IMG/VR virus record: IMGVR_UViG_3300022602_000058
Coordinates: 1 to 64,000 of that record
Source: a virus
Length of the DNA stretch: 64,000 nucleotides
Reading direction: 5' to 3' (one strand)
Shown: piece after piece, positions 1-64,000 of the stretch
Position numbering within the stretch: the first letter of the stretch is position 1
Layout of the letters: the number at the start of each line of letters is the position of its first letter
Program-made: the position numbers and the translations under genes
The notes under the pieces: model-generated
The model's database searches: none
Told to the model about the DNA's origin: nothing
The model's input: only the letters and a program-made list of their open reading frames with translations

Positions 1-17
1 GAAACAATTTTTAAATA

Positions 18-887
18 ATGAAAATTAAGCGGATACATACAATATTACGAAATAATGAGGATGTATATAACATTGAAGTAGCAGATAATAATAATTATTA
101 TGCAAACAATATACTTGTCAGCAACTGCCACCGTTTACGTAAAGGTAATAAGGTTAATGATATACTCAAAAAGATTAAAACGCCTTATAGATTTGGGTTT
201 ACAGGTACAATGCCTGAAGAGAATCTCGATCAATGGAATATTATAGGTAAGATAGGACCTGTCATTTACGAAAAAAATAGTTTCGATCTAAGACAAGAAA
301 ATTATGTAAGTAACGCTTCAATTCAAATATTAAAACTTATACATAAAGACAGACTGTCAGTACCGGAAGGTGGCAATGCTTATAGAGCAGAACTTGAGTA
401 CCTCACAACATGTAAATTTCGTAATGAGCTCATTACTAAGCTTGCCCAGGGATTAAAGCAAAATACTCTTATCATGGTAGACTTCATCCAACATGGTGAA
501 TTACTTTTTGATATGCTTCAAAAGACGCTACCAGATAAACAGTGTTTTTTTATACGAGGTGAGGTGGAAGTAGAAGAAAGAGATAAAGTACGACAGCTTA
601 TGGAAACTAATAGCAATGTTGTTGTTGTTGCTATCTCTAAGATTTTTTCTACAGGCATTAACATTAAGAATTTACATTACATAGTTTTTGCATGTGGCGG
701 TAAAGCTAAAATAAAAATTGTTCAATCAATAGGTCGCGGTCTTAGGTTGCATAAAGATAAGACTAAGCTTATAATATTCGACATAGCTGATGATCTCCGC
801 TATAGCGCCGCCCACGCTTTAAAACGGCAAGCACTTTATGAAAAAGAACACATCACCTTTGCAATCAAAGAAATCGAAGAAAAGTAA
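18..887 (+). CDS. uvsW: UvsW-like helicase, C-terminal half, with split-intein C-fragment at its N-terminus
   Basis: Residues from about 37 on match the second half of T4 UvsW, a superfamily 2 helicase acting on recombination intermediates and stalled forks: CHRLRKG (end of motif II), GFTGTMP (motif III), FSTGINIKNLH (motif V) and QSIGRGLR (motif VI). Walker A and the first half of motif II (DE) are absent. Residues 1-36 instead look like an intein C-terminus: YNIEVADNNNYYANN (block F) and ILVSN followed by Cys (block G). An in-frame TAA at 12-14 lies just before the ATG, so this is a separate ORF. The N-terminal half with IntN must lie upstream of the window. Protein trans-splicing would restore the DECH box. 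The 3' end overlaps the sigma gene by 50 bases. Confidence 0.88.
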   Translation: MKIKRIHTILRNNEDVYNIEVADNNNYYANNILVSNCHRLRKGNKVNDILKKIKTPYRFGFTGTMPEENLDQWNIIGKIGPVIYEKNSFDLRQENYVSNASIQILKLIHKDRLSVPEGGNAYRAELEYLTTCKFRNELITKLAQGLKQNTLIMVDFIQHGELLFDMLQKTLPDKQCFFIRGEVEVEERDKVRQLMETNSNVVVVAISKIFSTGINIKNLHYIVFACGGKAKIKIVQSIGRGLRLHKDKTKLIIFDIADDLRYSAAHALKRQALYEKEHITFAIKEIEEK

Positions 888-1452
888 GCTTAAGAAAGAG
901 CCTAAAATTCTAGATTTAAATCTTCCTATTGATGATACAGAAGATTTAGTTGAGATGATACCTGATGAAATACTACAGGCTATTCCTCTTGTTGAGGAGC
1001 AAGAAGCTCAACCGAAGAAAATTAAGCCTAAGGATAAGATTCATTATGTTAATAGTAGAGAATTTGAAGAGGAAATTAAAAACTACTATAAAACTGATAT
1101 TCTATCTGAGAAGGTATGTGATAGCTTAAACAAGATTGCTAATGGATTATCTTATGCACCTAACTTTATGAATTATTCGTATAAGGAAGAGATGGTAGGA
1201 GATGCAATTGTAAAGATGTTTTCAGCTTTAAAGAATAAAAAGTTTAAGATTGATTGTGGTTTCAGTCCATTCTCATATTTCACCACTATTGCCTTCCATG
1301 CATTTATTAATAGAATAAAAAAGGAAAAGAAACATCATGAAGCACTAAATGAGTATAGAGATAAAGTATATACTGAATTAATGCTTAACCCTGAAGAGAA
1401 TAATGGAGCTCATATCTACATTGAACCAACAGGTGACGATCCTGAAGAATAA
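838..1452 (+). CDS. 55: Late-transcription sigma factor, T4 gp55-like
   Basis: The central part (about residues 75-170) resembles T4 gp55, the small sigma factor that directs host RNA polymerase to late promoters consisting only of a -10-like TATAAATA box. The recognisable stretch covers YKEEMVGDAIVKMFSALKN, then FSPFSYFTTIAFHAF, then NRIKKEKK, matching gp55's sigma region 2-like block. The N-terminus (residues 1-60) is a lysine- and acid-rich extension not found in T4. The start overlaps uvsW by 50 bases and the next in-frame Met is about 40 codons later. It is the natural partner of the many TAAATA boxes found in front of structural genes in this window. Its co-activator gp33 was not identified. 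Confidence 0.85.
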   Translation: MKKNTSPLQSKKSKKSKLKKEPKILDLNLPIDDTEDLVEMIPDEILQAIPLVEEQEAQPKKIKPKDKIHYVNSREFEEEIKNYYKTDILSEKVCDSLNKIANGLSYAPNFMNYSYKEEMVGDAIVKMFSALKNKKFKIDCGFSPFSYFTTIAFHAFINRIKKEKKHHEALNEYRDKVYTELMLNPEENNGAHIYIEPTGDDPEE

Positions 1453-1457
1453 ACAAC

Positions 1458-2516
1458 GTGGAATTATTTTTAAATAAATCGAAAGTAGCAATATTTTCTG
1501 ATCTACATTTAGGGGTACATCTTGATTCAGGTATTTGGCATCAAGTAGCTCTTGAATGGTGTGATTGGTTTATTGCTGAATTGAAGAAACAAAACATTCA
1601 AGATATTTTATTTCTTGGTGATTTCTATCACCATAGAAGTGATATCTCTGTTTCAACACTTCATGTTGCAAGTCTCATTCTCGATAAATTGAGTGACTTC
1701 AATATTATAATGATTGTTGGTAATCATGATGCTTATTATAAAGATCGTTCAGATGTCAATTCCTTATCAATTTTAAGCGGTAGAAAGAATCTAACAGTAA
1801 TCAGTGAAACCACATCAAGCACTCTTTTTGGTAAGACTTTAACCTTTATACCATGGGGTGGCGATGTATCGAACATAACGAAGTCTGATGCTATTTTTGG
1901 TCATTTAGAGATTGAGAGCTTTAAGATGAATAGCTACAAAACCTGTGATCACGGTACTAAGACACGTGATCTTTTAGCTAAAGCCAATCTCGTAATGTCG
2001 GGACATTTTCATTTAAGAGACGAACGCATTTACGATGAAGGTACTATTGTATATGTAGGTAATCCGTTTGAAATGGATTTCGGTGACTTAGGCGGTATAA
2101 AAGGGTATTATATTCTTGATCTAGAAACGTTAAAATATAGCTTTCATGAGAATAGACTTTCGCCAAAGCATAAAAAAATCTCATTAACTGATCTTACAAA
2201 TACAAAATCTCTTACAGGAGCTGATATCAATGAAATGGTAAATGGTCACTTTGTTAAGTTTGTTGTAGATAAAAAGGCAAATGGAGACATAATTGATACA
2301 CTAATACAGAAATTCTCTGTATATAAGCCACTTTCGTTTACTACAGATTACACTTATACCGAAAATAGTTATAATGTAGAGGATAAGAATTACGATTCAA
2401 CAGGCGTAAATATGCAGGAAACTATTGAGGAGTTTATTAATGTCCTAGATATTGATGATAAAGGAAGTATAATTCAGTATTGTACGGAGCTATTTAAACG
2501 TGCTAGCGAACTATGA
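1458..2516 (+). CDS. 47: Recombination nuclease subunit gp47 (SbcD/Mre11-like)
   Basis: Calcineurin-like phosphoesterase with the full Mre11 motif series: DLHLG (residues 15-19), GDFYHH (54-59), GNHD (near 93) and GHFHL (near 182). These residues bind two metal ions. With gp46 it forms the Mre11/Rad50-type complex that resects ends for recombination-dependent replication. Length 352 residues, close to T4 gp47 (339). The start is GTG at 1458, five bases after the previous stop. The 3' end overlaps gene 46 as ATGA, suggesting translational coupling and equal production of the two subunits. Confidence 0.93.
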   Translation: MELFLNKSKVAIFSDLHLGVHLDSGIWHQVALEWCDWFIAELKKQNIQDILFLGDFYHHRSDISVSTLHVASLILDKLSDFNIIMIVGNHDAYYKDRSDVNSLSILSGRKNLTVISETTSSTLFGKTLTFIPWGGDVSNITKSDAIFGHLEIESFKMNSYKTCDHGTKTRDLLAKANLVMSGHFHLRDERIYDEGTIVYVGNPFEMDFGDLGGIKGYYILDLETLKYSFHENRLSPKHKKISLTDLTNTKSLTGADINEMVNGHFVKFVVDKKANGDIIDTLIQKFSVYKPLSFTTDYTYTENSYNVEDKNYDSTGVNMQETIEEFINVLDIDDKGSIIQYCTELFKRASEL

Positions 2517-4324
2517 AGCAGATTAATTTTAAAAATATTACAATAAAGAATTTTCTCTCGGTTGGTAATATTCCCGTAACAGTAGACTTTAAGCGAGGTT
2601 TACACATTATTACAGGTATTAATAAAGACAAAGAGGACCGTCAAAACGGTGTAGGTAAATCAACAATTGCTGATGCAATTAACTTTGCCGTGTTTGGTGA
2701 AACTCTTCGTGATCTTAAGAAAGAATTTATTGTCAATAGTATTAACAAAAAGAATTGTGAAATTATTTTGGAAGCCTCTGTAATACAGTTTGATAGTACA
2801 GAACATATTAAGATAGTACGTACATTAGAACCATCAAAGTGTTTTATCTATATAAATGGAGAGGATAAAACACGAGACAGTATTTCAAATACTAATGACT
2901 TCATCATGAAGAAATTTAACTGCACACCTGAAATCTTTCAAAACTGTGTAATTATGACCATAAACAATACAACTCCGTTTATGGCCAAGAAGAAGCAAGA
3001 AAAAAGAAAGTTTATTGAAGATATTTTCAATCTTGGTATTTTTAGTAATATGTCTAATTTACTAAAAACCGATATAACTGAAAATAAAAAAGCTCTTGAT
3101 ATTGAAGGTACACGATATGAAGAAGTAGATAAGACTCTTGGAAGTTATATCCGTCAGCGTGACAATTCAATTGAAGAGCGAAAGCTAAAACATGAAAAAT
3201 ATACTCAACGTAAAATTAATAACGCTAATGAAATAGTAGAAATTAACGAGAAGATAAATTCTTTCAAGAGTAAGAGCGTAGATAATATAAACGTAGCTAT
3301 CGACAAATTAAAAGAAGCTACAACCAAGAATGATAAAAAGATTCAAGATAATAGGCATCAAAAAAGTGAAAGTCAGACTCTTATAACTCAACTACAAAAG
3401 CAAATAGCAGCTGTCGGTACAGATAAAGATAAATGCCCGACATGTCTACGTTCAATTGAGGAAAGTGATAAGAATCATATTAAGCGTGAAAAGAAAGCTC
3501 TTAATGATAAGATATCAGAATATCAATTGACTATTACTGAATGTAATAACGTTGAGATGAGTCTTTTAGAGAAAAAAGCTGAAATTGCTACCAAGACAAA
3601 ACAACTAGAGAGTAGTATTCACGCGTATGAATTAGAGTTAAAGGATCAAGAAAAATATAAGTCAAGACTTGATCAATTAAATGAATGGCAAGTGATGTTA
3701 GATCAGGATTTACATGACCTTGAACAAGCATCCACACAGTTTGATAATTTAATTAATGAAAAGAGTACTGAGTTAGATAAACTTAAGGATAGCTTAGATA
3801 AGATTAAAAATACAACACATGTATTAGATGTGGTAAAGTTTGTTGTATCTGAAGAAGGCGTAAAATCTTATCTTGTAAAGAAAATACTTCAACTCTTCAA
3901 CAGTAAACTTTCCTATTATCTTCAAAAAATGGACGCAAATTGCATTTGTACATTTAATGAATACTTTGAAGAAGAAATTGTCGACTTAAAAGGCACACCT
4001 CGTTCTTATTTTAATTTTAGTGGAGCCGAAAGAAAGAATATGGACCTTGCCTGTCTATTCACTTTTATGGACATGCGTAGGTTACAAGGTGACGTCTGTT
4101 TTAATTTTAGCATTTATGATGAGCTTTTTGATTCAAGTCTTGATGCACGTGGCATCGAACTTGTTATCAGTGTATTGAAGGAACGTGTTGAGAAATACAA
4201 TGAGAGTATTATGGTAATAAGTCATCGCAAAGAAAGTGTAAAAGCTGCTACAGGTGATGTTATTTTTCTAGAAAAGTGCAATGGTATAACAAGACGCGTT
4301 GATTACGTAGATACAGCTCTATAA
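2513..4324 (+). CDS. 46: Recombination nuclease ATPase subunit gp46 (SbcC/Rad50-like)
   Basis: SMC/Rad50-type ATPase. The N-terminal half of the ATPase carries a Walker A in the form NGVGKST (about residues 46-52). A long coiled-coil follows, with a zinc-hook motif CPTCLRS at its turn. The C-terminal half has the signature FSGAERKNMDLA and Walker B-like IYDELFDSSLD. The 603-residue length is close to T4 gp46 (560). It overlaps gene 47 by four bases (ATGA) and is expected to work as the gp46-gp47 complex that makes 3' tails for UvsX strand invasion. Confidence 0.93.
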   Translation: MKQINFKNITIKNFLSVGNIPVTVDFKRGLHIITGINKDKEDRQNGVGKSTIADAINFAVFGETLRDLKKEFIVNSINKKNCEIILEASVIQFDSTEHIKIVRTLEPSKCFIYINGEDKTRDSISNTNDFIMKKFNCTPEIFQNCVIMTINNTTPFMAKKKQEKRKFIEDIFNLGIFSNMSNLLKTDITENKKALDIEGTRYEEVDKTLGSYIRQRDNSIEERKLKHEKYTQRKINNANEIVEINEKINSFKSKSVDNINVAIDKLKEATTKNDKKIQDNRHQKSESQTLITQLQKQIAAVGTDKDKCPTCLRSIEESDKNHIKREKKALNDKISEYQLTITECNNVEMSLLEKKAEIATKTKQLESSIHAYELELKDQEKYKSRLDQLNEWQVMLDQDLHDLEQASTQFDNLINEKSTELDKLKDSLDKIKNTTHVLDVVKFVVSEEGVKSYLVKKILQLFNSKLSYYLQKMDANCICTFNEYFEEEIVDLKGTPRSYFNFSGAERKNMDLACLFTFMDMRRLQGDVCFNFSIYDELFDSSLDARGIELVISVLKERVEKYNESIMVISHRKESVKAATGDVIFLEKCNGITRRVDYVDTAL

Positions 4325-4334
4325 TTATATAAAC

Positions 4335-5558
4335 ATGATAAGCCCATTCGCCTCACCGTTTGCGTCTCCTTTCGCTTCACCCTTTGGTACAACACCACTA
4401 CAACCGCTTGCACCGGCACAGCCTATTATTGAGCAACCACCTGAGCTTTCACTAAAGCGCGTAATGAATTATTATGCTGATTATAGCGGATGTGGGTTCT
4501 GGCGATTGATATGGCCAGAGCATATTCTTAATGCACATCAAAAGCAAGTAGTCCATGGTAGTACAATGATGTGCTTTGACCCTAATTACTTTAGAGGTGC
4601 TGAATGTGTACGTATTCAACGTCAAGCAACACCACATCAATTACAATTTGTTAGATTTCTTAAAGAGCTTAGTAAACAGCTTGGATTCAGAATTATTTAC
4701 GAGATTGACGATCTTATTTTTAGTGAAGATATTCCTGAGTATAATAAGTTTAAACCTGCTTTTGTAAATCCTGAAATTCGTAAAACAGCTCAAGAGATTA
4801 TGGAGTTGTGTGATGAAGTGACTGTAACTTGTGATTTCATGAAAGAGTATTATATGGGTAAAACAGCGAACAAGAATGTTACTGTTATACCTAATTACCC
4901 ACCAAAGTTCTGGATGGGTAATTTCTATAATGAAAAGAAGATTTCAGATAACTACGATAGGTTCCAGAAGAAGCCTCGTATTCTCTATGCTGGCTCAGGT
5001 GCACACTTTGATGTTGATAACCGTGTTGGTCAGAATGACGACTTTGCACATGTAAATCGCGTCATTCGTGCAACTAAGGACAAATATCAATGGGTATTTC
5101 TCGGTGCATACCCGCTTCCGCTGCACGATCTTATTCAGAGTAGAGAATTTGAATACCACCCTTGGGAAACTCTTTATAGATACCCTGAAAAGATTGCTAG
5201 CTTGAATGTGAATATGATGGTTGCACCTCTACAGAACAACACATTTAATAAAGCTAAGTCAGATCTTAAGTTTATTGAGGCTTGTAGTTACGGTTTACCG
5301 ATTGCTTGTCAAAATATTGTAACGTATGAAAATGCACCTTACAAGTTTGATACAGGTGAGGAAATGATTGATATTGTTGATGATGTTCTCTCTAGGAAGG
5401 GCCGATACATGAATATTTCATCTAAGATGCGTAAGCTTGCTGATGAGCGTTGGCTTGAGAATGAGGATAATATCAACAAATATGTCGAACTTCATACATT
5501 GCCATATGGACATAAAGATAGAAAGCTTTTGAATGCTATCAATGGTATTAAGGCTTGA
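4335..5558 (+). CDS. Glycosyltransferase, GT4-like, with SPFA repeats at the N-terminus
   Basis: The protein has a Rossmann-type glycosyltransferase pattern: an N-terminal half with FRIIYEIDDLIF and VTVTCDFMKEYY, then KPRILYAGSGAHFD at the domain linker. A C-terminal sugar-nucleotide site contains KSDLKFIEACSYGLPIAC, the E-x7-G-P type motif of GT-B enzymes. Residues 1-20 are a low-complexity run of S-P-F-A units. The substrate is unknown; it could modify phage DNA bases, virion proteins or host surface sugars. It lies ten bases after gene 46 and is followed by the polymerase promoter. Lysine- and AT-rich coding matches its neighbours, so there is no sign of recent transfer. Confidence 0.75.
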   Translation: MISPFASPFASPFASPFGTTPLQPLAPAQPIIEQPPELSLKRVMNYYADYSGCGFWRLIWPEHILNAHQKQVVHGSTMMCFDPNYFRGAECVRIQRQATPHQLQFVRFLKELSKQLGFRIIYEIDDLIFSEDIPEYNKFKPAFVNPEIRKTAQEIMELCDEVTVTCDFMKEYYMGKTANKNVTVIPNYPPKFWMGNFYNEKKISDNYDRFQKKPRILYAGSGAHFDVDNRVGQNDDFAHVNRVIRATKDKYQWVFLGAYPLPLHDLIQSREFEYHPWETLYRYPEKIASLNVNMMVAPLQNNTFNKAKSDLKFIEACSYGLPIACQNIVTYENAPYKFDTGEEMIDIVDDVLSRKGRYMNISSKMRKLADERWLENEDNINKYVELHTLPYGHKDRKLLNAINGIKA

Positions 5559-5582
5559 TACTATTCTTAGCTAGTATATACT
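5555..5582 (+). promoter_or_regulatory. Sigma70-like promoter of the polymerase gene
   Basis: TTGATA (5555-5560), a 16-base spacer, then TATACT (5577-5582). The spacer ends with AGCTAGTA directly against the -10 box. The GTG start at 5589 would be about +1. Confidence 0.6.
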
Positions 5583-5588
5583 ATTGGT

Positions 5589-5993
5589 GTGTACAGGAAC
5601 GTTTCATACTCACCACAAGATCAAACCATTCATCTCCATACATGGGATGAGAATGGTAAGAGAGTAACCGTACAGTCAACGTACGAGCCTTATATCTATC
5701 TTGAGACAAATAATGCGCCAGACGCTCATAGTATCTTTAATACTAAGTTAAAGAAAAAGAAATTTAGGAATCAATACGATAGATCCAAATATATCAAGGA
5801 CAATAAGGTAACGCGAGTATTTGAAAACTTTAACGTATACCAACAATTTTTGATTGATGCATACTGGCAGGAGAATGAAAAACCTGAATTTACAAAGAAT
5901 CAATTAAAGGTATATTTTATTGATATCGAGACCGACTGTCATAATGTTAAGGATAGTAAAAAAATTAAAATTCGCAAAAAAACAATTTCTTGA
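5589..5993 (+). CDS. 43A: DNA polymerase gp43, N-terminal fragment
   Basis: This is the start of a family B DNA polymerase of the T4 gp43 type: N-terminal domain (YSPQDQTIHLHTWDENGK resembling the gp43 N-terminus), then the beginning of the 3'-5' exonuclease with its Exo I motif FIDIET near residue 114. After that motif the protein runs off into DCHNVKDSKKIKIRKK and stops, unlike any polymerase continuation I know. The rest of the polymerase is encoded at 6805-9165, beyond an HNH endonuclease gene. The start is GTG at 5589, chosen because the conserved N-terminus begins there and a promoter ends seven bases before. Whether the two fragments assemble or the RNA is spliced cannot be told from sequence. 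Confidence 0.85.
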   Translation: MYRNVSYSPQDQTIHLHTWDENGKRVTVQSTYEPYIYLETNNAPDAHSIFNTKLKKKKFRNQYDRSKYIKDNKVTRVFENFNVYQQFLIDAYWQENEKPEFTKNQLKVYFIDIETDCHNVKDSKKIKIRKKTIS

Positions 5994-6005
5994 TATAGAG
6001 ACGTA

Positions 6006-6011
6006 TAAATA
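6006..6011 (+). promoter_or_regulatory. Late promoter box of the HNH gene
   Basis: TAAATA within TATAAATA, exactly five bases before the ATG at 6017. This is the commonest geometry of late boxes in the window. Confidence 0.65.
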
Positions 6012-6016
6012 ATTTA

Positions 6017-6823
6017 ATGGATTATAAGTTAATATATCAAAGATTATGTCTCCGCGGGCAAACTAGAACCAAAAATAGTAATATATATCTCGAAAAACAT
6101 CACATTCTACCAAAATGCCTTGGTGGAGACAATTCATTTGCTAACCTAACACTTCTTACAGCCCGTGAACACTATATAGCTCATTACTTGCTGTGTAAGG
6201 TATATAACGATAGCAACATATCAGTTCGAGCTAAATTATCCTCTGCTTTTAACAGAATGTGTACGCTTAATACACATAAACGCCAATTTACATCGCGTCA
6301 ATATGATGTTGCGAGAAAGTATTTTTCTAAAAATCATCATATGAAGAGTAAGGAGTGTAGGGATAAGGTTGCCCTAGCTCTTAGGAAGAAAGGTATAATT
6401 ACAAGACAGCTTAGAGAGCAGCTGCTACCGCTGTGTAAGTGCGGTTGCGGTAAAAAGGTAAAAAATAAATACCACCAATATCTTTATAATCACTGGGACA
6501 GAAGTGTAACAAAATCAGGCTTTACAGAAGAAGTACGTAAACGGCTAAGCGAAAAAGCTATAAAGCGTATATTAAGCCTCACGGATAAGGAAAAGAAAGA
6601 CAGATTACAAAAATCCTTGCATAGTGAGAAAGTGGATCATATTATGAGAGGTAGAAAGATATCTCTCTCCAAAAGAGGGAAGAAAACCAACCAACAAAAT
6701 ATAATGGGTGAAAGATTTGCGAATATGACGGAGGATGAGTTTTTATTATACTTAAACACAGTATCACCAAAGGTATGGACAAGATATACAAAATTAAGAA
6801 ATAGATGTCTGAACAAGAAGTAA
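6017..6823 (+). CDS. Free-standing HNH homing endonuclease between polymerase halves
   Basis: The N-terminus has the phage HNH pattern EKHHILPKCLGG (residues 26-37), then NLTLLTAREHYIAHYLL, giving His-His, Asn and His ligands and catalytic residues. A cysteine cluster CKCGCGKKV near residue 140 looks like a small zinc-binding DNA-recognition element, followed by a lysine-rich helical tail (NUMOD-like). At 268 residues it is a full-length homing endonuclease with its own late promoter. Its last 19 bases overlap the start of the polymerase C-fragment in another frame, which would couple their translation. No group I intron core could be recognised around it, so I treat it as a free-standing mobile gene that has split gene 43. 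Confidence 0.85.
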   Translation: MDYKLIYQRLCLRGQTRTKNSNIYLEKHHILPKCLGGDNSFANLTLLTAREHYIAHYLLCKVYNDSNISVRAKLSSAFNRMCTLNTHKRQFTSRQYDVARKYFSKNHHMKSKECRDKVALALRKKGIITRQLREQLLPLCKCGCGKKVKNKYHQYLYNHWDRSVTKSGFTEEVRKRLSEKAIKRILSLTDKEKKDRLQKSLHSEKVDHIMRGRKISLSKRGKKTNQQNIMGERFANMTEDEFLLYLNTVSPKVWTRYTKLRNRCLNKK

Positions 6824-9165
6824 CATTAGGGCACTTCCGTAATAATAAATTATGGGAACAAGACTACGAGGTGTGGGATGAAAAAACCGGTACATGGATA
6901 GATTATTTTTCATCATCTTATTCTACAGACACATCGTTTCCGAACCCCCAGGATCCCGATCATCCCATTAATATCATAACTATCTATGACACCATAACAA
7001 AGAAGTTTTATTCATGGGGACTTAAACCTTATAAAGCAAAATCTGTTGATGTAACATATATTGCATGTAAGACAGAGGAAGAGCTATTGCATAAGTTTGT
7101 TACTTTCTTTAGTAAAGATTATTGCGATATCCTTTCGGGATGGAACTCAGAATTTTTTGATGTACCTTATGTTATTAATCGAGTAAGAAAAGTTTTAGGT
7201 GAAGAATCAATGCAAAAACTTTCACCAGCAGGTTCATTGCGTTCAAGAACCTTTATGGGTAAGTATGGTAGAGAACAAGTTAAATGGCATATTGAGGGAT
7301 TATCTTGTGTTGATTATCTTGATATCTATAAACGTTTCTGTCAAACTCTTCGTGAGTCTTATAAATTAGATGCGATTGGCGAAGTGGAATTACAAGAGCG
7401 TAAGATTGATTACGGTGATCAGAATTTGACTGAACTTGCTGATAATGACTGGGATACTTTTGTTGATTATAATATTCAGGACGTTAATCTTTTAGTAAGA
7501 CTAGAGCAAAAACTTCAGTATATTCAATTATTACGAATGATTGCTTATGCTGGTCTTACGACGTTTGAAGGAGCACTTGGATCACTTTCTGTTATTACCG
7601 GTCTTTGCTCTATTCGTGCACGTCTTAAGGATAAGCGTATTCCCACTTTTGTAAAGGATGTACAAGAGGGTACAAAGAATGCTGGTGCGTATGTAGCAGA
7701 TCCACAGCAAGGTTTTCAAGAGCATATAGTATCGTTGGACGCTAATAGTCTATACCCCAACACGATGATTACACTTAATCTCTCACCAGAGACAAAAGTA
7801 GGTAAGATCATTGGAAAGAATGATAAAGAAATTACTATTAAACACGTAAATGGTCAAACGTTCAATCTTACACATGAAAAGTTTGCTGCGTTTGTTAAAC
7901 AGGAGGAGATAGCAATTTCACGTGCTAAAATTCTTTTTACACAAAAGGAGAAAGGTATTATACCTGATACAATTGACTATTATTACAATAAGCGTGTAGA
8001 GGTTAAGAAGCAACTTACTAAAGCAAAGAAAAAATCGCTTACTCTTACTGAAAACACAAAAGAGTATGATAATAATCAGATCGAAATTGACCGACTAAAC
8101 ATTCGTCAGCATACTATTAAGATTTTGATGAATACAGTGTATGGATATTTTGGCAATAAACATAGTCCGTTAGGTGACGATGAACTTGCCGAATCTATTA
8201 CACTTACCGGGCAAGCTGTTATTAAAGAATCAAATCGTATTTTGACTGAATATATCAAGACAAATACCGGTCTGACCGATGAAGATCTAAAAGATAATTC
8301 ACCTATTATCTATAACGATACAGATTCAAGTTATATTTCAATTAAACATCTTGTTAAAGCGAAAAAGATCCCTGTATTTGATAAGGACGGTAATGTACAT
8401 CCTGATTATTACAAAGCTGTTGCTGATATTGAAGATCATTTGAATAATGAAATTATTAAATGGGGCAAAAGCGCGTTAGGATCAAAGGATTGTCGACTTG
8501 TGTTCAAGCGTGAAGCTATTGCTGATGTCGGGCTGTTTCTAGCAAAGAAACGTTACGTCCTGCATACACTTGACGTCGAAGGCATTCCTGGTAAGAAATT
8601 TAAGTATACAGGCGTTGAAGTTGTACGTACAACCATGCCTACACCTATTAAACCTTACGTTAAAAAAATTATTGAAACAATGCTTTTGACGAAAGACTAT
8701 AACGCCACTAATAAAGTGTTTAATGAAACATACGAAATCTTTAAGAAATTACCACTTGAAGATATTGCATTTGTAATGGGTGTGAAGGGATATGAAAAGT
8801 ATGCCAATCGTAGTAATGGATTTGAGACAGTAAAGGGAATGCCCAAACACGTTAAAGCTGCATACTATCATAATATTCTTCTTGATCGATTCGGTATTGA
8901 ACGAAAATATGAAAAGATGACATCAGGTGATAAGGTAAGATTCTTTGAAGTAAAGAAACCTAATAGCTTTGGACTATCTGTTATTGGATACAAATACTAT
9001 TACCCTAAGGAGTTTCAATCTATTTTTGAAATTGATTATGAAACAATGTTTGAAAAGATTATCTATTCTGTTATTGAACGTTTTTACGAAGCTGTAAATT
9101 GGACAGTAAAAAGACCAGGTAATGATGCGCAGATTGATCTTTTTGATTTACTTGGAATGGAATAG
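6805..9165 (+). CDS. 43B: DNA polymerase gp43, C-terminal fragment (exonuclease remainder and polymerase)
   Basis: From residue about 45 (FPNPQDPDHPINIITIYDT) this is T4 gp43-like. Exo II is GWNSEFFDVPYVINR, Exo III is DYNIQDV. Polymerase motif A is SLDANSLYPNT, motif B KILMNTVYGYFGN, motif C IYNDTDSSYI. The C-terminus QIDLFDLLG resembles the sliding-clamp binding tail of gp43. The Exo I aspartate and glutamate (DIET) are on the separate N-fragment. Proofreading would therefore need the two pieces to associate. The first 44 residues (starting MSEQEVTLGHFRNNK) are not recognisable and may come from the insertion event. The ATG at 6805 overlaps the end of the HNH gene. Confidence 0.9.
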   Translation: MSEQEVTLGHFRNNKLWEQDYEVWDEKTGTWIDYFSSSYSTDTSFPNPQDPDHPINIITIYDTITKKFYSWGLKPYKAKSVDVTYIACKTEEELLHKFVTFFSKDYCDILSGWNSEFFDVPYVINRVRKVLGEESMQKLSPAGSLRSRTFMGKYGREQVKWHIEGLSCVDYLDIYKRFCQTLRESYKLDAIGEVELQERKIDYGDQNLTELADNDWDTFVDYNIQDVNLLVRLEQKLQYIQLLRMIAYAGLTTFEGALGSLSVITGLCSIRARLKDKRIPTFVKDVQEGTKNAGAYVADPQQGFQEHIVSLDANSLYPNTMITLNLSPETKVGKIIGKNDKEITIKHVNGQTFNLTHEKFAAFVKQEEIAISRAKILFTQKEKGIIPDTIDYYYNKRVEVKKQLTKAKKKSLTLTENTKEYDNNQIEIDRLNIRQHTIKILMNTVYGYFGNKHSPLGDDELAESITLTGQAVIKESNRILTEYIKTNTGLTDEDLKDNSPIIYNDTDSSYISIKHLVKAKKIPVFDKDGNVHPDYYKAVADIEDHLNNEIIKWGKSALGSKDCRLVFKREAIADVGLFLAKKRYVLHTLDVEGIPGKKFKYTGVEVVRTTMPTPIKPYVKKIIETMLLTKDYNATNKVFNETYEIFKKLPLEDIAFVMGVKGYEKYANRSNGFETVKGMPKHVKAAYYHNILLDRFGIERKYEKMTSGDKVRFFEVKKPNSFGLSVIGYKYYYPKEFQSIFEIDYETMFEKIIYSVIERFYEAVNWTVKRPGNDAQIDLFDLLGME

Positions 9166-9193
9166 TTGATTTTAATTAAAGATATAATAATAT
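9166..9193 (+). promoter_or_regulatory. Sigma70-like promoter
   Basis: TTGATT, 16-base spacer, TAATAT (9188-9193). A TATAAT also occurs at 9183-9188 but at a poor spacing. The ATG at 9203 would be near +4. The dUTPase promoter has nearly the same sequence arrangement. Confidence 0.45.
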
Positions 9194-9202
9194 ATTAAAG
9201 AT

Positions 9203-9559
9203 ATGAGCGAAACAAAACTTATTACATTCATTGATCACATCGGCCGCACTATTATTGGTGAGTCCGTTGGTGATGTAGACAGCGGCGCTTCTTTCCTTGT
9301 AAAGAATCCTGCCATCATCCATGTTCAGCCTACCCAGCAGGGTCAGCTTAACGTACAAACAATTCCTCTCTACTTCCGTGAGTTTGTTGGAGAGAAATCA
9401 AAAGAGAATGGTACGACTTGGAAGTATCATTATGCTAATGTCGTTTTTGGTGTTGATGTTGATAACGACCCACGCCTTATTGATCAGTACAGTAAACTCT
9501 TTGCGGCACCTGCCGAGGTAGCCAACGACCCTCAGGTTGTAAAGCTTTTTGATGAGTAA
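9203..9559 (+). CDS. Conserved hypothetical protein, small beta-rich
   Basis: A 118-residue protein not assigned to a family with certainty. The first half alternates short hydrophobic strands (LITFIDHIGRTIIGE, FLVKNPAIIHVQ, QTIPLYFREFV) and could be a small Sm/SH3-like barrel. The second half ends in an acidic helix. It stands alone between gene 43 and uvsX with its own promoter and a strong terminator. Its coding uses more GC-ending codons than its neighbours, which suggests high expression. Abundant small regulatory or DNA/RNA-binding proteins in T4-like phages look like this, but that role is inference only. Confidence 0.6.
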   Translation: MSETKLITFIDHIGRTIIGESVGDVDSGASFLVKNPAIIHVQPTQQGQLNVQTIPLYFREFVGEKSKENGTTWKYHYANVVFGVDVDNDPRLIDQYSKLFAAPAEVANDPQVVKLFDE

Positions 9560-9593
9560 TATATCGTAATCTGCTCTCAAGAAACCAGATTAA

Positions 9594-9621
9594 ATACCCG
9601 ACTTCGGTCGGGTATTTTTTT
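9594..9621 (+). terminator. Rho-independent terminator with TTCG tetraloop
   Basis: Nine-base-pair stem ATACCCGAC / GTCGGGTAT (9594-9602 with 9607-9615), loop TTCG, followed by a run of T to 9621. It closes the 9203-9559 gene and lies directly before the uvsX promoter. Confidence 0.93.
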
Positions 9622-9623
9622 GC

Positions 9624-9651
9624 TTGAATTTATAATCTGGTGTGGTATAAT
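9624..9651 (+). promoter_or_regulatory. Sigma70-like promoter of uvsX
   Basis: TTGAAT, 16-base spacer, TATAAT (9646-9651). The uvsX ATG at 9659 would be about +2, so the mRNA is nearly leaderless. The boxes and spacing are identical to the promoter at 13164-13191. Confidence 0.75.
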
Positions 9652-9658
9652 AGGTGAT

Positions 9659-10789
9659 ATGGATAAAGATTTACTTAAAACCCTTTCTATTATTGATGAG
9701 CATAATTCTGATGCTTGTTTTTTGTCTGAAAATGCTCTTTCGAATTTTACTGAGTGTTATGATACTGGTTGTTATGCTCTTAATGCTATTCTTACCGGTG
9801 ATTTGAGAAATGGTGGTGTACCGCAGGGTCGTATTATTGGTTTTAGTGGTGAGTCTGGTACTGGTAAGACTCTTATTACTGGTAAGATTCTTGCTAATGC
9901 TCAGAAGAAAGGTGTTGTACCAGTTATCTTTGATTCTGAAATTGCAGTGGATAAGAATTCTGTTCGCGGTGTTGGTCTTGATCCAGAGAAAGTTAAGTAC
10001 GTACCGATTGATACTATTGAAAAGTGTCGTAACCAGGTTGGTGCCTTACTTGATAAGGTTATTGCAAATAACCAACATGGTAAGATTATTATCTGTATTG
10101 ATAGTTTGGGTAATCTTGCGTCACAGAAAGAGCTCGATGATGCGCTTAAGGATAAGTCAGCTACCGATATGGGTATGCGTGCTAAGGCTCTTAAGTCTAT
10201 GCTTCGTACCTTGACCTATAAGGCTGCTAAGGCTCAGGTATCAATTATCTTTGTTAATCATACATACTCTGATCCTGCTGCTATGTATCCATCTTTGATT
10301 AAGTCACAAGCTGGTGGCTCAGGCCCGGTTTATATGGCAAGTATACTTGTTCAGCTTGCTAAGAGAAATGAAAAGGCTGGAGAAGGCGAGTTTGGTAATA
10401 TTGAGGATAATAAATTATCTGAAGCTAACAAATATAGTGGTGTAACTCTTCGCGCACTTACAGCGAAGAATCGATTTATTCCTCAATTCCTTGAAATTGA
10501 GATGTATCTATCATTTAAGTCAGGACTAAACAAATACAGTGGCTTGCTTGCCATGGCCACAGCAAGAGGTATTGTAGAGCAGAACGGGTCGACTTATACT
10601 GTAGGTATTGATGGCGGTAAATATAAGAAGGGTGATAAGCTTGGTTATGCGAAGAACTTTACCAAGGACCCATCTTTTTATGAGGATTTTATTATTCCAG
10701 CTTTAGATGAAGCTTTGAAAAAGGATTACCGCTATCATCAAGCTGCTGATGATATTGTTGATAATGTTGTTGAACAGGACGCTGAATAA
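9659..10789 (+). CDS. uvsX: RecA-like recombinase UvsX
   Basis: RecA/UvsX-family strand-exchange protein. Walker A GESGTGKT is at residues 64-71. Walker B lies in KIIICIDSLGNLASQ, and VSIIFVNHTYSD and KSQAGGSGPVY correspond to the L1/L2 DNA-binding region. A C-terminal acidic tail ends QDAE. Length 376 residues versus 391 in T4. The start is taken at ATG 9659 because it follows the promoter by seven bases; an in-frame upstream TTG at 9620 lies inside the terminator T-run. Its stop TAATG overlaps a 20-codon remnant ORF. Confidence 0.93.
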   Translation: MDKDLLKTLSIIDEHNSDACFLSENALSNFTECYDTGCYALNAILTGDLRNGGVPQGRIIGFSGESGTGKTLITGKILANAQKKGVVPVIFDSEIAVDKNSVRGVGLDPEKVKYVPIDTIEKCRNQVGALLDKVIANNQHGKIIICIDSLGNLASQKELDDALKDKSATDMGMRAKALKSMLRTLTYKAAKAQVSIIFVNHTYSDPAAMYPSLIKSQAGGSGPVYMASILVQLAKRNEKAGEGEFGNIEDNKLSEANKYSGVTLRALTAKNRFIPQFLEIEMYLSFKSGLNKYSGLLAMATARGIVEQNGSTYTVGIDGGKYKKGDKLGYAKNFTKDPSFYEDFIIPALDEALKKDYRYHQAADDIVDNVVEQDAE

Positions 10790-10851
10790 TGAGTAAAGTT
10801 GTTGTACCAGTTTCCGGTGGGATAGGTAATAGTATTGACAATACTAATTAA
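10789..10851 (+). pseudogene. Truncated start of a PP-loop ATPase (QueC-like) gene
   Basis: A 20-codon ORF coupled to uvsX by TAATG. It begins MSKVVVPVSGGIG, the typical N-terminus of an ATP-pyrophosphatase of the QueC/asparagine-synthase type (SGGxDS), then diverges and stops after SIDNTN. The GIY-YIG endonuclease gene ends on the opposite strand at 10844, inside this ORF. An intact queC with the same motif starts at 11547. The simplest reading is that a homing endonuclease landed in the PP-loop of an ancestral gene and only its first codons remain. It is too short to be functional. Confidence 0.55.
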
Positions 10852-11479
10852 CCATCTCAAACCCTTTTTCTCTACCTTGCTTGAGCTTTCCTTTACGTTT
10901 TAAGAACCCTACATCAAAGCCAAATAAATTAAAGAATTCTCTGTTATTCTTAATATTTACAATTTTTCCACATGGCAACTTAACACAAAACGGTCGACTC
11001 TTTATATCACTTAGCTTTGATTTAACATCTGCACGGAAAGAAGGGTTGTCCTTTTTTAATCTTTGACTCTTTGCTTCGCTCACACCTGGCAGGTTGTTGA
11101 GATTATTGATCTTCATCTTTTCTGACATTAATCTTCTTCTCTCCTTCGACCATATTTTTTTCTTTTGCTCGTCAGTGTATTTGAATCGTAACCCGGTTGT
11201 GTCAAAATCTTCTGTTTGAATATGCATATTATACCAATCATTTGATAGCTTAACATTCCATAGCTTTTGATAATAAATTTCTCTTTTATTAAGATCAGCT
11301 GCATTTAGGCAATATTCGATAATATCTTTTTTAAAATTGTCTATCCCTAAAATCTTTATATCATTTTTTAGCCATTTCGAGCTACCGAAATAGTTTTCAT
11401 GCCCTTTATCAACCTTCTTTTTACCTATATAACGCTTGCCTGTTACGATATTCGTTGTAATGTAGATATAACCAAACAT
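10844..11479 (-). CDS. GIY-YIG homing endonuclease
   Basis: GIY-YIG nuclease domain at the N-terminus: GYIYITTNIVTGKRYIGKK carries both the YIY and YIG tripeptides, followed by KDIIEYC and a catalytic-Glu candidate in LNKREIYYQ. The middle is a basic helical DNA-binding region, and PFCVKLPCGKIVNIKNNREF at the end looks like a NUMOD-type recognition module. The 211-residue length is normal for Seg-like free-standing enzymes. It sits on the strand opposite its neighbours between uvsX and queC, with its own late promoter. Confidence 0.85.
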   Translation of the reverse strand: MFGYIYITTNIVTGKRYIGKKKVDKGHENYFGSSKWLKNDIKILGIDNFKKDIIEYCLNAADLNKREIYYQKLWNVKLSNDWYNMHIQTEDFDTTGLRFKYTDEQKKKIWSKERRRLMSEKMKINNLNNLPGVSEAKSQRLKKDNPSFRADVKSKLSDIKSRPFCVKLPCGKIVNIKNNREFFNLFGFDVGFLKRKGKLKQGREKGFEMVN

Positions 11480-11484
11480 GCAAA

Positions 11485-11490
11485 TATTTA
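11485..11490 (-). promoter_or_regulatory. Late promoter box of the GIY-YIG gene
   Basis: TAAATA on the minus strand (context CATAAATA), exactly five bases before the ATG at 11479. Confidence 0.65.
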
Positions 11491-11511
11491 TGGGATGGGT
11501 GTACGGAGTAA

Positions 11512-11539
11512 TTGATTTTTAATGAAAATATAATATAAT
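11512..11539 (+). promoter_or_regulatory. Sigma70-like promoter of queC
   Basis: TTGATT, 16-base spacer, TATAAT (11534-11539). The ATG at 11547 would be about +2. Confidence 0.7.
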
Positions 11540-11546
11540 CTTTAAT

Positions 11547-12248
11547 ATGCGCAAAAAGTCCGTTATTTTAAGTTTTAGTGGTGGAGCAGACTCAACAATT
11601 CTATTACACCTAGCTGCAAAACAATTTGAGAATGTACATGCTGTGTCTTTTGATTACGGTCAAAGACATAAAAGAGAATTACTCTGCGCGGAACAACAAC
11701 TATCATCGATACCTAATCTTATACAGTATAATATACTAACTCTACCGTTTATTAAGCAGTACAAAACATCAGCACTAACAAATAACGATATTAATGTACC
11801 AAAGACACAACATGTTATGGGTGATCCACAAACGTCTGCTTATATTCCTAATCGTAATATGACATTTCTTTCAATATTAATAGGTATAGCTGAGGACAGA
11901 GATATCGATACAGTGTGGTATGGAGCTGCGCAAGCAGACAGCGTGGCAGGATTTTACGACGGGTCTCCGGAATTCCTTACAGCTATTAATAACGTAGCTG
12001 CTCTTAATAGACGAAACAAAATTAGAGTTGAAGCGCCTCTTATTGATAAATCCAAAAAAGAAATTATTGAAATGGGGTTAGAGCTTGGAGTTGACTTTAG
12101 CCGTACTTGGACCTGTTACGAAGGTCTCGATCAAGCATGTGGCGAATGTACAGCGTGTTCCCTGAGATTACAGGGATTTATCCAAGCAAAGGTTAAAGAT
12201 CCGTTAGCTTATTCAAAGGATATACCTTGGGATAAATTATTGGCTTAG
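11547..12248 (+). CDS. queC: 7-cyano-7-deazaguanine (preQ0) synthase QueC
   Basis: PP-loop ATPase with SGGADST at residues 11-17. The QueC zinc cluster is near the C-terminus in the form CYEGLDQACGECTACSLR, with four Cys. Length 233 residues, normal for the family. QueC converts 7-carboxy-7-deazaguanine to preQ0 using ATP and ammonia. In phages, preQ0-pathway genes are known to serve 7-deazaguanine modification of DNA, which protects against restriction. FolE, QueD, QueE and a DpdA-like transglycosylase are not in this window, so the pathway must be completed elsewhere or by the host. A class II amidotransferase nearby could supply ammonia. Confidence 0.9.
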   Translation: MRKKSVILSFSGGADSTILLHLAAKQFENVHAVSFDYGQRHKRELLCAEQQLSSIPNLIQYNILTLPFIKQYKTSALTNNDINVPKTQHVMGDPQTSAYIPNRNMTFLSILIGIAEDRDIDTVWYGAAQADSVAGFYDGSPEFLTAINNVAALNRRNKIRVEAPLIDKSKKEIIEMGLELGVDFSRTWTCYEGLDQACGECTACSLRLQGFIQAKVKDPLAYSKDIPWDKLLA

Positions 12249-13159
12249 CCGAAGTCAACACCGTGGCGACCACCTTCACCGCCAAAGGCTTGACGAGCTG
12301 TTGTTGGTCGACCACCAACGCCAAATTCACGGGCTGCGTATTCTTCAGGCTCTGCTGTTACGAGAGATAAATCACCCTTATCAGCGAATTCTTCGGCTTT
12401 GTCTCCTAGCTCGATAATATTACCTCTTTTTGATAGAACTTTAGCTGCTACTAATTTACTGATAATTCCACGAGCACGACCTGTAGCACGTGCATCACTT
12501 ATTTCTGAATCCTTTTGAACAATATGTTGCTTAAGTGAAGCAATAAGTTCATTCTCATGAACACCTTCACCAGCTTGTTCAACAGCTGACTGCATTAACG
12601 TATTTGTCTCTCTATCTTCAACAGCACTTTCAGGCTCTGTTGTTGCAGCACCATGTTGAGCAGGAGCTGCTTTGAGCTCTTGACCAGATTGCTCGTCGTT
12701 ATTTTCGATCGAATCGACAACAGCGTCTTCAACATCCTTATGATCAACGTCTTCACCCTCAGCGGCTTTATCGTTAAGGAATTTTACAGCCGGGGCTACA
12801 GCATTCTTAATAATACGTGCTGTATAACCTGCACGAGCTTTTGGATAACCAAGATGAACAAGCTCACTATGAATTGCATTCTGAAGACTATTCAATTGAT
12901 CTTTCTCTGAACCTTCAGCATCAAAACGTCCACCAGGAAATAAAGCATCAAAAACTGGCTTAACGATCATGTCAACAACTTCATCAGCAGATTTACCAGT
13001 CTTTTTAATTAAGTCAGCGAAAAGGTATGTATCGCCAGCACGTCCTGTAACAGCTTGCTTTGTTGCTGCAGCAAACGGCTCGTATTCAGCACCGATCGGC
13101 GCTTCTTTAATAAGGCTCTTACGATATGCTTCAAAAATTAAATTGGAATCTTTATTCAT
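12245..13159 (-). CDS. Probable internal virion protein with prohead-protease sites
   Basis: A 304-residue protein without a recognised family. The N-terminus contains IFEAYRKSLIKEAPIG, with two good matches to the T4 gp21 protease consensus (hydrophobic-X-Glu then Ala): IFE|A and IKE|A. The middle is helical, then a low-complexity, acidic and Ala-rich stretch. The C-terminal third (ARGIISKLVAAKVLSKRGN) resembles a small winged-helix. The end is Gly-rich. It is transcribed from its own late promoter against the replication genes around it. A head-packaged or head-core protein is my inference. It overlaps the end of queC by four bases on the opposite strand. Confidence 0.65.
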   Translation of the reverse strand: MNKDSNLIFEAYRKSLIKEAPIGAEYEPFAAATKQAVTGRAGDTYLFADLIKKTGKSADEVVDMIVKPVFDALFPGGRFDAEGSEKDQLNSLQNAIHSELVHLGYPKARAGYTARIIKNAVAPAVKFLNDKAAEGEDVDHKDVEDAVVDSIENNDEQSGQELKAAPAQHGAATTEPESAVEDRETNTLMQSAVEQAGEGVHENELIASLKQHIVQKDSEISDARATGRARGIISKLVAAKVLSKRGNIIELGDKAEEFADKGDLSLVTAEPEEYAAREFGVGGRPTTARQAFGGEGGRHGVDFG

Positions 13160-13163
13160 AGTC

Positions 13164-13191
13164 TTGAATTATTTATTCTTGAGGGTATAAT
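13164..13191 (+). promoter_or_regulatory. Sigma70-like promoter of the amidotransferase gene
   Basis: TTGAAT, 16-base spacer, TATAAT (13186-13191). The ATG at 13201 would be about +4. It overlaps the divergent late box at 13170-13175. Confidence 0.7.
13170..13175 (-). promoter_or_regulatory. Late promoter box
   Basis: TAAATA on the minus strand, ten bases before the ATG at 13159. It is embedded in the spacer of the divergent sigma70-like promoter, so early and late polymerase would compete here. Confidence 0.5.
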
Positions 13192-13200
13192 ATATTCATA

Positions 13201-13884
13201 ATGTGTGGAATATTCGCAGCTTCAGACTTTAACAAATATATGAAGCTTTATAATAAAAATAAAGAAAGAGGAAACTTTGCTTATGGAGCGTTATTTTTAA
13301 GCTATTCATATGATGCTACTATGAAAGTTGAAGGCACGGTTGAATTATCTAAAAATATGCTAGTTAACAACTACGATGTTGCTATGAAGCCATCGGAATT
13401 TTATTATTTTATGGGACACACCCAAGCTCCCACTAGTTCAAAACGTATATTTGATGAAAATACATCACATCCCTTTTGTTGCGGTGATTGGGTTGTAGCA
13501 CATAATGGTGTACTAACTAACGATAAGAAGCTTAAAAATAGAGTTGAGAAACCGGAAAATTATAATGAGGTCGATACATCTGTAATACCCGCTCTACTTG
13601 ATCAGTATTCTGATGAAATAGAGAATGAAGTTAGCTTAATTTGTGAGGTCCTATCAAAGCTTGAAGGTACATTTGGTCTTTGGATTTATAATAAATTATC
13701 ACACAATATATATTTTGCCCGTTCAGGTAGTACTCTATATGCTAATTTAGTTGAAAATACTATATCGTCTTTACCTGATGATAACATGGAATCCCTTGAA
13801 GAAGGTGTTCTTTATCTTGTAACGCCTGAAGGCTTAACTTCAGTAGGGGGCTTCACTAAAAACTCTCCATTTTTTATTATATGA
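13201..13884 (+). CDS. Class II glutamine amidotransferase domain protein
   Basis: The protein starts MCGIFA, so Cys2 becomes the N-terminal nucleophile after Met removal, as in GlmS, PurF and asparagine synthase. GHTQAPTS and WVVAHNGVLTN are the conserved glutamine-site motifs, and LEGTFGLWIYN and YFARSGSTLY complete the fold. It has only the glutaminase domain (227 residues) and no synthetase partner domain. It could deliver ammonia to the nearby QueC: fused amidotransferase-QueC proteins have been reported in phages with 7-deazaguanine DNA. That pairing is inference. The stop overlaps the next ATG (ATGA). Confidence 0.85.
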   Translation: MCGIFAASDFNKYMKLYNKNKERGNFAYGALFLSYSYDATMKVEGTVELSKNMLVNNYDVAMKPSEFYYFMGHTQAPTSSKRIFDENTSHPFCCGDWVVAHNGVLTNDKKLKNRVEKPENYNEVDTSVIPALLDQYSDEIENEVSLICEVLSKLEGTFGLWIYNKLSHNIYFARSGSTLYANLVENTISSLPDDNMESLEEGVLYLVTPEGLTSVGGFTKNSPFFII

Positions 13885-14570
13885 CATTTGCAATATTTTC
13901 CTGTACTCAACAATCTGATTATAAACAAACTCTACTTTATAAAAGTATTGCAAAGATTGAACGTGAGACAAATTTTGTTTTATTAGATAAGTTATTCTTC
14001 GCAACGCAAAATAAAAAAGGGTTAAGTGAAGCCTATAATAAATTCCTTTTTGATAATCCAATCTATGATATGGTTGTTTTTATACATGATGATATGTGGA
14101 TAGATGACGCAGGGTTCATTACAAAGCTTAAAGAAAATCATACAAAATACGATATCATCGGTCTTGCCGGTGGTTTAAATCCTGTTCTTAAAGCACCTGC
14201 TCTATGGCATATAATGTGTGGTGGATTTCAAGGCGGTAATCTACGAGGGTTTGCCGGTCATTATCTTCCTGATGGCATTACAACAAGTATTACAAACTTT
14301 GGACCATCTCCAGCTCGAGTTGCTATAATCGATGGAGCGTTTATGTCTATAAATGTTAAAACTGTAACAGCAGCTAAGTGGAAATTTAACAAAAATTATA
14401 CTTTCCATCACTATGATATTTCAAGCTGTATTGATGCGAATAAACTTAAGCTTAAAATCGGCGTTGTACCTATCTTAACTTATCACAACTCTCCAGGATT
14501 AATGGATATCAATGATAAAACATTTACAGAAAACCAAGCAAAGTTTTTAGCAGAGTATGCTAGCTATTAA
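13881..14570 (+). CDS. Glycosyltransferase-like protein, GT2-type
   Basis: The sequence has a GT-A type pattern. VVFIHDDMWIDD is the DxD-like metal and nucleotide site, IIDGAFMSINV is the acceptor-side IDG motif and TFHHYDISSC is the downstream His/Asp segment. This resembles the small phage glycosyltransferase family often annotated Glyco_tranf_2_5. Length 229 residues. The donor and acceptor are unknown. It overlaps the amidotransferase by four bases, so the two are probably translated together, perhaps linking both to nucleotide or DNA modification. Confidence 0.7.
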   Translation: MTFAIFSCTQQSDYKQTLLYKSIAKIERETNFVLLDKLFFATQNKKGLSEAYNKFLFDNPIYDMVVFIHDDMWIDDAGFITKLKENHTKYDIIGLAGGLNPVLKAPALWHIMCGGFQGGNLRGFAGHYLPDGITTSITNFGPSPARVAIIDGAFMSINVKTVTAAKWKFNKNYTFHHYDISSCIDANKLKLKIGVVPILTYHNSPGLMDINDKTFTENQAKFLAEYASY

Positions 14571-14597
14571 TATCACTAGCTAGTATTATAGATAGGA

Positions 14598-15911
14598 ATG
14601 GCTAAGATCGATCATGATTATTTTGAAAATGTGTTAGTGTATAAAGCGCTGACTGATGAGATATATCTTGCTTCTATTGTCGATCATATAAAACCAATTT
14701 ATTTTAAGGATAAGGATATTAAACCTATCTTTGAGATTATTAAGGACTTCTTTAATCGACGAAATACTTGCCCGACTAATACAGAGATTAAAGCATGTTT
14801 AACAACAAAAGAACTCAAAGATTCATACATTAAAACTGTAGAGCGCTTTAAGGATATAGATAAAAATATGAATTCTGATGAGCTATATCAGAATACAGAA
14901 ACGTTCTTAAAAGAAAAAGCTGTATACCATACAATGTTAGAAGTTGTAGAAAAACCTGATATGGATACAGCAAAGATCTTAGAGAAGTTCGAGGCATCGT
15001 GTAATATCTCACTTACTACAGAACTAGGTCTAGATATGATTGATGATGTTGATAGGGTTATAGAAAGCCTTAGTTCACAAATTAACTACATTCCAACAGG
15101 ATGGACTTGGCTTGATGAGAAAATTGGTGGAGGCTTTCTACAAGATGGACGTTCGTTGTATGTTTTTACCGGTGAAACAAATATTGGTAAAAGCATATTC
15201 CTTGGCAATGTTGCACTAAACGTAGCTAAACAAGGTAAAAATGTATTACTTATTACCCTTGAAATGCCTGAAATTCTCTACGCACAGAGAATCGGATCGA
15301 ATATGACCAAGATTCCGTTGAGTAAGTTGAGAACAGAGCTACCAACTTTCAAGCAAGCGGTTGACGAGTATTCCGGAAATCATCCAGGCGCTAAGATCTT
15401 GATTAAAGAATTTCCTCCATCTACAATTACAGTAGGTTATCTACAGTCTTATATTAAGAAGCTTCGTAATAAGGGATTAAAGTTTGATGCAATTGTTCTT
15501 GATTATGTTAATCTTTTGACTTATCCAGGTGATGGAAATAGTTACGAAAAAGTCAAAAAGATAACCGAACAGCTGAGAGCACTGACTTATGTTTTTAACT
15601 GCCCGATTATTACTGCTACGCAGGTTAATAGGAGTGGATTTGGTGTAGCAGATCCTGGTATGGAAACAATCTCTGAAAGCTCTGGCTTAGCAATGACAGC
15701 AGACGTTATTATGAGTATATGGCAGGAAGCAACTGATAGAGAGCTTGGCGTAATTAAGATGGGTATGATGAAAAATCGCTTTGGTCAGAACTTCGGTCAA
15801 TGTATTTTACGTATTGATTATTCTACTTTAACTTTAACAGAAGATAGTCACTTAAATGATACTGAAGCATCAGCAAGTACAATTAACACACTCGCCGCCT
15901 TATCTTTATAA
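14598..15911 (+). CDS. 41: Replicative helicase gp41 (DnaB-like)
   Basis: DnaB/gp41-family hexameric helicase. The N-terminal helical domain spans roughly residues 1-150. The RecA core has TGWTWLDEKIGGGF, Walker A TGETNIGKS, ITLEMPE (catalytic Glu region), Walker B AIVLDYVNLL, and TATQVNRSGF. Length 437 residues versus 475 in T4. A possible -10 TATTAT (14584-14589) preceded by CTAGCTAG lies just before the ATG, resembling the polymerase start region, but no good -35 is visible. It works with the gp61 primase encoded at 20253. Confidence 0.92.
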   Translation: MAKIDHDYFENVLVYKALTDEIYLASIVDHIKPIYFKDKDIKPIFEIIKDFFNRRNTCPTNTEIKACLTTKELKDSYIKTVERFKDIDKNMNSDELYQNTETFLKEKAVYHTMLEVVEKPDMDTAKILEKFEASCNISLTTELGLDMIDDVDRVIESLSSQINYIPTGWTWLDEKIGGGFLQDGRSLYVFTGETNIGKSIFLGNVALNVAKQGKNVLLITLEMPEILYAQRIGSNMTKIPLSKLRTELPTFKQAVDEYSGNHPGAKILIKEFPPSTITVGYLQSYIKKLRNKGLKFDAIVLDYVNLLTYPGDGNSYEKVKKITEQLRALTYVFNCPIITATQVNRSGFGVADPGMETISESSGLAMTADVIMSIWQEATDRELGVIKMGMMKNRFGQNFGQCILRIDYSTLTLTEDSHLNDTEASASTINTLAALSL

Positions 15912-15951
15912 ACATTGATTTAATCTAATTTATTATTAATTAGATATATTA

Positions 15952-16239
15952 ATGAAAGACTTAGATAATAATGTATCACTTGTAACATATGAACAAGAGC
16001 ACTTGTTTTTAGCGTTTTGCTCTTTCGTTACGTTAATACATGCTAAAAAGCTTAATCTTGCTAATGTTTTTCTATTGGTATTACAAAATAAAAAACTCCG
16101 CGATCTTTTTAAACTATATTGTGATGCAAACAATGATTTTGCAGTAGTACAAGCATTTCTTTCTTTTGATCCTAGCTTACATAAAAGCAAATATGTAATG
16201 AAATACTTGAATAATAATAAAAAGAAGATTACAATGTAG
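15952..16239 (+). CDS. Small hypothetical protein in the T4 gene 33 position
   Basis: A 95-residue, mostly helical protein with a hydrophobic first half (HLFLAFCSFVTLIHAKKLNL) and a basic C-terminus ending KKKITM. No family was recognised. It lies directly before the gp59-like and gp32 genes, where T4 carries gene 33 (late co-activator). The sequence shows no convincing similarity to gp33, and its C-terminus lacks the hydrophobic clamp-binding end. I leave the function open. Confidence 0.6.
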   Translation: MKDLDNNVSLVTYEQEHLFLAFCSFVTLIHAKKLNLANVFLLVLQNKKLRDLFKLYCDANNDFAVVQAFLSFDPSLHKSKYVMKYLNNNKKKITM

Positions 16240-16241
16240 AG

Positions 16242-16898
16242 ATGGAATCATCTCTTACGGAGTTCGAAAAACATATTTATAATACTCATCTTCGAATCTC
16301 TCGTAGTAAGAAGGGGTTACCATTCAAATATAGAAAAGATTTTGATCATCTAAATGATGCCTATATTAACAGTTTAAAAAAGATATCAATATTCTTAGCT
16401 AAGTTTCCTCATATTAAACTTGAGAACTTTATAAAAGCACCATACGAAATTTATTCTGATCAGGATCATTTTGATTTAGATTACTACACGACACTTAAAG
16501 CGACAAAGGCATATACACTATACCAAAAAAGAATTGAAACACTTGACCCAGATTCAGAAGAACAGCTTTCTAATATTATCGAAGCTTTAAAGTTTATCTC
16601 AGTATTTTGCTTTGAAAATAATATACTCATTGACAACTATATTGAACATCAAACAAATAGTACACCGTCATATATCTTGCACCTTAAGGAACATAGAATA
16701 AATGTCTATACATTATTTGGATTTTCAAACTTTGAACAAAATATAAGAACTATTAATAACGAGCTTCTTGGTTTTATTCTCGGTGAAGATTTTACGAGTA
16801 ATCTTTCAGGCTTCCGATTCAAATTCTTTACTTCTAAAAAAGCAAAGAGATTAGTCGAACTTGGAATAGAAAAATTAAAAAATAAAAATACTGCTTGA
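16242..16898 (+). CDS. 59: Helicase loader gp59-like protein
   Basis: 218 residues, almost exactly T4 gp59 (217), all-helical and basic, located between the helicase gene and gp32 as expected for the loader. The C-terminal half pattern TPSYILHLKEHRINVYTLFG corresponds to the T4 segment in which a tyrosine/phenylalanine-rich helix precedes the loader's C-terminal domain. The N-terminus YNTHLRISRSKKGLPFKYRKDF is a plausible HMG-like DNA-binding part. gp59 loads gp41 helicase onto gp32-coated forks. Similarity is weak by eye, so the call rests partly on position and length. Confidence 0.6.
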   Translation: MESSLTEFEKHIYNTHLRISRSKKGLPFKYRKDFDHLNDAYINSLKKISIFLAKFPHIKLENFIKAPYEIYSDQDHFDLDYYTTLKATKAYTLYQKRIETLDPDSEEQLSNIIEALKFISVFCFENNILIDNYIEHQTNSTPSYILHLKEHRINVYTLFGFSNFEQNIRTINNELLGFILGEDFTSNLSGFRFKFFTSKKAKRLVELGIEKLKNKNTA

Positions 16899-16923
16899 TT
16901 AAACTAAAACCACAACATATACT
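16895..16923 (+). promoter_or_regulatory. Sigma70-like promoter of gene 32
   Basis: TTGATT, 17-base spacer, TATACT (16918-16923). The gp32 ATG at 16938 would be near +9. Confidence 0.5.
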
Positions 16924-16937
16924 AAACAAAATTAACT

Positions 16938-17810
16938 ATGAGCTCCTCATTCACATCATCAATGTTCGATAGCATTAAGTCAGCCCTTACTAAGAATACC
17001 GAAGGCGGTAATACTAAGTTTAAGGACTATCTCCGCACAGAAGCTGGTAATACATATACGATCCGTCTTCTTCCAAACGTAAAGGATCCTAATAAGACCT
17101 TTCTACATTATTATTCTTACGCATGGAATAGCTTTGCCGATGGTAAGCTTATCAATGTAATTAGCCCTACTACCTGGGGTCAGCGCGATCCTATTGCCGA
17201 GGAGGGTTATCGTATCCGTAGAAATGGTACAGAAGAGGAAAAGGACAAAGCACGTGCCCTTAATCGTAAGGAAAACTGGCTTGTTAATGTCTATGTTGAA
17301 AATGACCCTGTTCATCCTGAGAATAACGGTACTATTAAGGTTCTTCGTTATGGTCGTCAGTTGAATAAGATTATTATGGACGCTATCGAAGGTGATGACG
17401 CTGCTGATTTTGGTGCTCGTATTTTTGATCTCTCGCCTAATGGCTGTAGTTTCCGTGTAAAGGTTGAGAAGCAAGGTGATTATCCAACTTACGTCTCTTC
17501 TAAATTTGCTCTTCCTAAGGCTATAGCTGGTCTTGACGAAGATTCATACGAAGAGATTTACAGCAATATCCTTGACCTTGAGTCATATCTAACTACTAAG
17601 AGTTATGACGAACTCAAGGAGATCCTTAATATGCACTACTTCTGTGTAGCTGACGTTGAAGAAAAAGAAGGACCAGTAGCTATTAAGTCTACTCCTGCGC
17701 CACAGCAAGCTCCTAAACCGGTTGTTGAAGCTTCAGCACCTAAGAAGCCAGCACCTGCTAGTCTTGATGATGATTCAATCGCTGATCTTCTCAAGGGACT
17801 TGAAGACTAA
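16938..17810 (+). CDS. 32: Single-stranded DNA-binding protein gp32
   Basis: T4 gp32-type protein of 290 residues (T4: 301). Recognisable parts are the N-terminal cooperativity region, the OB core (RTEAGNTYTIRLLPNVKDP, FLHYYSYAWNSFADGK, ENWLVNVYVENDPVHPENNG, VLRYGRQLNKIIMDAIEGDD, FDLSPNGCSFRVKVEKQGDY) and an acidic C-terminal tail (LDDDSIADLLKGLED) that contacts replication partners. The zinc ligands of T4 gp32 (one His, three Cys in the core) are absent: the corresponding stretch reads SPTTWGQRDPIAEE. Codon use is more GC-rich than average, in keeping with high expression. Confidence 0.92.
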   Translation: MSSSFTSSMFDSIKSALTKNTEGGNTKFKDYLRTEAGNTYTIRLLPNVKDPNKTFLHYYSYAWNSFADGKLINVISPTTWGQRDPIAEEGYRIRRNGTEEEKDKARALNRKENWLVNVYVENDPVHPENNGTIKVLRYGRQLNKIIMDAIEGDDAADFGARIFDLSPNGCSFRVKVEKQGDYPTYVSSKFALPKAIAGLDEDSYEEIYSNILDLESYLTTKSYDELKEILNMHYFCVADVEEKEGPVAIKSTPAPQQAPKPVVEASAPKKPAPASLDDDSIADLLKGLED

Positions 17811-18256
17811 TGGAAACCTTTAACGATAATTTATCGCCAGAAGAGCTTAAGATGCTGACCCTTCAGTTTATGGGTCAGCATTTAACTGGTGAACTAAAAG
17901 AGCTTGATAAAAATTTAATTAGTAAAACTAATACATTAAAAGGTGCGGATTTAAATCCGCACGCTGTTATTAATTCTATTAATAATGTCATACCACAGCA
18001 ACATGCTCCAACACAGGTATCTCAACCTTCACCAGATACCGTAATTACTCCAGCTATTCAAACTGCCCCTGCTGCTCAACAACAGGCCGTTCAGCAATTA
18101 GTTCAGCCCACCGTTGACCAAAGTCAGCTTGAATTTAGCTTCGAAACGAGTCCACTCTCACAACGTATTTTTGATTTTCTCGAGCGTATTGAAAGAAAGC
18201 TTTCTCTTATTGATGAGAGACTTAACGATCTTGAGGATACTAAAAAAAAGGATTGA
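17810..18256 (+). CDS. Hypothetical protein with Gln/Pro-rich linker
   Basis: 148 residues, overlapping gp32's stop by one base (TAATG), hence co-translated with it. An N-terminal helical part (LSPEELKMLTLQFMGQHLTG) and a C-terminal helix rich in charge (RIFDFLERIERKLSLIDERL) flank a disordered Gln/Pro/Ala-rich linker. The architecture suggests an adaptor between proteins of the replication or transcription machinery. No family is recognised. Confidence 0.65.
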   Translation: METFNDNLSPEELKMLTLQFMGQHLTGELKELDKNLISKTNTLKGADLNPHAVINSINNVIPQQHAPTQVSQPSPDTVITPAIQTAPAAQQQAVQQLVQPTVDQSQLEFSFETSPLSQRIFDFLERIERKLSLIDERLNDLEDTKKKD

Positions 18257-18264
18257 TATATCGC

Positions 18265-18292
18265 TTGTTTAAGCGTATAAAGAGTATATTAT
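18265..18292 (+). promoter_or_regulatory. Sigma70-like promoter of gene 45
   Basis: TTGTTT, 16-base spacer, TATTAT (18287-18292). The ATG at 18299 would be about +1. Confidence 0.5.
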
Positions 18293-18298
18293 AAGGTA

Positions 18299-19033
18299 AT
18301 GATTTTAACTATACCTGATAGAGAAGATTTTCTTAATAACTTTCTGACACCTCTTAGCCGTGTAGCCGATAGTGCAGTACTTAAATTACAAACAAACGGT
18401 GTCTCGTCTATTATTACGACGAGCGACAATACGCTAGTTGTTCATGCAACATATAAGAATATTCTATCAGGTGTAGAAAAAAATCTTAATATACCAGATG
18501 TAAAAAAACTTTGTCGTGTTCTTTCCTGTATTGAAGATAAGGGCTGTGTATTAGACATTTCAGCAAATCATATTGGTTTTGAATCTGCTACCGTTCGATT
18601 CAAATATTATCTTTACGAAGATAATATTATTAAAACACCTAAGCAGATTAATTTAGAGAAATTAAAGGAGTTACCTTTTGATGGTAAATTTACAATTCCT
18701 TTTACATCTGTTACATCTCTTATTAAGGGTAGTTCAATAGCAACAGAAACAAATAAGATCTATATTTCATTTAAGGGTAGTGATGTATTTGGTGAGTTAA
18801 CTGATAAGACAAGAGCAAATACAGATTCATACGGTATTAATATTTCATCTGACTTTATTGGAGATAATATTAGTTTGCAGATACCGTTGAATTTTGAATT
18901 ATTTAGAATAATTTCTTGTATGAAATACAAGGTATTAGAAGCTAATATATGCTCTAAGAGAGGGGTATTAACACTTGATACCGGTACAGAGACAACAGGA
19001 ATGAAATTTATTGTCTCGGCACTACAAAACTAA
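18299..19033 (+). CDS. 45: Sliding clamp gp45
   Basis: 244-residue T4 gp45/PCNA-like clamp (T4: 228). Alternating strands with LNNFLTPLSRVADSAVLKLQ at the start (helix plus strand of domain 1), VKKLCRVLSCIEDKGCVLDI, the interdomain connector around DNIIKTPKQINLEKLKELPF, and domain 2 ending LTLDTGTETTGMKFIVSALQN. A trimeric ring would hold gp43 on DNA and in T4 also activates late transcription with gp55 and gp33. The clamp loader gp44 is encoded far away at 43457, and no gp62 was found. Confidence 0.88.
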   Translation: MILTIPDREDFLNNFLTPLSRVADSAVLKLQTNGVSSIITTSDNTLVVHATYKNILSGVEKNLNIPDVKKLCRVLSCIEDKGCVLDISANHIGFESATVRFKYYLYEDNIIKTPKQINLEKLKELPFDGKFTIPFTSVTSLIKGSSIATETNKIYISFKGSDVFGELTDKTRANTDSYGINISSDFIGDNISLQIPLNFELFRIISCMKYKVLEANICSKRGVLTLDTGTETTGMKFIVSALQN

Positions 19034-19041
19034 TTTACTTT

Positions 19042-19443
19042 ATGAGCAACAACAAACTAAAAACACCAGGTTATTTTATTAAACGTCTACGAGATAATGG
19101 CTTTGTTGTTATTCGATTATTTTCTGTCTACGCAAAACAAGATCCTCGCCGCTGGACGGTTTTAGTAAATCCTAGTGAACGTTCAGTCATGATCACTTGT
19201 TATTATAATAAGAGTGAACTCGGCGAAATCTTATTTGAGATTAATGACGGCGGTCGTGAGATACCTAAGAATTATAGTATAAAGACAGATAGTATTGAAG
19301 TAATTATTGATTATTTGATTACACATGGTGTATCTAATAATATTGATTATCACGGAAAATCTCGATACCTTGTCAAAAGAATAAATAATAGTAATGAGCG
19401 AGAAACGCCCGAACAACAAGGAGAAGAAAGTGAGGAAAGCTGA
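19042..19443 (+). CDS. Conserved hypothetical protein
   Basis: 133 residues, eight bases after gene 45. The N-terminus TPGYFIKRLRDNGFVVIRLF and a middle DPRRWTVLVNPSERSVMITCY suggest a compact alpha/beta fold. IPKNYSIKTDSIEVIIDYLITHG precedes a disordered acidic tail rich in Glu and Gln. No family was assigned. It overlaps the following ORF by 50 bases. Confidence 0.65.
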   Translation: MSNNKLKTPGYFIKRLRDNGFVVIRLFSVYAKQDPRRWTVLVNPSERSVMITCYYNKSELGEILFEINDGGREIPKNYSIKTDSIEVIIDYLITHGVSNNIDYHGKSRYLVKRINNSNERETPEQQGEESEES

Positions 19444-19729
19444 TCCAAAATTAAATAATGAGGATAAAGAGATTCTAAAAAAAGCTATGATTTCTGCTCT
19501 CCAGGAAAATCTTGATGAGCGTAATCATGGTATTAAAAAAGATTTGCGAGCGTTATCAACTACTGTAGAAGAATATCTCTCGTCATTTATTATCCTCGGA
19601 TATACATTTAACGGTGAACCAGTACAGTGCATCTCAGCTCATAATCAGCAAGAAGCAGATTCATTAGTGACTTTAATTAATAAGTTTTTTCATAATCATA
19701 TTGAAAATGAATCTTCTGAACAAGATTAA
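19394..19729 (+). CDS. Hypothetical protein
   Basis: 111 residues. A lysine-rich disordered start is followed by helices (DKEILKKAMISALQENL) and by VEEYLSSFIILGYTFNGEPV and QEADSLVTLINKFFHNH. It overlaps the gene before by 50 bases and the gene after by a few codons, as in a tightly packed early operon. Function unknown. Confidence 0.6.
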   Translation: MSEKRPNNKEKKVRKADPKLNNEDKEILKKAMISALQENLDERNHGIKKDLRALSTTVEEYLSSFIILGYTFNGEPVQCISAHNQQEADSLVTLINKFFHNHIENESSEQD

Positions 19730-20012
19730 GCTTAGATCAAGTCATCCAAAGCAGCCTTTTATATATGCAGTAACTGCAGGTAAGTATCTTGGCGAATTAC
19801 TTGTTTACGTCGAGACAAAAGAAACGGATTACGCTTTTTTAACCTTACCTAATATGAATATTAGGCATATACCTATTGAAAAATTTGAATCTGGTTTAAA
19901 GGATAAGATTGTTGAAGTAGTAGAGAAATTACCCTCTTTTGTACATAAGACCTGCATTCAGCAATATAATAAGAATAAAACAACATTAGCATTTAAACAT
20001 ACAGAGGATTAA
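19707..20012 (+). CDS. Hypothetical protein
   Basis: About 101 residues starting at ATG 19707; a TTG two codons earlier (19701) is also possible. The N-terminal KQPFIYAVTAGKYLGELLVYV and DYAFLTLPNMNIRHIP look like a small beta-sheet, followed by a helical, lysine-rich end. It overlaps the previous gene by 23 bases. Function unknown. Confidence 0.6.
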   Translation: MNLLNKIKLRSSHPKQPFIYAVTAGKYLGELLVYVETKETDYAFLTLPNMNIRHIPIEKFESGLKDKIVEVVEKLPSFVHKTCIQQYNKNKTTLAFKHTED

Positions 20013-20015
20013 ATA
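20010..20015 (+). promoter_or_regulatory. Late promoter box inside an early operon
   Basis: TAAATA exactly five bases before ATG 20021. Its first bases are the TAA stop codon of the preceding gene. Confidence 0.5.
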
Positions 20016-20020
20016 CTGTT

Positions 20021-20209
20021 ATGGACACAATTCAACCAAAGGTCATTGCATCGCCTGTTAGCGGTGAACCAATAAGACCTAGACTCAAGACATATATTCG
20101 CGACAACCAAGAAATTGTTGAAGCAGAGTATATTTGTCCTGCTTCTGGGAAGTTCATTCGTAAGGGTGTTGTATCAGTTAGAGATCTAAATAAACCTGAA
20201 GCCCGGTAA
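20021..20209 (+). CDS. Small hypothetical protein
   Basis: 62 residues. VIASPVSGEPIRPRLKTYIR and AEYICPASGKFIRKGVV form two similar halves: P-x-S-G-x-P/F-I-R occurs in each, hinting at an internal duplication and a small beta-ribbon. One Cys only, so no zinc site is evident. It has a perfectly spaced late box and may also be read from the upstream operon. Function unknown. Confidence 0.6.
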   Translation: MDTIQPKVIASPVSGEPIRPRLKTYIRDNQEIVEAEYICPASGKFIRKGVVSVRDLNKPEAR

Positions 20210-20217
20210 AATTATTC

Positions 20218-20246
20218 TTGTAATTAGCTAGACTAGCAATTATATT
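20218..20246 (+). promoter_or_regulatory. Sigma70-like promoter of gene 61
   Basis: TTGTAA, 17-base spacer containing TAGCTAGACTAGCAAT, TATATT (20241-20246). The GTG at 20253 would be +1. Confidence 0.5.
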
Positions 20247-20252
20247 GATAGT

Positions 20253-21287
20253 GTGGTACTTCCTCAGGAATATATAGTTCAGAAATTTTATCAATACGCA
20301 GGTTATCCTAAGTATAAAAAATCCTCAAATACCTATGAGGCAGGTTGTCCGATTTGTCGTGAAGGTGCCTCTTGGTTAAAGAAGCGTAGATGTTATTATC
20401 TTGTTGAAGATAGTATAATTTGTTGTCATAATTGTGGTTGGTTTAGCAAGCCATTGAAATGGATTCAAGAGGTTGCTGGACAAACATATGATGAGATTAT
20501 AAAGGAAGTAAGAACGTACGATATTCTCCCGGAGGATATTTCGCATGAGGATATACCTCTTCAACCACAAAAAGTAAATGACAAGTTGCCACTAGATTGC
20601 ATTAATCTTTTTGATACTAATCAAACAGAATATCATAAAAACAACCCTATCGTACAAAAGGCACTAGAGCTAATTAAGAAAAGAAAACTCGATACAGCTA
20701 TTAATAGACCGAGTTCTCTTTGGTTGTCGTTAACTGATAAAATACATAAAAATCGACTAATCATACCATTTTATAACGAAAAAGAAGATATTATATTTTA
20801 TCAGTCTAGAACAATCATCAATCAACCTAATGATAGGCTACCGAAGTATCTAAGTAAAATTAATGGTGAAAAGGCTTTATTTAACTTAGATAAGATTAAT
20901 CCTGAACTAGACTATATTTTTATCTTCGAAGGTCCAATTGATGCGTTTTTTGTTAAAAATGGGACAGCTGTAGCTGGTATACAGGAAAACAGTAACAATA
21001 CATTTTCATCACTACAACAGTCACAAATTAATATCTTTAAATTGGCCAAGACAATATGGGTTCTAGATAGTCAATGGCTAGATTCAGCCAGTAAAATTAA
21101 AACAAAACGTTTAATAGATCAGGGAGAAACGGTTTTTATCTGGCCGGAAAAGGTTGGTACACGATATAAGGATTTCAATGACGCTTGTATAGCGGCTAAT
21201 ATTAATGAAATATCGTCGAAGTTTATATTAGATAACTCTTATTCCGGACTTAAAGCCAAACTCCTTATGTCGGAGATTAAATCTTAG
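20253..21287 (+). CDS. 61: DNA primase gp61
   Basis: T4 gp61-type primase, 344 residues (T4: 342). The N-terminal zinc-binding domain has CPICREG and CCHNCGWF, and the central Toprim domain has YIFIFEGPIDAFFV with the catalytic Glu and Asp. The order and length match the family. It starts at GTG 20253; another GTG two bases upstream is out of frame. It makes RNA primers for lagging-strand synthesis with gp41. Its stop overlaps a minus-strand gene by four bases. Confidence 0.9.
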   Translation: MVLPQEYIVQKFYQYAGYPKYKKSSNTYEAGCPICREGASWLKKRRCYYLVEDSIICCHNCGWFSKPLKWIQEVAGQTYDEIIKEVRTYDILPEDISHEDIPLQPQKVNDKLPLDCINLFDTNQTEYHKNNPIVQKALELIKKRKLDTAINRPSSLWLSLTDKIHKNRLIIPFYNEKEDIIFYQSRTIINQPNDRLPKYLSKINGEKALFNLDKINPELDYIFIFEGPIDAFFVKNGTAVAGIQENSNNTFSSLQQSQINIFKLAKTIWVLDSQWLDSASKIKTKRLIDQGETVFIWPEKVGTRYKDFNDACIAANINEISSKFILDNSYSGLKAKLLMSEIKS

Positions 21288-21691
21288 TCATTTGCTGAGG
21301 CAAGATATCCCTTAAGAGACTGACTAAGGGTACCGAGATCTGCTGCAAGACGCGCAATCTTCTTCTTTTCACTTCTCGCAATGTCCTCAAACATCGTATC
21401 GCAAGGCGCTGAATGTAATTGAATTTGTACGGAGTTACTCTTTGTATCGTTAAGAAAAATAACAAATTCATCTATTTTCTCAATCCAACTATTCAATGTA
21501 TTAATTTGATCAATCTTAACATGATCAATGCGCTGCTGTCTTTCAGCAGCCTTTACATCAAAGTCAGAAGGCTTTGCAGTATCAAGCTGCTGTGCCATGG
21601 CGTCTTTATCTGTTGCAGGTGGCTGTACCTCTGGAGCTGGTGCTTCATCTGCTTCTAGAATATAATCGAACCTTGACTTAAAATAACTCAT
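21284..21691 (-). CDS. Probable small virion protein with prohead-protease site
   Basis: 135 residues. The N-terminus SYFKSRFDYILEADEAPAPE contains ILE|A, a good T4 prohead-protease cleavage match at residues 11-14, followed by a Pro/Ala-rich acidic linker and a helical C-terminal domain (IARLAADLGTLSQSLKGYL). It is driven by a perfectly spaced late box against the direction of the replication genes. A head-packaged protein is the likely role, by inference. Confidence 0.65.
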   Translation of the reverse strand: MSYFKSRFDYILEADEAPAPEVQPPATDKDAMAQQLDTAKPSDFDVKAAERQQRIDHVKIDQINTLNSWIEKIDEFVIFLNDTKSNSVQIQLHSAPCDTMFEDIARSEKKKIARLAADLGTLSQSLKGYLASAND

Positions 21692-21696
21692 AATAG

Positions 21697-21702
21697 TATT
21701 TA
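21697..21702 (-). promoter_or_regulatory. Late promoter box
   Basis: TAAATA (in TATAAATA, minus strand), exactly five bases before ATG 21691. Confidence 0.65.
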
Positions 21703-21712
21703 TAGCCGCGAT

Positions 21713-21718
21713 TAAATA
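21713..21718 (+). promoter_or_regulatory. Late promoter box
   Basis: TAAATA seven bases before ATG 21726, divergent from the box at 21697-21702 eleven bases away. Confidence 0.5.
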
Positions 21719-21725
21719 ATTTCAC

Positions 21726-22112
21726 ATGAAAAAGAAAGTTGTATTTGAAGACACAGTTTCGGTATATAATAAATGGGTTTCAGGTCAAGCTTCACGTGAA
21801 TTTAGTGCAATTAAAATGAAGTTTAGTGACTTGTTAGGCGATGATAAAGGTAAGAATACACAAAGCCCAAACGATGCTCGTGCAAATAATGTACTTCCTT
21901 TCCCGCTACCGAATACTGCATCAATTCTTGGGGATTTGCTCACTAACACGACAAATGCTATTGGCGCATATAAAGACGCATTAAAAAACCCGCTTGTAAG
22001 AGAAGATGAACAAGCCAGAAAAGAAATAGAAAATATTGTTATTTGCCTTAAAAAGTCCTTAATTGAGCTCAGAGGTATTTTTGAAGTCGTTGAAGATAGT
22101 GCAAGCAAATAA
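21726..22112 (+). CDS. Hypothetical protein, possible late product
   Basis: 128 residues. It starts KKKVVFEDTVSVYNKWVSG, a basic helical N-terminus. A central Pro/Asn-rich loop (NNVLPFPLPNTASILGDLL) leads to a long helix (KEIENIVICLKKSLIELRGIF). It shares a divergent promoter region with a probable virion gene. No family recognised. Confidence 0.6.
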   Translation: MKKKVVFEDTVSVYNKWVSGQASREFSAIKMKFSDLLGDDKGKNTQSPNDARANNVLPFPLPNTASILGDLLTNTTNAIGAYKDALKNPLVREDEQARKEIENIVICLKKSLIELRGIFEVVEDSASK

Positions 22113-22114
22113 GC

Positions 22115-22143
22115 TTGATTTTTAACAAAACTTACGTTATAAT
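22115..22143 (+). promoter_or_regulatory. Sigma70-like promoter
   Basis: TTGATT, 17-base spacer, TATAAT (22138-22143). The ATG at 22151 would be about +2. Confidence 0.7.
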
Positions 22144-22150
22144 AATAACG

Positions 22151-22582
22151 ATGCTTAGTAGACTTTTAATTCAGCTTACAGCACTTATTGCTGTATCAAT
22201 TTTATTTGGACTTGTTCTTGGACAGTTTCATGTAAATTTACTTTACAGTATACCACTTGGTATAATCATACAATTCGGCATATATTACGCTTATATTACT
22301 GCGCTTAATGCTTACGTTGAACTTAAAAATAAAAAACTTGAGAACGAAAGAATTAAAGAATTTAGCTTACAAGGCTTAGAAGTTACATGCCCATGTGCGT
22401 TAAAGAAAACAGAGTTTGTACCAATCGTATTGAACACACCTAATACATATAAGTGTGATTTCTGTCAAAAGAATGTAAGTGTCTATATCGTTCCTGAGAC
22501 AGCAATGATCACTGAAACACTTGCAAACATGACTTTACCTACTGAGATGCCTCTACCTCAATTTGATAATGGAAATTCCTGA
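22151..22582 (+). CDS. Membrane protein with cytoplasmic zinc-ribbon-like domain
   Basis: 143 residues. Two transmembrane helices at the N-terminus (about residues 5-24 and 31-52), then a soluble part with CPC and CDFC pairs about 26 residues apart, which could bind zinc. The start at ATG 22151 follows the promoter by seven bases. An in-frame TTG at 22115 is the -35 box itself and is rejected as start. Function unknown; early membrane proteins of phages often act in superinfection exclusion or host takeover. Confidence 0.65.
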   Translation: MLSRLLIQLTALIAVSILFGLVLGQFHVNLLYSIPLGIIIQFGIYYAYITALNAYVELKNKKLENERIKEFSLQGLEVTCPCALKKTEFVPIVLNTPNTYKCDFCQKNVSVYIVPETAMITETLANMTLPTEMPLPQFDNGNS

Positions 22583-23027
22583 AAGTATTAATAACCTTAC
22601 TACAGAAGTAGTAGCTAGTCAACTTGCTGCATCTAATGTGCAAATGCAAGTAAATCTCAATAATATTATTGATTTGATCCGTCAGCAATTACCTTATTAT
22701 GACAATAAGGCATTTGACGAAGGTCTAGCTTTCTATAAAAAAGACACAAGTTCAGATAAAGACTTTACTAGGAACTTATGTTATCTTTTTTGTGAAACGC
22801 TTACAAAGGCTATTAAGACGTCTTCTATTGCCGATGATAACAAAGCTGAAGTAGAGCGAGCAATTACTTCAAGTATTGATGGTATAATTCAAAATATTGA
22901 AGGAATATACCGTCTTATACGGTTTTTAAATAGTGATAAGAATATTATTGACGTTCAAAAAATTTCATGCATAATACTCGGATATGTCATCGACACCATT
23001 AAACGAAAAAACGTCACTAAAAACTGA
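22569..23027 (+). CDS. Hypothetical helical protein
   Basis: 152 residues from ATG 22569, overlapping the preceding gene by 14 bases. Mostly helical (VQMQVNLNNIIDLIRQQL, IIQNIEGIYRLIRFLNSDKN) without motifs I recognise. It overlaps the next gene by 44 bases, so the three small genes here form a coupled set. Confidence 0.6.
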   Translation: MEIPESINNLTTEVVASQLAASNVQMQVNLNNIIDLIRQQLPYYDNKAFDEGLAFYKKDTSSDKDFTRNLCYLFCETLTKAIKTSSIADDNKAEVERAITSSIDGIIQNIEGIYRLIRFLNSDKNIIDVQKISCIILGYVIDTIKRKNVTKN

Positions 23028-23295
23028 ACTTAATAAGAATAACATGTCATACGACGAGTATGCACGTTGGCTATGTCTTCTTGAAGGTATTGAATTAGTA
23101 GGTAAGCGTGAGGAGCAACTTAAACGTCGCACAGGTGTTAACGATATTGATTGGATCAAGCCTTTAGCTTTTCAAAAATATATTGATGAGCGCTTTCTGT
23201 CAATGAAATCAGATCTTGATGAAATTGAACTTAACAATGCAATTACTGCCCCAACACTTACATGCACTACATCATTGGTACCAGCTTTAGCGTAA
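22984..23295 (+). CDS. Hypothetical protein
   Basis: 103 residues. MSYDEYARWLCLLEGIELVG and TGVNDIDWIKPLAFQKYIDE suggest a small helical bundle. It overlaps both flanking genes (44 and 34 bases). Function unknown. Confidence 0.6.
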   Translation: MSSTPLNEKTSLKTELNKNNMSYDEYARWLCLLEGIELVGKREEQLKRRTGVNDIDWIKPLAFQKYIDERFLSMKSDLDEIELNNAITAPTLTCTTSLVPALA

Positions 23296-23537
23296 AGGCT
23301 GATCCCCGTCGTGGGTTTAGATCTTTAGAGAATCAATTTAATACAAATATATTGTATAAACTCGTCAATATAACTGTTGACGCAAACAACACGCTTGCAT
23401 ATAGATTCGATGGAGTTGATGGCTCGCGTGTTGTGTTAAACTTTGATGCAAGTAAAAACGCTGATAATTTTATTGCAAAGCTACGTAATGAAAGTTTACC
23501 GGATTATAGCAAAAACCTCGGTAAAATAGACATTTAA
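23262..23537 (+). CDS. Hypothetical protein
   Basis: 91 residues, with strands such as YKLVNITVDANNTLAYRFDG and SRVVLNFDAS suggesting a small beta-rich fold. It ends four bases into the converging minus-strand neck gene. No terminator is visible between the converging genes. Function unknown. Confidence 0.55.
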   Translation: MHYIIGTSFSVKADPRRGFRSLENQFNTNILYKLVNITVDANNTLAYRFDGVDGSRVVLNFDASKNADNFIAKLRNESLPDYSKNLGKIDI

Positions 23538-24274
23538 GCATATCCGCCGTATACACTATCATAGTCTGTTTTTGAATAATCGAAAACTTTTTGTGATGCA
23601 ATATCAGCGCTATAACTATATGGCTTTTGTGTGCCAGAAGCTGTAGGATTTAATGTATCATCATATACTTGCTGATTAACTGCTTCACCGGATAAGCCAG
23701 GTTCAAAAGACCATTCAAAACGTTTTGCTTTAATTAACCAAACATAGTGACCGGCTAGAGGATTGATTTGTGCTATATCTTGATCAAGTCGCTCTGTAAT
23801 TTCATAAAAATTACCATCTCTACCTTCGACACGATCACTGCCGTACTCAGACATTTGAAATACATCTCCTGACTTTGGCTCAGAGCCAGCACCGAAAACA
23901 CTATAAAAGCCTTTATAGGGGACAAACGCTGTTATTTCATCATCTGATATAAGACCATACTTACTAAGCATAACAGCGTTTTCATTTAGATTAACAGCTA
24001 GAATAATAGGGAGTGGAGGTGCAAATTGTTGAGTTGGCTGCTCACCATAAAGCATATCTGCCGATAAAGTACTGAATGTATTCACATAATATTGTACTTG
24101 TTGGCCATACTGACTGATCTGCTCTTGCCAATAAGTCTCATAAAGAATACGCTCGTTCTGATTATTATTTTTATCAGTAAAGCGAAAGCAAGGATTGGTC
24201 TGATAGTTTATACTCGCAGGGTAAATCTGAGGTGTATTATTACCTGTATAAAAATCTTTTGTAGGTATTGTCAT
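23534..24274 (-). CDS. 14: Neck/head-completion protein, gp14-like
   Basis: 246 residues (T4 gp14: 256). The layout agrees with gp14: an early ILYETYWQEQISQYGQQVQYYV segment, a MLYGE motif, then VFGAGSEPKSGDVFQM and YEITERLDQDIAQ followed by YVWLIKAKRFEWSFEPG. This corresponds to gp14's GDLIYF and late GKFIYSGEEI regions. gp14 joins head and tail after packaging. Here the gene is on the minus strand, next to other probable head genes and apart from the plus-strand tail cluster. Start ATG 24274 overlaps the previous stop (TAATGA). Confidence 0.6.
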   Translation of the reverse strand: MTIPTKDFYTGNNTPQIYPASINYQTNPCFRFTDKNNNQNERILYETYWQEQISQYGQQVQYYVNTFSTLSADMLYGEQPTQQFAPPLPIILAVNLNENAVMLSKYGLISDDEITAFVPYKGFYSVFGAGSEPKSGDVFQMSEYGSDRVEGRDGNFYEITERLDQDIAQINPLAGHYVWLIKAKRFEWSFEPGLSGEAVNQQVYDDTLNPTASGTQKPYSYSADIASQKVFDYSKTDYDSVYGGYA

Positions 24275-24621
24275 TACTTTGTTAGGGTAAAAAACCCCGG
24301 TTCATGATGTGGAGCTAAGAAGATACCTGTATTACCTAAATTGCCTCGAAAATCATTAAGCTTGAATTGATCTTTAAGTTTACGTGCTTTAAGTAATGTT
24401 ATTGTTTTTGTACCAGAATTCATCCGTTTAAGAGCTTCGAATTCTTGAACAGCATTGTTATCAGATTTACAATACTCAGGTACAGTCTTACCACCTGTTG
24501 CAGAATGGGTATTGACATCGGGTATAATATCAGCCATATGCCGATGTTTTCTTAGTTCACCGGTTTTTTTATTAATATGAGGATTAAACACCTCATTAAA
24601 AAAATCTTTAAAGCTATTCAC
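24274..24621 (-). CDS. Hypothetical protein upstream of the gp14-like gene
   Basis: 115 residues with GTG start at 24621; the late box lies exactly five bases before this GTG, which decides it over the TTG one codon upstream (24624). SFKDFFNEVFNPHINKK begins the protein and a basic KRMNSGTKTITLLKARKLKD segment lies in its second half. No family recognised. Co-transcribed with the gp14-like gene (stop TAATGA overlap), so a neck or head role is plausible. Confidence 0.6.
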   Translation of the reverse strand: MNSFKDFFNEVFNPHINKKTGELRKHRHMADIIPDVNTHSATGGKTVPEYCKSDNNAVQEFEALKRMNSGTKTITLLKARKLKDQFKLNDFRGNLGNTGIFLAPHHEPGFFTLTK

Positions 24622-24626
24622 CAAAG

Positions 24627-24632
24627 TATTTA
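24627..24632 (-). promoter_or_regulatory. Late promoter box
   Basis: TAAATA in TATAAATA on the minus strand, exactly five bases before GTG 24621 and directly after the terminator of the upstream gene. Confidence 0.7.
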
Positions 24633-24634
24633 TA

Positions 24635-24666
24635 CAAAAAAAAGGGCCTTATTACTAAGGCCCTTT
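24635..24666 (-). terminator. Rho-independent terminator
   Basis: Eleven-base-pair stem AAAGGGCCTTA / TAAGGCCCTTT (24641-24651 with 24656-24666) with a four-base loop. On the minus strand it is followed by a run of eight or more U. It ends the 24694-25566 transcript. Confidence 0.9.
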
Positions 24667-24693
24667 AATTTATAATCTATTTTTTACTTAAAC

Positions 24694-25566
24694 TTACTTA
24701 AGACCAGCTACGTAAGCACCAACCTTTGAAGTCTTTGAGTTAACAACATTTGACTTACCAGTTACTGGTGTTGGATGACCCTTCTTAGCATTGACAAGAG
24801 CGTGACCTTCGTCTTCGCCTTCTGCGTCGATACCATCTTTGATCTTGCCATCGCCACCCTTACCATCAACGAGCTTTGATGTCTCGTCACCAACTACATT
24901 AGCCTTACCGCCAACCTTTGTAACCTTGGCGACTGAACATGGAAGCTCTTTAAGCTCTGTAGCTTCTGGAAGTGTATTTTCTTCATCTTCAGCATCTTCT
25001 TCACCTTCGTCTTCACCTTCGTCTTCAGCGTGTTGCTCTTCATCAGAGCCAAGTACTGCCATAAGAGCATCGTGAAGCTTACCAGCAAGTTCTTTACTGA
25101 GTGTGATTGTTACCTCATCATCACCGTGTACCTCTGTACCAGGAAGGTCAAGAGCATGTGCATCATGAAGATCTGTGTCTTCAGGTGAGTTAATGTTATC
25201 GGACATTACGTCCTCATATAAGCGATCAAAAATAGATTTGTTCATAAAATTATTTATAGTCTCTACTTCCTTTTTTTCAGGAGACTCAGAAAATTTCTCT
25301 ACACCAGTAAAAGTTGGCTTGCCCTTGGCATCCTTTTTCTCGAGCGGTTTTGCAAGAGATTTTTCGTTTTCATTGCTCAAAGGCCCGCGCTTATCATAAG
25401 CTTTTGTCTTAAGCCCCTTTGGTAATACAACATCAGATGTCTTCTTACCAGCTACAGCGAAAGTGTCTTTGGTGATACCTTTAAGGTTGTTCTTCTTAGC
25501 TGCCTCAGTAAGTACTGTTGAAGCATAGAATTCACCCATTTCAACGAGATTGCGTGCTTTATTCAT
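24694..25566 (-). CDS. Acidic virion or scaffold-like protein; apparent in-frame fusion of two genes
   Basis: 290 residues. The first 107 are basic and Lys/Gly-rich and include VLTEAAKK with LTE|A, a prohead-protease match. Residue 108 begins MNKSIFDRLYEDVM, which looks like a protein N-terminus; it is preceded by a TATAAATA box exactly five bases before this internal ATG (25245). A strongly acidic Glu/Asp stretch follows near residues 170-200, then Gly/Lys/Val repeats. It may give a long and a short (183-residue) product. Acidic content and late promoters suggest a prohead core or internal head protein. Family not recognised. Confidence 0.7.
   Translation of the reverse strand: MNKARNLVEMGEFYASTVLTEAAKKNNLKGITKDTFAVAGKKTSDVVLPKGLKTKAYDKRGPLSNENEKSLAKPLEKKDAKGKPTFTGVEKFSESPEKKEVETINNFMNKSIFDRLYEDVMSDNINSPEDTDLHDAHALDLPGTEVHGDDEVTITLSKELAGKLHDALMAVLGSDEEQHAEDEGEDEGEEDAEDEENTLPEATELKELPCSVAKVTKVGGKANVVGDETSKLVDGKGGDGKIKDGIDAEGEDEGHALVNAKKGHPTPVTGKSNVVNSKTSKVGAYVAGLK
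25251..25256 (-). promoter_or_regulatory. Internal late promoter box within the 24694-25566 ORF
   Basis: TAAATA in TATAAATA on the minus strand, exactly five bases before the internal in-frame ATG 25245. Read as protein, the promoter encodes the residues TINNF. Confidence 0.6.
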
Positions 25567-25577
25567 ATTTGCTTAAT

Positions 25578-25583
25578 TATTTA
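25578..25583 (-). promoter_or_regulatory. Late promoter box
   Basis: TAAATA (CATAAATAA, minus strand) eleven bases before ATG 25566, in the 23-base gap shared with the terminase gene. Confidence 0.5.
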
Positions 25584-25589
25584 TGCTAA

Positions 25590-27311
25590 ATGGCTACTAA
25601 AAAAGAAAAACAACAATTTTATCTCGGTAATGAAAACTTACCAACACCGGACGCCTTATTTGATTATAGCTCAAACCCAGAGTGGGTTAAGGATATTGAA
25701 AAATGTAAAAAGAATATTTTATATTTTGCTGAAAATTTCTTCTACATTACCAATCTTGATGAGGGTAAAATAAAGATTAAACTACACTTATTTCAAAAGC
25801 GTATTCTCCGCTCTTTACGTGATAATCGATTTGTTATCATGTTGTCATCACGTCAGAGCGGTAAAACAACATTATTTACTATCTACGCGTTATGGATGGT
25901 ATGCTTCCAAACTGACCAGCGTGTTCTTATTGTTGCTAACAAAGAATTAACAGCTATTAATATTTTCAAGCGTGTTAGAATGGCTTATGAAAAGTTACCA
26001 AATTATCTAAAACCTGGTATCTTAGAATATGGTAAAACATCTATGGCTCTAGCTAATGGATCGAGTATTGGTATTAGCACAACGAGTAGTGATGCCGGTC
26101 GTGGTGATTCAGTAAACGTTGTACTATTAGATGAGTTAGCATTTATTGATAATCATTTAGTTGAAGAGTTCTGGGCATCAGTTTATCCAATTATTTCATC
26201 ATCTAAGAAATCTAAAATTTTCGTGGCAAGTACCCCGAATGGAACCGGTAATTTATTCCATGAGTTGTATGAAGGCGCTACAGAGGAAGACCCTGAAAAG
26301 CACAATGGATGGAAAGCTGAACGCGTTGATTGGTGGGAAGTACCTGGTAGAGACGAAAAATGGAAGATCAAGACGATTCGTGAGATGGGGAGTAGGGAGA
26401 AGTTTGATCAAGAATTCGGTAATACATTCCTACAATCAGGTGAGAGTGCTATTGATGAAGCGTTCTTTGATCGTTTAAAAACGGAGTGCACAGATCCATC
26501 CTTTGTATTTGATGATGGTCATTATCTGCTATGGAGAGAACCTAACAAAGAAAGATTATATGTTGTGGGTGTTGATGTTGCTGAAGGCGTCGGTGATGCA
26601 GCTTCAGTCATACAAGTTATGGATATCACTGATTTACGTAATATAGAACAAGTGGCAATATATCATAATAACAACATAAGTCCATACAATTTTACAACAA
26701 AATTACATGAAATCCTTCAGCATTGGGGCAACCCGCCTGCGTTAATTGAAAGAAATAATTGCGGTGCACAGGTTGTTGATCAGTTAAAAAATAATATTAG
26801 ATATGAGAATATTGTAAGTTACGCATCAAAAGCAGGTGAAAAGACGTTTAATAATCCTGGTGTTGTAGCACATACCAATACAAAGTATAAAGGTGTGACT
26901 AATATGCGTTATTGGCTCAATGAGTTAAACACTGTACGTTTAAAAGATATAAGAACAGTAATGGAATTAAAGAATTTTGTACGATATCCAAATGGTACAT
27001 GGGCGGCAAAACCAGGGAGCGGTAATCAAGATGACAGAGTTATGAGTTTAATCTGGTCATTAATGATACTTGAAAACGAAATTACCGAAAAATATTATGA
27101 AATTGTAGAATTAGATGATAATAAGCGACCGCTGAAACTCAAATCTCTTGATTACGGTATTAAATATTTTATAAATCCTACATCAATGTATAACAACGAA
27201 AACAATAAAGAAGAAGGTACTCCTATGCCTATTCTTTTTGATCTCGGTGACTCACCTGAAAAGACAGGCATTAATGAAATGGAGGATGATGGTTGGAAAT
27301 TATTAAACTAA
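25590..27311 (+). CDS. 17: Terminase large subunit gp17
   Basis: DNA-packaging motor. The N-terminal ATPase has Walker A SRQSGKTT (residues 87-94), Walker B in VVLLDELAFID, and the coupling motif ASTPNGTGN. The C-terminal RNase H-like nuclease has YVVGVDVAEGVGD (first Asp) and NQDDRVMSLIWSL (late Asp). Length 573 residues, close to T4 gp17 (610). The start ATG lies 24 bases from a divergent gene; no TAAATA box faces this gene. The small subunit candidate is far away on the minus strand at 42484. Confidence 0.93.
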   Translation: MATKKEKQQFYLGNENLPTPDALFDYSSNPEWVKDIEKCKKNILYFAENFFYITNLDEGKIKIKLHLFQKRILRSLRDNRFVIMLSSRQSGKTTLFTIYALWMVCFQTDQRVLIVANKELTAINIFKRVRMAYEKLPNYLKPGILEYGKTSMALANGSSIGISTTSSDAGRGDSVNVVLLDELAFIDNHLVEEFWASVYPIISSSKKSKIFVASTPNGTGNLFHELYEGATEEDPEKHNGWKAERVDWWEVPGRDEKWKIKTIREMGSREKFDQEFGNTFLQSGESAIDEAFFDRLKTECTDPSFVFDDGHYLLWREPNKERLYVVGVDVAEGVGDAASVIQVMDITDLRNIEQVAIYHNNNISPYNFTTKLHEILQHWGNPPALIERNNCGAQVVDQLKNNIRYENIVSYASKAGEKTFNNPGVVAHTNTKYKGVTNMRYWLNELNTVRLKDIRTVMELKNFVRYPNGTWAAKPGSGNQDDRVMSLIWSLMILENEITEKYYEIVELDDNKRPLKLKSLDYGIKYFINPTSMYNNENNKEEGTPMPILFDLGDSPEKTGINEMEDDGWKLLN

Positions 27312-27315
27312 TATT

Positions 27316-27939
27316 ATGTCAAATGCTGTAACATATACCCAGAGCCCCTTTAATAAAACAAGAAAAGATAAATTTCTTATGGTATTGAACATACCAACAC
27401 CATTAAAGGCAATTGCTTCAAAATTTACACGTAATGGTATTAATATTCTCCCCGATACACTTCAATTTTCGGTATTTGGTACTATTGTACCGGAGATTAA
27501 TGTACCGGCGATAGAGAATCGATATGCCGGTCAAACACAATATGTAACATCGCATTCACGTACACCATATCCACCTGTAACTGTTAACTTTACTGTTGAT
27601 AACCGCTTTAATAACTATTGGGTTATATATTCATGGTTAAATTTCTTAAACGATGCTAGTACTAATACATTTGATAATATGGATTTAACTGTGCCGACCA
27701 GTACGATAGCAAATCCTCACTCAAAAGGTGCATATAACCAGTATAAAACAGCAGTTTCAATTTTTGGTCTTGATGAATATAATAAAAGAGTAATAGAATT
27801 TAAATACACTGAGGCTTTTCCAACAAATCTTGGTAATATTTCTTACTCTTACAGAGATGCAGATGAGTTGGAATCTAATTTTACGTTAAATTACGATCAA
27901 CTTCTTATTACCCCTGTATCAGAAATAGAAAGTCTATAA
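27316..27939 (+). CDS. Tail-tube-like protein (gp19 paralogue)
   Basis: 207 residues placed between terminase and sheath. KFLMVLNIPTPLK and LPDTLQFSVFGTIVPEINVP resemble the gp19 tube fold entry, YPPVTVNFTVDNRFNNYWVI the middle beta-strands with a WVIYSWL helix, and ESNFTLNYDQLLIT the final strand. It is more divergent than the 30395 gene, which is the better tube candidate. It could be a tube terminator, a capping subunit or a special tube layer. No late box is seen; it follows gene 17 by four bases. Confidence 0.5.
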   Translation: MSNAVTYTQSPFNKTRKDKFLMVLNIPTPLKAIASKFTRNGINILPDTLQFSVFGTIVPEINVPAIENRYAGQTQYVTSHSRTPYPPVTVNFTVDNRFNNYWVIYSWLNFLNDASTNTFDNMDLTVPTSTIANPHSKGAYNQYKTAVSIFGLDEYNKRVIEFKYTEAFPTNLGNISYSYRDADELESNFTLNYDQLLITPVSEIESL

Positions 27940-27968
27940 AAAGCTAAAAAAATATTTCTCAAACACCA

Positions 27969-27974
27969 TAAATA
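27969..27974 (+). promoter_or_regulatory. Late promoter box of the sheath gene
   Basis: TAAATA in CATAAATAC, six bases before ATG 27981. Confidence 0.65.
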
Positions 27975-27980
27975 CTTTAT

Positions 27981-30362
27981 ATGGCAAGAACAATACAAAG
28001 TCCCGGCGTACAAATTAGCGAAGTCGATCTCTCACTTAATGCAAGTCTTGTAGCACCAACAAATATTTTAATTCCTGGATTTGCCCCTAAGGGTCCTTCA
28101 TCAGATCCTATACAAGTCAGTACACTTTCAGAGTTCGAACAGATTTTCGGTACCCCAACTAATGCAGCTGAGCGTTATTTCTATCAGACAACAAAGGCTG
28201 TTTTTCAATCACCCGCTAATGTCTCAGTTTACCGTCTTCCATACGGTGCAGGCGCCGGTTTAGGTTATAGTAGTCAGTATAGCGCTCTTGTTTATCCTGT
28301 AATTGCTGCTTCACTGTCAGCTAACGGTACTGGTATTGTAACATTAACATCAACAAATCTTAATTACCCAGCTTCAGCTTCCAATATTAGCTATTTTTTC
28401 GGTGCACCTACGCACATTAGTCTAACAGAATCCGATTACCTCAATATCCAGCGTGGTAATGCATTCAACTGGTCAACATCTGCAGCCGATGCAAATGGTA
28501 ACCCTGTGACATCATTCACCCCAACAAATACAGCTACAGGAATTGCAAATGCTAACCTTGGTTCTGCTGGTCTTATCGTTCTTAACAAATCACAAGCTTC
28601 AATCAATAGCCGTTTTGAAGGTACATACATTGGTATTGTTGATAATACAGCACTAAACCGTGCATCACAATACGACGATTTCAGCGGTGTTGCTTCTGTT
28701 AATGTAAATGGCTATATCACACCTAATAACTTCGTTCAAGTACCAACACAGCGCTTGACATTCCCACTTTCTGCCACTGCAACCGGTGCAAGTAATAGTG
28801 TTTCACAGGTTGTTGAAGGTATTTCAACTTTTGATATCTCAAGCAACGCGTTTAACGATACAATTAACCTCGGTGTATTCAAACTTCGTCAGTCTGTCTT
28901 CTCACCTGATACAATTCAACTCGATTACGTTCTACAGGAAGGCTATAACGCCTCATTTGACTATTACCGTCAGATTAACAATCAAAACGGTGGACCTGCT
29001 ATTAGTTATTATCTTGATTCTGTCGATAGTAACTCAAATAACATTGTAACCATTGTTAACCCATATATTTCCAACAAGAATACATCAACATGGTTGAGTC
29101 TTAGCGGTACGCCAAACAAGAGTGTACGTTTCTTAAATACAGCACGTGCTGTACCATATACTTTTGACACAGTAACATCTGCTGTTGATACATTTGCAAC
29201 AAGAACCGGTGTTACATCCGCAGCATATAACGCCCTTATCAACACTTACGGTAGCACAAATCAACTCGTAGCACTTGGTGACTACACAGTTGAGAATGTT
29301 GCAACTAAGGTAATCGGCGATGTACCGACGAAGGTCAATACAATGCTTGGAACTATTGCAAACCCTGACTTATATCCGCTTTCAATCGTTTGCGAAGCCG
29401 GTCTCGGTACAGTATACGCTAATACATTCAATCCTTTAACATCCGGTTATTTTGATGATAGTGTTCCGTATAGCAATTCTGACTTTACAGCTCTTACAGC
29501 TCAAGATGGTACAGGTTCAAGTGCTGTAGTAGCACAGTACTATCAAGCCGTTGTTCAGCAATTCGTATCCTTCGCTTCACAACAGCGTAAAGATCACATC
29601 TTCATTGCCGATCCATTGACTAATATCTTTGTACAGAATAACGTTAAGACACTCACTGATCCTAACAATAACTTCTCATCAAACATCTTCTGGCCACTAT
29701 ACAACTTAATGGCGCCAATTAACAATAGTTATACAGTATCTTATGCAAATTGCGTACAAGTAGCTGACCAAGCTTCAAGTAGAAATGTTTGGGTACCGTT
29801 CTCAGGCTTTGCTGCAGCAGCAATGGCTAGAACAGATTCAAATTACCAGCCATGGTTCGCACCAGCTGGCTTTACAAGAGGTGCTGTAGCCGGTGTAACA
29901 GATATTGCAATATATCCAAACCAAAAGCAGCGTGATCAGCTCTATAACATCTCGCTTAACCCAGTCGCATTCTTCCCAAATGAAGGATTCGTAATCTACG
30001 GGCAAAAGACAATGTCAAAGGTACCTAGTGCGTTCGATCGTATTAATGTACGTAGATTGTTCTTAACTCTTGAAAACCAGACAAACGCAGTTGCAAGAAA
30101 TTACGTTTTCGAACCAAATACACTCTTCACAAGAACACAAGTTCTCAACGTCTTAACACCAATCTTCGATAATGCAAAGAATACAAGCGGTGTTTATGAC
30201 TATTTGATTATTTGTGATGAAAGAAACAATACACCAGCGGTTATTGATGATAATTCACTCGTGATTGACATCTACTTGAAGCCAGTAAGAACAGCTGAGT
30301 TCATCTTAGTCAACTTCTACGCAACAAGAACAAGTCAAAACTTCGCTGAGATTGTTGCTTAA
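27981..30362 (+). CDS. 18: Tail sheath protein gp18
   Basis: 793 residues (T4 gp18: 659). The N-terminus RTIQSPGVQISEVDLS is the sheath signature, followed by GFAPKGPSSDPIQVSTLSEF. The C-terminal domain has IYPNQKQRDQLYNISLNPV, DRINVRRLFLTLENQ and the ending FILVNFYATRTSQNFAEIVA, which forms the interlocking mesh of contractile sheaths. The middle is longer than in T4 and probably carries extra surface domains. Codons are distinctly C-ending compared with neighbours, as expected for a very abundant late protein. Confidence 0.93.
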   Translation: MARTIQSPGVQISEVDLSLNASLVAPTNILIPGFAPKGPSSDPIQVSTLSEFEQIFGTPTNAAERYFYQTTKAVFQSPANVSVYRLPYGAGAGLGYSSQYSALVYPVIAASLSANGTGIVTLTSTNLNYPASASNISYFFGAPTHISLTESDYLNIQRGNAFNWSTSAADANGNPVTSFTPTNTATGIANANLGSAGLIVLNKSQASINSRFEGTYIGIVDNTALNRASQYDDFSGVASVNVNGYITPNNFVQVPTQRLTFPLSATATGASNSVSQVVEGISTFDISSNAFNDTINLGVFKLRQSVFSPDTIQLDYVLQEGYNASFDYYRQINNQNGGPAISYYLDSVDSNSNNIVTIVNPYISNKNTSTWLSLSGTPNKSVRFLNTARAVPYTFDTVTSAVDTFATRTGVTSAAYNALINTYGSTNQLVALGDYTVENVATKVIGDVPTKVNTMLGTIANPDLYPLSIVCEAGLGTVYANTFNPLTSGYFDDSVPYSNSDFTALTAQDGTGSSAVVAQYYQAVVQQFVSFASQQRKDHIFIADPLTNIFVQNNVKTLTDPNNNFSSNIFWPLYNLMAPINNSYTVSYANCVQVADQASSRNVWVPFSGFAAAAMARTDSNYQPWFAPAGFTRGAVAGVTDIAIYPNQKQRDQLYNISLNPVAFFPNEGFVIYGQKTMSKVPSAFDRINVRRLFLTLENQTNAVARNYVFEPNTLFTRTQVLNVLTPIFDNAKNTSGVYDYLIICDERNNTPAVIDDNSLVIDIYLKPVRTAEFILVNFYATRTSQNFAEIVA

Positions 30363-30378
30363 TTGAGATATAAACAAC

Positions 30379-30384
30379 TAAATA
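30379..30384 (+). promoter_or_regulatory. Late promoter box of the tube gene
   Basis: TAAATA in CTAAATAA, ten bases before ATG 30395. Confidence 0.55.
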
Positions 30385-30394
30385 ATTACATAAT

Positions 30395-30961
30395 ATGGCC
30401 GATACAAACCAACTAATTAGTACATTCTACAGTGAAGCTGCAAATCGCGATTTCGCGCGTGATTTTAGTTTCAGAGTATTATCAATATCAACAGGCGGTG
30501 CTACAGACGCTGCTAATCAAGTTATTAACTTCGGTGATACTGATCTTGTATATGTTAAGACAGCAACATTACCTGAAAGAGCTATAACAAACGTACCTGT
30601 ACCATATATGGGTCTTAACTTCAATCTTCCTGGTAATGCAACTTACCCAGGTTCTGAAGCCTATAGTTTAACTTTCTACGCTGATGCTAACTCACAAATT
30701 AGACAGAAGTTTGAAGATTGGTCACGCTATACGTTTGACGACGCAAACAGTACAGGTGATTACCTAACACCAGATCAGACATCTGTTATCAATCTTGCAC
30801 AGCTCGACAGCAAATTAAATCGTATTGCAACATACAATCTAGTTGGTGTATCACCACGTAGTGTTGGTGCTCTATCGTATAATATTGCTGCTGGTACAGG
30901 TCAGACCATTGAGTTTACAGCTACAATGGCATACCATTATTTCACTCGTACATCACCCTAA
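30395..30961 (+). CDS. 19: Tail tube protein gp19
   Basis: 188 residues (T4 gp19: 163) directly after the sheath gene, the T4 order. FARDFSFRVLSI begins the fold, VYVKTATLPERAITNVPVPY is the tube loop region, SLTFYADANSQIRQKFEDWS the helix region and IEFTATMAYHYFTR the closing strand. Highly expressed type of codon use, like the sheath gene. It forms the stacked hexameric rings inside the sheath. Confidence 0.82.
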   Translation: MADTNQLISTFYSEAANRDFARDFSFRVLSISTGGATDAANQVINFGDTDLVYVKTATLPERAITNVPVPYMGLNFNLPGNATYPGSEAYSLTFYADANSQIRQKFEDWSRYTFDDANSTGDYLTPDQTSVINLAQLDSKLNRIATYNLVGVSPRSVGALSYNIAAGTGQTIEFTATMAYHYFTRTSP

Positions 30962-30979
30962 AGAAGTAGCTACCTAAGC

Positions 30980-30985
30980 TAAATA
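30980..30985 (+). promoter_or_regulatory. Late promoter box
   Basis: TAAATA in CTAAATAA, exactly five bases before GTG 30991, supporting GTG as the start. Confidence 0.6.
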
Positions 30986-30990
30986 ATTAG

Positions 30991-31887
30991 GTGAATGATC
31001 CGTTTAGTAGTGCACTCGATAGCTTAGGGCAGAATATTGCCGGTATTGGCTCGGGGTCTAACCCTCTTTTTGCCCCTCAAGCTGCTCAACTCTTTGGACT
31101 AAATCTTCCTGCTGTACCGATAATCAGTACACGGGATTATTTCCTGACTCAGATGGAGTCATGGTTTACAGCCATACCTATGGCAACTCAATGGATTATT
31201 CTTATTGATAGCTATCCACCTGGCTTGACGACATCTATTATTCAAGGATTAGAACGTACTGATGGTTCGAAGCAAGGCTTTGATATAGATAGTGCTAAGA
31301 ATATTTTAACTTCATTCCCTTTAAACAAAGTCATTGGTTGTTTGTTTGCAAATAATATTACAATACCGAATGAAGCTTGGAATGTAGAAAGTGCCTCTGT
31401 AGATAATAATAGAGGTTTTATTCCAGGTGTTTTAGGTGGTGGTAGAAACCATGAAGCACCAGTTTTAGATATAGGTTTTAGAGAAACAAATACATCGTTT
31501 ATTGATTTCGTTATACGCCCTTGGGTAATTCTTGCAGCTCACTTTGGTCTTGTGGCTAGAGACCCAAACGATACAGCCCAAGCACTAAAGAACATGAAAG
31601 TTAATATGCACGTCATGCAATATACGCGCTCAAGGGCTGGTGTGTCAATGATACCTCGTAAGATTTGGAATTTCTATAATTGTGTACCGTTCACAGTTAA
31701 CGAAGAAACTTTAGAGTATACAGAAGAGAAGATGACAGTGTTTAATACTCGCTGGACGTACTCCAACTACACAGTATCAAATAATCTCTACTTACCAATT
31801 GTAGATATCATTCATAACTTTGCACAAAACGGTGCACCGCAAATCGGTAATCCTAGTATCTTCAAGGGGTATGGCCTACCTGTCTAG
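30991..31887 (+). CDS. 54: Tail-tube initiator/baseplate protein, gp54-like
   Basis: 298 residues (T4 gp54: 320). After a Gly/Ser-rich start it shows tube-fold features: TQWIILIDSYP, IPNEAWNVESASV, LDIGFRETNTSFIDFVIRPW, and a conserved-looking WNFYNCVPFTVNEETLEYTE followed by a final strand, matching the C-terminal GCIPISVSAPELSYD pattern of T4 gp54. gp54 sits on the baseplate and starts tube assembly. It could instead be a third gp19-like paralogue. The start is GTG. Confidence 0.5.
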   Translation: MNDPFSSALDSLGQNIAGIGSGSNPLFAPQAAQLFGLNLPAVPIISTRDYFLTQMESWFTAIPMATQWIILIDSYPPGLTTSIIQGLERTDGSKQGFDIDSAKNILTSFPLNKVIGCLFANNITIPNEAWNVESASVDNNRGFIPGVLGGGRNHEAPVLDIGFRETNTSFIDFVIRPWVILAAHFGLVARDPNDTAQALKNMKVNMHVMQYTRSRAGVSMIPRKIWNFYNCVPFTVNEETLEYTEEKMTVFNTRWTYSNYTVSNNLYLPIVDIIHNFAQNGAPQIGNPSIFKGYGLPV

Positions 31888-31924
31888 CATTGAGTTTCTC
31901 GGTCACATGTCTTAAGTAATCCTT

Positions 31925-32818
31925 GTGAGACAATTTGTATATACAGTCTACCTACCTGGACAGAAAAAGACAGTACAAATAAAGGAATTACAGTTTAATA
32001 GATACAAACATCTAGTCAAAATTATTACAAATAACAATGATGAAATTGTTGCAAATTTCTTCGATGAACTTTTAATTGATCTCTGTCCAGAAGAAAAAAA
32101 TATACGCTCGTTTTCTTTTCTTGATAAACTTATAATACTTCTAACTATTCGTATAGTATGTATATCACCTCAATTAGAACTAATTGTTAACTGCCCAGTA
32201 ACACAAAAACAATTTAATACAACCGCTAAGCTTTCAGATATTATTGACAAATTACAAAATTTAAATCTTGCTGATGATGTATACTTAACGACTAAAGAAT
32301 ATAACACCGGTGATTTAAAGATTGACCTAGGTATGCCTTCAACGCTTAATATTAAGGAAAGAGATCTTACAATTATAAACACCGTTGTTAAGAAAATCTC
32401 TCTTAGCAATAATAGCACAGATAATATAACAGAGCAACTTATTGATAGATTGCCTGCATTTATATTGAGTGATATTACAAGTTATATTAGTTACTTTAAT
32501 GAAAGCTTGCAGAATATAAATCTGATTAACATTCAATCACCCTTTGCTACAGCTGATACGAATATTAGCATACCATTAAATTTATTTTCTAATTCAATAA
32601 TAGAATTTCTTAAGATAATTTTTAAACGCGGTCTATTATCTATCTATGAACTTGAATACTTTCTAATCAATAAACTTAATATTGATTACGATCTCATCAA
32701 AACATCAACACCCGCTGAATTAAACGTATATATAAACTTCTTTAAGGAAGAAAAAGAAAAGGAAGAAAAAGCTGAACGTAAGAAGAGCTTGAATTTACCA
32801 AATACTGGACCTATATAA
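31925..32818 (+). CDS. Baseplate hub assembly protein, gp26-like (first copy)
   Basis: 297 residues, GTG start. VYLPGQKKTVQIKELQFNRYKHLVKII spans the kind of N-terminus seen in the T4 baseplate gp26-type family (PF12322), then helices with conserved LIDLC and SFLDKLIILLTIRI. The C-terminal third is helical with a charged EEKEKEEKAERKK tail. The following gene has the same layout, so they may be diverged paralogues. In T4, gp26 and gp51 help assemble the hub. Assigned by pattern and context only. Confidence 0.42.
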   Translation: MRQFVYTVYLPGQKKTVQIKELQFNRYKHLVKIITNNNDEIVANFFDELLIDLCPEEKNIRSFSFLDKLIILLTIRIVCISPQLELIVNCPVTQKQFNTTAKLSDIIDKLQNLNLADDVYLTTKEYNTGDLKIDLGMPSTLNIKERDLTIINTVVKKISLSNNSTDNITEQLIDRLPAFILSDITSYISYFNESLQNINLINIQSPFATADTNISIPLNLFSNSIIEFLKIIFKRGLLSIYELEYFLINKLNIDYDLIKTSTPAELNVYINFFKEEKEKEEKAERKKSLNLPNTGPI

Positions 32819-32822
32819 TAAC

Positions 32823-33587
32823 ATGAGTAGTAATGTAAGCGATATTCTTAAGCAATTAGATACCTTAAATCAATCAACAGGTATTGATGTTTTTATACCA
32901 TCTTTAGCTAAAAAAGTTAAGTTTAAAAACTTAAACCTTAAACAACAAAAAGATTTACTCAAAGCGTCTGTTGACGAAACACTCACTAAACTTTCCTTTA
33001 TTGTTAATTTTTATAGCATCATTCAAGAGAACCTTATTGATACAACTATTGATATTAACAAGCTCTATACATTTGATCGACCTGCTATAGCACTTGCCCT
33101 TCGCGTAAGTGGTTTAGACAGTAACTATACATCTGAAGATAACGTATACGACCTAAACGAGCTGCTTAACACAATCCCTACAATTGATACGTCTAAGCAA
33201 GAGTTAAACGCTATAATTGATATACAAAACTTGACAGTAGAACTAGAAGTACCGCATCTTAATACAGATAGGGATGTCAGCCTAGCTACAATTAACAAAT
33301 TAAAAGGTATTCAGGATAAAGATATTAAGACACTTGTTGGTGAGCTCTTTATTCATGAAATTACTAAATTTGTTAAAACTGTTACATTTAAAACAGAAAC
33401 CGAAGATCAGGCAGTAGCGTTCTCAGGTCTTAAGATTGAAGATAAAATCGCTATTATTGAAAAATTTCCCTCCAACCTTACAAGCAAGGTATTGGAGTTT
33501 ATTAAAAATTATAGAGATTTTGAAGCTAAATTTACAACAATCGATACAGTGAATATCGAGATTGATGGTAGCTTCTTTAGCGTATAA
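32823..33587 (+). CDS. 26: Baseplate hub assembly protein, gp26-like (second copy)
   Basis: 254 residues. IDVFIPSLAKKVKFKNLNLKQ then QKDLLKASVDETLTKLSFIV is the typical gp26-family start, with a polypeptide-binding helical body and a C-terminal IEIDGSFFSV strand common in this family. It lies five bases after the first copy and just before the tape-measure candidate, where hub proteins sit in T4-like phages. Similarity judged by eye only. Confidence 0.5.
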   Translation: MSSNVSDILKQLDTLNQSTGIDVFIPSLAKKVKFKNLNLKQQKDLLKASVDETLTKLSFIVNFYSIIQENLIDTTIDINKLYTFDRPAIALALRVSGLDSNYTSEDNVYDLNELLNTIPTIDTSKQELNAIIDIQNLTVELEVPHLNTDRDVSLATINKLKGIQDKDIKTLVGELFIHEITKFVKTVTFKTETEDQAVAFSGLKIEDKIAIIEKFPSNLTSKVLEFIKNYRDFEAKFTTIDTVNIEIDGSFFSV

Positions 33588-33620
33588 TTGAATCATACTT
33601 ATATCTAGATTGTTTAGTGA

Positions 33621-33626
33621 TAAATA
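33621..33626 (+). promoter_or_regulatory. Late promoter box
   Basis: TAAATA in GATAAATAA, six bases before ATG 33633. Confidence 0.6.
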
Positions 33627-33632
33627 ATATAG

Positions 33633-36119
33633 ATGGATGGTATAACATTTGACCAATTACAATCTGTTTTCGGTGATGTAGAGTCTGAACTAAAACAGAC
33701 AAGTAGTCTTTTGGAAAACATTCAAGGATTTCTTAATCAAAAACTTAAATCTTTTGATGAACCTCTTGAAAAGCTTAATCAAATTTCATCATATCTTAAA
33801 CAATTAAAAGAGCCAATTGATGTAAAAGAAATTGACAAACAAAAAGTTGTTAATAAAGAGACAAAACAAGACAAAGATAATACAGCTAAAAAAGGTAATT
33901 CGATATTTGATATTGAAGCAACTACAGCTTCAAAAGTTATTTCAGCTAGCGCAAAAGTTCTACCTGTACGTGTAGTTGATGATCCAAAGAAACATACCCA
34001 AGTCGACATTCTCATTCCACCTGTAACAAGAGTTTTTATCGAGAATTTGCTCGGCGATAATATAAAATTATTAACCGAATTTATTTCACATGAAACTGAT
34101 CGTTTAATTAAATCCCTAAGTAAGAAAGAAGAAAAAAAAGAAGAAAAGAAAAATTGGTTAGATAAACTTTTAGCGGGACTAATGGGTGCTGGTTTAATTG
34201 GTAAATTACTAGGTGGTCTATTAAAACCATTTGAATGGCTTGCAGGTAAACTTTTTAAGTTATTACCAACTATTCTCAAGGATCTCGGTAAGCTTGTAAT
34301 GCCCATTATACGTGGACTTCTCGGAGCTGTTGGCCCATTACTCGCCGGTGCAGGACTTGCTATAGCTGGTATTGCAACACTCTTAAGCGGTCTGAAAGAT
34401 TCTGGCCCATATAAGGGATTAAAAAAACTTCTTGGTAAAGGGCTTTTAAGTATAGGATCAGGAATTTTAAAAAAAGAATTTGGTAAATTGAGTAAACTTG
34501 CTTTCGATTCAGCTAAAAGTCTCTCAAAGGAAAGTAGAAAATTTGTTTTTGGTGCAATGAAAGGCTTAAAAGGTATTTTTAAATATATAGCTGAAGCACC
34601 TGGTAAACTTTTCGGTGGTATATCAAAGGCGATAAAGAATCTCTTCTCAGGAGGCGCTTTAAAGGAGGCTGGTGAAGTTGCAGCAAAAGGTGCTGGTAAA
34701 GGTGGGTTTAAGGCTATTTTGGGTAACGTTGGTAAATTTTTAAGTGAAAAAGTTCTCAAGCGCTTACCGTTTATTGGTACTCTTATTGGTTTAGGGTTTG
34801 CTTTTACACGTTTAATGAAAGGTGATGTTATAGGTGCTTTACTTGACGTTGCGTCAGCGCTTGCTACCTCTGTGCCTGTAGTTGGTACAGCTCTTTCTAT
34901 CGCTATTGATGTATTTAGCGCTGTAAGAGATACTCAGACAGGTGGATCTGAAAAGGCAGGTGCAGGAAATATGGAGTGGATAGAAGGTATGAAAAAGTGG
35001 ATCTGTGAACGTATTAAATATGTACCTGTTATTGGACCGTTAATTGATATGGTCAAGGCATTCGGTGACGGTAATTATCTCGATGCGTTAGGTTACCTTG
35101 CTAAAGCTGCTATACCTCCTCTCGGTATTCTTATTGATATATTGAACAATAAAGAAGCTGTTAGTAATAATATTGCTGACGCTGGTAACTGGGTTGCTGA
35201 TGCTACATCTTGGATATATAGTAAAGTAAAAGATATTCCAGTTATTGGCTCGTTAGTGAAAGCTGGTGAGGCCATTGCTGGAGGTAAATGGGGAGATGTA
35301 TTAGGGTATCTTGGCGAAGCTATTGAACCTCTACAATATATCGGTAAATTAATTGAAAGTGGAGCTGAAAATGTCGCACAAGCTGTTACTACCGGTGATT
35401 TTAGCAGTATTAAAACATTCTTTACAACCATTAAAGATAGTCTTATTAAAGCTGTACTAAATTTACTACCTGATGAAATTTTTGGTATTAGTGTACGGTC
35501 AAGAGTAGCAAAAATGTTAGGTATTACCGGGTACGGTGATGTTAAAGACGGTGATAGTGCTGCCCAAAGTACAAGTGGTCAACCTTCGCCAACAACATCT
35601 ACTAAAGCACCAAAGAAAGAAGAAAGTCACTGGTGGAATCGTTTTAGTAAAAAGACTAACGAAACAACTAATACCAGTGCAGCAAATACACCGCAAGCTA
35701 CAACACCGAATAATAACAACACAACACAGCCTAGTACAAGTACTGGTAACGTAGCACCTGTCACATCACAGCCTAATATAAATGCAAGCGAGTCATCAGC
35801 ACCTACTTTACCATTAGCTGTAAACATACAGCCTAGTGACCAGCCATTTGTACCTGATGCAAGTGATGATGATAAGGATGATACAGCAGATAGTATGAGC
35901 GATATGAGTGACTCATTAAGTGAGCATTCAAATCTCTTGAAAGGTTTAATTGAATATCAAAAACAAACTGCAGCTAATACAAAAGAATTAATACAAGCCT
36001 TCATGAAAAATCAAGGTAATAATAACAACGTAAACGTAAACAATGTTAATAGTTCTACAAATATTATATCAAGCCCGGTAACAAGTTCTATGTTCAGACA
36101 GGCTGTACTGCAACGATAG
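33633..36119 (+). CDS. Putative tail tape-measure protein (gp29-like role)
   Basis: 828 residues. A coiled-coil N-terminus (SELKQTSSLLENIQGFLNQK) and a disordered charged section lead to a long Gly/Ala/Leu-rich hydrophobic region (about residues 175-480) typical of tape measures, with several predicted transmembrane-like helices. Three related units of the form P-V/F-I-G-x-L-I followed by a G-D/K/N segment and A-L-G/D recur at about residues 375-430, 455-510 and 530-580. The C-terminus is Thr/Asn/Gln-rich, then a helix SEHSNLLKGLIEYQKQTAANT. Location in the tail cluster after gp26-like genes supports the role. No enzymatic motif seen. Confidence 0.55.
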   Translation: MDGITFDQLQSVFGDVESELKQTSSLLENIQGFLNQKLKSFDEPLEKLNQISSYLKQLKEPIDVKEIDKQKVVNKETKQDKDNTAKKGNSIFDIEATTASKVISASAKVLPVRVVDDPKKHTQVDILIPPVTRVFIENLLGDNIKLLTEFISHETDRLIKSLSKKEEKKEEKKNWLDKLLAGLMGAGLIGKLLGGLLKPFEWLAGKLFKLLPTILKDLGKLVMPIIRGLLGAVGPLLAGAGLAIAGIATLLSGLKDSGPYKGLKKLLGKGLLSIGSGILKKEFGKLSKLAFDSAKSLSKESRKFVFGAMKGLKGIFKYIAEAPGKLFGGISKAIKNLFSGGALKEAGEVAAKGAGKGGFKAILGNVGKFLSEKVLKRLPFIGTLIGLGFAFTRLMKGDVIGALLDVASALATSVPVVGTALSIAIDVFSAVRDTQTGGSEKAGAGNMEWIEGMKKWICERIKYVPVIGPLIDMVKAFGDGNYLDALGYLAKAAIPPLGILIDILNNKEAVSNNIADAGNWVADATSWIYSKVKDIPVIGSLVKAGEAIAGGKWGDVLGYLGEAIEPLQYIGKLIESGAENVAQAVTTGDFSSIKTFFTTIKDSLIKAVLNLLPDEIFGISVRSRVAKMLGITGYGDVKDGDSAAQSTSGQPSPTTSTKAPKKEESHWWNRFSKKTNETTNTSAANTPQATTPNNNNTTQPSTSTGNVAPVTSQPNINASESSAPTLPLAVNIQPSDQPFVPDASDDDKDDTADSMSDMSDSLSEHSNLLKGLIEYQKQTAANTKELIQAFMKNQGNNNNVNVNNVNSSTNIISSPVTSSMFRQAVLQR

Positions 36120-36126
36120 AAGTAAT

Positions 36127-36132
36127 TAAATA
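36127..36132 (+). promoter_or_regulatory. Late promoter box
   Basis: TAAATA in TTAAATAA, exactly five bases before ATG 36138. Confidence 0.65.
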
Positions 36133-36137
36133 ATAGT

Positions 36138-37475
36138 ATGCCAAATTTCCTCTGGGGATTCACAAATAATATTACGGGTGCAAGTGATGCATCACCTAAT
36201 AGCCTTGCTTTACCTGAAATAAAGCCAGCAGGTACAATAGCTAACGGCTTTAGCGTTAACACTATCAAGACACCAACAAGTCTTGTAAATGTTGTAAGAG
36301 ACTTTTATTGGACATATTCGCCAGTCGGTGATGTGGCGCGTGCTGAGGTGCCGAGAATTATTTTAACTGAACGTAAATTAAGAACAAATGCTCTAATAAG
36401 TCAATTAAAATACTCACTTGGCCAAGCTTTTAGTGGCGGTGCGCAGACATTACAGAATATACAGCAATTCGGTAATAACACCGGCGCAACAGCTGCGTTA
36501 CAGAGTGCAGGTCAGACTATAGGCAGTGGGTTAACAAAATTCATATCTGGGTTACAAAATACCTCAATAGGTCAAGCTGCTGGTAGTATTGCCCAGGGTG
36601 CCGGTACAGCAGTTACTGATGAAGCAAGCAAGGTTGGTGGTCAGATCGCCAATAATTCTGCATATCAACAAGGCCTTGGTGTAGCCAAAAATGCGTATGC
36701 ACAAGTTAGCGATGCGTTAGGTGCGACATTTGTAGATGATAATAATCCAACGGTCAATAGTAGTCCTTGGTTAGCGCCTTACAGAAATCTTTATTTAACA
36801 GACCCTACAGGATGGGTTTATGTACTACCATATTTTAGCAACAATCAAGCTAATCAATCTAATAATTTTTCTGATTCAGGTAATACCGGTGCTTTCTCGG
36901 ATAAGTTTCTTGGCCCTGCCGCGGGAATAGCAAATGAAGCTGCAGGTCTTATAGCTTCTATTAATAATCCAGCTCAAATTACATATATTGAAAAAGCTAA
37001 GTTTTATAATTATCCAACTGAAGGTGAAGACATAACAGTTGAATTTCCTTTGATTAATACCGGTAATGTATCATATGATGACGTAGTACGTAACTGGCAA
37101 TTTTTATTCCTTTTACTTTATCAAAACCGTCCAGGTAAAACAAGTCAAAATACAGTCGATCAACCTGTAATTTATCAAGTTGAAGTACCAGGTAATAAAT
37201 TCTTTCCATTCTGTTTTATTCAAAGCCTCAATATTGAATTCATGGGATCAAGACGCGAGATGAATATTACAGTACCATCTAATACATCTACATCTGCAGA
37301 CTTAGGACAAGTTGGACAGGCACTTGGTAATGCATCTAGCTCTGTATCGATTCCTGTAGTAATACCAGATGCTTACAAGGTAACAATAGCATTGAAGAGT
37401 ATGATTGCTAATTCAAAGAACTTTATGCAACATATGATTGGACCACATCAAATTGTAACAACAGGTACAGCGTAA
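36138..37475 (+). CDS. 48: Baseplate tail-tube cap protein, gp48-like
   Basis: 445 residues (T4 gp48: 364). The C-terminal part is diagnostic: YPTEGEDITVEFPLINTG, FLFLLLYQNRPGK, FFPFCFIQSLNIEFMGSRRE, and the ending IPDAYKVTIALKSMIANSKN with FMQHMIG. A Gly/Ala/Gln-rich, low-complexity insertion occupies about residues 95-205, accounting for the extra length. gp48 with gp54 connects hub and tube. It is followed by the gp53-like gene. Confidence 0.7.
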   Translation: MPNFLWGFTNNITGASDASPNSLALPEIKPAGTIANGFSVNTIKTPTSLVNVVRDFYWTYSPVGDVARAEVPRIILTERKLRTNALISQLKYSLGQAFSGGAQTLQNIQQFGNNTGATAALQSAGQTIGSGLTKFISGLQNTSIGQAAGSIAQGAGTAVTDEASKVGGQIANNSAYQQGLGVAKNAYAQVSDALGATFVDDNNPTVNSSPWLAPYRNLYLTDPTGWVYVLPYFSNNQANQSNNFSDSGNTGAFSDKFLGPAAGIANEAAGLIASINNPAQITYIEKAKFYNYPTEGEDITVEFPLINTGNVSYDDVVRNWQFLFLLLYQNRPGKTSQNTVDQPVIYQVEVPGNKFFPFCFIQSLNIEFMGSRREMNITVPSNTSTSADLGQVGQALGNASSSVSIPVVIPDAYKVTIALKSMIANSKNFMQHMIGPHQIVTTGTA

Positions 37476-37505
37476 GAGCTAAGTTGTGAAACCAGAATAG
37501 GTTCC

Positions 37506-37511
37506 TAAATA
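37506..37511 (+). promoter_or_regulatory. Late promoter box
   Basis: TAAATA in CTAAATAC, exactly five bases before ATG 37517. Confidence 0.65.
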
Positions 37512-37516
37512 CTTAC

Positions 37517-37924
37517 ATGGCAGGTTCAAATCAAAATATTACAGCTTTACAGCCCCTATCAACATATGGGCAATATCAGAATAATATTTCGTCATTACCT
37601 GAGCTTAATATCTATAGATACGAAAAGATATTAAAATTATATCAAACTGGTAATAATCAGTATTTTTATAATTTAGTACAGTCCTTATTTCTCCCTGATA
37701 AACTAGATAAACGTGCTTTATTTTATATTACAGTACAAGGACAACAACCCTGGACCACTGTAAGTTACAATGTATATAAAACAATTGAATTATGGTGGTT
37801 GATTTTATTAACTAATAAAATTTATAATCCTTTTGATATACCTAAAACAGGTACAGTTATAGCGGTAATTAAACCTCAATACGTACCTGATATCCTAAAG
37901 GAAATTAACGCCTCTCTACAATAA
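37517..37924 (+). CDS. 53: Baseplate wedge protein gp53 (LysM-like)
   Basis: 135 residues. The C-terminal half has the LysM-like gp53 pattern: TVSYNVYKTIELWWLILLTN then KIYNPFDIPKTGTVIAVIKP, i.e. Y..Y.....WW.I...N.I..P..I..G. The N-terminal half binds other wedge proteins in T4. It is shorter than T4 gp53 (196). It overlaps the next gene by one base (TAATG). Confidence 0.7.
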   Translation: MAGSNQNITALQPLSTYGQYQNNISSLPELNIYRYEKILKLYQTGNNQYFYNLVQSLFLPDKLDKRALFYITVQGQQPWTTVSYNVYKTIELWWLILLTNKIYNPFDIPKTGTVIAVIKPQYVPDILKEINASLQ

Positions 37925-39696
37925 TGAGTACTAGTGTTACAGCGTATAATCACAGAATCAATAACAGTGACTATATTTTTAAAGTCACACTAGTGAGTGC
38001 TGCCGGTGGTAAGTCAAGAGCTCAAGATATTAAACCAACAGCTATTAAAGAATTGCTTATTAGTGACTCATTTAAAGACTTTTTTCAACAAGGTTATATT
38101 ATTATTAATAATTCCCAAGACGTCATAGAGCGCGATACACCTGATACCCAGCCTTATAATAAACCCGCGTACTATAATAACGCAGGTAGTACAACAAATG
38201 GTACAAACCCTGACGACCCAGACGGTGCTACAAGTAATGCTGACGCTGGGTTTTTATTCCGTGGTGAATCACGTGACATACTTCGTATTGATATTATGCC
38301 TAGACTTGATAACCCTACTATTGACAGTCTAGGTTCTGCTGAAGGTAGAAAATATTTTTATATAGGTGCAGATTTTGCTATCTACGACTCTGAAGAAATT
38401 ATAGGCGAATCACCAGGTCAAAAATATAAAAAATTATATTTTTGGGATTTATACTACCAGTTAATGCTTGAAAAGAATGTACAGTTCTCAACAGCAAATG
38501 TTGTTAATTATATAAATTCCACAACACCAGGGCTCACTACAACAACATCAAGTCCTTCAGCTACATTACCACAAAATGCTGATAATAGCGACCGTGCTGT
38601 AACAACAGGAACAGCCTTAAAAGAATTTCTTAAAGCGGCTTTTCCGGATAATGAGAAATATCCTATTAGTTTTTCTGTTACAATACCAGGTGTTGATAAT
38701 ACACAAGGATTATCACAGCAAGATCAAGATCAACAAAATATTGACTGGGACTTAGGTGGTACTAACTTATTTTTTTCAACACCAGCAAACTTTAAAGCTA
38801 TTGATTGCGTAAAATATATCATGCAGCGACACGTCTCAAATTCCAATTCAAATTTTGACCAATGTTTCTTACGGTTAACAGGCGATAAAAGAGAATTTAC
38901 ATTTAAGAGTTTGACACAGTATTTTAAGCAAGCATATAATCCTGAAACCGATACACCTGGTGATTACTATTTAGAAACAGTTAAGATTGGTGGTAATACC
39001 CAACAAGACGGTAAGAGTAATGTAGCACCTTATTTCACACCTAGTACAGGCGTTTATTTTGAACGCATCGGTACCATCAAAAGTTTTTCTTTTGATAATA
39101 TAGCAGGCATTCATGCACAACAGAGACTAGTACCGACATTTGTACATAGTTACGATACCCAAAATAAACAGTTCAATATAGATATTGAACGCAACGGTAT
39201 TGAACAAGCGATGAAAACATATCAGCAGAACTATATTAATCATATGAATAGTTCTTCTGAAGAACCTGCATTTACAAACTTCGCACCTGGTCAATTAAGA
39301 TATCAAAATAAAAATGTGCAGAACGTATTCTCTGTATCAGAACAAGATCCTGATCAGCGGTTAGCTTGGGGACGAAATGAATTCTTATACGCGAGTATTT
39401 TTACTAATAATTTGATCTCATTCCGTCTTCCTGGTTCAACACATCGTGAAGCAGGCTCATTTATAGGCATAGATAGAGATGGTGCAATACCAAATAGTAA
39501 ATTCGATAATAAATTATTAGGTATCTATTTTATTGTTGAAGTGAAACATTCTTTTACCGGTAATGAATACTTTAATGATCTTTACTGTATCAAAGTTTAT
39601 AACTTTAAACAGCTCGATGATACATATACTGGTAATGAGAAAACTACTACCGGTGATAGCTTACAATTGAAAGGATTAGTGTCAAACGGTTTATAA
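37924..39696 (+). CDS. Baseplate hub protein, gp27-like
   Basis: 590 residues (T4 gp27: 391). The N-terminus KVTLVSAAGGKSRAQDIKPT and the C-terminal strands LISFRLPGSTHREAGSFIGI, LLGIYFIVEVKHSF and YFNDLYCIKVYNF are like the tube-fold domains of hub proteins in contractile tails. A Thr/Ser-rich insertion near residues 190-220 is variable. It should form the trimeric hub under the tail tube. The name gp27 is by fold-like pattern and context and is not certain. Confidence 0.55.
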   Translation: MSTSVTAYNHRINNSDYIFKVTLVSAAGGKSRAQDIKPTAIKELLISDSFKDFFQQGYIIINNSQDVIERDTPDTQPYNKPAYYNNAGSTTNGTNPDDPDGATSNADAGFLFRGESRDILRIDIMPRLDNPTIDSLGSAEGRKYFYIGADFAIYDSEEIIGESPGQKYKKLYFWDLYYQLMLEKNVQFSTANVVNYINSTTPGLTTTTSSPSATLPQNADNSDRAVTTGTALKEFLKAAFPDNEKYPISFSVTIPGVDNTQGLSQQDQDQQNIDWDLGGTNLFFSTPANFKAIDCVKYIMQRHVSNSNSNFDQCFLRLTGDKREFTFKSLTQYFKQAYNPETDTPGDYYLETVKIGGNTQQDGKSNVAPYFTPSTGVYFERIGTIKSFSFDNIAGIHAQQRLVPTFVHSYDTQNKQFNIDIERNGIEQAMKTYQQNYINHMNSSSEEPAFTNFAPGQLRYQNKNVQNVFSVSEQDPDQRLAWGRNEFLYASIFTNNLISFRLPGSTHREAGSFIGIDRDGAIPNSKFDNKLLGIYFIVEVKHSFTGNEYFNDLYCIKVYNFKQLDDTYTGNEKTTTGDSLQLKGLVSNGL

Positions 39697-39699
39697 AAA

Positions 39700-41298
39700 A
39701 TGAGTACGCCTAATACAACAAGAAAGCCTGATACAAATATTATAACTATAGCACCGTATATAGCTGATATTGATCTAGCAGATTCGTACGATCAACTCGT
39801 TAGTACAACTAATACATCGTTAAGTTCTGTATTACCTGCAGATGTACTACCACCTGTAGAGCTACAAGCTACAGTAGATTATAGAAATTCATTTAAACAA
39901 GGCGATACAATAACTGCTGTAAATCAATTTTTTAAAAATTTAACCACAACATCCTTCAAGCAGCCAGACTTTTCACTTGACGCTATACTTTACTGGTACC
40001 AGAAATCGACATATAGTAATAAGGAAATAACATCGTATAAATCACAAAATAGTTTTAATAATCAAAATATCTTATTAAATCAAATTCCAGGTGCAGCTGC
40101 TTTTGCGCAGAATATTGTCAACGATGCAAACGCTACAACCAGTTATTTTGATATTGTGAGTGATAGCATCGGTGTTATTGCTAATTCAAAATTTATACAA
40201 CTTGATAGTACTTTACCGCTTTTTGATGTCGATCAAAAATATTATGGTGTACCAATTCCTATAGCCGCATCAACGGATAATAAGATTAGCGCTAATACAA
40301 GAAATGTAATGTATAATTTAAGCCAAAAAACAACAATGATTATGAAGCGTAACTTACTAAACATTGGCTATACAAATACTTTACTACAGCAAAATCTTGC
40401 AGCTGACGCTACAACTTCACATGGATTAAATCTTATTAACGACTTACCAACATTTGTTAATATCAATAAAAAACTCGAGCAATTCAAATCAGCTCTTGCA
40501 GCAGTTTATGCGCAATTAAAAACATTTAGTTTTGTACAGTATCTTAATAATATCGGTAATACCACAGCTCTCAACTTACGTGATATCTTCCCAGTAGCAG
40601 CAGGTGATCGTGAATTTACAGTTGTAACATCACAACAAAATGCACAGGCATCAGTAGCTGAAGCCCAGCAAATACAATCAGATGCAACTGCCGCCGCTAC
40701 ATTAGCACAGCAACAATATCAAACATCAGTAAGTAGCGGTAATGCCGCTTTTGGTAATCCTAACGTTTTTGTACCAGGGCCTGCTGTAACAGCGACAGGT
40801 TCATCTTCTGTCGCGCCTGTTGGTGAGAAGCCTGGTTATACTATTATAAACCAAGGCGATAAACAGTATATATCTCAGCAAGATCTTTACAATATTAACA
40901 AATACAACGTTGAAAATTCCGGCCTTGTAGGTTATGTACCTACTGACGGTGCTAAGTATGGTATTACAACAGGATCTGCTGATGAGTGGGCAAATTATTT
41001 TACCAACTACGCTCCTAACGAATCTGCAACAACAAGTAATGGATTAATACAAGTTAATGAAAGCTTCACTGAAAGTAATGGTCAAATATCAGCAGGTGTA
41101 TTTAGTATGAGTGTTGGTGAAGAAGGACTCACATCGACATCAATAAATGACCCTGCAGCGAACTCAGCCGCTGCTATTCAAACATCAGCAAATCTTATTA
41201 AACGAGATGGTGTTATTGCTGCACAATCACCATCAGGCAAATGGCAGGGTATGGCGGCATATTTTGGCCCGTTGAGGAGGGGCGCAGGACAAGTATAA
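39700..41298 (+). CDS. Tail/baseplate protein with lysozyme-like C-terminus (candidate)
   Basis: 532 residues. The N-terminal 320 residues are helical and of unknown family. A Gln/Ala/Thr-rich linker follows at about 320-380. The C-terminal 140 residues contain NESATTSNGLIQV, close to the E...S.GL.Q motif of soluble lytic transglycosylases, then ending WQGMAAYFGPLRRG. This could be the tail enzyme that breaches peptidoglycan, the job of gp5 in T4. The catalytic Glu is proposed, not shown. Confidence 0.45.
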   Translation: MSTPNTTRKPDTNIITIAPYIADIDLADSYDQLVSTTNTSLSSVLPADVLPPVELQATVDYRNSFKQGDTITAVNQFFKNLTTTSFKQPDFSLDAILYWYQKSTYSNKEITSYKSQNSFNNQNILLNQIPGAAAFAQNIVNDANATTSYFDIVSDSIGVIANSKFIQLDSTLPLFDVDQKYYGVPIPIAASTDNKISANTRNVMYNLSQKTTMIMKRNLLNIGYTNTLLQQNLAADATTSHGLNLINDLPTFVNINKKLEQFKSALAAVYAQLKTFSFVQYLNNIGNTTALNLRDIFPVAAGDREFTVVTSQQNAQASVAEAQQIQSDATAAATLAQQQYQTSVSSGNAAFGNPNVFVPGPAVTATGSSSVAPVGEKPGYTIINQGDKQYISQQDLYNINKYNVENSGLVGYVPTDGAKYGITTGSADEWANYFTNYAPNESATTSNGLIQVNESFTESNGQISAGVFSMSVGEEGLTSTSINDPAANSAAAIQTSANLIKRDGVIAAQSPSGKWQGMAAYFGPLRRGAGQV

Positions 41299-41302
41299 TC
41301 TT

Positions 41303-42487
41303 ATGGCAACGTCACCATTCATACAAGGTAACTTAAGTTACCTTAATAATTATGATAATAATATAGCACAGCCTGGTATTACACCTAATCCGTACGGGGT
41401 ATTATCACCTGCTGCACAATCTCTTACAGCCCCTAACCCACAAGCTAGTACTCTAACTAGTTCGACAGGTGCCGATGCTCTAATGAGTAAGGCAAAAGGA
41501 GACTACAGTAATAAACAATTTATAGCACCTTTTTCTTATACACAAAATGTTGAAGGTACAATGATACAAGTTGATTATCTCGGCAAAAAAGTTAAAACGA
41601 ATAGTTCAGCATCTTTTAGATCTATTGTATCTCTTTCGGCAACCGCTCTACCAATAACGTTAATTAATGATCCTAATGATAATAACCCTGACAGAGTAAT
41701 AAAAACATTTAACCCGTCGACATTTACCGGATCACCAACTAAAAACGTAGCAACACAAATCTTTGGTACCGGTACAAGCGCTGTCACACAAAGCTTAGCA
41801 GGAAGAACACAGCAATTTTCTAGTCTTATACAGCAACCTACAGGTCAGCTCTTCAGCAATCTAGCTGCTAGTGGACCTGCTGCAATATCAGGACAATTAC
41901 AGAATCTAATACCTTTCTCTAACATTAATCAATCGATCGCAAATCTTCCAGGTTTTAGTGTTGTTACAAACGCATTAGGTCAACTACCTGGCGGAAGTAA
42001 TATTGCCGGTGCACTTACACATCCAGTTGGAGCTGCATCCGGTTTAATACAACAAACATTATCTGATAGCATACAGCTTCAAGGTGGTTTACCTTCAGTA
42101 TCTCTTGGATCACTCGGTGATGTATTTAGCTTTGCAGCAAATATCGCTAGCTCCGGGCCTCCAACAAGTCTTACAGGTATCATCTCTCTTGAAAAACAAA
42201 TTAAATCAATTGTATGTAATTTTACATTACCAATTATTAATATACCACCTTACGACGCTATTCTTAAATTTACCTTTCCTAAGCCACAAGATATCTTTAA
42301 GCAAGTCAAGAAGCAGTTTGACGATCTTAAAGCAAATATCATTAATCAGTTCGATATTGTTAAACAGCTTAACAATATTCTACCAGATCCGCACGAAATC
42401 TATGAAGCTGTCATTAAGGAAATTACTACCTGTGATAAAAAACCGAGTAATGCTAATAATGCAAAGAACGGTAAAGCAGGCGGTTAA
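41303..42487 (+). CDS. Hypothetical tail-cluster structural protein
   Basis: 394 residues. An Asn/Pro/Thr-rich start leads to YSNKQFIAPFSYTQNVEGTM, a Gly/Ala/Gln-rich central region, and a C-terminal helical part (DIFKQVKKQFDDLKANIINQ). Low-complexity character and position suggest a structural tail or baseplate part. No family recognised. Its stop overlaps the converging minus-strand gene by four bases. Confidence 0.6.
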   Translation: MATSPFIQGNLSYLNNYDNNIAQPGITPNPYGVLSPAAQSLTAPNPQASTLTSSTGADALMSKAKGDYSNKQFIAPFSYTQNVEGTMIQVDYLGKKVKTNSSASFRSIVSLSATALPITLINDPNDNNPDRVIKTFNPSTFTGSPTKNVATQIFGTGTSAVTQSLAGRTQQFSSLIQQPTGQLFSNLAASGPAAISGQLQNLIPFSNINQSIANLPGFSVVTNALGQLPGGSNIAGALTHPVGAASGLIQQTLSDSIQLQGGLPSVSLGSLGDVFSFAANIASSGPPTSLTGIISLEKQIKSIVCNFTLPIINIPPYDAILKFTFPKPQDIFKQVKKQFDDLKANIINQFDIVKQLNNILPDPHEIYEAVIKEITTCDKKPSNANNAKNGKAGG

Positions 42488-42951
42488 CCTATACGTCTAT
42501 CCTCAACAATCTCTGCTTCAATTGGCTTAGCTTTATCAATAAGCATTTTAAAAATTTCTTCTCTTGTAGCAAGTTGTTTATGCTCTATATTAGTCTGTTG
42601 AAGTTCTTTCTTTGATGATATATCCATTTCCTTAAGCTTTACAGAAGTGTTTGAGCGCTTATCGGCGATAGTAAGTTGATTGAGCGAATCAATAGCAGAT
42701 GAAGCAGCCTTTATTAAACCTGCATATGCTTCAACATCTTCAGCGTTAGGTGCAGAAATAATAAAATCCTTGACAGTAGCTACCATGTCGAGCGCATCCT
42801 CAACTAGAGATGCACCTCTCTCTATGGTAAACTTCTCTAATTCTTCTTTTGTAACAGGATTTCTTTCTTTTTTTACTTGCTCTACTTTTGTGCTAACTGC
42901 TTGAAGCTGGTCTAGTAACGTACCTACCTCATTATTTAACTCATCATCCAT
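42484..42951 (-). CDS. 16: Terminase small subunit candidate, gp16-like
   Basis: 155 residues (T4 gp16: 164), all helical. The central segment ERGASLVEDALDMVATVKDF then NAEDVEAYAGLIKAASSAID matches the gp16 layout, where paired oligomerisation helices contain an acidic E-x-Y/F-A-x-L-I/M core. gp16 rings recognise DNA and regulate gp17. It is on the minus strand 15 kb from gene 17 and is flanked by tail genes. The call rests on length and helix pattern only. Confidence 0.5.
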   Translation of the reverse strand: MDDELNNEVGTLLDQLQAVSTKVEQVKKERNPVTKEELEKFTIERGASLVEDALDMVATVKDFIISAPNAEDVEAYAGLIKAASSAIDSLNQLTIADKRSNTSVKLKEMDISSKKELQQTNIEHKQLATREEIFKMLIDKAKPIEAEIVEDRRIG

Positions 42952-42962
42952 ATTCGTAGATA

Positions 42963-42968
42963 TACTTA
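42963..42968 (-). promoter_or_regulatory. Variant late promoter box
   Basis: TAAGTA on the minus strand, eleven bases before ATG 42951. It is a one-base variant of TAAATA. Confidence 0.35.
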
Positions 42969-42975
42969 TTCAGGG

Positions 42976-43003
42976 TTGATTTTAAATAAAGGTATAATAA
43001 TAT
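42976..43003 (+). promoter_or_regulatory. Sigma70-like promoter of dut
   Basis: TTGATT, 16-base spacer, TAATAT (42998-43003). The ATG at 43011 would be about +2. Confidence 0.55.
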
Positions 43004-43010
43004 TGTTTAT

Positions 43011-43457
43011 ATGGATCCTAATATTCAATATCTTCCAATTTTAAAGTTTGAAAAAACACACGAGTTAGCTAAGCTACCGACAAAGAACCATGAATCAGAT
43101 ACAGGTTATGATGTTTATAGTGTAGAAGATGTTACTGTACCAGCTAGAGGCAGTGCTGTTGTACCAGTAGGATTGAAATTTGCTTATATCCCAGAAGGTT
43201 ACTGGATTAAGGTAGAGTCAAGAAGCGGTTTAGGATTTAAGCATGGTATTTCAGCTCATCCAGGTATTATTGATAATGCTTACCGTGGTGATGCTGGCAT
43301 TAAATTATACAACAATACAGATGTTGACTATAACATAAAATCTGGTGATAGAATTGCTCAATTTGTAATTTATTTAAATATCCATATGCCTGTTGAATGG
43401 GGTATAGCAGGTGAGACAGAAAGAGGTAGTAAGGGATTTGGTTCATCTGGTAAATAA
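43011..43457 (+). CDS. dut: Deoxyuridine triphosphatase
   Basis: Trimeric dUTPase with the five motifs: DTGYDVYS (1), RSGLGFKHGI (2), PGIIDNAYRGDAGIKLYN (3), GDRIAQFVI (4) and the flexible C-terminal RGSKGFGSSG (5). 148 residues, full length. It converts dUTP to dUMP, keeping uracil out of DNA. It has its own early-type promoter although it sits inside the late tail cluster. It overlaps gene 44 by one base (TAATG), so the two form a small early island. Confidence 0.95.
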   Translation: MDPNIQYLPILKFEKTHELAKLPTKNHESDTGYDVYSVEDVTVPARGSAVVPVGLKFAYIPEGYWIKVESRSGLGFKHGISAHPGIIDNAYRGDAGIKLYNNTDVDYNIKSGDRIAQFVIYLNIHMPVEWGIAGETERGSKGFGSSGK

Positions 43458-44389
43458 TGAATTACGATTTTTCTAATCTCTGGGTCGAGCGTTATAGGCC
43501 GTCAAAGCTTGACGACTTTATTAGCTCATCTTTTATAAAAGAGTCTCTTATATCCTTTAAAAATAAGGAAGAGATTCCAAACTTGCTTTTTACAGGCGCA
43601 GCTGGTATTGGTAAAACATCTGCAGCAAAGATTATTGTAAACGATATTCTTGAATGTCAATATCTTTATATTAATGCTTCAGATGAAAATGGCATTGATA
43701 CAATCAGGCACAAAGTTGTAAACTTTGCACAAACCATGAGTATAGATGGTAAGATTAAAGTCATTATTCTCGATGAGTGTGATGGTCTATCTATTGACGC
43801 ACAACGTGCACTTAGAAACACAATGGAAGAGTTTGCAGGCATTACTCGTTTTATTCTTACAGCAAACTACAAATATAAAATTATACCCGCTCTACAGAGT
43901 AGATGCCAGAGCTTTGATCTAACACCACCGCTTGACCTTGCCGTAAAAAGATGTGCAAGTATTCTTAAGAAAGAAAATATTACTGTGCCTGATGAACAGC
44001 GTGTAAAGCTTGTTGAATTTATTAAAGGTACATACCCTGATCTTCGCAAATGCATTAATGAGCTACAGAAATATTCTTCTTCTGGTACTCTCGTATTAGC
44101 AGATGTTAAAAACAATAAAGTTCTTGAACTTATCTTTAATGAAGTAAAGAAAAAAAATGTTGAATCTCTTCGTAAAGCACTGATTGAAAGTGAGCAATTG
44201 TTTAACGCTGATTATACTTCTCTTTTACGTAATCTTTTCAATTACATAGACGAGAGCGAAACAAATACTGATTTAAAACGATTCTATCTGCTTACTATAT
44301 CTGAATATCTATACAGGGACGCGTTTGTTGTTGACAAGGAAATTAATTGTTACGCTTGTTTAATTCAGTTATCTGAAATTAAACTTTAG
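43457..44389 (+). CDS. 44: Clamp loader ATPase subunit gp44
   Basis: AAA+ clamp loader of the T4 gp44 type, 310 residues (T4: 319). LWVERYRPSKLDDFI is the N-terminal box, GAAGIGKTS Walker A, VIILDECDG Walker B, FILTANYKYKII sensor 1 and LQSRCQSF the SRC motif with the arginine finger. It opens gp45 for loading. The small subunit gp62, adjacent in T4, was not recognised anywhere in this window. Convergent with a minus-strand gene (eleven-base overlap). Confidence 0.93.
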   Translation: MNYDFSNLWVERYRPSKLDDFISSSFIKESLISFKNKEEIPNLLFTGAAGIGKTSAAKIIVNDILECQYLYINASDENGIDTIRHKVVNFAQTMSIDGKIKVIILDECDGLSIDAQRALRNTMEEFAGITRFILTANYKYKIIPALQSRCQSFDLTPPLDLAVKRCASILKKENITVPDEQRVKLVEFIKGTYPDLRKCINELQKYSSSGTLVLADVKNNKVLELIFNEVKKKNVESLRKALIESEQLFNADYTSLLRNLFNYIDESETNTDLKRFYLLTISEYLYRDAFVVDKEINCYACLIQLSEIKL

Positions 44390-44978
44390 GTAAATATCCT
44401 GCTGTATAAGAAGCAGGGTCCTTATGATTTACAGCCGGTGAAGCCGGAATCTTAGTATTAATGTTTTTAAGCTTTGTATCTGTTGGAGCTAACTTATTAT
44501 TACCAAGATCTGCTGTACGTGTACGAGCTGGTGAATAAAAAGGCACTTCTTCAGCTTCATCTTTAACTTCTTCAGGCTTAATCTTTATCTTGTTATCGTA
44601 CTTGTTTCTATTAGGTACTTCTTCAAGACCTGGAACGGTATCGATTTTATCAATCATACCGACGTGAACAATAGCTGTATTGAATATTCTACCACCGCCT
44701 ACATCGAGACCTACCTCAACTGTAAAGTCAGGACCTGTATCATCAGCATTACCAACACCCATAACCGCTGGATATTTGTTAATAACGTTTGTAACTCTAA
44801 GCGTACGACCATCCTTAATTATTTCTGAAAGATTCTTTACAAGCTCATCTGATTGGGTTGCAACAAAGGGATGCTTAAGAGCATCAGCCTTAAATTTGAT
44901 AATATCACCTTGTAAGAAACCACCGTGGTTATAACGAGTTAACCAGCTTTCATAGAGCTTTAAGAAACGCTTTTTCAT
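44379..44978 (-). CDS. Probable virion protein
   Basis: 199 residues. The N-terminus KRFLKLYESWLTRYNHGGFL carries LYE|S, a possible prohead-protease site, and continues into GDIIKFKADALKHPFV. The middle (RVTNVINKYPAVMGVGNADD, FTVEVGLDVGGGRIF) looks beta-rich, followed by a disordered Lys/Pro/Thr-rich tail ending YTAGYLPKV. No family recognised. Late promoter, minus strand, and sequence style like the other presumed head proteins. Confidence 0.6.
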   Translation of the reverse strand: MKKRFLKLYESWLTRYNHGGFLQGDIIKFKADALKHPFVATQSDELVKNLSEIIKDGRTLRVTNVINKYPAVMGVGNADDTGPDFTVEVGLDVGGGRIFNTAIVHVGMIDKIDTVPGLEEVPNRNKYDNKIKIKPEEVKDEAEEVPFYSPARTRTADLGNNKLAPTDTKLKNINTKIPASPAVNHKDPASYTAGYLPKV

Positions 44979-44985
44979 GTAATAT

Positions 44986-44991
44986 TATTTA
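44986..44991 (-). promoter_or_regulatory. Late promoter box
   Basis: TAAATA on the minus strand, seven bases before ATG 44978. Confidence 0.55.
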
Positions 44992-45037
44992 TTGTCCGAG
45001 GTGCAATAAACCAATCACTGAAACCTTTTAAAACAGA

Positions 45038-45043
45038 TAAATA
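45038..45043 (+). promoter_or_regulatory. Late promoter box of gene 25
   Basis: TAAATA in GATAAATAT, exactly five bases before GTG 45049; this decides the GTG start. Confidence 0.65.
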
Positions 45044-45048
45044 TCTTT

Positions 45049-45561
45049 GTGGCTTCTATAAAATTAAACAGTTTAATACAAAGACCTACTAAATCTAATG
45101 CAGGCTATACGTATAACGATCTACATCTAGACTTTACACCTATTTTCAAAGACCCCCCTTTCGGTTCATATACACAAAATAATCAACTTTTTCATCCAAA
45201 AGAAATAGTAGATATAGTAGCTGATTATGACTTAGGGGCTATATCCAATTCTATTAGAAATCTATTTTTAACAATACCCGGTCAAAAAATTTTAAATCCT
45301 CTATTTGGTCTCAATCTCGTACAGTATGTATTTGATGCATGTACAGAGGAAATGGCTGGTGTTATTGGTAATGAGATAGTAGCGGGTATTACAACTTTTG
45401 AACCTAGGATATCTCTTACTAATGTAACAGTTATTGCCCAGCCTGATCAACAACAGTACAATATTACTATTTCTTTTACAGTACCTGCTATAGGTACAAC
45501 TAGCTTCTCACTAAATGGAGTATTAAGTACTTCTGGGTTCGTTTACATCAATACTCAATAA
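45049..45561 (+). CDS. 25: Baseplate wedge protein gp25
   Basis: 170 residues, GTG start, member of the gp25/lysozyme-like wedge family (PF04965 type). YTYNDLHLDFTPIF is followed by IVADYDLGAISNSIRNLFLT, the conserved PGQKILNPLFGLNL, and strands ending SFSLNGVLSTSGFVYI. gp25 joins sheath and wedge in contractile systems. T4 gp25 is 132 residues; the N-terminus here is longer. Followed seven bases later by gene 6, the T4 order. Confidence 0.88.
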   Translation: MASIKLNSLIQRPTKSNAGYTYNDLHLDFTPIFKDPPFGSYTQNNQLFHPKEIVDIVADYDLGAISNSIRNLFLTIPGQKILNPLFGLNLVQYVFDACTEEMAGVIGNEIVAGITTFEPRISLTNVTVIAQPDQQQYNITISFTVPAIGTTSFSLNGVLSTSGFVYINTQ

Positions 45562-45567
45562 TAATAT

Positions 45568-47448
45568 ATGGCATCACCTAACAATAATCAGTTTAACGAT
45601 TTTAATTTACCTATTAACGGATACGCAGCATTTGATGCGTTAAGTTTAAAGAATCTTATTATCGCAAGACTTAATTCTACTAATGCATATACCGATCAAC
45701 GGTATGAAGGTAGTAATTTATCATCTATTATTGATATTATTGCTTATGCATACCACGTACTGCTCTTTTATCTAAACCGTACGAGTGCTGAAACGACACT
45801 TACAACAGCTGAACTCTACGAAAACGTTAATAAAATTGTTAAATTAATCGGATATAATCCTATCGGTTATCAAACAGCAATCCTACCATTTAAAGCAACA
45901 GCTAATACTAGTTTTGCACCAGGTACCTATACCATACCACGCTATGCATATTTTAATATTGGCAATATTACATATTCTTTTAATGCTGACGCTACCTTTA
46001 CATATAACAATCTAGCAAATAGCTCTGCTTCAATTACCGACTTACAAGATAAAATACTTCTTTATCAAGGTGTATATACAGAGTATCCAACATACTTTGC
46101 TACCGGTGCTCCATTTGAAGTACTCACACTTGCTATTGTAGATCCTAATAACCAAAATATTATTATTGATCACTTTAATATTGATGTATATGTAAAAGAT
46201 AGTTTAGATCCAAACGCTAAGTGGGTTCAATGGGCACCAACACAGTCATTATTTCTTGAACAATCTAATGCAACAAAATATGAAATTCGTTTAAATGAAA
46301 ACGGGCGTTATGAAATTAAATTTGGTAATAATGTAACAGGTAAACAACTCAATCCTAATACTCAAGTTGCTGTGTATTACATACAATCTGCTGGCACAAG
46401 AGGACAAGTTGGACCAAATACACTCAATAATAATCAATTATTTTTCTACAGTACTGCTAGATTTAATAGTATTTCTAACGACGTAATACCTGCAAACTTA
46501 AAGTCGAATATTATCTTACCAACACAATCAGCTAATATTAATTTTTCAAACACTGACCCTTCGACAAACTTTGTAGCCGCTGAAAATGTTGATAGTATAA
46601 AATTAAACGCAGCAAATACTTTTAGAAGTCTATATAGACTCATCACACCCGACGACTTTACAACTTATATTAATAAAAATTACAGTAATATAATTGTATC
46701 AACACAGGTAGTGAGTAACTGGGATTATATTAGCGGCCATTTAAAGTACTATTTTGATTTAGGTATTTCTACACCTAACGTACAATCACGTGTATTATAC
46801 AATCAAGTTAAATTTGCAGATTCAACAAACTTTAATAATGTTTATATTTATGCTGTACCGAAATTAACAAAAATTTCATCAACTTCTACAAGAGTAAATT
46901 ATCTTAATAACGCTCAAAAACAACTCATTACAAATGACTTACAGGGTGTTAAACTTACAACTGCCGAGCTAATTATTAACGATCCTGTATATGTAGAAGT
47001 CAGTCTTGGTGTAACTGTTCCAAATGTAGCGTTAGACCCATCATTCGGTAATAATACTAAACTAGTCATAACACGTGATATTGCATCAAATACTACTGTC
47101 TCATCAATTCAAAGTCAGGTATCTAATATCTTTCAAAATTATTTTGCTACAACAAATAATAACCTCGGTCTCTTTATCGATATTAATACACAATTAACAA
47201 ATGAGATTTTAGCTATTAATGGCGTTATAAGCGTAACTACACAATATACAGATCCAGAAGGTAATGTCTATACTGTACCAGGTGTAAGTTTATTAATTTA
47301 TAATCCGATTTACCCATACGATGATATTAACGTATATACACAAAACGTACAATTACCGTATTTTAAATTCCCATACTTGAAAGATACACTTAATTTTAGC
47401 AATAATATTAGCGTAATTACACCATCAATTCAGACACTGACTAATTAA
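45568..47448 (+). CDS. 6: Baseplate wedge protein gp6
   Basis: 626 residues (T4 gp6: 660). It starts with DALSLKNLIIARLN and YEGSNLSSIIDIIAYAYHVL, followed by FYLNRTSAETTLTTAELYEN, the J-like wedge N-terminus. The middle contains YEIRLNENGRYEIKFGNNVT and VAVYYIQSAGTRGQVG, and the end is helical/strand-rich with TNEILAINGVISV. gp6 dimers form the ring of the baseplate wedge. Strong match in pattern and neighbours (25 before, large wedge proteins after). Confidence 0.88.
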   Translation: MASPNNNQFNDFNLPINGYAAFDALSLKNLIIARLNSTNAYTDQRYEGSNLSSIIDIIAYAYHVLLFYLNRTSAETTLTTAELYENVNKIVKLIGYNPIGYQTAILPFKATANTSFAPGTYTIPRYAYFNIGNITYSFNADATFTYNNLANSSASITDLQDKILLYQGVYTEYPTYFATGAPFEVLTLAIVDPNNQNIIIDHFNIDVYVKDSLDPNAKWVQWAPTQSLFLEQSNATKYEIRLNENGRYEIKFGNNVTGKQLNPNTQVAVYYIQSAGTRGQVGPNTLNNNQLFFYSTARFNSISNDVIPANLKSNIILPTQSANINFSNTDPSTNFVAAENVDSIKLNAANTFRSLYRLITPDDFTTYINKNYSNIIVSTQVVSNWDYISGHLKYYFDLGISTPNVQSRVLYNQVKFADSTNFNNVYIYAVPKLTKISSTSTRVNYLNNAQKQLITNDLQGVKLTTAELIINDPVYVEVSLGVTVPNVALDPSFGNNTKLVITRDIASNTTVSSIQSQVSNIFQNYFATTNNNLGLFIDINTQLTNEILAINGVISVTTQYTDPEGNVYTVPGVSLLIYNPIYPYDDINVYTQNVQLPYFKFPYLKDTLNFSNNISVITPSIQTLTN

Positions 47449-47453
47449 ATCTA

Positions 47454-50400
47454 ATGTCAACACAAAGTCTTAACTATACATACATATATTTTGACGTGCG
47501 TGATTACACGAACAGCAATGTTTTATCATCATACACCCTAGGCAATACACCGCTTACCTTTATACCTGATTTTACAACATCAAATATTCTATCTGGTGCA
47601 CAGAATATTTCAAGTAAAACGCTCCGTTGGGAGTTCGGTGACGGTGCATATTCAAACGAGTTGAGTCCAACCCATTATTATCAATGGCCTGGTGAGTATA
47701 ATGTTACATTAACAGTTTATGATGGCAGCGGCAACGCATATGATAGTACATTCAGTTCAACGGTGCAGATTTATGATTTTATCGCAACTCAAATTTCCTT
47801 TCAAGATTATAAGAGCTTAATCTATGATATACCTGTCGGGCAATTAATCGACCCTTTAATTATTAATGCATATTTTAGCTGGCAAAACTATCAAACATTA
47901 AGTGCGACAGGTTATACTATTAATCTCTACGCATCCGGTGCGAGGGGAGCTTATAATTATGTTACAAAAGAGCAAAACGATAAATGGGCACACCTTAGAA
48001 GTCTAAGTCGTTTTTATACACTATCAACTATTAACGGTAATCAGGGCTACGTTACGATAGAAAGTATACAACCAACAATAAAGCCAATTTACGTTAATAT
48101 ACAAAATAATCAGCTACAGCTTTGTAATTCTACAGATCCTGGAAGTATACTAGCTGGTGTTACCGGCTCATGTCAATTCTGGTATACAGATGATATACCT
48201 GCAAATCTATTAACCGAGAGTAACCCAATTATTATTTTTGCATCTATTGATAATTCTAAATTTGAAGATGCATTTACACAAAGAACTAACGTGTATGATT
48301 ACATTAGTTACCCGCCCTACGGTTATCAAAATATCGACCCTGCTGTATTTCCGGATATTAAAACTCGCTATAATCCAGCAAATCATCTATCAATCACTAC
48401 AACGGGTATTGACGGTGAGGGTAATTTGATACCACCGTTTTCAGACTTTAATATCCCATATAGCAGTTGGCAAGACACTGAAGTACCATATGTAATAAAA
48501 TTTAAAGATAATATTAATTTTACAACTAAAAATTATCCACCACTTTCATCATCAATAGCTAACCCTTCAATTGCCCCGCAACCTGCTTATGATGTACAAA
48601 CCGGTATTGTCTATGTAAGTGGTTATGGTATTGTACCATTAAGCAGTACAGTTTTAGTACCAGTGAGCGAGGTAACATTTTATGAGGATTTTCCTGCACA
48701 AGCACCACAGTCATTAGGAGCCTTTTATAAGGGATATTTTATAGCACAGCAATCAACAGAAAATTGTTATCTTACAGCTTCTGTCAATGTAATCGATCCA
48801 CCTTATTACAAGAAAGACGCTCTTGTCAACTGGATTACAATACCACAATATAATTCTGCCTTGCGAATTATCAAGCAAGAAAACTATAACGGATATAATA
48901 ATTTACTAACTGTTACCTTTACTAATAATTCACTATTTCCGACAAGTTCAAATAATACATACGCAATTACCGTTGCACCTTCCGGTATCAATGCAGCCAA
49001 TGATTATCAGACATGGTTTGCAGACCCTGTAAATGACCAGATATTAAAATATGATATATACGGTAATTTAGTGACATCATATTCATTATCATCAGCTATT
49101 ACACTAGTAAATAATCTAACAACAACACAAAATTTTCAAACACCAGCTTCAAATGGTATTCTACCTCATGCAACACCTAATGATATGGCTCTTGATGGTA
49201 ATAATAACTTATGGGTTACGTTATTTGACAGTGGTTCGGCAATTAAATTTGATGCATCAACAGGATATATAACCGCTATTGCAACGCCAAGTGGGTCAAT
49301 TACGACGACATCTAATTTCTTCCCTACGCTAGGTTCTGACTATAATAGTTTGAGCGGATTTGCTGGTGAAAGCCTATTATTACCATCTTCAATTGATACA
49401 GATATAGATAATAATATATGGGTTGCTTATACGCATCCAGATGCAAGCGCAATTGTAAAATACCAAGGCTCAAACAATCTTACTATAGCTGCTGCTCAGC
49501 TCACAGCCATACCATTTCCATCAGGTATTACACCGGAGCAACTACAAATTGATAGAAACGGTTATGTTTGGGCTACAGCAATTAATCACAATACTAACGG
49601 TGTAGGGTTTAATAATAGAAATGATTATCTCTATAAGTTTGATAGTAATGGCAATTTACTACCCGGGTACCCTTTAAGTGGTTTTAACCAAATTGGTAAT
49701 ATTACAATTGACGGAAATCAAAACGCTTGGGTCGTGCAAGGTGCTGAGACATTAACGAAAATCGATGGTGTCTCGGGTATAACAACCAATTATATTGCAG
49801 GACTTGGTAAAAACCAGACAAATTATATTTGCAGTGTTGGTGGTTTAACCTGCGATACATCAAATAATATTTGGGTCATTAATAATTTTGATAATAGAGT
49901 ATATGTTATTGATGCTAACTTACCATCAACAGGTGCACTTAATGCAAAGTATACAATACCTCTCAATTATCCTAACTCTACCTTACCACCTATAACATCT
50001 TATTCTTTTGATGCCGATACTTTAGCGTATTTTCAAACAGCTAATATTACAGATTCCGTAGCACAACAACAACTTGCATTCTTTATAGCAGGTGTAAAGC
50101 AGCTTGGACTTTGGAATAATCTTATTTGCTGGCCTTTAATAAGTACGCAGAATTCTAATACAGGTACAATATATAGTTTAGGTGGATATGGCTCGTATAA
50201 CGGTTATCTTGCAAGTTATAAAAATGGTCTATACACCACACCTACCTCTCTCCCTACATCCGGTCCAGGTGCAACAGTTTCAAGTGTACTAACTATAAGT
50301 GGTTTTACCACTACGACTGTCAATTCAGCGATGCTTGTAATACCTAATGCTGATATATTATCCGGTGATCCAATAACATCGGGTATTGTATATGAGGGTA

Positions 50401-51923
50401 TTGAACCTCTTTGGGCCGGTGGAGAGTTTTGGATGTATGGTAATACATACGGTAATACTGGTAATCCTAATGGCGGTGGTTGGTTTAGAGAATCAGGTGA
50501 TGTTGGTATTTTAAACCAGATGCATAATACCACAATGACAGACTCTATTACATCATTTACTTCTAGTGATGGTACATCACACGGTCAATTATTACTTTAT
50601 ACTAACGTAACACAAGGTACTAATTCGTATAATTTTAATAACGGTACATCTGATCGCATACAGCAAGTACCTGCATATCAATACCCACCTGCAACAGGCT
50701 CATATTCATATCAAGTAGGTCGATCGACCAGCACAGCTCTACCTGCAGCTACAGGTAGAGCAGCATTCCATTATGTTGTTAAAAATACCGCGTTAACAAG
50801 CGGTCAAGTAGCTGCATTATATGCTCTTTATATTACAACACTTGGTAGTAATTTAAAGAATTTTGGTACACCGCAAAGTTATAGTACTAATACACCACTT
50901 GTAACAAGTTTTACACCCACTACAATTCCCCCTAATCAATATAGCGACGGATTACAAGAATTTCAAGCTTACGGGGACTGGAATGGATATAATTGGTTAA
51001 ACAAATATGCTTCACCTATCAGTACATTTCGTACTATTACCGGTGCATCAAATTTGTTCAATATATACCCGGCAACAGGGCAATTCAACATTGCAAAAAT
51101 AAATGAAAATTGGAATGCATCTGGTTATTATGACTCATTACGCTTTCAAGAAACACTCTTAGATAAACAGGTCTTTTTTGATCAATTCTTAGGTGTCATT
51201 CTCGGTAATATGGACGCACAGCCTTATGAACTCGGTAAAACAGTTTATGAAAAGATAGCTAACTTTGTTGATAATAACGCTGACATTGATAAGGTCAACA
51301 TCAACGAATTATTTTCATTCTGCACTGAATTATCAATAGAATTTGACCAATACAATGTTGTGTTCCCACCACAGTTACGTCGTCTTGTTGACCTTCTATC
51401 TATTAAACAGAGTAAGCTATGGGGTACAACTAATAAGTACGGTACAAACTTTGATGCACGGGGTACAATATTTCCAAATAATACATACGGTATTAATTTA
51501 AGCTCTATTATTGATCCTCTCACCGGTACATTTATAAACGGAGTACCGATTGTAGCGCAAGAAACATTCTCCGGTAACTATAAAGTTGTTAATACTAATC
51601 TTATCAATGATTATAATATCGGTGATAGTATACCACTTTCCGCCTATACACCTAATTGGGGTTGGGGGTTGGTAGCACCTGATATTACAGGTTATCAAAT
51701 TAACAATTATTATAGTTTCTACGTATATAACCCTGTATATAGTGATACACATTATGACAATATAATTGATTGGAATGACCCGTATACTACCCTCGCACCA
51801 ACTAATAGCGCCTACGCAGATTGGAGTTCTGATAACGGTATAGTACAGAGTTTGCTTAGCTATGAGATAACTAAAGGATTCCGGTTATTTACTTCGGCAG
51901 CTAACATTACATACAACAACTAA
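47454..51923 (+). CDS. Giant baseplate-region protein with PKD-like, beta-propeller-like and lectin-like regions
   Basis: 1489 residues. Region 1 (about 60-100): WEFGDGAYSNELSPTHYY and YNVTLTVYD, a PKD-like Ig domain. Region 2 (about 540-840): NHL/SMP30-like repeats each with N-x-N-x-W-V such as LDGNNNLWVTLFDSGSAIKF, DIDNNIWVAY, DRNGYVWATAIN, DGNQNAWVVQGA and DTSNNIWVIN. Region 3 (about 880-1150): a lectin/LamG-like stretch. The last 270 residues (FQETLLDKQVFFDQFLGVIL, FDARGTIFPNNTYGINLSSI) may be the wedge-like part. It follows gene 6, the place of T4 gene 7 (1032 residues). A wedge protein that also reaches the host surface is inferred. Confidence 0.65.
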   Translation: MSTQSLNYTYIYFDVRDYTNSNVLSSYTLGNTPLTFIPDFTTSNILSGAQNISSKTLRWEFGDGAYSNELSPTHYYQWPGEYNVTLTVYDGSGNAYDSTFSSTVQIYDFIATQISFQDYKSLIYDIPVGQLIDPLIINAYFSWQNYQTLSATGYTINLYASGARGAYNYVTKEQNDKWAHLRSLSRFYTLSTINGNQGYVTIESIQPTIKPIYVNIQNNQLQLCNSTDPGSILAGVTGSCQFWYTDDIPANLLTESNPIIIFASIDNSKFEDAFTQRTNVYDYISYPPYGYQNIDPAVFPDIKTRYNPANHLSITTTGIDGEGNLIPPFSDFNIPYSSWQDTEVPYVIKFKDNINFTTKNYPPLSSSIANPSIAPQPAYDVQTGIVYVSGYGIVPLSSTVLVPVSEVTFYEDFPAQAPQSLGAFYKGYFIAQQSTENCYLTASVNVIDPPYYKKDALVNWITIPQYNSALRIIKQENYNGYNNLLTVTFTNNSLFPTSSNNTYAITVAPSGINAANDYQTWFADPVNDQILKYDIYGNLVTSYSLSSAITLVNNLTTTQNFQTPASNGILPHATPNDMALDGNNNLWVTLFDSGSAIKFDASTGYITAIATPSGSITTTSNFFPTLGSDYNSLSGFAGESLLLPSSIDTDIDNNIWVAYTHPDASAIVKYQGSNNLTIAAAQLTAIPFPSGITPEQLQIDRNGYVWATAINHNTNGVGFNNRNDYLYKFDSNGNLLPGYPLSGFNQIGNITIDGNQNAWVVQGAETLTKIDGVSGITTNYIAGLGKNQTNYICSVGGLTCDTSNNIWVINNFDNRVYVIDANLPSTGALNAKYTIPLNYPNSTLPPITSYSFDADTLAYFQTANITDSVAQQQLAFFIAGVKQLGLWNNLICWPLISTQNSNTGTIYSLGGYGSYNGYLASYKNGLYTTPTSLPTSGPGATVSSVLTISGFTTTTVNSAMLVIPNADILSGDPITSGIVYEGIEPLWAGGEFWMYGNTYGNTGNPNGGGWFRESGDVGILNQMHNTTMTDSITSFTSSDGTSHGQLLLYTNVTQGTNSYNFNNGTSDRIQQVPAYQYPPATGSYSYQVGRSTSTALPAATGRAAFHYVVKNTALTSGQVAALYALYITTLGSNLKNFGTPQSYSTNTPLVTSFTPTTIPPNQYSDGLQEFQAYGDWNGYNWLNKYASPISTFRTITGASNLFNIYPATGQFNIAKINENWNASGYYDSLRFQETLLDKQVFFDQFLGVILGNMDAQPYELGKTVYEKIANFVDNNADIDKVNINELFSFCTELSIEFDQYNVVFPPQLRRLVDLLSIKQSKLWGTTNKYGTNFDARGTIFPNNTYGINLSSIIDPLTGTFINGVPIVAQETFSGNYKVVNTNLINDYNIGDSIPLSAYTPNWGWGLVAPDITGYQINNYYSFYVYNPVYSDTHYDNIIDWNDPYTTLAPTNSAYADWSSDNGIVQSLLSYEITKGFRLFTSAANITYNN

Positions 51924-51929
51924 TTTAGC

Positions 51930-51935
51930 TAAATA
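51930..51935 (+). promoter_or_regulatory. Late promoter box
   Basis: TAAATA in CTAAATAT, exactly five bases before ATG 51941. Confidence 0.65.
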
Positions 51936-51940
51936 TTTCC

Positions 51941-54900
51941 ATGGCCGAGACCTTACAATTTATAGATGAAAGACTCAGCAATTCGATTACCGCTATTGTA
52001 CCGACTGATAAGCCTGTAGATAGATTACAACCGCTAACATTTACCGATTGGTTGTCATATAATACAAAGCTATTTACAACAACTAATGAATTTTTAAATA
52101 GATATCAATCTTATCTCAATAATTGGTATGCAGCAAAAGGAGCTAATGTAAAACAGGCATCTGCCGGAATACAAACATACTACACTAATTTAATAAACGA
52201 AATTGTTATTAGTTACACATCTGCAGACGAGCAGCGTTACTTACAAAATATTGATGTAACAAATCCACGAGATCTCGCTATCGTTGTACCTTTTATATCA
52301 CAGAAGATTAAGGATATTTGCATATATTATAGTAATCTACGTGACGACGTTAAAACAGCGTCAACGCAGTATAACTTAAAAGGTTCAAATATCGGTATAG
52401 AGAACTTACTATATGTTAACATTATAAAGGCGCTTAAAACGCAGAATTTAAGTACCACTCTTAATACGTTAAATCTTTCTCTTTCTACTATCAGTAATAA
52501 TCTCATTATAGACATCGAAGATCTATTTGATACATATACTGACTATTATGATATTAGCCCAACAGCACCCGCATCAGCGTACAACGTCAATAAAGGCGCT
52601 AGAAAGGATTATTTTAGTTTAAATCAAAACAATATTGACCCGTATCTGTATCTTAATATTAATCAGAGCGTATTAAATGCAATTCTTTCATATCCATTTT
52701 ATACAATTGAATTTGGTACCAATAACTTTACTATTGATCCTTTAGTAAACTCAAGCCAATTAAATTTTCTTAAAGATCGTGATTTTACTTCTACAGTTAA
52801 TGACGGTGATGTAAATAATCTTAATTTACAAATTCAGAGCCAGGAAATTACAAAGTATATTGGAGCTGATTTTTATTATATCGCGACAGGTAGTACACAG
52901 ACAGCCTATACTTCAGGTTTGCTCTTTAAATCAAATAGCGAGTACGCTAACGTTTTAAATAAACGATACCCAAGTATTGCTGCTGTACCTAGTGAGGAAT
53001 TTTTAAAAACAGGTAAAGAGATTGGTTTGTTTTTTAAACCAGATAAAATCGGTTTGATTAATTTTACAAATTTTAACTTTACTGCAACAATTGATCTAAC
53101 CAAGCTACAACCTAATACGGTATATTACTTCCCGGATCCATCAAAATATGGTAATATATCTGGCAATACTAAACTTGACTTTCAATCACCGGTAACGTTT
53201 TTTGAAAATAATTATTTCAATAAAATTGATTACTCTAATCAATATATGTTTGGTGATGTAGTAAGTGATCCGTATTATCAGACATTTCGTGCCTATCAAT
53301 CACGTGAACAAACTCTAAACTATTCTAATTTCGGTGTTCAACGATATACAGATTCACAAGATTTCTTTAAAGGAGATCAAGATGCAATATGGAGTAACGT
53401 TGACGTATATCCAATAACACCGTATGGTGAATATCCATTAAATGAGAGAACAGAGGCGTTATTACCGATTAATAAAACACTTGTTCAATATAAGAGTGAC
53501 GTATATGGTAATCAGTATGGTCTTTATAAATCAGCTGTTAATAAACAATTTGGCTCGATTGTACCTTCACATATTATTAATGATGTTGTATTTGATGGGT
53601 ATGTGTTTAATTTAACAGCAGTAGATATAAACTGGCCAGGTTGGTATAAAGCTAAAGGTAATGTTGAGAATGTTAAATATATGACGCTTGGCTCAACATT
53701 GAGCTATTCAGGTGTTGCGTTTAAAACAAGTATTACCGAATCAGTAGATACTACTTACGGTACACCTATTACATCAAACAATAATACAACATTTAATACA
53801 CTGTACGACTATTACGGTGAACTAATCTACAGTAATATATATGTTGATAATAACGGCTCATTTCTTGACGGTGGCGATGCAATCGTGCTAGAATCATATG
53901 ATTTTTCAACCAACGATACAACACATAATGGGTTTGGCGGGTATTTAGCCACATATACCTGTAGTATAAGAGATGCGGAGTCATTTATTAGTCCGCTTAC
54001 AGCATTTCTTCCTGATTCACCAAGCGATCAAGCCGGCTTTAACATTGCTGATTCATCACTCTATTATAACACACTAGCAGATGCGTCACCGCAACCAAAT
54101 GGGCCTAACGCAGTTGCAACATTCTTAGATCAGGCTCATTTCTATACAAATAATACTACAAATAATTATATAACCGAAACATATGACTGTAATGTATTCA
54201 TTGATTCAAACAACGTTAACCCATGCCCAGTAGTCGGTGCATTAAGCGGTATACACGATACAATAATATATACATATTCATACACTGAGCCTACTAACTT
54301 CGAAAATATAAGACTATCAAATACTGATACAGTTTTAGATTTCTCTCTTACTGGTGTTAATACAACAAAGAATTCTATCTATTATACACGCAATGTAGAG
54401 TATGGTGATTTCTATTTTAGAAACGCAAGCAATACATTCATCGGACCAATTTCTTCATCTTTAAGTGCCGTATTTGTAAATTTCTCACCAGCTGTAAGTG
54501 CAGAGCTAACGAATAGTGTTATTAATTTTGACATGTACTATGATACACTACAAATAGAAACAGAAAACTATTTAGTGTTTAATAAGCTTGTTTATGATTT
54601 TGATACCAATCAAGTACTAGGCACAACAAATCTTTATTCAGTAATAGAACGTGGTGATTCACCTGAAGTAGAGAAATTCTCAACAGTTTGGTTGGATGAA
54701 AGAGAAAATACTCTTATTGCTGCTAAAACAACATTACTGCAAGGTAATTTAAGTGCTACTAATTACAAAGTAATCTACCCTACAATTTATAAGACTGATT
54801 TAGTAACAGGTCAAACAATTCAAGTATACCCTGCTAAACCAGCAAATACCTTAACGTTTGCCGAGCTCAGTGCTTTCTCTCTACTAGGTAAAAATCTCGA

Positions 54901-55228
54901 AGTTGAGATTGTACGAGTCGAGAAACCAACACTCAAATATAGTAACGATACGGATTACTACACATTAACATATCTAGGTAAGGACACAGCTAACTGCTTC
55001 TATATTATTACTATTCGCTTCCAGTATATACAGAATATAATTCAAAACTTAACATGTACCCTTCACAAGCCAGCCACAGACGTTTATAATATAACATTCG
55101 CTAATCAACTACCCAATGGTACACGTGTGGGTAGTCCATATTTTAACACATATACAGTTGCTGGATCTGCAACTGGGCGTATAGCTAATGACCAAACGTT
55201 TATTTGGGGATATAATGTTAATGCTTAA
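51941..55228 (+). CDS. Large baseplate/tail structural protein
   Basis: 1095 residues. The first 210 residues are helical (LTFTDWLSYNTKLFTTTNEF, YLNNWYAAKGANVKQ), resembling the assembly end of a wedge protein. The rest is Tyr/Asn/Thr-rich and beta-stranded, as in tail fibre or baseplate proteins. No enzymatic motif or known family was recognised. Position after gp6 and the giant protein suggests a role like gp7, gp8 or gp10, or a fibre-attachment protein. Its stop overlaps the converging ferritin-like gene by four bases. Confidence 0.6.
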   Translation: MAETLQFIDERLSNSITAIVPTDKPVDRLQPLTFTDWLSYNTKLFTTTNEFLNRYQSYLNNWYAAKGANVKQASAGIQTYYTNLINEIVISYTSADEQRYLQNIDVTNPRDLAIVVPFISQKIKDICIYYSNLRDDVKTASTQYNLKGSNIGIENLLYVNIIKALKTQNLSTTLNTLNLSLSTISNNLIIDIEDLFDTYTDYYDISPTAPASAYNVNKGARKDYFSLNQNNIDPYLYLNINQSVLNAILSYPFYTIEFGTNNFTIDPLVNSSQLNFLKDRDFTSTVNDGDVNNLNLQIQSQEITKYIGADFYYIATGSTQTAYTSGLLFKSNSEYANVLNKRYPSIAAVPSEEFLKTGKEIGLFFKPDKIGLINFTNFNFTATIDLTKLQPNTVYYFPDPSKYGNISGNTKLDFQSPVTFFENNYFNKIDYSNQYMFGDVVSDPYYQTFRAYQSREQTLNYSNFGVQRYTDSQDFFKGDQDAIWSNVDVYPITPYGEYPLNERTEALLPINKTLVQYKSDVYGNQYGLYKSAVNKQFGSIVPSHIINDVVFDGYVFNLTAVDINWPGWYKAKGNVENVKYMTLGSTLSYSGVAFKTSITESVDTTYGTPITSNNNTTFNTLYDYYGELIYSNIYVDNNGSFLDGGDAIVLESYDFSTNDTTHNGFGGYLATYTCSIRDAESFISPLTAFLPDSPSDQAGFNIADSSLYYNTLADASPQPNGPNAVATFLDQAHFYTNNTTNNYITETYDCNVFIDSNNVNPCPVVGALSGIHDTIIYTYSYTEPTNFENIRLSNTDTVLDFSLTGVNTTKNSIYYTRNVEYGDFYFRNASNTFIGPISSSLSAVFVNFSPAVSAELTNSVINFDMYYDTLQIETENYLVFNKLVYDFDTNQVLGTTNLYSVIERGDSPEVEKFSTVWLDERENTLIAAKTTLLQGNLSATNYKVIYPTIYKTDLVTGQTIQVYPAKPANTLTFAELSAFSLLGKNLEVEIVRVEKPTLKYSNDTDYYTLTYLGKDTANCFYIITIRFQYIQNIIQNLTCTLHKPATDVYNITFANQLPNGTRVGSPYFNTYTVAGSATGRIANDQTFIWGYNVNA

Positions 55229-55584
55229 TTAAGCGTAAGAAGATACTTGAGACGATTTAATTCACCTAGCATCTCGTCACGTATATTTAAAAGATCAGTA
55301 TCATTGACAGGATCAACCTCGTTTGTAATATCAATAAGATATCCAATATATTCATCAATAGCTAATAAAAAATTATCACTAAAATTTTCAAGCTCAATAG
55401 TATAATGGGTTGAAGCCTTAGCACGGCCATACTTACCCATAAAGGTCTCGACAAACTGATCAATTAACTCATCAAAATGCTCATACGCTTTATTAAAGGC
55501 CTTGTGTTGGGAGTAGCTAGTTGTTTGCCAATGAAAGATTCTTATTTGATTCTGTATTTTGAGAAAAGGCGTTATAAGTTTCAT
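55225..55584 (-). CDS. Ferritin-like/Dps-like small protein (DUF5856 type)
   Basis: 119 residues, four-helix pattern. QNQIRIFHWQTTSYSQHKAF is the W-containing helix with the H-x6-H spacing of Dps-like proteins, then FDELIDQFVETFMGKYGR, with D and E in the place of the Dps metal ligands. This resembles the phage and giant-virus family I know as DUF5856. Iron binding or oxidative protection is possible, but activity is not evident. Late box two bases off the exact spacing class. Confidence 0.6.
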   Translation of the reverse strand: MKLITPFLKIQNQIRIFHWQTTSYSQHKAFNKAYEHFDELIDQFVETFMGKYGRAKASTHYTIELENFSDNFLLAIDEYIGYLIDITNEVDPVNDTDLLNIRDEMLGELNRLKYLLTLN

Positions 55585-55590
55585 TTTCTA

Positions 55591-55596
55591 TATTTA
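55591..55596 (-). promoter_or_regulatory. Late promoter box
   Basis: TAAATA in TATAAATAT on the minus strand, six bases before ATG 55584. Confidence 0.6.
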
Positions 55597-55598
55597 TA

Positions 55599-56054
55599 TT
55601 AAGAAGCTCCAAAGGCAGTACAGAGAATAGATGTTGTATCATGTTGCGTACTAATAGTTGATGTACTATAAGATTCATATTCACCATAGGGATCGGCAGA
55701 CATGGAACTAGCAACCACTGGTTGCGGCGTAGTAATTGATTTATCTAATTTAGCTAAAATAAGTACAAGAAGTTGATGCATAACAATATCAGAGTTAGCT
55801 TCATTTACAAACTCTACGATATCAGCCCGTGTAAGTTTGCCTTTTAAAACTTCAAATGGGTTAGCATAATGCCCAAACACAAAATGAGGCAGATATTTGT
55901 TAGCCAAAGTAGCACAATCTTTAATAACATGAAAGGCTGCAGGTACTTGAATAGTGACACCTGTTTCTGGCCTTTCAGAAGCTTTTTTTGAGGGACCGTT
56001 AAGCTTAGCTTCTTTAATCTGACTATTTTCAAATATCACATCAATAAACTTCAT
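55599..56054 (-). CDS. Probable virion protein with prohead-protease site
   Basis: 151 residues. The N-terminus FIDVIFENSQIKEAKLNG contains IKE|A, a good prohead-protease match, and IFE|N, a weaker one. The body is helical (CATLANKYLPHFVFGHYANP, LTRADIVEFVNEANSD) and the C-terminus is Ser/Thr-rich. It overlaps the nuclease gene by one base (TAATG), so both come from one transcript. Function inferred only. Confidence 0.55.
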   Translation of the reverse strand: MKFIDVIFENSQIKEAKLNGPSKKASERPETGVTIQVPAAFHVIKDCATLANKYLPHFVFGHYANPFEVLKGKLTRADIVEFVNEANSDIVMHQLLVLILAKLDKSITTPQPVVASSMSADPYGEYESYSTSTISTQHDTTSILCTAFGAS

Positions 56055-56737
56055 TATCGTAGATAGTTAAGCATAGATATAATTTCATGCTTCATATAAT
56101 TTACCGGGTAATGTGTAAATTTACAAGCCTCTCTATCAAAATAAAGTATACCGAGTTGTTGTACTTTTCTACCTGTTATTCCTTGGTACATATAGGCATA
56201 TAGAGAAAGCTGTAAAGCATAATTTGAATATTCACAAGCTGGTAAATGTTCTACAGGGGAAAGCAAATAATCATTGTACTGACTATACATATTAAACTTT
56301 TTATTAGTCTTGAAGTCAAATACACTAAACCCACCCTTATCTTCAATACGAATAATATCTGCAGTACCTGCTATCTTATATTCATGATTATATACTTGTT
56401 GTTCAATAAGAAGATTATCACGCTTACTATCAATAAGATCTAAGTCAATATAAGCCTGGATAATATCGACATATTGCACGTCATAGGTACCTAGCTTATT
56501 GTATTGCTCAATTGCTGCGTGTATCTCTGTACCGTAGCTTTTGCTAAAATCGTTTGATTGCTTCCATTCCGCTTTTACTTCTTCTACAGTACACTTTCTC
56601 TTCTTTGCTACTCGCTCAGCAACAATATCAGCTTCAAAAGGCTTCTTAAATTTACTTAGTACTGACGAGGCTGAAGCATAAACTTCACCTGTAAATTCGT
56701 TTTTATATGAATGGGCTATAGGGTCAAAAACTAACAT
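56054..56737 (-). CDS. PD-(D/E)XK exonuclease (RecB/Cas4-like)
   Basis: 227 residues. YGTEIHAAIEQY is the conserved G-T-x-I/V-H helix, QQVYNHEYKIAGTADII carries the catalytic Asp, FSVFDFKTNKKF the D-F-K-T motif and ALQLSLYAYMYQ the Q-L-x-x-Y helix. This motif order is that of RecB-type single-strand exonucleases found in many phages. It has no Cas context here. Possible roles are host DNA breakdown or recombination. A sigma70-like promoter with a dyad over the -10 precedes it. Confidence 0.85.
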   Translation of the reverse strand: MLVFDPIAHSYKNEFTGEVYASASSVLSKFKKPFEADIVAERVAKKRKCTVEEVKAEWKQSNDFSKSYGTEIHAAIEQYNKLGTYDVQYVDIIQAYIDLDLIDSKRDNLLIEQQVYNHEYKIAGTADIIRIEDKGGFSVFDFKTNKKFNMYSQYNDYLLSPVEHLPACEYSNYALQLSLYAYMYQGITGRKVQQLGILYFDREACKFTHYPVNYMKHEIISMLNYLR

Positions 56738-56745
56738 ATCGAATG

Positions 56746-56774
56746 ATTATAAATCATACGAGTTGTATAATCAA
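56746..56774 (-). promoter_or_regulatory. Sigma70-like promoter with operator-like dyad
   Basis: Minus strand: TTGATT (56769-56774), 17-base spacer, TATAAT (56746-56751). A perfect dyad, six bases each side of a three-base centre (56743-56757), overlaps the -10. ATG 56737 would be about +3. Confidence 0.6.
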
Positions 56775-56776
56775 CT

Positions 56777-56983
56777 CTATTCTGTATAAACATATGTACA
56801 GGTATATCCTGTATCAATAAGAGATTTATGAACTAGAGTGCATCTCATTGAGAGTAAACGTCTGTTCAATGTCGCAAACCATTGCTTCTTAACATTAACA
56901 ATAATACTATTTTTCTTGTTATCAACAAGCATAGTGTCTGTGAATTCTTCGCATATTGAAGCTATGGACGCAAGAGCTGACAT
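56777..56983 (-). CDS. Small hypothetical protein
   Basis: 68 residues: SALASIASICEEFTDTMLVD then IIVNVKKQWFATLNRRLLSM. A helical start and a basic C-terminal half. No family recognised. It has a TAAATA box upstream. An overlapping plus-strand ORF has no promoter and is taken as a shadow. Confidence 0.5.
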   Translation of the reverse strand: MSALASIASICEEFTDTMLVDNKKNSIIVNVKKQWFATLNRRLLSMRCTLVHKSLIDTGYTCTYVYTE

Positions 56984-56991
56984 TATACATA

Positions 56992-56997
56992 TATTTA
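56992..56997 (-). promoter_or_regulatory. Late promoter box
   Basis: TAAATA in TTAAATAT on the minus strand, eight bases before ATG 56983. Confidence 0.4.
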
Positions 56998-57021
56998 AGT
57001 TTTCCTACCAGCTGTTATGAT

Positions 57022-57210
57022 TTAACTAATATTTGAAACAACATGCTTAAGTTTAACACTTAGCTGTTCAACAACAGGTACGCTTACATCAGCAAACATC
57101 TTTGCATTAAGACAAGTATCAAGGATAAAATCTAATGTTTTAATGTCAGAGATTGTAAGATCAGTGATTAATTCAATCATTTCATCGGGATTAGGTGTTG
57201 TGTTTTCCAT
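57022..57210 (-). CDS. Small hypothetical protein
   Basis: 62 residues, acidic and helical: NPDEMIELITDLTISDIKTL and FADVSVPVVEQLSVKLKHVV. TATAAT-like bases lie shortly before the ATG, but no clear -35 was found. Function unknown. Confidence 0.55.
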   Translation of the reverse strand: MENTTPNPDEMIELITDLTISDIKTLDFILDTCLNAKMFADVSVPVVEQLSVKLKHVVSNIS

Positions 57211-57242
57211 TTCTTTGTATATTATATTAATATAAGCTGTAG

Positions 57243-57248
57243 TAAATA
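57243..57248 (+). promoter_or_regulatory. Late promoter box
   Basis: TAAATA seven bases before ATG 57256. Confidence 0.4.
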
Positions 57249-57255
57249 GCCAACA

Positions 57256-57729
57256 ATGACTGTTTTTAAATTAAAGTTGACGCAGAGCTCTATACCTTGG
57301 TTTGAAGAAAATAAGGTAGATGTATATGCTATGGAAGCAGCGCTTTCTTTGCTTTTTGTAGAGCTCGAACCAACGCCTATAACGAAATGTAAACTATTAA
57401 CAATACAAATTGTATACGGTGCAGAGGAAAGTTCGTATCAATTTACAACAGATAAATTATGGATATGTGATGAACCCGATAGCAAGGCAAAATCCAAGAA
57501 AAAGCGTTTACTAGCTTTCTTTGATCACTTTTTACATGAATTTCGACATTGGATGCAGTCAAGAATTTATAAAATAAGCGGGACAAAGCTCACTTATACG
57601 GCTGAGGATGTTCAAAAGAATACAAACGCATATTTTAGGAACGAGTATGAAGTTGATGCACGTCAATTTGCTCGACTTCATATTAAGAAATTTAACAAAT
57701 ATTATACCTATTTCAGTAAAGCTGTTTAG
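57256..57729 (+). CDS. Putative HExxH-type metallopeptidase
   Basis: 157 residues. FLHEFRHWMQSRI contains the zincin motif H-E-F-R-H. A glutamate-containing segment NEYEVDARQFARLH about 40 residues later could provide the third zinc ligand (E-x-D-A helix), as in several short phage and toxin-related zincins. The N-terminal half is beta-rich. It is the only plus-strand gene in the last 9 kb. Substrate unknown: a phage or host protein, or cell-wall material. Confidence 0.65.
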   Translation: MTVFKLKLTQSSIPWFEENKVDVYAMEAALSLLFVELEPTPITKCKLLTIQIVYGAEESSYQFTTDKLWICDEPDSKAKSKKKRLLAFFDHFLHEFRHWMQSRIYKISGTKLTYTAEDVQKNTNAYFRNEYEVDARQFARLHIKKFNKYYTYFSKAV

Positions 57730-57926
57730 CCAAGACTCTTCATAAAAGCATTCCACACTTTACCCATATAGGATGCTTTTATATTAGCCTCAGCACATGT
57801 CTTACAATTAGAATTACGTAGATCTAAAATATCCCTTAGATATTGTTCACGTAGTTGTTGACAGTCAGGTACTCTTTCCGGACAGGGACCGTTAAAATTA
57901 AAAAACTCATCTATCAAATTACTCAT
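57726..57926 (-). CDS. Small Cys-containing protein after endolysin
   Basis: 66 residues from ATG 57926, which overlaps the endolysin stop (TAATG). NGPCPERVPDCQQLRE and NSNCKTCAEA give two Cys pairs that could form a zinc site or disulfides. No signal peptide. An upstream TTG (57935) is a weaker start. Placed in the lysis cluster; function unknown. Confidence 0.6.
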   Translation of the reverse strand: MSNLIDEFFNFNGPCPERVPDCQQLREQYLRDILDLRNSNCKTCAEANIKASYMGKVWNAFMKSLG

Positions 57927-58537
57927 TAAGCACAAGTTTCAACTAAAGCAGCTTCAGCATCACGTCTAGCTAGTAATCCATCTAGCCCTTTACCTTCCCA
58001 TACACGTTTCATACTACGAAGCTCTTCAGCTATACCTTTATAATCTTTCTTAGGAACGAGTTCACGTATTGTACGCATTTCAGCTCGACTTGAACCACTC
58101 AAACTCGTACCTCTATTGAATATTAATGATACTAATGCACCGTAAGCATTATCACATAATTTATCAACACCAGGAAAAGTTTGTTCTGTTAATTTAGCAA
58201 ACTTAGGCCAGGTTAGATCATCAAATATACTAATAGCCTGTTCCCAGGTTACAGTTATATTAAGTGGTTTTATTTGCTTTACATAATCTTTACCTGCTTG
58301 ACCTGTTTTGCCAGATGCATTCTTAATAGCTTCAAGCTGATCACCTGGTAAAAAATAAAAAATCTTCTCTAATTCACTTGGTGTATAATAACCACAATCT
58401 ACACCTATACCTAATGTTGTACCTGAAGCGCCACCCGGCCAGGTAGGATGCGATAAAAGCTTATCATAATAGCTTTTACCACCACCAACTTCGTATTCAA
58501 GGACTAACGCCAATGCTTCAGGTGATGGTTTTTTCAT
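57926..58537 (-). CDS. Endolysin, GH24-like muramidase
   Basis: 203 residues. EALALVLEYEVGG then ASGTTLGIGVDCGYYTPSEL gives the E...T pattern of phage lysozymes (Glu near residue 14-16). YGALVSLIFNRGTSL and GLDGLLARRDAEAALVETC are the conserved C-terminal boxes (N-R-G, and R-R-D-A-E). No signal peptide, so it needs a holin. It overlaps the putative holin gene by four bases (ATGA), a normal lysis-cassette arrangement. Confidence 0.8.
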   Translation of the reverse strand: MKKPSPEALALVLEYEVGGGKSYYDKLLSHPTWPGGASGTTLGIGVDCGYYTPSELEKIFYFLPGDQLEAIKNASGKTGQAGKDYVKQIKPLNITVTWEQAISIFDDLTWPKFAKLTEQTFPGVDKLCDNAYGALVSLIFNRGTSLSGSSRAEMRTIRELVPKKDYKGIAEELRSMKRVWEGKGLDGLLARRDAEAALVETCA

Positions 58538-58917
58538 AAGTCTATCCCCCGTATAATATAATCATTTTCTTTAGCGTTATTTGAAAAGAACATTTCGTTT
58601 GAATTGGTATTTTGATTTATATTTATAGGTTGATTGGAATCTATACTCTGATCAGATACTTGATTTATATTTTGTGTCTCACTTGCACTAGTAGAACGAA
58701 ATAATTTCATAGTTTCTGTTCCTGAATACCCTAGTATAAATGAACCTGCTAAAAATGTAAGGAAGGTTAAATACGGGGTAGGATCTTTTAGAAGATGATA
58801 TGCATCTAATCCAATTACAGCGGTCAGATACACTAAAAAGACAACAAGCCATCTCTGCCTGTTACCTTCTAGGAACTTTTCTTTTGTAAAAAGCTTTCTT
58901 CTGTCCTGCTGATCCAT
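58534..58917 (-). CDS. Candidate holin, two transmembrane helices
   Basis: 127 residues. A charged start (DQQDRRKLFTKEKFLEGNRQ) precedes two hydrophobic helices (about residues 23-42 and 48-67) and a long Asn/Gln/Ser-rich tail. Size, topology and tight coupling to the endolysin suggest a holin. The start has a variant late box (TAAGTA) close by. Other small membrane proteins in the cluster could be the true holin instead. Confidence 0.5.
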   Translation of the reverse strand: MDQQDRRKLFTKEKFLEGNRQRWLVVFLVYLTAVIGLDAYHLLKDPTPYLTFLTFLAGSFILGYSGTETMKLFRSTSASETQNINQVSDQSIDSNQPININQNTNSNEMFFSNNAKENDYIIRGIDL

Positions 58918-58923
58918 TTGAAA

Positions 58924-58929
58924 TACTTA
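58924..58929 (-). promoter_or_regulatory. Variant late promoter box of the lysis genes
   Basis: TAAGTA on the minus strand, six bases before ATG 58917. Confidence 0.35.
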
Positions 58930-58935
58930 TCCAAT

Positions 58936-59061
58936 TTAATGTAAGAATAAACTTGTCTTACCTAGATGAAATAAGATACATTGAGCTACAATAAATCCGA
59001 ACCCCAGGCTATAAATGTATAAGAGAATGGAGAGATAGGGGGTACGCTCTTGATAATACAT
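58936..59061 (-). CDS. 41-residue membrane peptide in the lysis cluster
   Basis: A short ORF filling most of an otherwise empty 160-base gap. It starts MYYQERTPYLSILLYIY and has a single hydrophobic segment (about residues 9-31), with a basic end (HLGKTSLFLH). No clear ribosome site or perfectly spaced late box. It could be a small holin, antiholin or regulator, or a chance ORF. Confidence 0.35.
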   Translation of the reverse strand: MYYQERTPYLSILLYIYSLGFGFIVAQCILFHLGKTSLFLH

Positions 59062-59081
59062 AATTTATTAAAAATACTCTC

Positions 59082-59297
59082 TTAGACGAGAGTACCTAGA
59101 ATAAAACCAATAACGAAGAAAACGATCGACAGCGCTTCCTTTGGATTAGCTACAATCCAATCCGCAAATGCATTAAGAACAACGGGTGCGTCCTTAGCTA
59201 CAAAGGATTTGAATGTAATAGCTTCGTTTTTAACAGCTGTAGCAGCCTTTTCGACTGCTACCTCTACGGATGTAATTGTTTGTGTTAACGTATCCAT
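59082..59297 (-). CDS. Small protein with C-terminal transmembrane helix
   Basis: 71 residues. A helical, Ala/Val-rich soluble part (VEVAVEKAATAVKNEAITF) ends in a hydrophobic helix (ALSIVFFVIGFILGTLV). It has a perfectly spaced late box. A tail-anchored protein in the lysis cluster; holin or pinholin-like roles are possible. No family recognised. Confidence 0.6.
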   Translation of the reverse strand: MDTLTQTITSVEVAVEKAATAVKNEAITFKSFVAKDAPVVLNAFADWIVANPKEALSIVFFVIGFILGTLV

Positions 59298-59302
59298 GCA
59301 TA

Positions 59303-59308
59303 TATTTA
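59303..59308 (-). promoter_or_regulatory. Late promoter box
   Basis: TAAATA in CATAAATAT on the minus strand, exactly five bases before ATG 59297. Confidence 0.65.
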
Positions 59309-59330
59309 TGCTGGACGTTAGTTTTTCCTA

Positions 59331-59918
59331 CTAAAGTAAGAATAACCTACTGACTCTCAAGTAGATATAGAGAGCAATAATACCAAGAAGACCTACAATT
59401 ACAATATCTCTCCAGAGAATAGCAAGATCGCGCTTAGCTACATCTTTCTGAAGCTGATTAAGATCTTTTACCATCTTATCGTTCATGCTCTTTTGATGAA
59501 TAACTTCATCATCTGTGGCTTTCTTATCTTTTTGAAGATTAACATTATCTGCTTTAAGCTGCTTTGCCGTTTCACGGTCTTTTAGGAGTGTTTGGTATTC
59601 ATCTGTACCTACAACAATAACCTTATCTGCCTTAAACTGATTTGGTACAAGAATAACTCTTGTTGAATCAGTAGGACTTGCACCTTTAATTACCTTACCG
59701 GCTGAATAAACAGACTCAACCGGTATTCTATGTTTAGGAATCTTAACAAGCTTAGTTGTTTCATTTGAATAATAATAAGCTAAATCAACTCGACCTTTAT
59801 TAACGGAATCATTAGTAGCGTAAACATTCTGACTCAACGCTTCAGATTGTTTTTCAGTATAATAAGTACAACCTGAAATTAAAAGTCCAGTAAGAAATAA
59901 AACAGCAATCTTCTTCAT
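59331..59918 (-). CDS. Candidate unimolecular spanin (lipoprotein with C-terminal membrane helix)
   Basis: 195 residues from ATG 59918, chosen because the signal peptide starts there: KKIAVLFLTGLLISGC, with lipobox ending at Cys17. The mature part has a beta-type region then a coiled coil (KQLKADNVNLQKDKKATDDE, MVKDLNQLQKDVAKR) and a C-terminal transmembrane helix (DIVIVGLLGIIALYIYL). An outer-membrane lipid anchor plus inner-membrane helix in one chain is the layout of u-spanins such as T1 gp11, which fuse the two membranes at lysis. An upstream start at 59951 would bury the signal peptide. Confidence 0.65.
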   Translation of the reverse strand: MKKIAVLFLTGLLISGCTYYTEKQSEALSQNVYATNDSVNKGRVDLAYYYSNETTKLVKIPKHRIPVESVYSAGKVIKGASPTDSTRVILVPNQFKADKVIVVGTDEYQTLLKDRETAKQLKADNVNLQKDKKATDDEVIHQKSMNDKMVKDLNQLQKDVAKRDLAILWRDIVIVGLLGIIALYIYLRVSRLFLL

Positions 59919-59951
59919 ACTATTAATTAAAACAGCATGAAGAAAAAGCAA

Positions 59952-60344
59952 CTAATAACTATGGGTACCAGTTATACTAATATCATTATTAGTAAAATTA
60001 GGATCGACTTTAGCGTTATAAAGATAATCCTTCTCGAGTAATAACTCTTCTTTATTCTTTTCAAGATCCGGAAGTGTATCGAGTGATTGTTTTAGAAGAC
60101 TTGACACAACCTCATTAACAGAAATATCCTTTTCACAAGATTCTGTAATAATCATTTCAAGAACTTCTCGACTCCAATCAGCTAAATCAATTTCTACTTT
60201 AGCAAAAGGTCGAAGCTCAATTGAACCATCGTCGTGAACTTTTACATTAAGCTTTTGTCCAGCTTCCCAGCCAAGCTCCTGTATTTCTTCATCGGTAAAT
60301 TGCACGTAAAGGTCGTTTGTTGGTTGTAGTGTTTTCTTTGTCAT
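59952..60344 (-). CDS. SpoVT/AbrB-like N-terminal domain protein
   Basis: 130 residues from ATG 60344 (TAATATG with the upstream stop). YVQFTDEEIQELGWEAGQKL followed by VKVHDDGSIELRPF is the swapped-hairpin AbrB pattern. The remainder is helical and acidic (REVLEMIITESCEKDISVNE). Such domains bind DNA as dimers in antitoxins and regulators. An earlier Met 16 codons upstream is less likely because of the overlap. Role unknown. Confidence 0.6.
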   Translation of the reverse strand: MTKKTLQPTNDLYVQFTDEEIQELGWEAGQKLNVKVHDDGSIELRPFAKVEIDLADWSREVLEMIITESCEKDISVNEVVSSLLKQSLDTLPDLEKNKEELLLEKDYLYNAKVDPNFTNNDISITGTHSY

Positions 60345-60345
60345 A

Positions 60346-60657
60346 TTATTTGTGGTTAAGATTTTCTTTGGCCTGCTTATAAGAATCTTCAATATCTTTT
60401 ATTGTTTGTGTCTTATATACTTCAGCTTTTTTCGAAAAAGATTCATAATCAGTTAAGTCATGTACATTGAACTTCGGCAATGGCTTTTCCTTCTTTTTAG
60501 GATGCTGGGTATAGCTAAAAAATAACAATACACTAACAATAAAAATAGCCGCAATAACAGTCTTAAATGCGCCAGCAATAATACGCTCTACAAGCCAAAT
60601 AGAAGCTAAGACAAGAAGAACGGTAATAACAATTTCAAGTGGATTATCTAAACTCAT
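60346..60657 (-). CDS. Membrane protein, two helices
   Basis: 103 residues. Two adjacent hydrophobic helices (about residues 7-24 and 31-48) are followed by a basic turn (HPKKKEKPLPK) and a charged helical tail (IKDIEDSYKQAKENLNHK). It overlaps the APS kinase gene as ATGA. Function unknown; it could belong to the lysis set or to membrane-bound exclusion systems. Confidence 0.6.
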   Translation of the reverse strand: MSLDNPLEIVITVLLVLASIWLVERIIAGAFKTVIAAIFIVSVLLFFSYTQHPKKKEKPLPKFNVHDLTDYESFSKKAEVYKTQTIKDIEDSYKQAKENLNHK

Positions 60658-61220
60658 AGTATTGTTGTAGTGTGAATTGTATTGTAGATTATATTAACAG
60701 CTCTTTCAACTGTCATTTCTCCAAAAAGTGTCGATCTTGGATGAATTCGTACTTCAGGAAATTCTGGGGCTTGATATGGGGAATCAATACCTGTAAAGTC
60801 TTTAATTTCACCAGCTCGTACTTTCTTGTACAAGCCTTTGGGGTCCCTTTGTTCACAAATTTCCAAGGGTGTATCCATAAAGACTTCTATAAACCGAGCA
60901 TCACAATACTTTGTAAGAATATCTCGAGCGTCGTTTCGCATTTCCTTCAAGGGAGAAATCAGAGCAACAATAACAATTTCTACTTTTTGAAACTCAATCA
61001 TATTTCTTGCCATATAGATAACATTGTTAACAAATTGCTTTCTCTCTTCTATAGAGAACCCATAAACTCTGCCTTTATTTTCTTCAAAATAATTTCTTAT
61101 ATTATCTCCATCTAAAAAACCTGTCTTACATTGAAATATACACTTTTCATACAATGCCTTGGCAACAGTAGTCTTTCCAGCTCCCGATAGTCCTGTAATC
61201 CAAACAACAGTAGGCTTCAT
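60654..61220 (-). CDS. cysC: Adenylylsulfate (APS) kinase, CysC-like
   Basis: 188 residues from ATG 61220 (overlapping the previous stop as ATGA; the 13-codon upstream extension is rejected). Walker A GLSGAGKT at residues 10-17, DGDNIRNYF matching the APS-binding DGDxxR motif, and DPKGLYKKVRAGEIKDFTGI, the CysC DxKGLYxKxxxGxIxxFTG signature. It would phosphorylate APS to PAPS. No sulfurylase or sulfotransferase is in this window, so the use of PAPS is unclear. Confidence 0.88.
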   Translation of the reverse strand: MKPTVVWITGLSGAGKTTVAKALYEKCIFQCKTGFLDGDNIRNYFEENKGRVYGFSIEERKQFVNNVIYMARNMIEFQKVEIVIVALISPLKEMRNDARDILTKYCDARFIEVFMDTPLEICEQRDPKGLYKKVRAGEIKDFTGIDSPYQAPEFPEVRIHPRSTLFGEMTVERAVNIIYNTIHTTTIL

Positions 61221-61444
61221 CGATTTAAATCCAAATGATAGGCTTCTAGTACCTTCCAAAGCTCTGTTCTTACCTCATCCATAGCATTAGTGTATTCATT
61301 GTGAGCATCTTCAGCTGGATACTTTACTTTATTTCTAAGGTATTGATCAAGTTCCCAAAGAACAGTATAAAACTTTCCACCACTATTGGCTAGTTCAAAA
61401 TCATCTTGTTCTTCAGGTAAGGTAAATTTTAAAATAGCTTTCAT
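61217..61444 (-). CDS. Conserved small phage protein
   Basis: 75 residues: KAILKFTLPEEQDDFELANS then FYTVLWELDQYLRNKVKY. This compact pattern (K-A-x-L-x-F-x-L-P-E-E, L-W-x-L-D-Q-x-L-R) recurs in many unrelated phages. No function is known to me. It is coupled to the APS kinase by a four-base overlap and has its own -10. Confidence 0.75.
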   Translation of the reverse strand: MKAILKFTLPEEQDDFELANSGGKFYTVLWELDQYLRNKVKYPAEDAHNEYTNAMDEVRTELWKVLEAYHLDLNR

Positions 61445-61451
61445 GTTTCAT

Positions 61452-61479
61452 ATTATAGCGCATCCTCTTTATATTTCCA
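61452..61479 (-). promoter_or_regulatory. Weak sigma70-like promoter
   Basis: Minus strand: TGGAAA (61474-61479), 16-base spacer, TATAAT (61452-61457). The ATG at 61444 would be about +2. The -35 is poor. Confidence 0.4.
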
Positions 61480-62118
61480 CAGGAACCCACCACTTGTTTT
61501 TTGTAATTTAACTAAAACAGCTCCAACTCCTGTAAAGCCAGTTATATTTTGAGCCTCCGTTATAGACTCCCATTCTCTTATAATATTGCCTTTAAGATCT
61601 ATTTGTAAAATAGATCTTTTATTTGTAGATGGTTTGCCTTTTTTAGCTAAAGATATTTTTCTTCTTGTCTCTTCAGAAGATGGCCTCCTTTTTAAAAGTC
61701 TTCTTCTAGTTTTTCCTGTTTGTGCTATAGACATTTTTATTTTAGTTTCTTCTGAATGCTTTCTTCCTTTCATTGGACTTTTTTGTCCTTTATTTGCATC
61801 ACTAATTTTTTTTCTTGTTTCTTCAGAATGATAACCAGATTTATCTTTTGTTTGGACTAGCTTACAATTTAAACCTTCTTCAATCACATTATATTCTTCT
61901 TGCCAATATCTTTCTCTTTCATTAAGATCATTAATTTCACACTCTTCTAAAACCTCGAATTTATGACTCTTTACTCCATATTTTAACAAAGAATTGTAAA
62001 GTTTAGGTTGATCTATACAATCTAAAGATACATAATGCAACCATCTGCTTTTAATATTAGTTGATTGCCCAACATAAATTCTTCCCTTTGGTGATATTAT
62101 TTTGTATATGCCTATCAC
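61453..62118 (-). CDS. GIY-YIG homing endonuclease with NUMOD3 repeats
   Basis: 221 residues, GTG start. The nuclease domain reads IGIYKIISPKGRIYVGQSTN, then LLKYGVKSHKFEVLEEC and a catalytic-Glu candidate in ERYWQEEYN. Three NUMOD3-type repeats follow: HSEETRKKISDANKGQ, HSEETKIKMSIAQTG and SSEETRRKISLAKKGKPS. The C-terminus (WESITEAQNITGF, GFLWKYKE) is a NUMOD1-like helix-turn-helix. This is the SegA/I-TevI-like layout of a mobile endonuclease. No broken gene is obvious at its borders. Confidence 0.88.
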   Translation of the reverse strand: MIGIYKIISPKGRIYVGQSTNIKSRWLHYVSLDCIDQPKLYNSLLKYGVKSHKFEVLEECEINDLNERERYWQEEYNVIEEGLNCKLVQTKDKSGYHSEETRKKISDANKGQKSPMKGRKHSEETKIKMSIAQTGKTRRRLLKRRPSSEETRRKISLAKKGKPSTNKRSILQIDLKGNIIREWESITEAQNITGFTGVGAVLVKLQKTSGGFLWKYKEDAL

Positions 62119-62126
62119 TACCCATA

Positions 62127-62132
62127 TATTTA
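62127..62132 (-). promoter_or_regulatory. Late promoter box
   Basis: TAAATA in CATAAATAT on the minus strand, eight bases before GTG 62118. Confidence 0.5.
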
Positions 62133-62157
62133 TGGTTGCTTTTGGCTAACTCTACAG

Positions 62158-63444
62158 TTACTTTGGGCATATAATCTTCTGTGTATATTCTAGCTGCTCT
62201 TCTAGCTTTGCAACTCTCTCTTCTAAGTACTCAGTTGTTGTCTTTTTCTTCCAATCAACAGGCTCTTCAACCCAAGGTTTAAAAGTCTTCTTTTCTTCAA
62301 TACCATATACCTCTCTCCACTTTGCTTGAACAGCATCATCTACAGCAACCTTTGTTGTACTCCATTTTTCAGACTCATACCCACCCCAATGAAGAGGGTA
62401 CATAGGATGCTTTTGTCCATCAATCTTATTTTGTAGCTTCTTCATATCATTATAACTAAAGCTTTCTGCATATTTATCCTGATAATCTCTTACATTACTC
62501 TTCAGTACTTCATTCTCCTTATTAACTGCATTAAAATAATTCTTATATTCTTCATGAATATCTTGCTCTAGTTTACCTTTCTCTGCTTTAAGTCTATCAA
62601 TAGCTTTCTTATATACTGCAATGCCTTCCTTGAGTTTTTCATTCTCCTTATTAGCTGCATCCAATTTAATTGATTTATCTGTATGTTTTGCTACCAATTC
62701 ATGGAACCTAGCTAACTCATCATCAATAGCTTTTTTAAGGATCTCGAATGATTCTTTCTTTTCCTTCTTTAATACTTCAATCTCCTTATTAGCTGCATTG
62801 AGCTGATGTTTATATTCATCTCTATACTTCGTACAACCTTGATAATTATGATCAAGGATTTGATACTTTGCTTTCAATACAGCAATTTCGTTCTTAAGAG
62901 CAAAGATCTCAGCTCTATATGCTTCATTTTGATCACTATCAATCTCATTAACTCTATCCATCAACTCAACATTCTCCTTCTTGAGATGTCTAAGACCATT
63001 AACTTCTTTTAAGAGTTCATTATTTTTGTCTACTACTTCTTGATAAAGATTCATCCAATTTCTATTACCCTTTTTATATTCAGTATTTTCTTCTTCAAGC
63101 TTGTAGATTTTTTCATTACAAAGCTCAGGCTGATGCCAATCTTCAAACTTCTTTAACCTTTCAATTTCATCCTTAAGCTCATCAACAGTATCTGCTTTTT
63201 CATCATATAACTTTCTCCAATTTTTATTACCTATTTTCCAGCCTTCAAGCTCATTCTTAAGCTTCTGGTTTTCAGTTAAGATATCTCCAATATACTGTGA
63301 GAGTTCATCTGCCTTATATGTTTTTCCATTTATAGTAAATGTTGGTGTTGATGTATAGAACCAATTAGTAGCTGGTTTACCAGTAAGATCATCAACGGAT
63401 GCACAATCACCAGGGCTACCAAATTTAGGGAAAATATTGAACAT
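62158..63444 (-). CDS. Long coiled-coil protein
   Basis: 428 residues from ATG 63444; a TTG seven codons upstream lies inside the promoter -10 and is rejected. After a 60-residue globular start (CASVDDLTGKPATNWFY, PTFTINGKTYKADELS) the protein is heptad-rich. A unit G-N-K/R-N-W-x-x-L-Y appears twice (GNKNWRKLYDE and GNRNWMNLYQE), and an A-N-K-E-I/N-x-V/K-L-K unit several times, so it grew by duplication. A short C-terminal domain (WGGYESEKWSTTKVAVDDAV) precedes a last helix. Strong early-type promoter. No family recognised; a structural or host-interaction scaffold is possible. Confidence 0.7.
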   Translation of the reverse strand: MFNIFPKFGSPGDCASVDDLTGKPATNWFYTSTPTFTINGKTYKADELSQYIGDILTENQKLKNELEGWKIGNKNWRKLYDEKADTVDELKDEIERLKKFEDWHQPELCNEKIYKLEEENTEYKKGNRNWMNLYQEVVDKNNELLKEVNGLRHLKKENVELMDRVNEIDSDQNEAYRAEIFALKNEIAVLKAKYQILDHNYQGCTKYRDEYKHQLNAANKEIEVLKKEKKESFEILKKAIDDELARFHELVAKHTDKSIKLDAANKENEKLKEGIAVYKKAIDRLKAEKGKLEQDIHEEYKNYFNAVNKENEVLKSNVRDYQDKYAESFSYNDMKKLQNKIDGQKHPMYPLHWGGYESEKWSTTKVAVDDAVQAKWREVYGIEEKKTFKPWVEEPVDWKKKTTTEYLEERVAKLEEQLEYTQKIICPK

Positions 63445-63453
63445 TGTGTTTGT

Positions 63454-63481
63454 ATTATGGCTCAAATTTTTAAGATGTCAA
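63454..63481 (-). promoter_or_regulatory. Strong sigma70-like promoter
   Basis: Minus strand: consensus TTGACA (63476-63481), 16-base spacer, CATAAT (63454-63459). The ATG at 63444 would be about +4. This is the best -35 in the window. Confidence 0.7.
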
Positions 63482-63499
63482 GCATAAATAATATTGGTA

Positions 63500-63814
63500 C
63501 TAATAAAAAATGCCTGTCACAGGACTGCAATCCTCACAATGCTTCAAGTACCATTCAACTTCTGCTATAATAGAATTCTTTAAGAGATTGATTAGTTCTA
63601 CCTGACACTCTTCATATGTATCAAAACTTGTCTCTTCATAACTATGGTTAATATAGCCATGATGAGCTACTGTCCACTGTCCCTTTTGTCCATAGGAAAA
63701 AGCCTGAGTAATATAGAAATGACAATCTCGATCTTTATAAAAATCTACACAAACAGTATCATACCAGATTTCATTTAATTCGGCAATTTTATCTAGATTG
63801 GTCATAATCTTCAT
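63500..63814 (-). CDS. Hypothetical protein
   Basis: 104 residues: DKIAELNEIWYDTVCVDFYK, DCHFYITQAFSYGQKGQWTV, YEECQVELINLLKNSI. It looks like a small alpha/beta protein with strand-rich middle. Start ATG 63814 overlaps the end of the next gene upstream; a second Met three codons later is equally possible. Function unknown. Confidence 0.6.
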   Translation of the reverse strand: MKIMTNLDKIAELNEIWYDTVCVDFYKDRDCHFYITQAFSYGQKGQWTVAHHGYINHSYEETSFDTYEECQVELINLLKNSIIAEVEWYLKHCEDCSPVTGIFY

Positions 63815-64000
63815 AAGGATATTCTGTTTCTAATACTGAGTTCACATCAATGTCCATATCAATTTTGATAGGCTCTCCTACTATATGATTATTTTTATCA
63901 ACAGCTCTTATAATAATAAATCTAGGATTAGTCATGGATTTTTGAACCATACCAGCTCCTGTAATATGGATTACATCATTACCTATACCACCATCTGAAT
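63789..64000 (-). CDS. Hypothetical protein, 5' end beyond the window
   Basis: The last 70 codons of a minus-strand gene entering from the right edge; frame set by codons ending at 63998. It reads GGIGNDVIHITGAGMVQKS, then RFIIIRAVDKNNHIVGEPIK and an acidic end EYPYEDYDQSR. The beta-strand-like part could be an OB or Ig-like fold. It overlaps the 63500-63814 gene by 26 bases. Too partial for assignment. Confidence 0.6.
   Translation of the reverse strand, partial: SDGGIGNDVIHITGAGMVQKSMTNPRFIIIRAVDKNNHIVGEPIKIDMDIDVNSVLETEYPYEDYDQSR

What the first reader, a model, noticed from the sequence alone, without database searches (positions are those of the whole stretch)
1..130. Naturally split intein in the UvsW helicase, at the DE|CH motif
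Seen: an ORF starts with ATG right after an in-frame TAA; its first 36 residues carry intein block F (YNIEVADNNNYYANN) and block G (ILVSN then Cys), and the flanking extein starts CHRLRKG, the second half of the UvsW DECH box. Known: the IntC parts of natural split inteins such as Npu DnaE, gp41-1 and NrdJ-1 are about 35-40 residues and start with Met; fractured phage genes with split inteins and free endonuclease genes were described from marine metagenomes. The penultimate residue is Ser, as in Npu DnaE (usually His). Inference: UvsW is made as two proteins and joined by trans-splicing. I know of no described split intein in uvsW.
Basis: partly seen in the sequence, partly recalled or inferred. 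Interest (0 to 1): 0.9.

Follow-up and report, generated by a model that had tools for sequence, protein, structure and literature searches.

The report
Split intein in phage helicase gene
A lake-virus DNA-repair helicase is encoded as two separate genes with a DNA-cutting-enzyme gene wedged between them, and the two protein halves very probably join themselves through a self-splicing 'split intein'; a sister version of this intein, found in related viruses, has lost the enzyme gene and become one piece again.

Summary
Window 18-125 encodes a 36-residue C-terminal intein half (IntC), fused at Asn|Cys to the C-half of a UvsW-type helicase (126-887), breaking its DE|CH motif. The window starts at a contig end, but bases 2-28 match the last codons of an endonuclease gene seen complete in relatives. 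At the same site, lake viral contigs (L004, L022, L026, L138, L139, L145, L153, L163) and cultured phages (Salmonella S16 group, Proteus PM2) show UvsW N-half+IntN, a TnsA-like endonuclease ORF, then IntC+UvsW C-half. Most relatives have an empty site (DEVH). Thus this is a 'fractured gene' with a natural split intein: a new member of a known kind, apparently unreported for uvsW in the searchable papers. The strongest addition is an evolutionary pair. L089/L090 are split and carry the endonuclease; L091-L097 and L112 carry almost the same intein (98% nt IntN, identical IntC) fused in one ORF, with the ~0.9 kb endonuclease module gone between two TTTTTATG repeats. The split form appears older, so a split intein seems to have reverted to cis. 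The same endonuclease family also sits in split inteins at DE|C of clamp-loader and terminase genes. Splicing itself is untested.

The parts
18..125 (+). IntC (36 aa): C-terminal half of a split intein; block F YNIEVADNNNYYANN, block G ILVSN, C-terminal Asn at codon 123-125
   Evidence: TIGR01443 above cut-off; homologues in L004, L022, L026, S16, PM2; low dN/dS
126..887 (+). UvsW C-extein (253 aa + stop), starts Cys+1: CHRLRKG..., second half of the DEXH box plus helicase C domain
   Evidence: Pfam Helicase_C above cut-off, ResIII; PHROG DNA helicase
2..28 (+). 3' end of the truncated endonuclease ORF (K Q F L N N E N stop), overlapping the IntC ORF by 11 nt
   Evidence: DNA alignment with L004/L022/L026; same 11-nt overlap in L004 and L022
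838..1452 (+). T4-type late sigma factor (gp55-like), downstream neighbour; makes TATAAATA late promoters plausible (context)
   Evidence: PHROG late sigma transcription factor

Best explanation
uvsW of this T4-type phage is a fractured gene. One ORF makes the UvsW N-half ending ...VDE fused to a ~100-aa IntN starting with Cys; a second ORF, overlapping it, makes a TnsA-like endonuclease; the third ORF, which opens the window, makes IntC (36 aa) fused to the UvsW C-half starting with Cys. IntN and IntC assemble into one HINT fold and splice in trans, ligating DE to CH and restoring helicase motif II. The endonuclease most likely cuts the uninserted DE|VH site of co-infecting relatives, so that the whole IntN-endonuclease-IntC module is copied in by recombination (homing). 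Shown: the anatomy, homology, selection, site occupancy, empty sites and recent intein transfer between different uvsW alleles. Inferred: trans-splicing, DNA cutting and homing.
For: IntC and C-extein in the window. Complete three-ORF loci in L004, L022, L026 and in S16, SEA1, CF-SP2 and PM2. IntN: TIGR01445 38.6 bits against cut-off 24.5 in L004; intein sequence relatives in PDB include NrdJ-1. The naturally fused sister intein folds with pLDDT 93.4 and its best PDB match is the gp41-1 split intein (E 7.8e-10, TM 0.80/0.87). Endonuclease: PF08722 TnsA-like above cut-off in all three, invariant E..D..ExK, TnsA among the top structural hits. dN/dS 0.03-0.28 in IntN, endonuclease and IntC. Empty sites: of the 80 closest viral uvsW loci 4 carry IntC, 63 are contiguous DEVH, 13 others were unscored by the pattern and mostly full length. 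L087 and L088 (same sample): nt identity rises from about 70% to 98% at the insertion site.
Against: The window's own N-half is not in its contig, and its assignment to G001 rests on synteny and species-level similarity only. The usual penultimate His is Ser, and the usual block-F His is Asn, in the window IntC, so splicing rate is uncertain. No biochemical data exist here for splicing or cutting. The endonuclease model is only moderate (pLDDT 75, pTM 0.44).
Confidence: 0.92

Rival explanations
1. A gene-in-pieces without splicing: the endonuclease merely broke uvsW and the two polypeptides associate non-covalently, as known for nrdA with mobE in phage Aeh1.
For: Such arrangements exist in T4-type phages (PMC3322345 cites the genes-in-pieces ribonucleotide reductase), and the DNA polymerase gene of this very window is broken by an HNH gene without intein motifs.
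Against: Both break ends carry recognisable intein halves with the catalytic residues (Cys1, TPNH, C-terminal Asn, Cys+1), under purifying selection; the break separates DE from CH inside helicase motif II, so unspliced halves would be unlikely to work.
Confidence: 0.04
2. A continuous cis-intein that looks split only because of sequencing or assembly error at the contig edge.
For: The window ORF starts 17 bp from the contig end; fused sister inteins at the same site exist (L091-L097).
Against: Bases 2-28 read as the end of the endonuclease in the frame of L004/L022; several independent contigs and cultured-phage genomes are split at the same point.
Confidence: 0.02
3. A dead remnant: the intein half no longer splices and the phage lives without full UvsW.
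For: Substituted penultimate and block-F His residues in IntC.
Against: dN/dS of about 0.03-0.05 for IntC and C-extein between window and L004/L022; Npu DnaE also has a Ser there (own knowledge).
Confidence: 0.02

Closest known systems
Fractured genes with natural split inteins (Dassa et al. 2009, doi 10.1093/nar/gkp095; not held here, content from own knowledge)
   Same: Conserved phage DNA enzyme broken by a split intein with a free-standing endonuclease ORF between; metagenomic phage origin; IntC of about 36 aa starting with Met
   Different: Host gene is uvsW at DE|CH; endonuclease is TnsA-like (E..D..ExK) whereas the family they newly defined is Vsr-related; I could not check whether uvsW was among their eight enzyme types
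gp41-1 split intein (PDB 6qaz) and NrdJ-1 (8ubs)
   Same: HINT fold and size; gp41-1 is the best structural match of the fused sister intein, 30% identity
   Different: Different host gene and site; penultimate Ser and block-F Asn in the window IntC
Split uvsW of Salmonella phages S16, STP4-a, SEA1, CF-SP2 and Proteus phage PM2
   Same: Identical site DE|CH and the same three-ORF order, TnsA-like endonuclease C-terminal domain
   Different: IntN about 46-47% identical to the lake family in the aligned part, canonical penultimate His, no late box before the endonuclease; annotated only as DNA helicase and hypothetical protein
AceL-TerL type atypically split terminase inteins (own knowledge)
   Same: Same endonuclease family sits in split terminase inteins at DE|C in L144, L146, L152, L158
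   Different: Very short IntN and long IntC, unlike uvsW

Membership tests
Fractured gene with natural split intein | Conserved enzyme encoded in two ORFs interrupted at one point | tested here: met
   L004, L022, L026, S16, PM2; only the C-half is in the window itself
Fractured gene with natural split intein | IntN and IntC at the two break ends | tested here: met
   TIGR01445 and TIGR01443 above cut-off
Fractured gene with natural split intein | Free-standing endonuclease ORF between the halves | tested here: met
   for the window only its last codons are visible
Fractured gene with natural split intein | Trans-splicing to a ligated product | not testable with these tools
   Needs expression of both halves
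Class 1 intein | Cys/Ser 1, block B TxxH, C-terminal Asn, Cys/Ser/Thr +1 | tested here: met
   C1, TPNH, N, C in alignments
Class 1 intein | Penultimate His (common, not universal) | tested here: not met
   Ser in window, L004, L022, L026 and L097; His in S16 and PM2
TnsA-like PD-(D/E)XK nuclease | Pfam PF08722 above cut-off and E..D..ExK triad | tested here: met
   35.6, 28.5, 26.7 bits against 26.5; E180, D212, E223, K225 invariant in 5
Vsr-like homing endonuclease (I-Bth0305I) | Vsr/EDxHD fold and motif | tested here: inconclusive
   Foldseek lists 3r3p at probability 0.92 behind TnsA, model moderate
UvsW helicase | UvsW domain order and motifs | tested here: met
   PDB 1rif/2oca hits, PHROG 16, synteny with gp55, gp47, gp46

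The most novel reading that the evidence does not exclude
One lineage of TnsA-like homing endonucleases rides in split inteins placed at the Walker B DE|C of several phage ATPases (UvsW, gp44 clamp loader, terminase), and loss of the endonuclease between short direct repeats turns a split intein back into a contiguous one (L089/L090 to L091-L097). Split inteins would then be a reversible, endonuclease-driven state, not an end point.
Probability: 0.65. Interest if true: 0.7.

Novelty: new member of a known kind. Interest (0 to 1): 0.58.

Why it matters
It adds an apparently unreported host gene and site for natural split inteins and points to laboratory phages (S16, PM2) in which the system can be tested. 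The near-identical split and fused alleles from lake metagenomes give a natural before/after pair for how split inteins arise and disappear, and a new source of orthogonal split inteins.

Tried and rejected
N-half in the rest of the window's record: none; the right part of the record holds no uvsW ORF. Exact 41-bp IntC pattern in viral contigs: none. Rfam on the window: nothing at gathering threshold, so no group I intron support for the uvsW or polymerase breaks. Genome contigs with the N-half alignment: one distant hit only. Streptococcus phage GXN1 hit: inteins in another gene (terminase by eye), not uvsW. Dassa 2009 and Carvajal-Vallejos 2012 are not held; a library search for intein+uvsW gave 7 papers; the two read do not report a uvsW intein, the other five were not opened. 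A search for 'VidaL' inteins gave only unrelated matches to the name, so the Lake Vida T4-like helicase intein of the literature could not be compared. A first late-promoter script timed out.

Full report
Observation. The window begins at the left end of a 90,084-bp linear virus record. ORF 18-887 starts with ATG after an in-frame TAA at 12-14. Its first 36 residues are an intein C-terminal half: TIGR01443 is above its cut-off and Pfam Intein_splicing, though weak, matches at the profile's last 34 positions. After Asn36 comes Cys and a UvsW-type helicase C-half.

What lies upstream. A scan of viral contigs returned 287 relatives, 80 kept. Three close loci keep the intein and are complete upstream: L004 (89% identical to the window ORF), L022/L021 and L026. 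Each has a UvsW N-half ending VDE|C plus an IntN, an overlapping endonuclease ORF, and the IntC-UvsW ORF. Window bases 2-28 align to the last codons of that endonuclease in the same frame, with the same 11-nt overlap as L004 and L022. Close relatives such as L007 or L011 have one uninterrupted ORF with DEVH.

The missing left half. Contig G001 (62,503 bp, L088) ends inside an IntN-bearing uvsW N-half. Mapped onto the 131-kb relative G003 (empty site), G001 covers about 7.0-71.4 kb and the window record about 70.7-131 kb, meeting at uvsW, with no DNA overlap. Its N-half belongs to the same species cluster as the window's C-half. This is a candidate, not proof that both contigs are one genome.

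Function of the intein. IntN is above the TIGR01445 cut-off. The naturally fused sister intein models at pLDDT 93.4 and matches the gp41-1 split intein best. Cys1, block-B TPNH, Asn and Cys+1 are kept; the penultimate residue is Ser and the block-F His is Asn in the close lake relatives, while S16 and PM2 keep both His. dN/dS is low in IntN, endonuclease and IntC wherever it could be computed; several extein comparisons were saturated at synonymous sites. The break splits helicase motif II, so a working UvsW should need ligation (inference).

Endonuclease and homing. The ORF matches Pfam TnsA-like N-terminal domain above cut-off in all three, with invariant E180, D212, E223 and K225 in five homologues, Cys/His motifs at the N-terminus, and TnsA and I-Bth0305I among structural matches of a moderate model. 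L087 and L088 come from one sample; identity is about 70% in the N-extein and 98% from the insertion site on. That is the footprint of recent transfer. DNA cutting is untested.

Expression. In L004, L022, L026 and L089 a T4-type late box TATAAATA sits exactly 5 nt before the endonuclease ATG, and TATAAATA-N5-ATG also occurs near the endonuclease start in L138 and L163/L164; L086 has TGTAAATA. In the window TATAAATA is rarer than chance (7 against 15), but three of the seven sites have an ATG at exactly 5 nt, including the HNH gene in the polymerase. T4 homing endonucleases are known to use late promoters (PMC2988022). Since the box is also coding (YKY), this remains suggestive.

Split and fused sister alleles. 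L089 and L090 are split with an endonuclease. L091-L097 carry the intein in one uninterrupted UvsW ORF without endonuclease, and L112 the same fused intein. IntN is 308-310/315 nt identical, IntC 108/108, while exteins are about 75-89% identical. The junctions are CCTTCGTTTTTTATG|TCTCTC and GCAGTTTTTATG|AAAATT in the split form and CCTTCGTTTTTTATGAAAATT in the fused form, as expected of a deletion between TTTTTATG repeats. All outgroups, including L138, are split and share the endonuclease, and the tree nests fused in split (with several weakly supported forks), so re-fusion is the simpler reading; insertion into a fused ancestor is not excluded.

Wider distribution. Cultured S16-type Salmonella phages and Proteus PM2 have the same site occupied, annotated as helicase and hypothetical protein. 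An alignment search for the endonuclease found it in further fractured uvsW genes and in split inteins of the gp44-like clamp loader (VVLDE|C) and of terminase (VDE|C or MDE|C, very short IntN). The gene names of these last two groups rest on reading the sequences, not on a family scan.

Known or new. The organisation is that of fractured genes described by Dassa et al. 2009 (own knowledge; paper not held). Searches of the open library found no report of an intein in uvsW (two of seven papers read), but absence there is weak evidence. I file it as a new member of a known kind; the split/fused allele pair and the shared Walker B target are the parts most worth follow-up.

Noticed in passing
window 5589-9165: DNA polymerase gene in pieces: N part 5589-5993, HNH homing endonuclease 6017-6823, C part 6805-9165; uninterrupted in G003. 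A degenerate repeat of the polymerase sequence TTGATATxGAGAC and a TATAAATA box (6004) precede the HNH ATG by 5 nt. No intein motif seen, no Rfam intron.
   Followed up: partly
window 6004, 21697, 25251 and 55591 (TATAAATA sites): TATAAATA lies 5 nt (6 nt at 55591) before an ATG, a spacing that would put a T4-type late start near the A of the ATG; possible leaderless late mRNAs in this phage group.
   Followed up: partly
L115 1-2220 and L116 3-2375: Terminase-type ORFs with continuous inteins whose middle is overlapped, in another frame, by an HNH endonuclease ORF (L115 452-1141, L116 256-951): an out-of-frame nested homing endonuclease gene.
   Followed up: no
L167-L179: Clamp-loader (gp44-like) genes broken at VVLDE|C by a split intein with a TnsA-like endonuclease between.
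   Followed up: partly
L140-L166 (terminase members): Terminase genes with a very short IntN, the same endonuclease family and a long IntC, like the atypical AceL-TerL split.
   Followed up: partly
window 10844-11479 (-): Homing endonuclease ORF (PHROG 314) on the opposite strand next to the UvsX-like recombinase gene.
   Followed up: no
L002 3558-4481: Free-standing endonuclease ORF (PHROG 4645), LAGLIDADG-like by eye, among structural genes.
   Followed up: no
L087 and L088 right ends: Two contigs of one sample end at the same IntN base, where their sequences have become nearly identical: shared mobile inteins break assemblies, which may also explain why the window starts where it does.
   Followed up: partly

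What the first reader, a model, noticed from the sequence alone, without database searches (positions are those of the whole stretch)
5589..9165. DNA polymerase gene broken inside the exonuclease domain by an HNH gene
Seen: the Exo I motif (DIET) is on a 134-residue ORF; Exo II, Exo III and polymerase motifs A-C are on a 786-residue ORF; an HNH gene lies between and overlaps the second ORF's start. Known: split gene 43 with endonuclease inserts occurs in some Aeromonas T4-like phages. Here the break lies between catalytic Exo motifs, so proofreading depends on fragment association or RNA splicing.
Basis: partly seen in the sequence, partly recalled or inferred. Interest (0 to 1): 0.75.

Follow-up and report, generated by a model that had tools for sequence, protein, structure and literature searches.

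The report
Phage DNA polymerase split by homing-endonuclease cassette
In this phage and about twenty others, a selfish DNA-cutting gene has split the phage's replication enzyme in two inside its proofreading site, and it carries matching short tags for both halves that probably hold the pieces together so that the enzyme still works.

Summary
A T4/RB69-type family-B DNA polymerase is encoded in two frames: 134 aa with Exo I (DIET), and 786 aa with Exo II, Exo III and motifs A-C. A Mob-type HNH homing-endonuclease gene lies between. Relatives about 90% identical are unsplit (DIETYSPDAFP), so the insertion is really about 980 nt. It adds a basic tail to chain 1 (SKKIKIRKK), an Exo I-like sequence, a TATAAATA late-promoter motif inside a hairpin, the HNH gene, and an acidic leader on chain 2 (VTLGH..DYEVWDE..W).

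About twenty phages, many distant, carry the same cassette at the same codon. In others the HNH gene is decayed, lost with the gene still split, or lost with the halves re-fused around a tail-leader loop. The leader is under purifying selection. Rfam finds no intron here, but finds group I introns at another break of the same gene.

Best reading: a two-chain polymerase made by a homing cassette that brings its own docking tags and probably represses itself through an Exo I-mimic site. It is a new variant of the Aeh1 NrdA/MobE arrangement. Docking, enzyme activity and autorepression are inferred; a link of the tags to VidaL-type split inteins is only suggestive.

The parts
5589..5993 (+). ORF1: polymerase N-terminal chain (134 aa) with Exo I
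   Evidence: phrog_262 E 1.2e-15
5922..5933 (+). Exo I codons DIET; left edge of the insertion follows directly
5934..5990 (+). Tail: 19 added residues DCHNVKDSKKIKIRKKTIS, conserved KIKIRKK core
   Evidence: absent from unsplit alleles; conserved in about 20 loci
5934..6915 (+). Approximate mobile cassette (tail, regulatory DNA, HNH gene, leader)
   Evidence: comparison with unsplit L004-L009, L011; 96-100% identical block from about 5930 to 6973 between lineages otherwise about 80% identical
5986..6002 (+). Copy of Exo I DNA (TTTCTTGATATAGAGAC, 15/17 nt to 5916-5932); proposed operator
   Evidence: D2; (window P 0.001; 18 loci combined 1.6e-19)
6004..6011 (+). TATAAATA, T4-type late promoter motif
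   Evidence: 13 of 18 loci against 0.8 expected
5988..6043 (+). Predicted hairpin enclosing the HNH start codon
   Evidence: z -2.4 (L085 z -7.4, L092 z -4.6)
6017..6823 (+). HNH homing endonuclease gene (268 aa, Mob-like)
   Evidence: phrog_655 E 3.9e-37; Pfam HNH_4 below its cut-off
6805..6915 (+). Leader: 37 added residues at the start of chain 2
   Evidence: absent from unsplit alleles; alignment A2; dN/dS
6805..9165 (+). ORF3: polymerase main chain (786 aa) with Exo II, Exo III, motifs A-C
838..1452 (+). gp55-like late sigma factor, which makes T4-type late promoters plausible
   Evidence: phrog_234 E 1.4e-22

Best explanation
This is a DNA polymerase in two chains, made by a mobile free-standing HNH homing-endonuclease cassette that sits at the Exo I codons. 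Shown by sequence: the break, its place, the unsplit alleles, horizontal transfer of the whole cassette, recurrence at the same codon, later loss stages, and selection on the leader as protein. Inferred: (1) the HNH protein recognises the nearly invariant Exo I DNA of cassette-free polymerase genes, cuts near it, and is copied in by repair; (2) ORF1 and ORF3 are translated separately and meet through the basic tail and acidic leader, rebuilding the exonuclease site from both chains; (3) HNH expression is limited by a hairpin on read-through transcripts, a late promoter, and HNH binding to the Exo I-like copy at that promoter, as for I-TevI.
For: Unsplit alleles about 90% identical. Cassette 96-100% identical between lineages whose flanks are about 80% identical. 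HNH-only scan: every full-length distant HNH relative lies in, or directly before, a PolB gene broken at this codon, with the same tail and leader motifs. Split state scattered on the tree, at least 12 changes forced. L267 and L282 split without HNH, L274 HNH decayed, L278/X1/Marzo/L243 fused. Leader dS much above dN, also in HNH-free L267. Tail mean charge +4.3, leader -5.6. Exo I copy, TATAAATA and hairpin, late sigma factor. Precedents: gp43A/43B of phage 25 co-purify and polymerise, Aeh1 split NrdA active, I-TevI operator resembles its homing site and overlaps a late promoter (PMC2988022).
Against: No protein, RNA or activity data. ORF3 has no clear ribosome-binding site, so how it is translated early is unexplained. 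In the window group TATAAATA lies 13-14 nt before the HNH ATG, so a late transcript would be nearly leaderless. The Exo I copy is individually not above shuffles in four of 18 loci. The loop of the L278 model has low to moderate confidence. The leader scan could only find loci that have the leader.
Confidence: 0.77

Rival explanations
1. The insert is a self-splicing intron carrying an HNH ORF, and the mRNA of the polymerase is continuous.
For: The insertion lies at a conserved codon, and joining DIET to YSTDTSFP would give a normal protein. Introns with HNH genes occur in phage genes, and group I introns lie elsewhere in relatives' polymerase genes.
Against: No Rfam match at the site, while the same search finds introns in the palm break of L028, L270 and L274. 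Only about 80-90 nt lie outside the HNH ORF on each side. The leader is under protein-level selection. L278, X1, Marzo and L243 keep the leader inside one continuous protein.
Confidence: 0.05
2. It is a split intein: the two chains are joined by protein splicing and tail and leader are removed.
For: Tail plus leader resemble the start of the VidaL split intein, and VidaL genes have the same layout.
Against: No conserved Cys/Ser at the start of the tail, no terminal Asn, and the 56-residue module lacks room for the later intein blocks. No Pfam or NCBIfam intein match. Fused alleles keep the module in the protein.
Confidence: 0.04
3. The polymerase is two-chain, but tail and leader are only by-products of the cassette (new stop, new start codon) and the halves associate through the polymerase fold itself.
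For: gp43A/43B of phage 25 associate and are active (PMC2988022); I found no report of tags there. Chain 2 needs a new start codon in any case.
Against: Specific conserved residues in both tags across divergent phages, opposite charges, and conservation in HNH-free and fused alleles.
Confidence: 0.25
4. The gene is broken and dead; the phage uses another polymerase.
For: Break between catalytic exonuclease motifs; the record (90 kb) may be incomplete.
Against: All motifs intact, one PolB in the record, the same state in about twenty loci, purifying selection on the leader.
Confidence: 0.03

Closest known systems
Aeromonas phage Aeh1 nrdA-a / mobE / nrdA-b
   Same: Free-standing Mob-type HNH gene splits an essential gene into two ORFs; hairpin and late promoter control the HNH gene (PMC2988022). 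The title of Crona 2011 reports protein interaction domains derived from the mobile element (cited in PMC3267527; paper itself not held).
   Different: Target is DNA polymerase Exo I instead of NrdA. Here about twenty loci, HNH-free split alleles and re-fused alleles are seen. Tag homology to the Aeh1 tails was not tested.
Split gene 43 of Aeromonas phages 25 and 44RR (gp43A/gp43B)
   Same: Split PolB of a T4-like phage whose two chains co-purify and are active (PMC2988022).
   Different: Associated there with a Seg (GIY-YIG) gene or an untranslated spacer; whether the break is at the same place was not tested. Here an HNH gene with tail and leader sits at Exo I.
I-TevI, autorepressing homing endonuclease of T4
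   Same: Homing-site-like sequence overlapping a late promoter upstream of the endonuclease ORF, and a hairpin over its start (PMC2988022).
   Different: I-TevI is GIY-YIG and intron-encoded; here HNH and free-standing. Binding is not shown.
VidaL split intein in phage uvsX genes
   Same: Layout of short tail, endonuclease (or none), leader; sequence similarity of the L275 and L283 modules to the first 50 residues.
   Different: Module here is truncated and lacks the splicing residues; the endonuclease is of another kind.

Membership tests
Genes-in-pieces made by a free-standing homing endonuclease | Coding region continuous in relatives, two ORFs here | tested here: met
Genes-in-pieces made by a free-standing homing endonuclease | Endonuclease gene between the halves, not in an intron or intein | tested here: met
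Genes-in-pieces made by a free-standing homing endonuclease | The two chains assemble into an active enzyme | not testable with these tools
   Only indirect: selection and HNH-free split alleles
Mob-type HNH homing endonuclease (phrog_655) | Family profile match | tested here: met
   E 3.9e-37; tblastn hits to annotated MobA/MobD/MobE
Mob-type HNH homing endonuclease (phrog_655) | Cuts cassette-free alleles and is copied into them | not testable with these tools
   Transfer between lineages seen; cutting not shown
T4/RB69 gp43-type PolB | Exo I-III and motifs A-C, gp43 fold | tested here: met
   fused relative L278 matches RB69 gp43 at E 5e-35
Group I intron | Catalytic core in the insert | tested here: not met
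   positive control
Split intein | N-terminal Cys/Ser, C-terminal Asn, splicing blocks | tested here: not met
Split intein | Sequence homology of the module to VidaL-type inteins | tested here: inconclusive
   PDB-wide E 0.26, hhalign 49%, pairwise E 4e-6 for L275, most other rows not above shuffles
I-TevI-like autorepression | Homing-site-like sequence overlapping a late promoter before the endonuclease ORF | tested here: met
   the homing site itself is inferred, not known
I-TevI-like autorepression | Endonuclease binds there without cutting | not testable with these tools
   needs purified protein

The most novel reading that the evidence does not exclude
The tail and leader are a splicing-dead remnant of a VidaL-type split intein that now only docks the two halves. 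A homing endonuclease thus travels with a two-part protein clasp that lets it break an essential catalytic motif, and after the nuclease is lost the halves can re-fuse and keep the clasp as a loop.
Probability: 0.33. Interest if true: 0.85.

Novelty: new variant of a known kind. Interest (0 to 1): 0.72.

Why it matters
Gene splitting by free-standing homing endonucleases was known from a few single cases; a 2023 survey cites one split reductase (PMC10448857). Here one cassette type has done it repeatedly to the replicative polymerase, between residues of one exonuclease site, and the intermediate stages survive in nature. This makes it directly testable how an essential enzyme survives being cut, whether the mobile element itself supplies the remedy, and whether proofreading depends on a separate small chain.

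Tried and rejected
Intron: no Rfam match in or near the site, while palm introns in relatives were found. Leader as a native polymerase loop: suggested by Xanthomonas phage X1, rejected because close unsplit relatives of both the window (L004-L009) and L084 (L161-L165) lack it. Tail and leader as a known domain: no convincing Pfam, NCBIfam or PHROGs family; Kelch hits match only the YEVWDExxxxW hairpin. Isolated phages with the leader: only the fused X1/Stenotrophomonas group found. Alignments A4, A6 and A7 misplaced the leader and were not used; A5, used for the model, still misplaces the first 18 or so leader residues. phiAS5 mobE is not between gene halves, so it gave no tails to compare. 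No paper on a split at Exo I was found. Crona 2011, Friedrich 2007 and the mobE hairpin paper are not held.

Full report
OBSERVATION. The polymerase is a T4 gp43-type PolB and the only PolB match in the 90 kb record. The HNH protein belongs to phrog_655 and resembles annotated MobA of T4 and MobE of phiAS5.

WHAT WAS INSERTED. A scan of IMG/VR gave uninterrupted polymerases about 90% identical (L004-L009, L011) in which ORF1 residue 115 is followed directly by the equivalent of ORF3 residue 38. They read DIETYSPDAFPNPQDP; the window reads DIET-[tail, HNH, leader]-YSTDTSFPNPQDP. The insertion is thus about 980 nt: it adds 19 residues to chain 1 and 37 to chain 2. Three further contigs (L002, L003, L010) carry the same insert. 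DNA identity between them and the window is about 70-90% in the flanking polymerase, rises to 96-100% from about 5930 to 6973, and falls back. Tail, HNH gene and leader therefore moved between phage lineages as one block.

RECURRENCE. A profile scan with the HNH protein alone found divergent full-length relatives (L084-L095, 30-53% identity). All lie in, or directly before, a PolB gene broken at this site; the upstream chain is off the contig in L087. Every readable ORF1 ends in a version of KIKIRKK, and every ORF3 starts with a version of M-EE-ITLGDxRNN-DYEVWDEExxxWVxxxxSCYxxxGGFP. Shorter HNH matches (L096-L160) were not examined. Cassette-free relatives of L084 (L161, L163-L165, 73-83% identity) have no such residues. 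On a tree of 76 polymerases the occupied state needs at least 12 changes on well-supported branches; the window sits among unsplit alleles, L002 beside unsplit L007, L091 beside unsplit L165. Long branches make deep nodes unsure.

LIFE CYCLE. A scan with the leader found later stages. In L274 the HNH gene is frameshifted. In L267 the HNH gene is gone except for its last codons, and the polymerase is still two ORFs. L282 is also split without HNH. In L278 tail and leader are joined in frame (KVRKKTELMMSLAEVRQNEDDYEVWDESKKEW), and Xanthomonas phage X1, Stenotrophomonas phages (Marzo and others) and L243 also have a continuous loop there. Fused loops align with split ones on both sides of the break. 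The direction of change in each case is an inference.

CODING SELECTION. Leader comparisons give dS well above dN: L267-L268 1.6 against 0.022, L085-L267 1.15 against 0.08, L087-L092 1.9 against 0.18. L267 has no HNH gene, so the leader is kept as polymerase protein, not as part of the endonuclease gene or of an intron. The tails are too short for firm values.

NOT AN INTRON. Rfam finds nothing credible at this site even at E 10. The same library finds group I introns at a different break, before motif B, in L028, L270 and L274, so the search works on this gene family.

REGULATION. Just before the HNH start, all 18 loci tested have a stretch resembling their own Exo I DNA, in another frame or position (window: 15 of 17 nt to 5916-5932). 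Best-match scores against dinucleotide shuffles give a combined P of 1.6e-19, which overstates because loci are related; four loci are individually above 0.05. The fourth codon tends to follow the phage's own polymerase (valine with valine) but not always (L283). TATAAATA, the T4 late promoter motif, is there in 13 of 18 loci against 0.8 expected. The phage encodes a gp55-like late sigma factor (phrog_234, 1.4e-22). Hairpins around the HNH start fold better than shuffles in five of six loci. This is the arrangement described for I-TevI, and hairpin plus late promoter for Aeh1 mobE (PMC2988022). I infer that the HNH enzyme recognises Exo I DNA, an almost invariant target, and represses itself through the copy. 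The cleavage site is not known.

DOCKING. In 20 loci the tail has a mean charge of +4.3 and the leader -5.6, with invariant or nearly invariant R in the tail and Y, E, V, D, E, W in the leader. A model of fused L278 has the RB69 gp43 fold (Foldseek E 5e-35). Its loop is predicted as strand (130-132), helix (140-145) and two strands (150-154, 159-162) at low to moderate confidence. I propose that the tail strand of chain 1 adds to the leader of chain 2 beside the exonuclease site.

POSSIBLE ORIGIN. The best PDB match of the module without its hairpin is VidaL, a split intein (E 0.26 in the whole PDB). The VidaL letters used as a query were recalled from memory and then matched the PDB chain. 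The L275 module matches it at E 4e-6 in a pairwise test and scores 65 against 25 +/- 4 for shuffles; L283 likewise; most others, the window's included, are not above shuffles one by one. hhalign gives 49% probability. VidaL in uvsX genes has the same layout: ORF1 ending VVQIRLTKKG*, an endonuclease or nothing, then MIEEKKVTVQEL. The module here lacks the splicing residues, so if it came from such an intein it can no longer splice. I hold this as about one in three.

STEPS SHOWN AND INFERRED. Shown: split, mobility, recurrence, loss stages, coding selection on the leader. Inferred from precedent: the two-chain enzyme is active (gp43A/B of phage 25 and Aeh1 NrdA; PMC2988022). Inferred here: tag-mediated docking, Exo I as target, autorepression. 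Because Exo I is on the small chain and Exo II and III on the large one, proofreading needs both chains, while all polymerase motifs are on the large chain.

JUDGEMENT. A gene split by a free-standing homing endonuclease is a known kind. The target, the conserved two-part tag that travels with the endonuclease, the natural series from empty to re-fused, and the Exo I-mimic site at a late promoter make it a new variant.

Noticed in passing
window 18-887 +: A UvsW-like helicase fragment starts with what looks like the C-terminal part of an intein (VYNIEVADNNNYYANNILVSN before CHRL; Pfam Intein_splicing E 0.012, below its cut-off); the N-terminal part would lie before the record's start.
   Followed up: partly
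window 10844-11479 -: A GIY-YIG endonuclease (SegE-like, Pfam PF19835 E 2.7e-8) on the opposite strand between a uvsX-like gene and the next plus-strand ORF.
   Followed up: no
L028 6134-7396, L270 4248-4925, L274 3467-3944: Group I introns interrupt the same polymerase gene before motif B; L270 and L274 also have the Exo I split, so their polymerase gene is in three or more pieces.
   Followed up: partly
L028 7396-9925, L274 3944-5418: Inteins split over separate ORFs at the DTDS motif of the polymerase; in L028 an endonuclease ORF (7966-8970) lies between the halves.
   Followed up: no
L287-L290: VidaL-type split inteins in phage uvsX with an endonuclease ORF intact (L287), broken (L288) or absent (L289): a loss series like that of the split polymerase.
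   Followed up: partly
window 6780-6830: ORF3 has no obvious Shine-Dalgarno sequence before its ATG, nor has HNH-free L267; how chain 2 is translated is unexplained.
   Followed up: no
L093 5819-6403, L282 4245-4922: Further endonuclease-like ORFs lie at other breaks of these polymerase genes.
   Followed up: no
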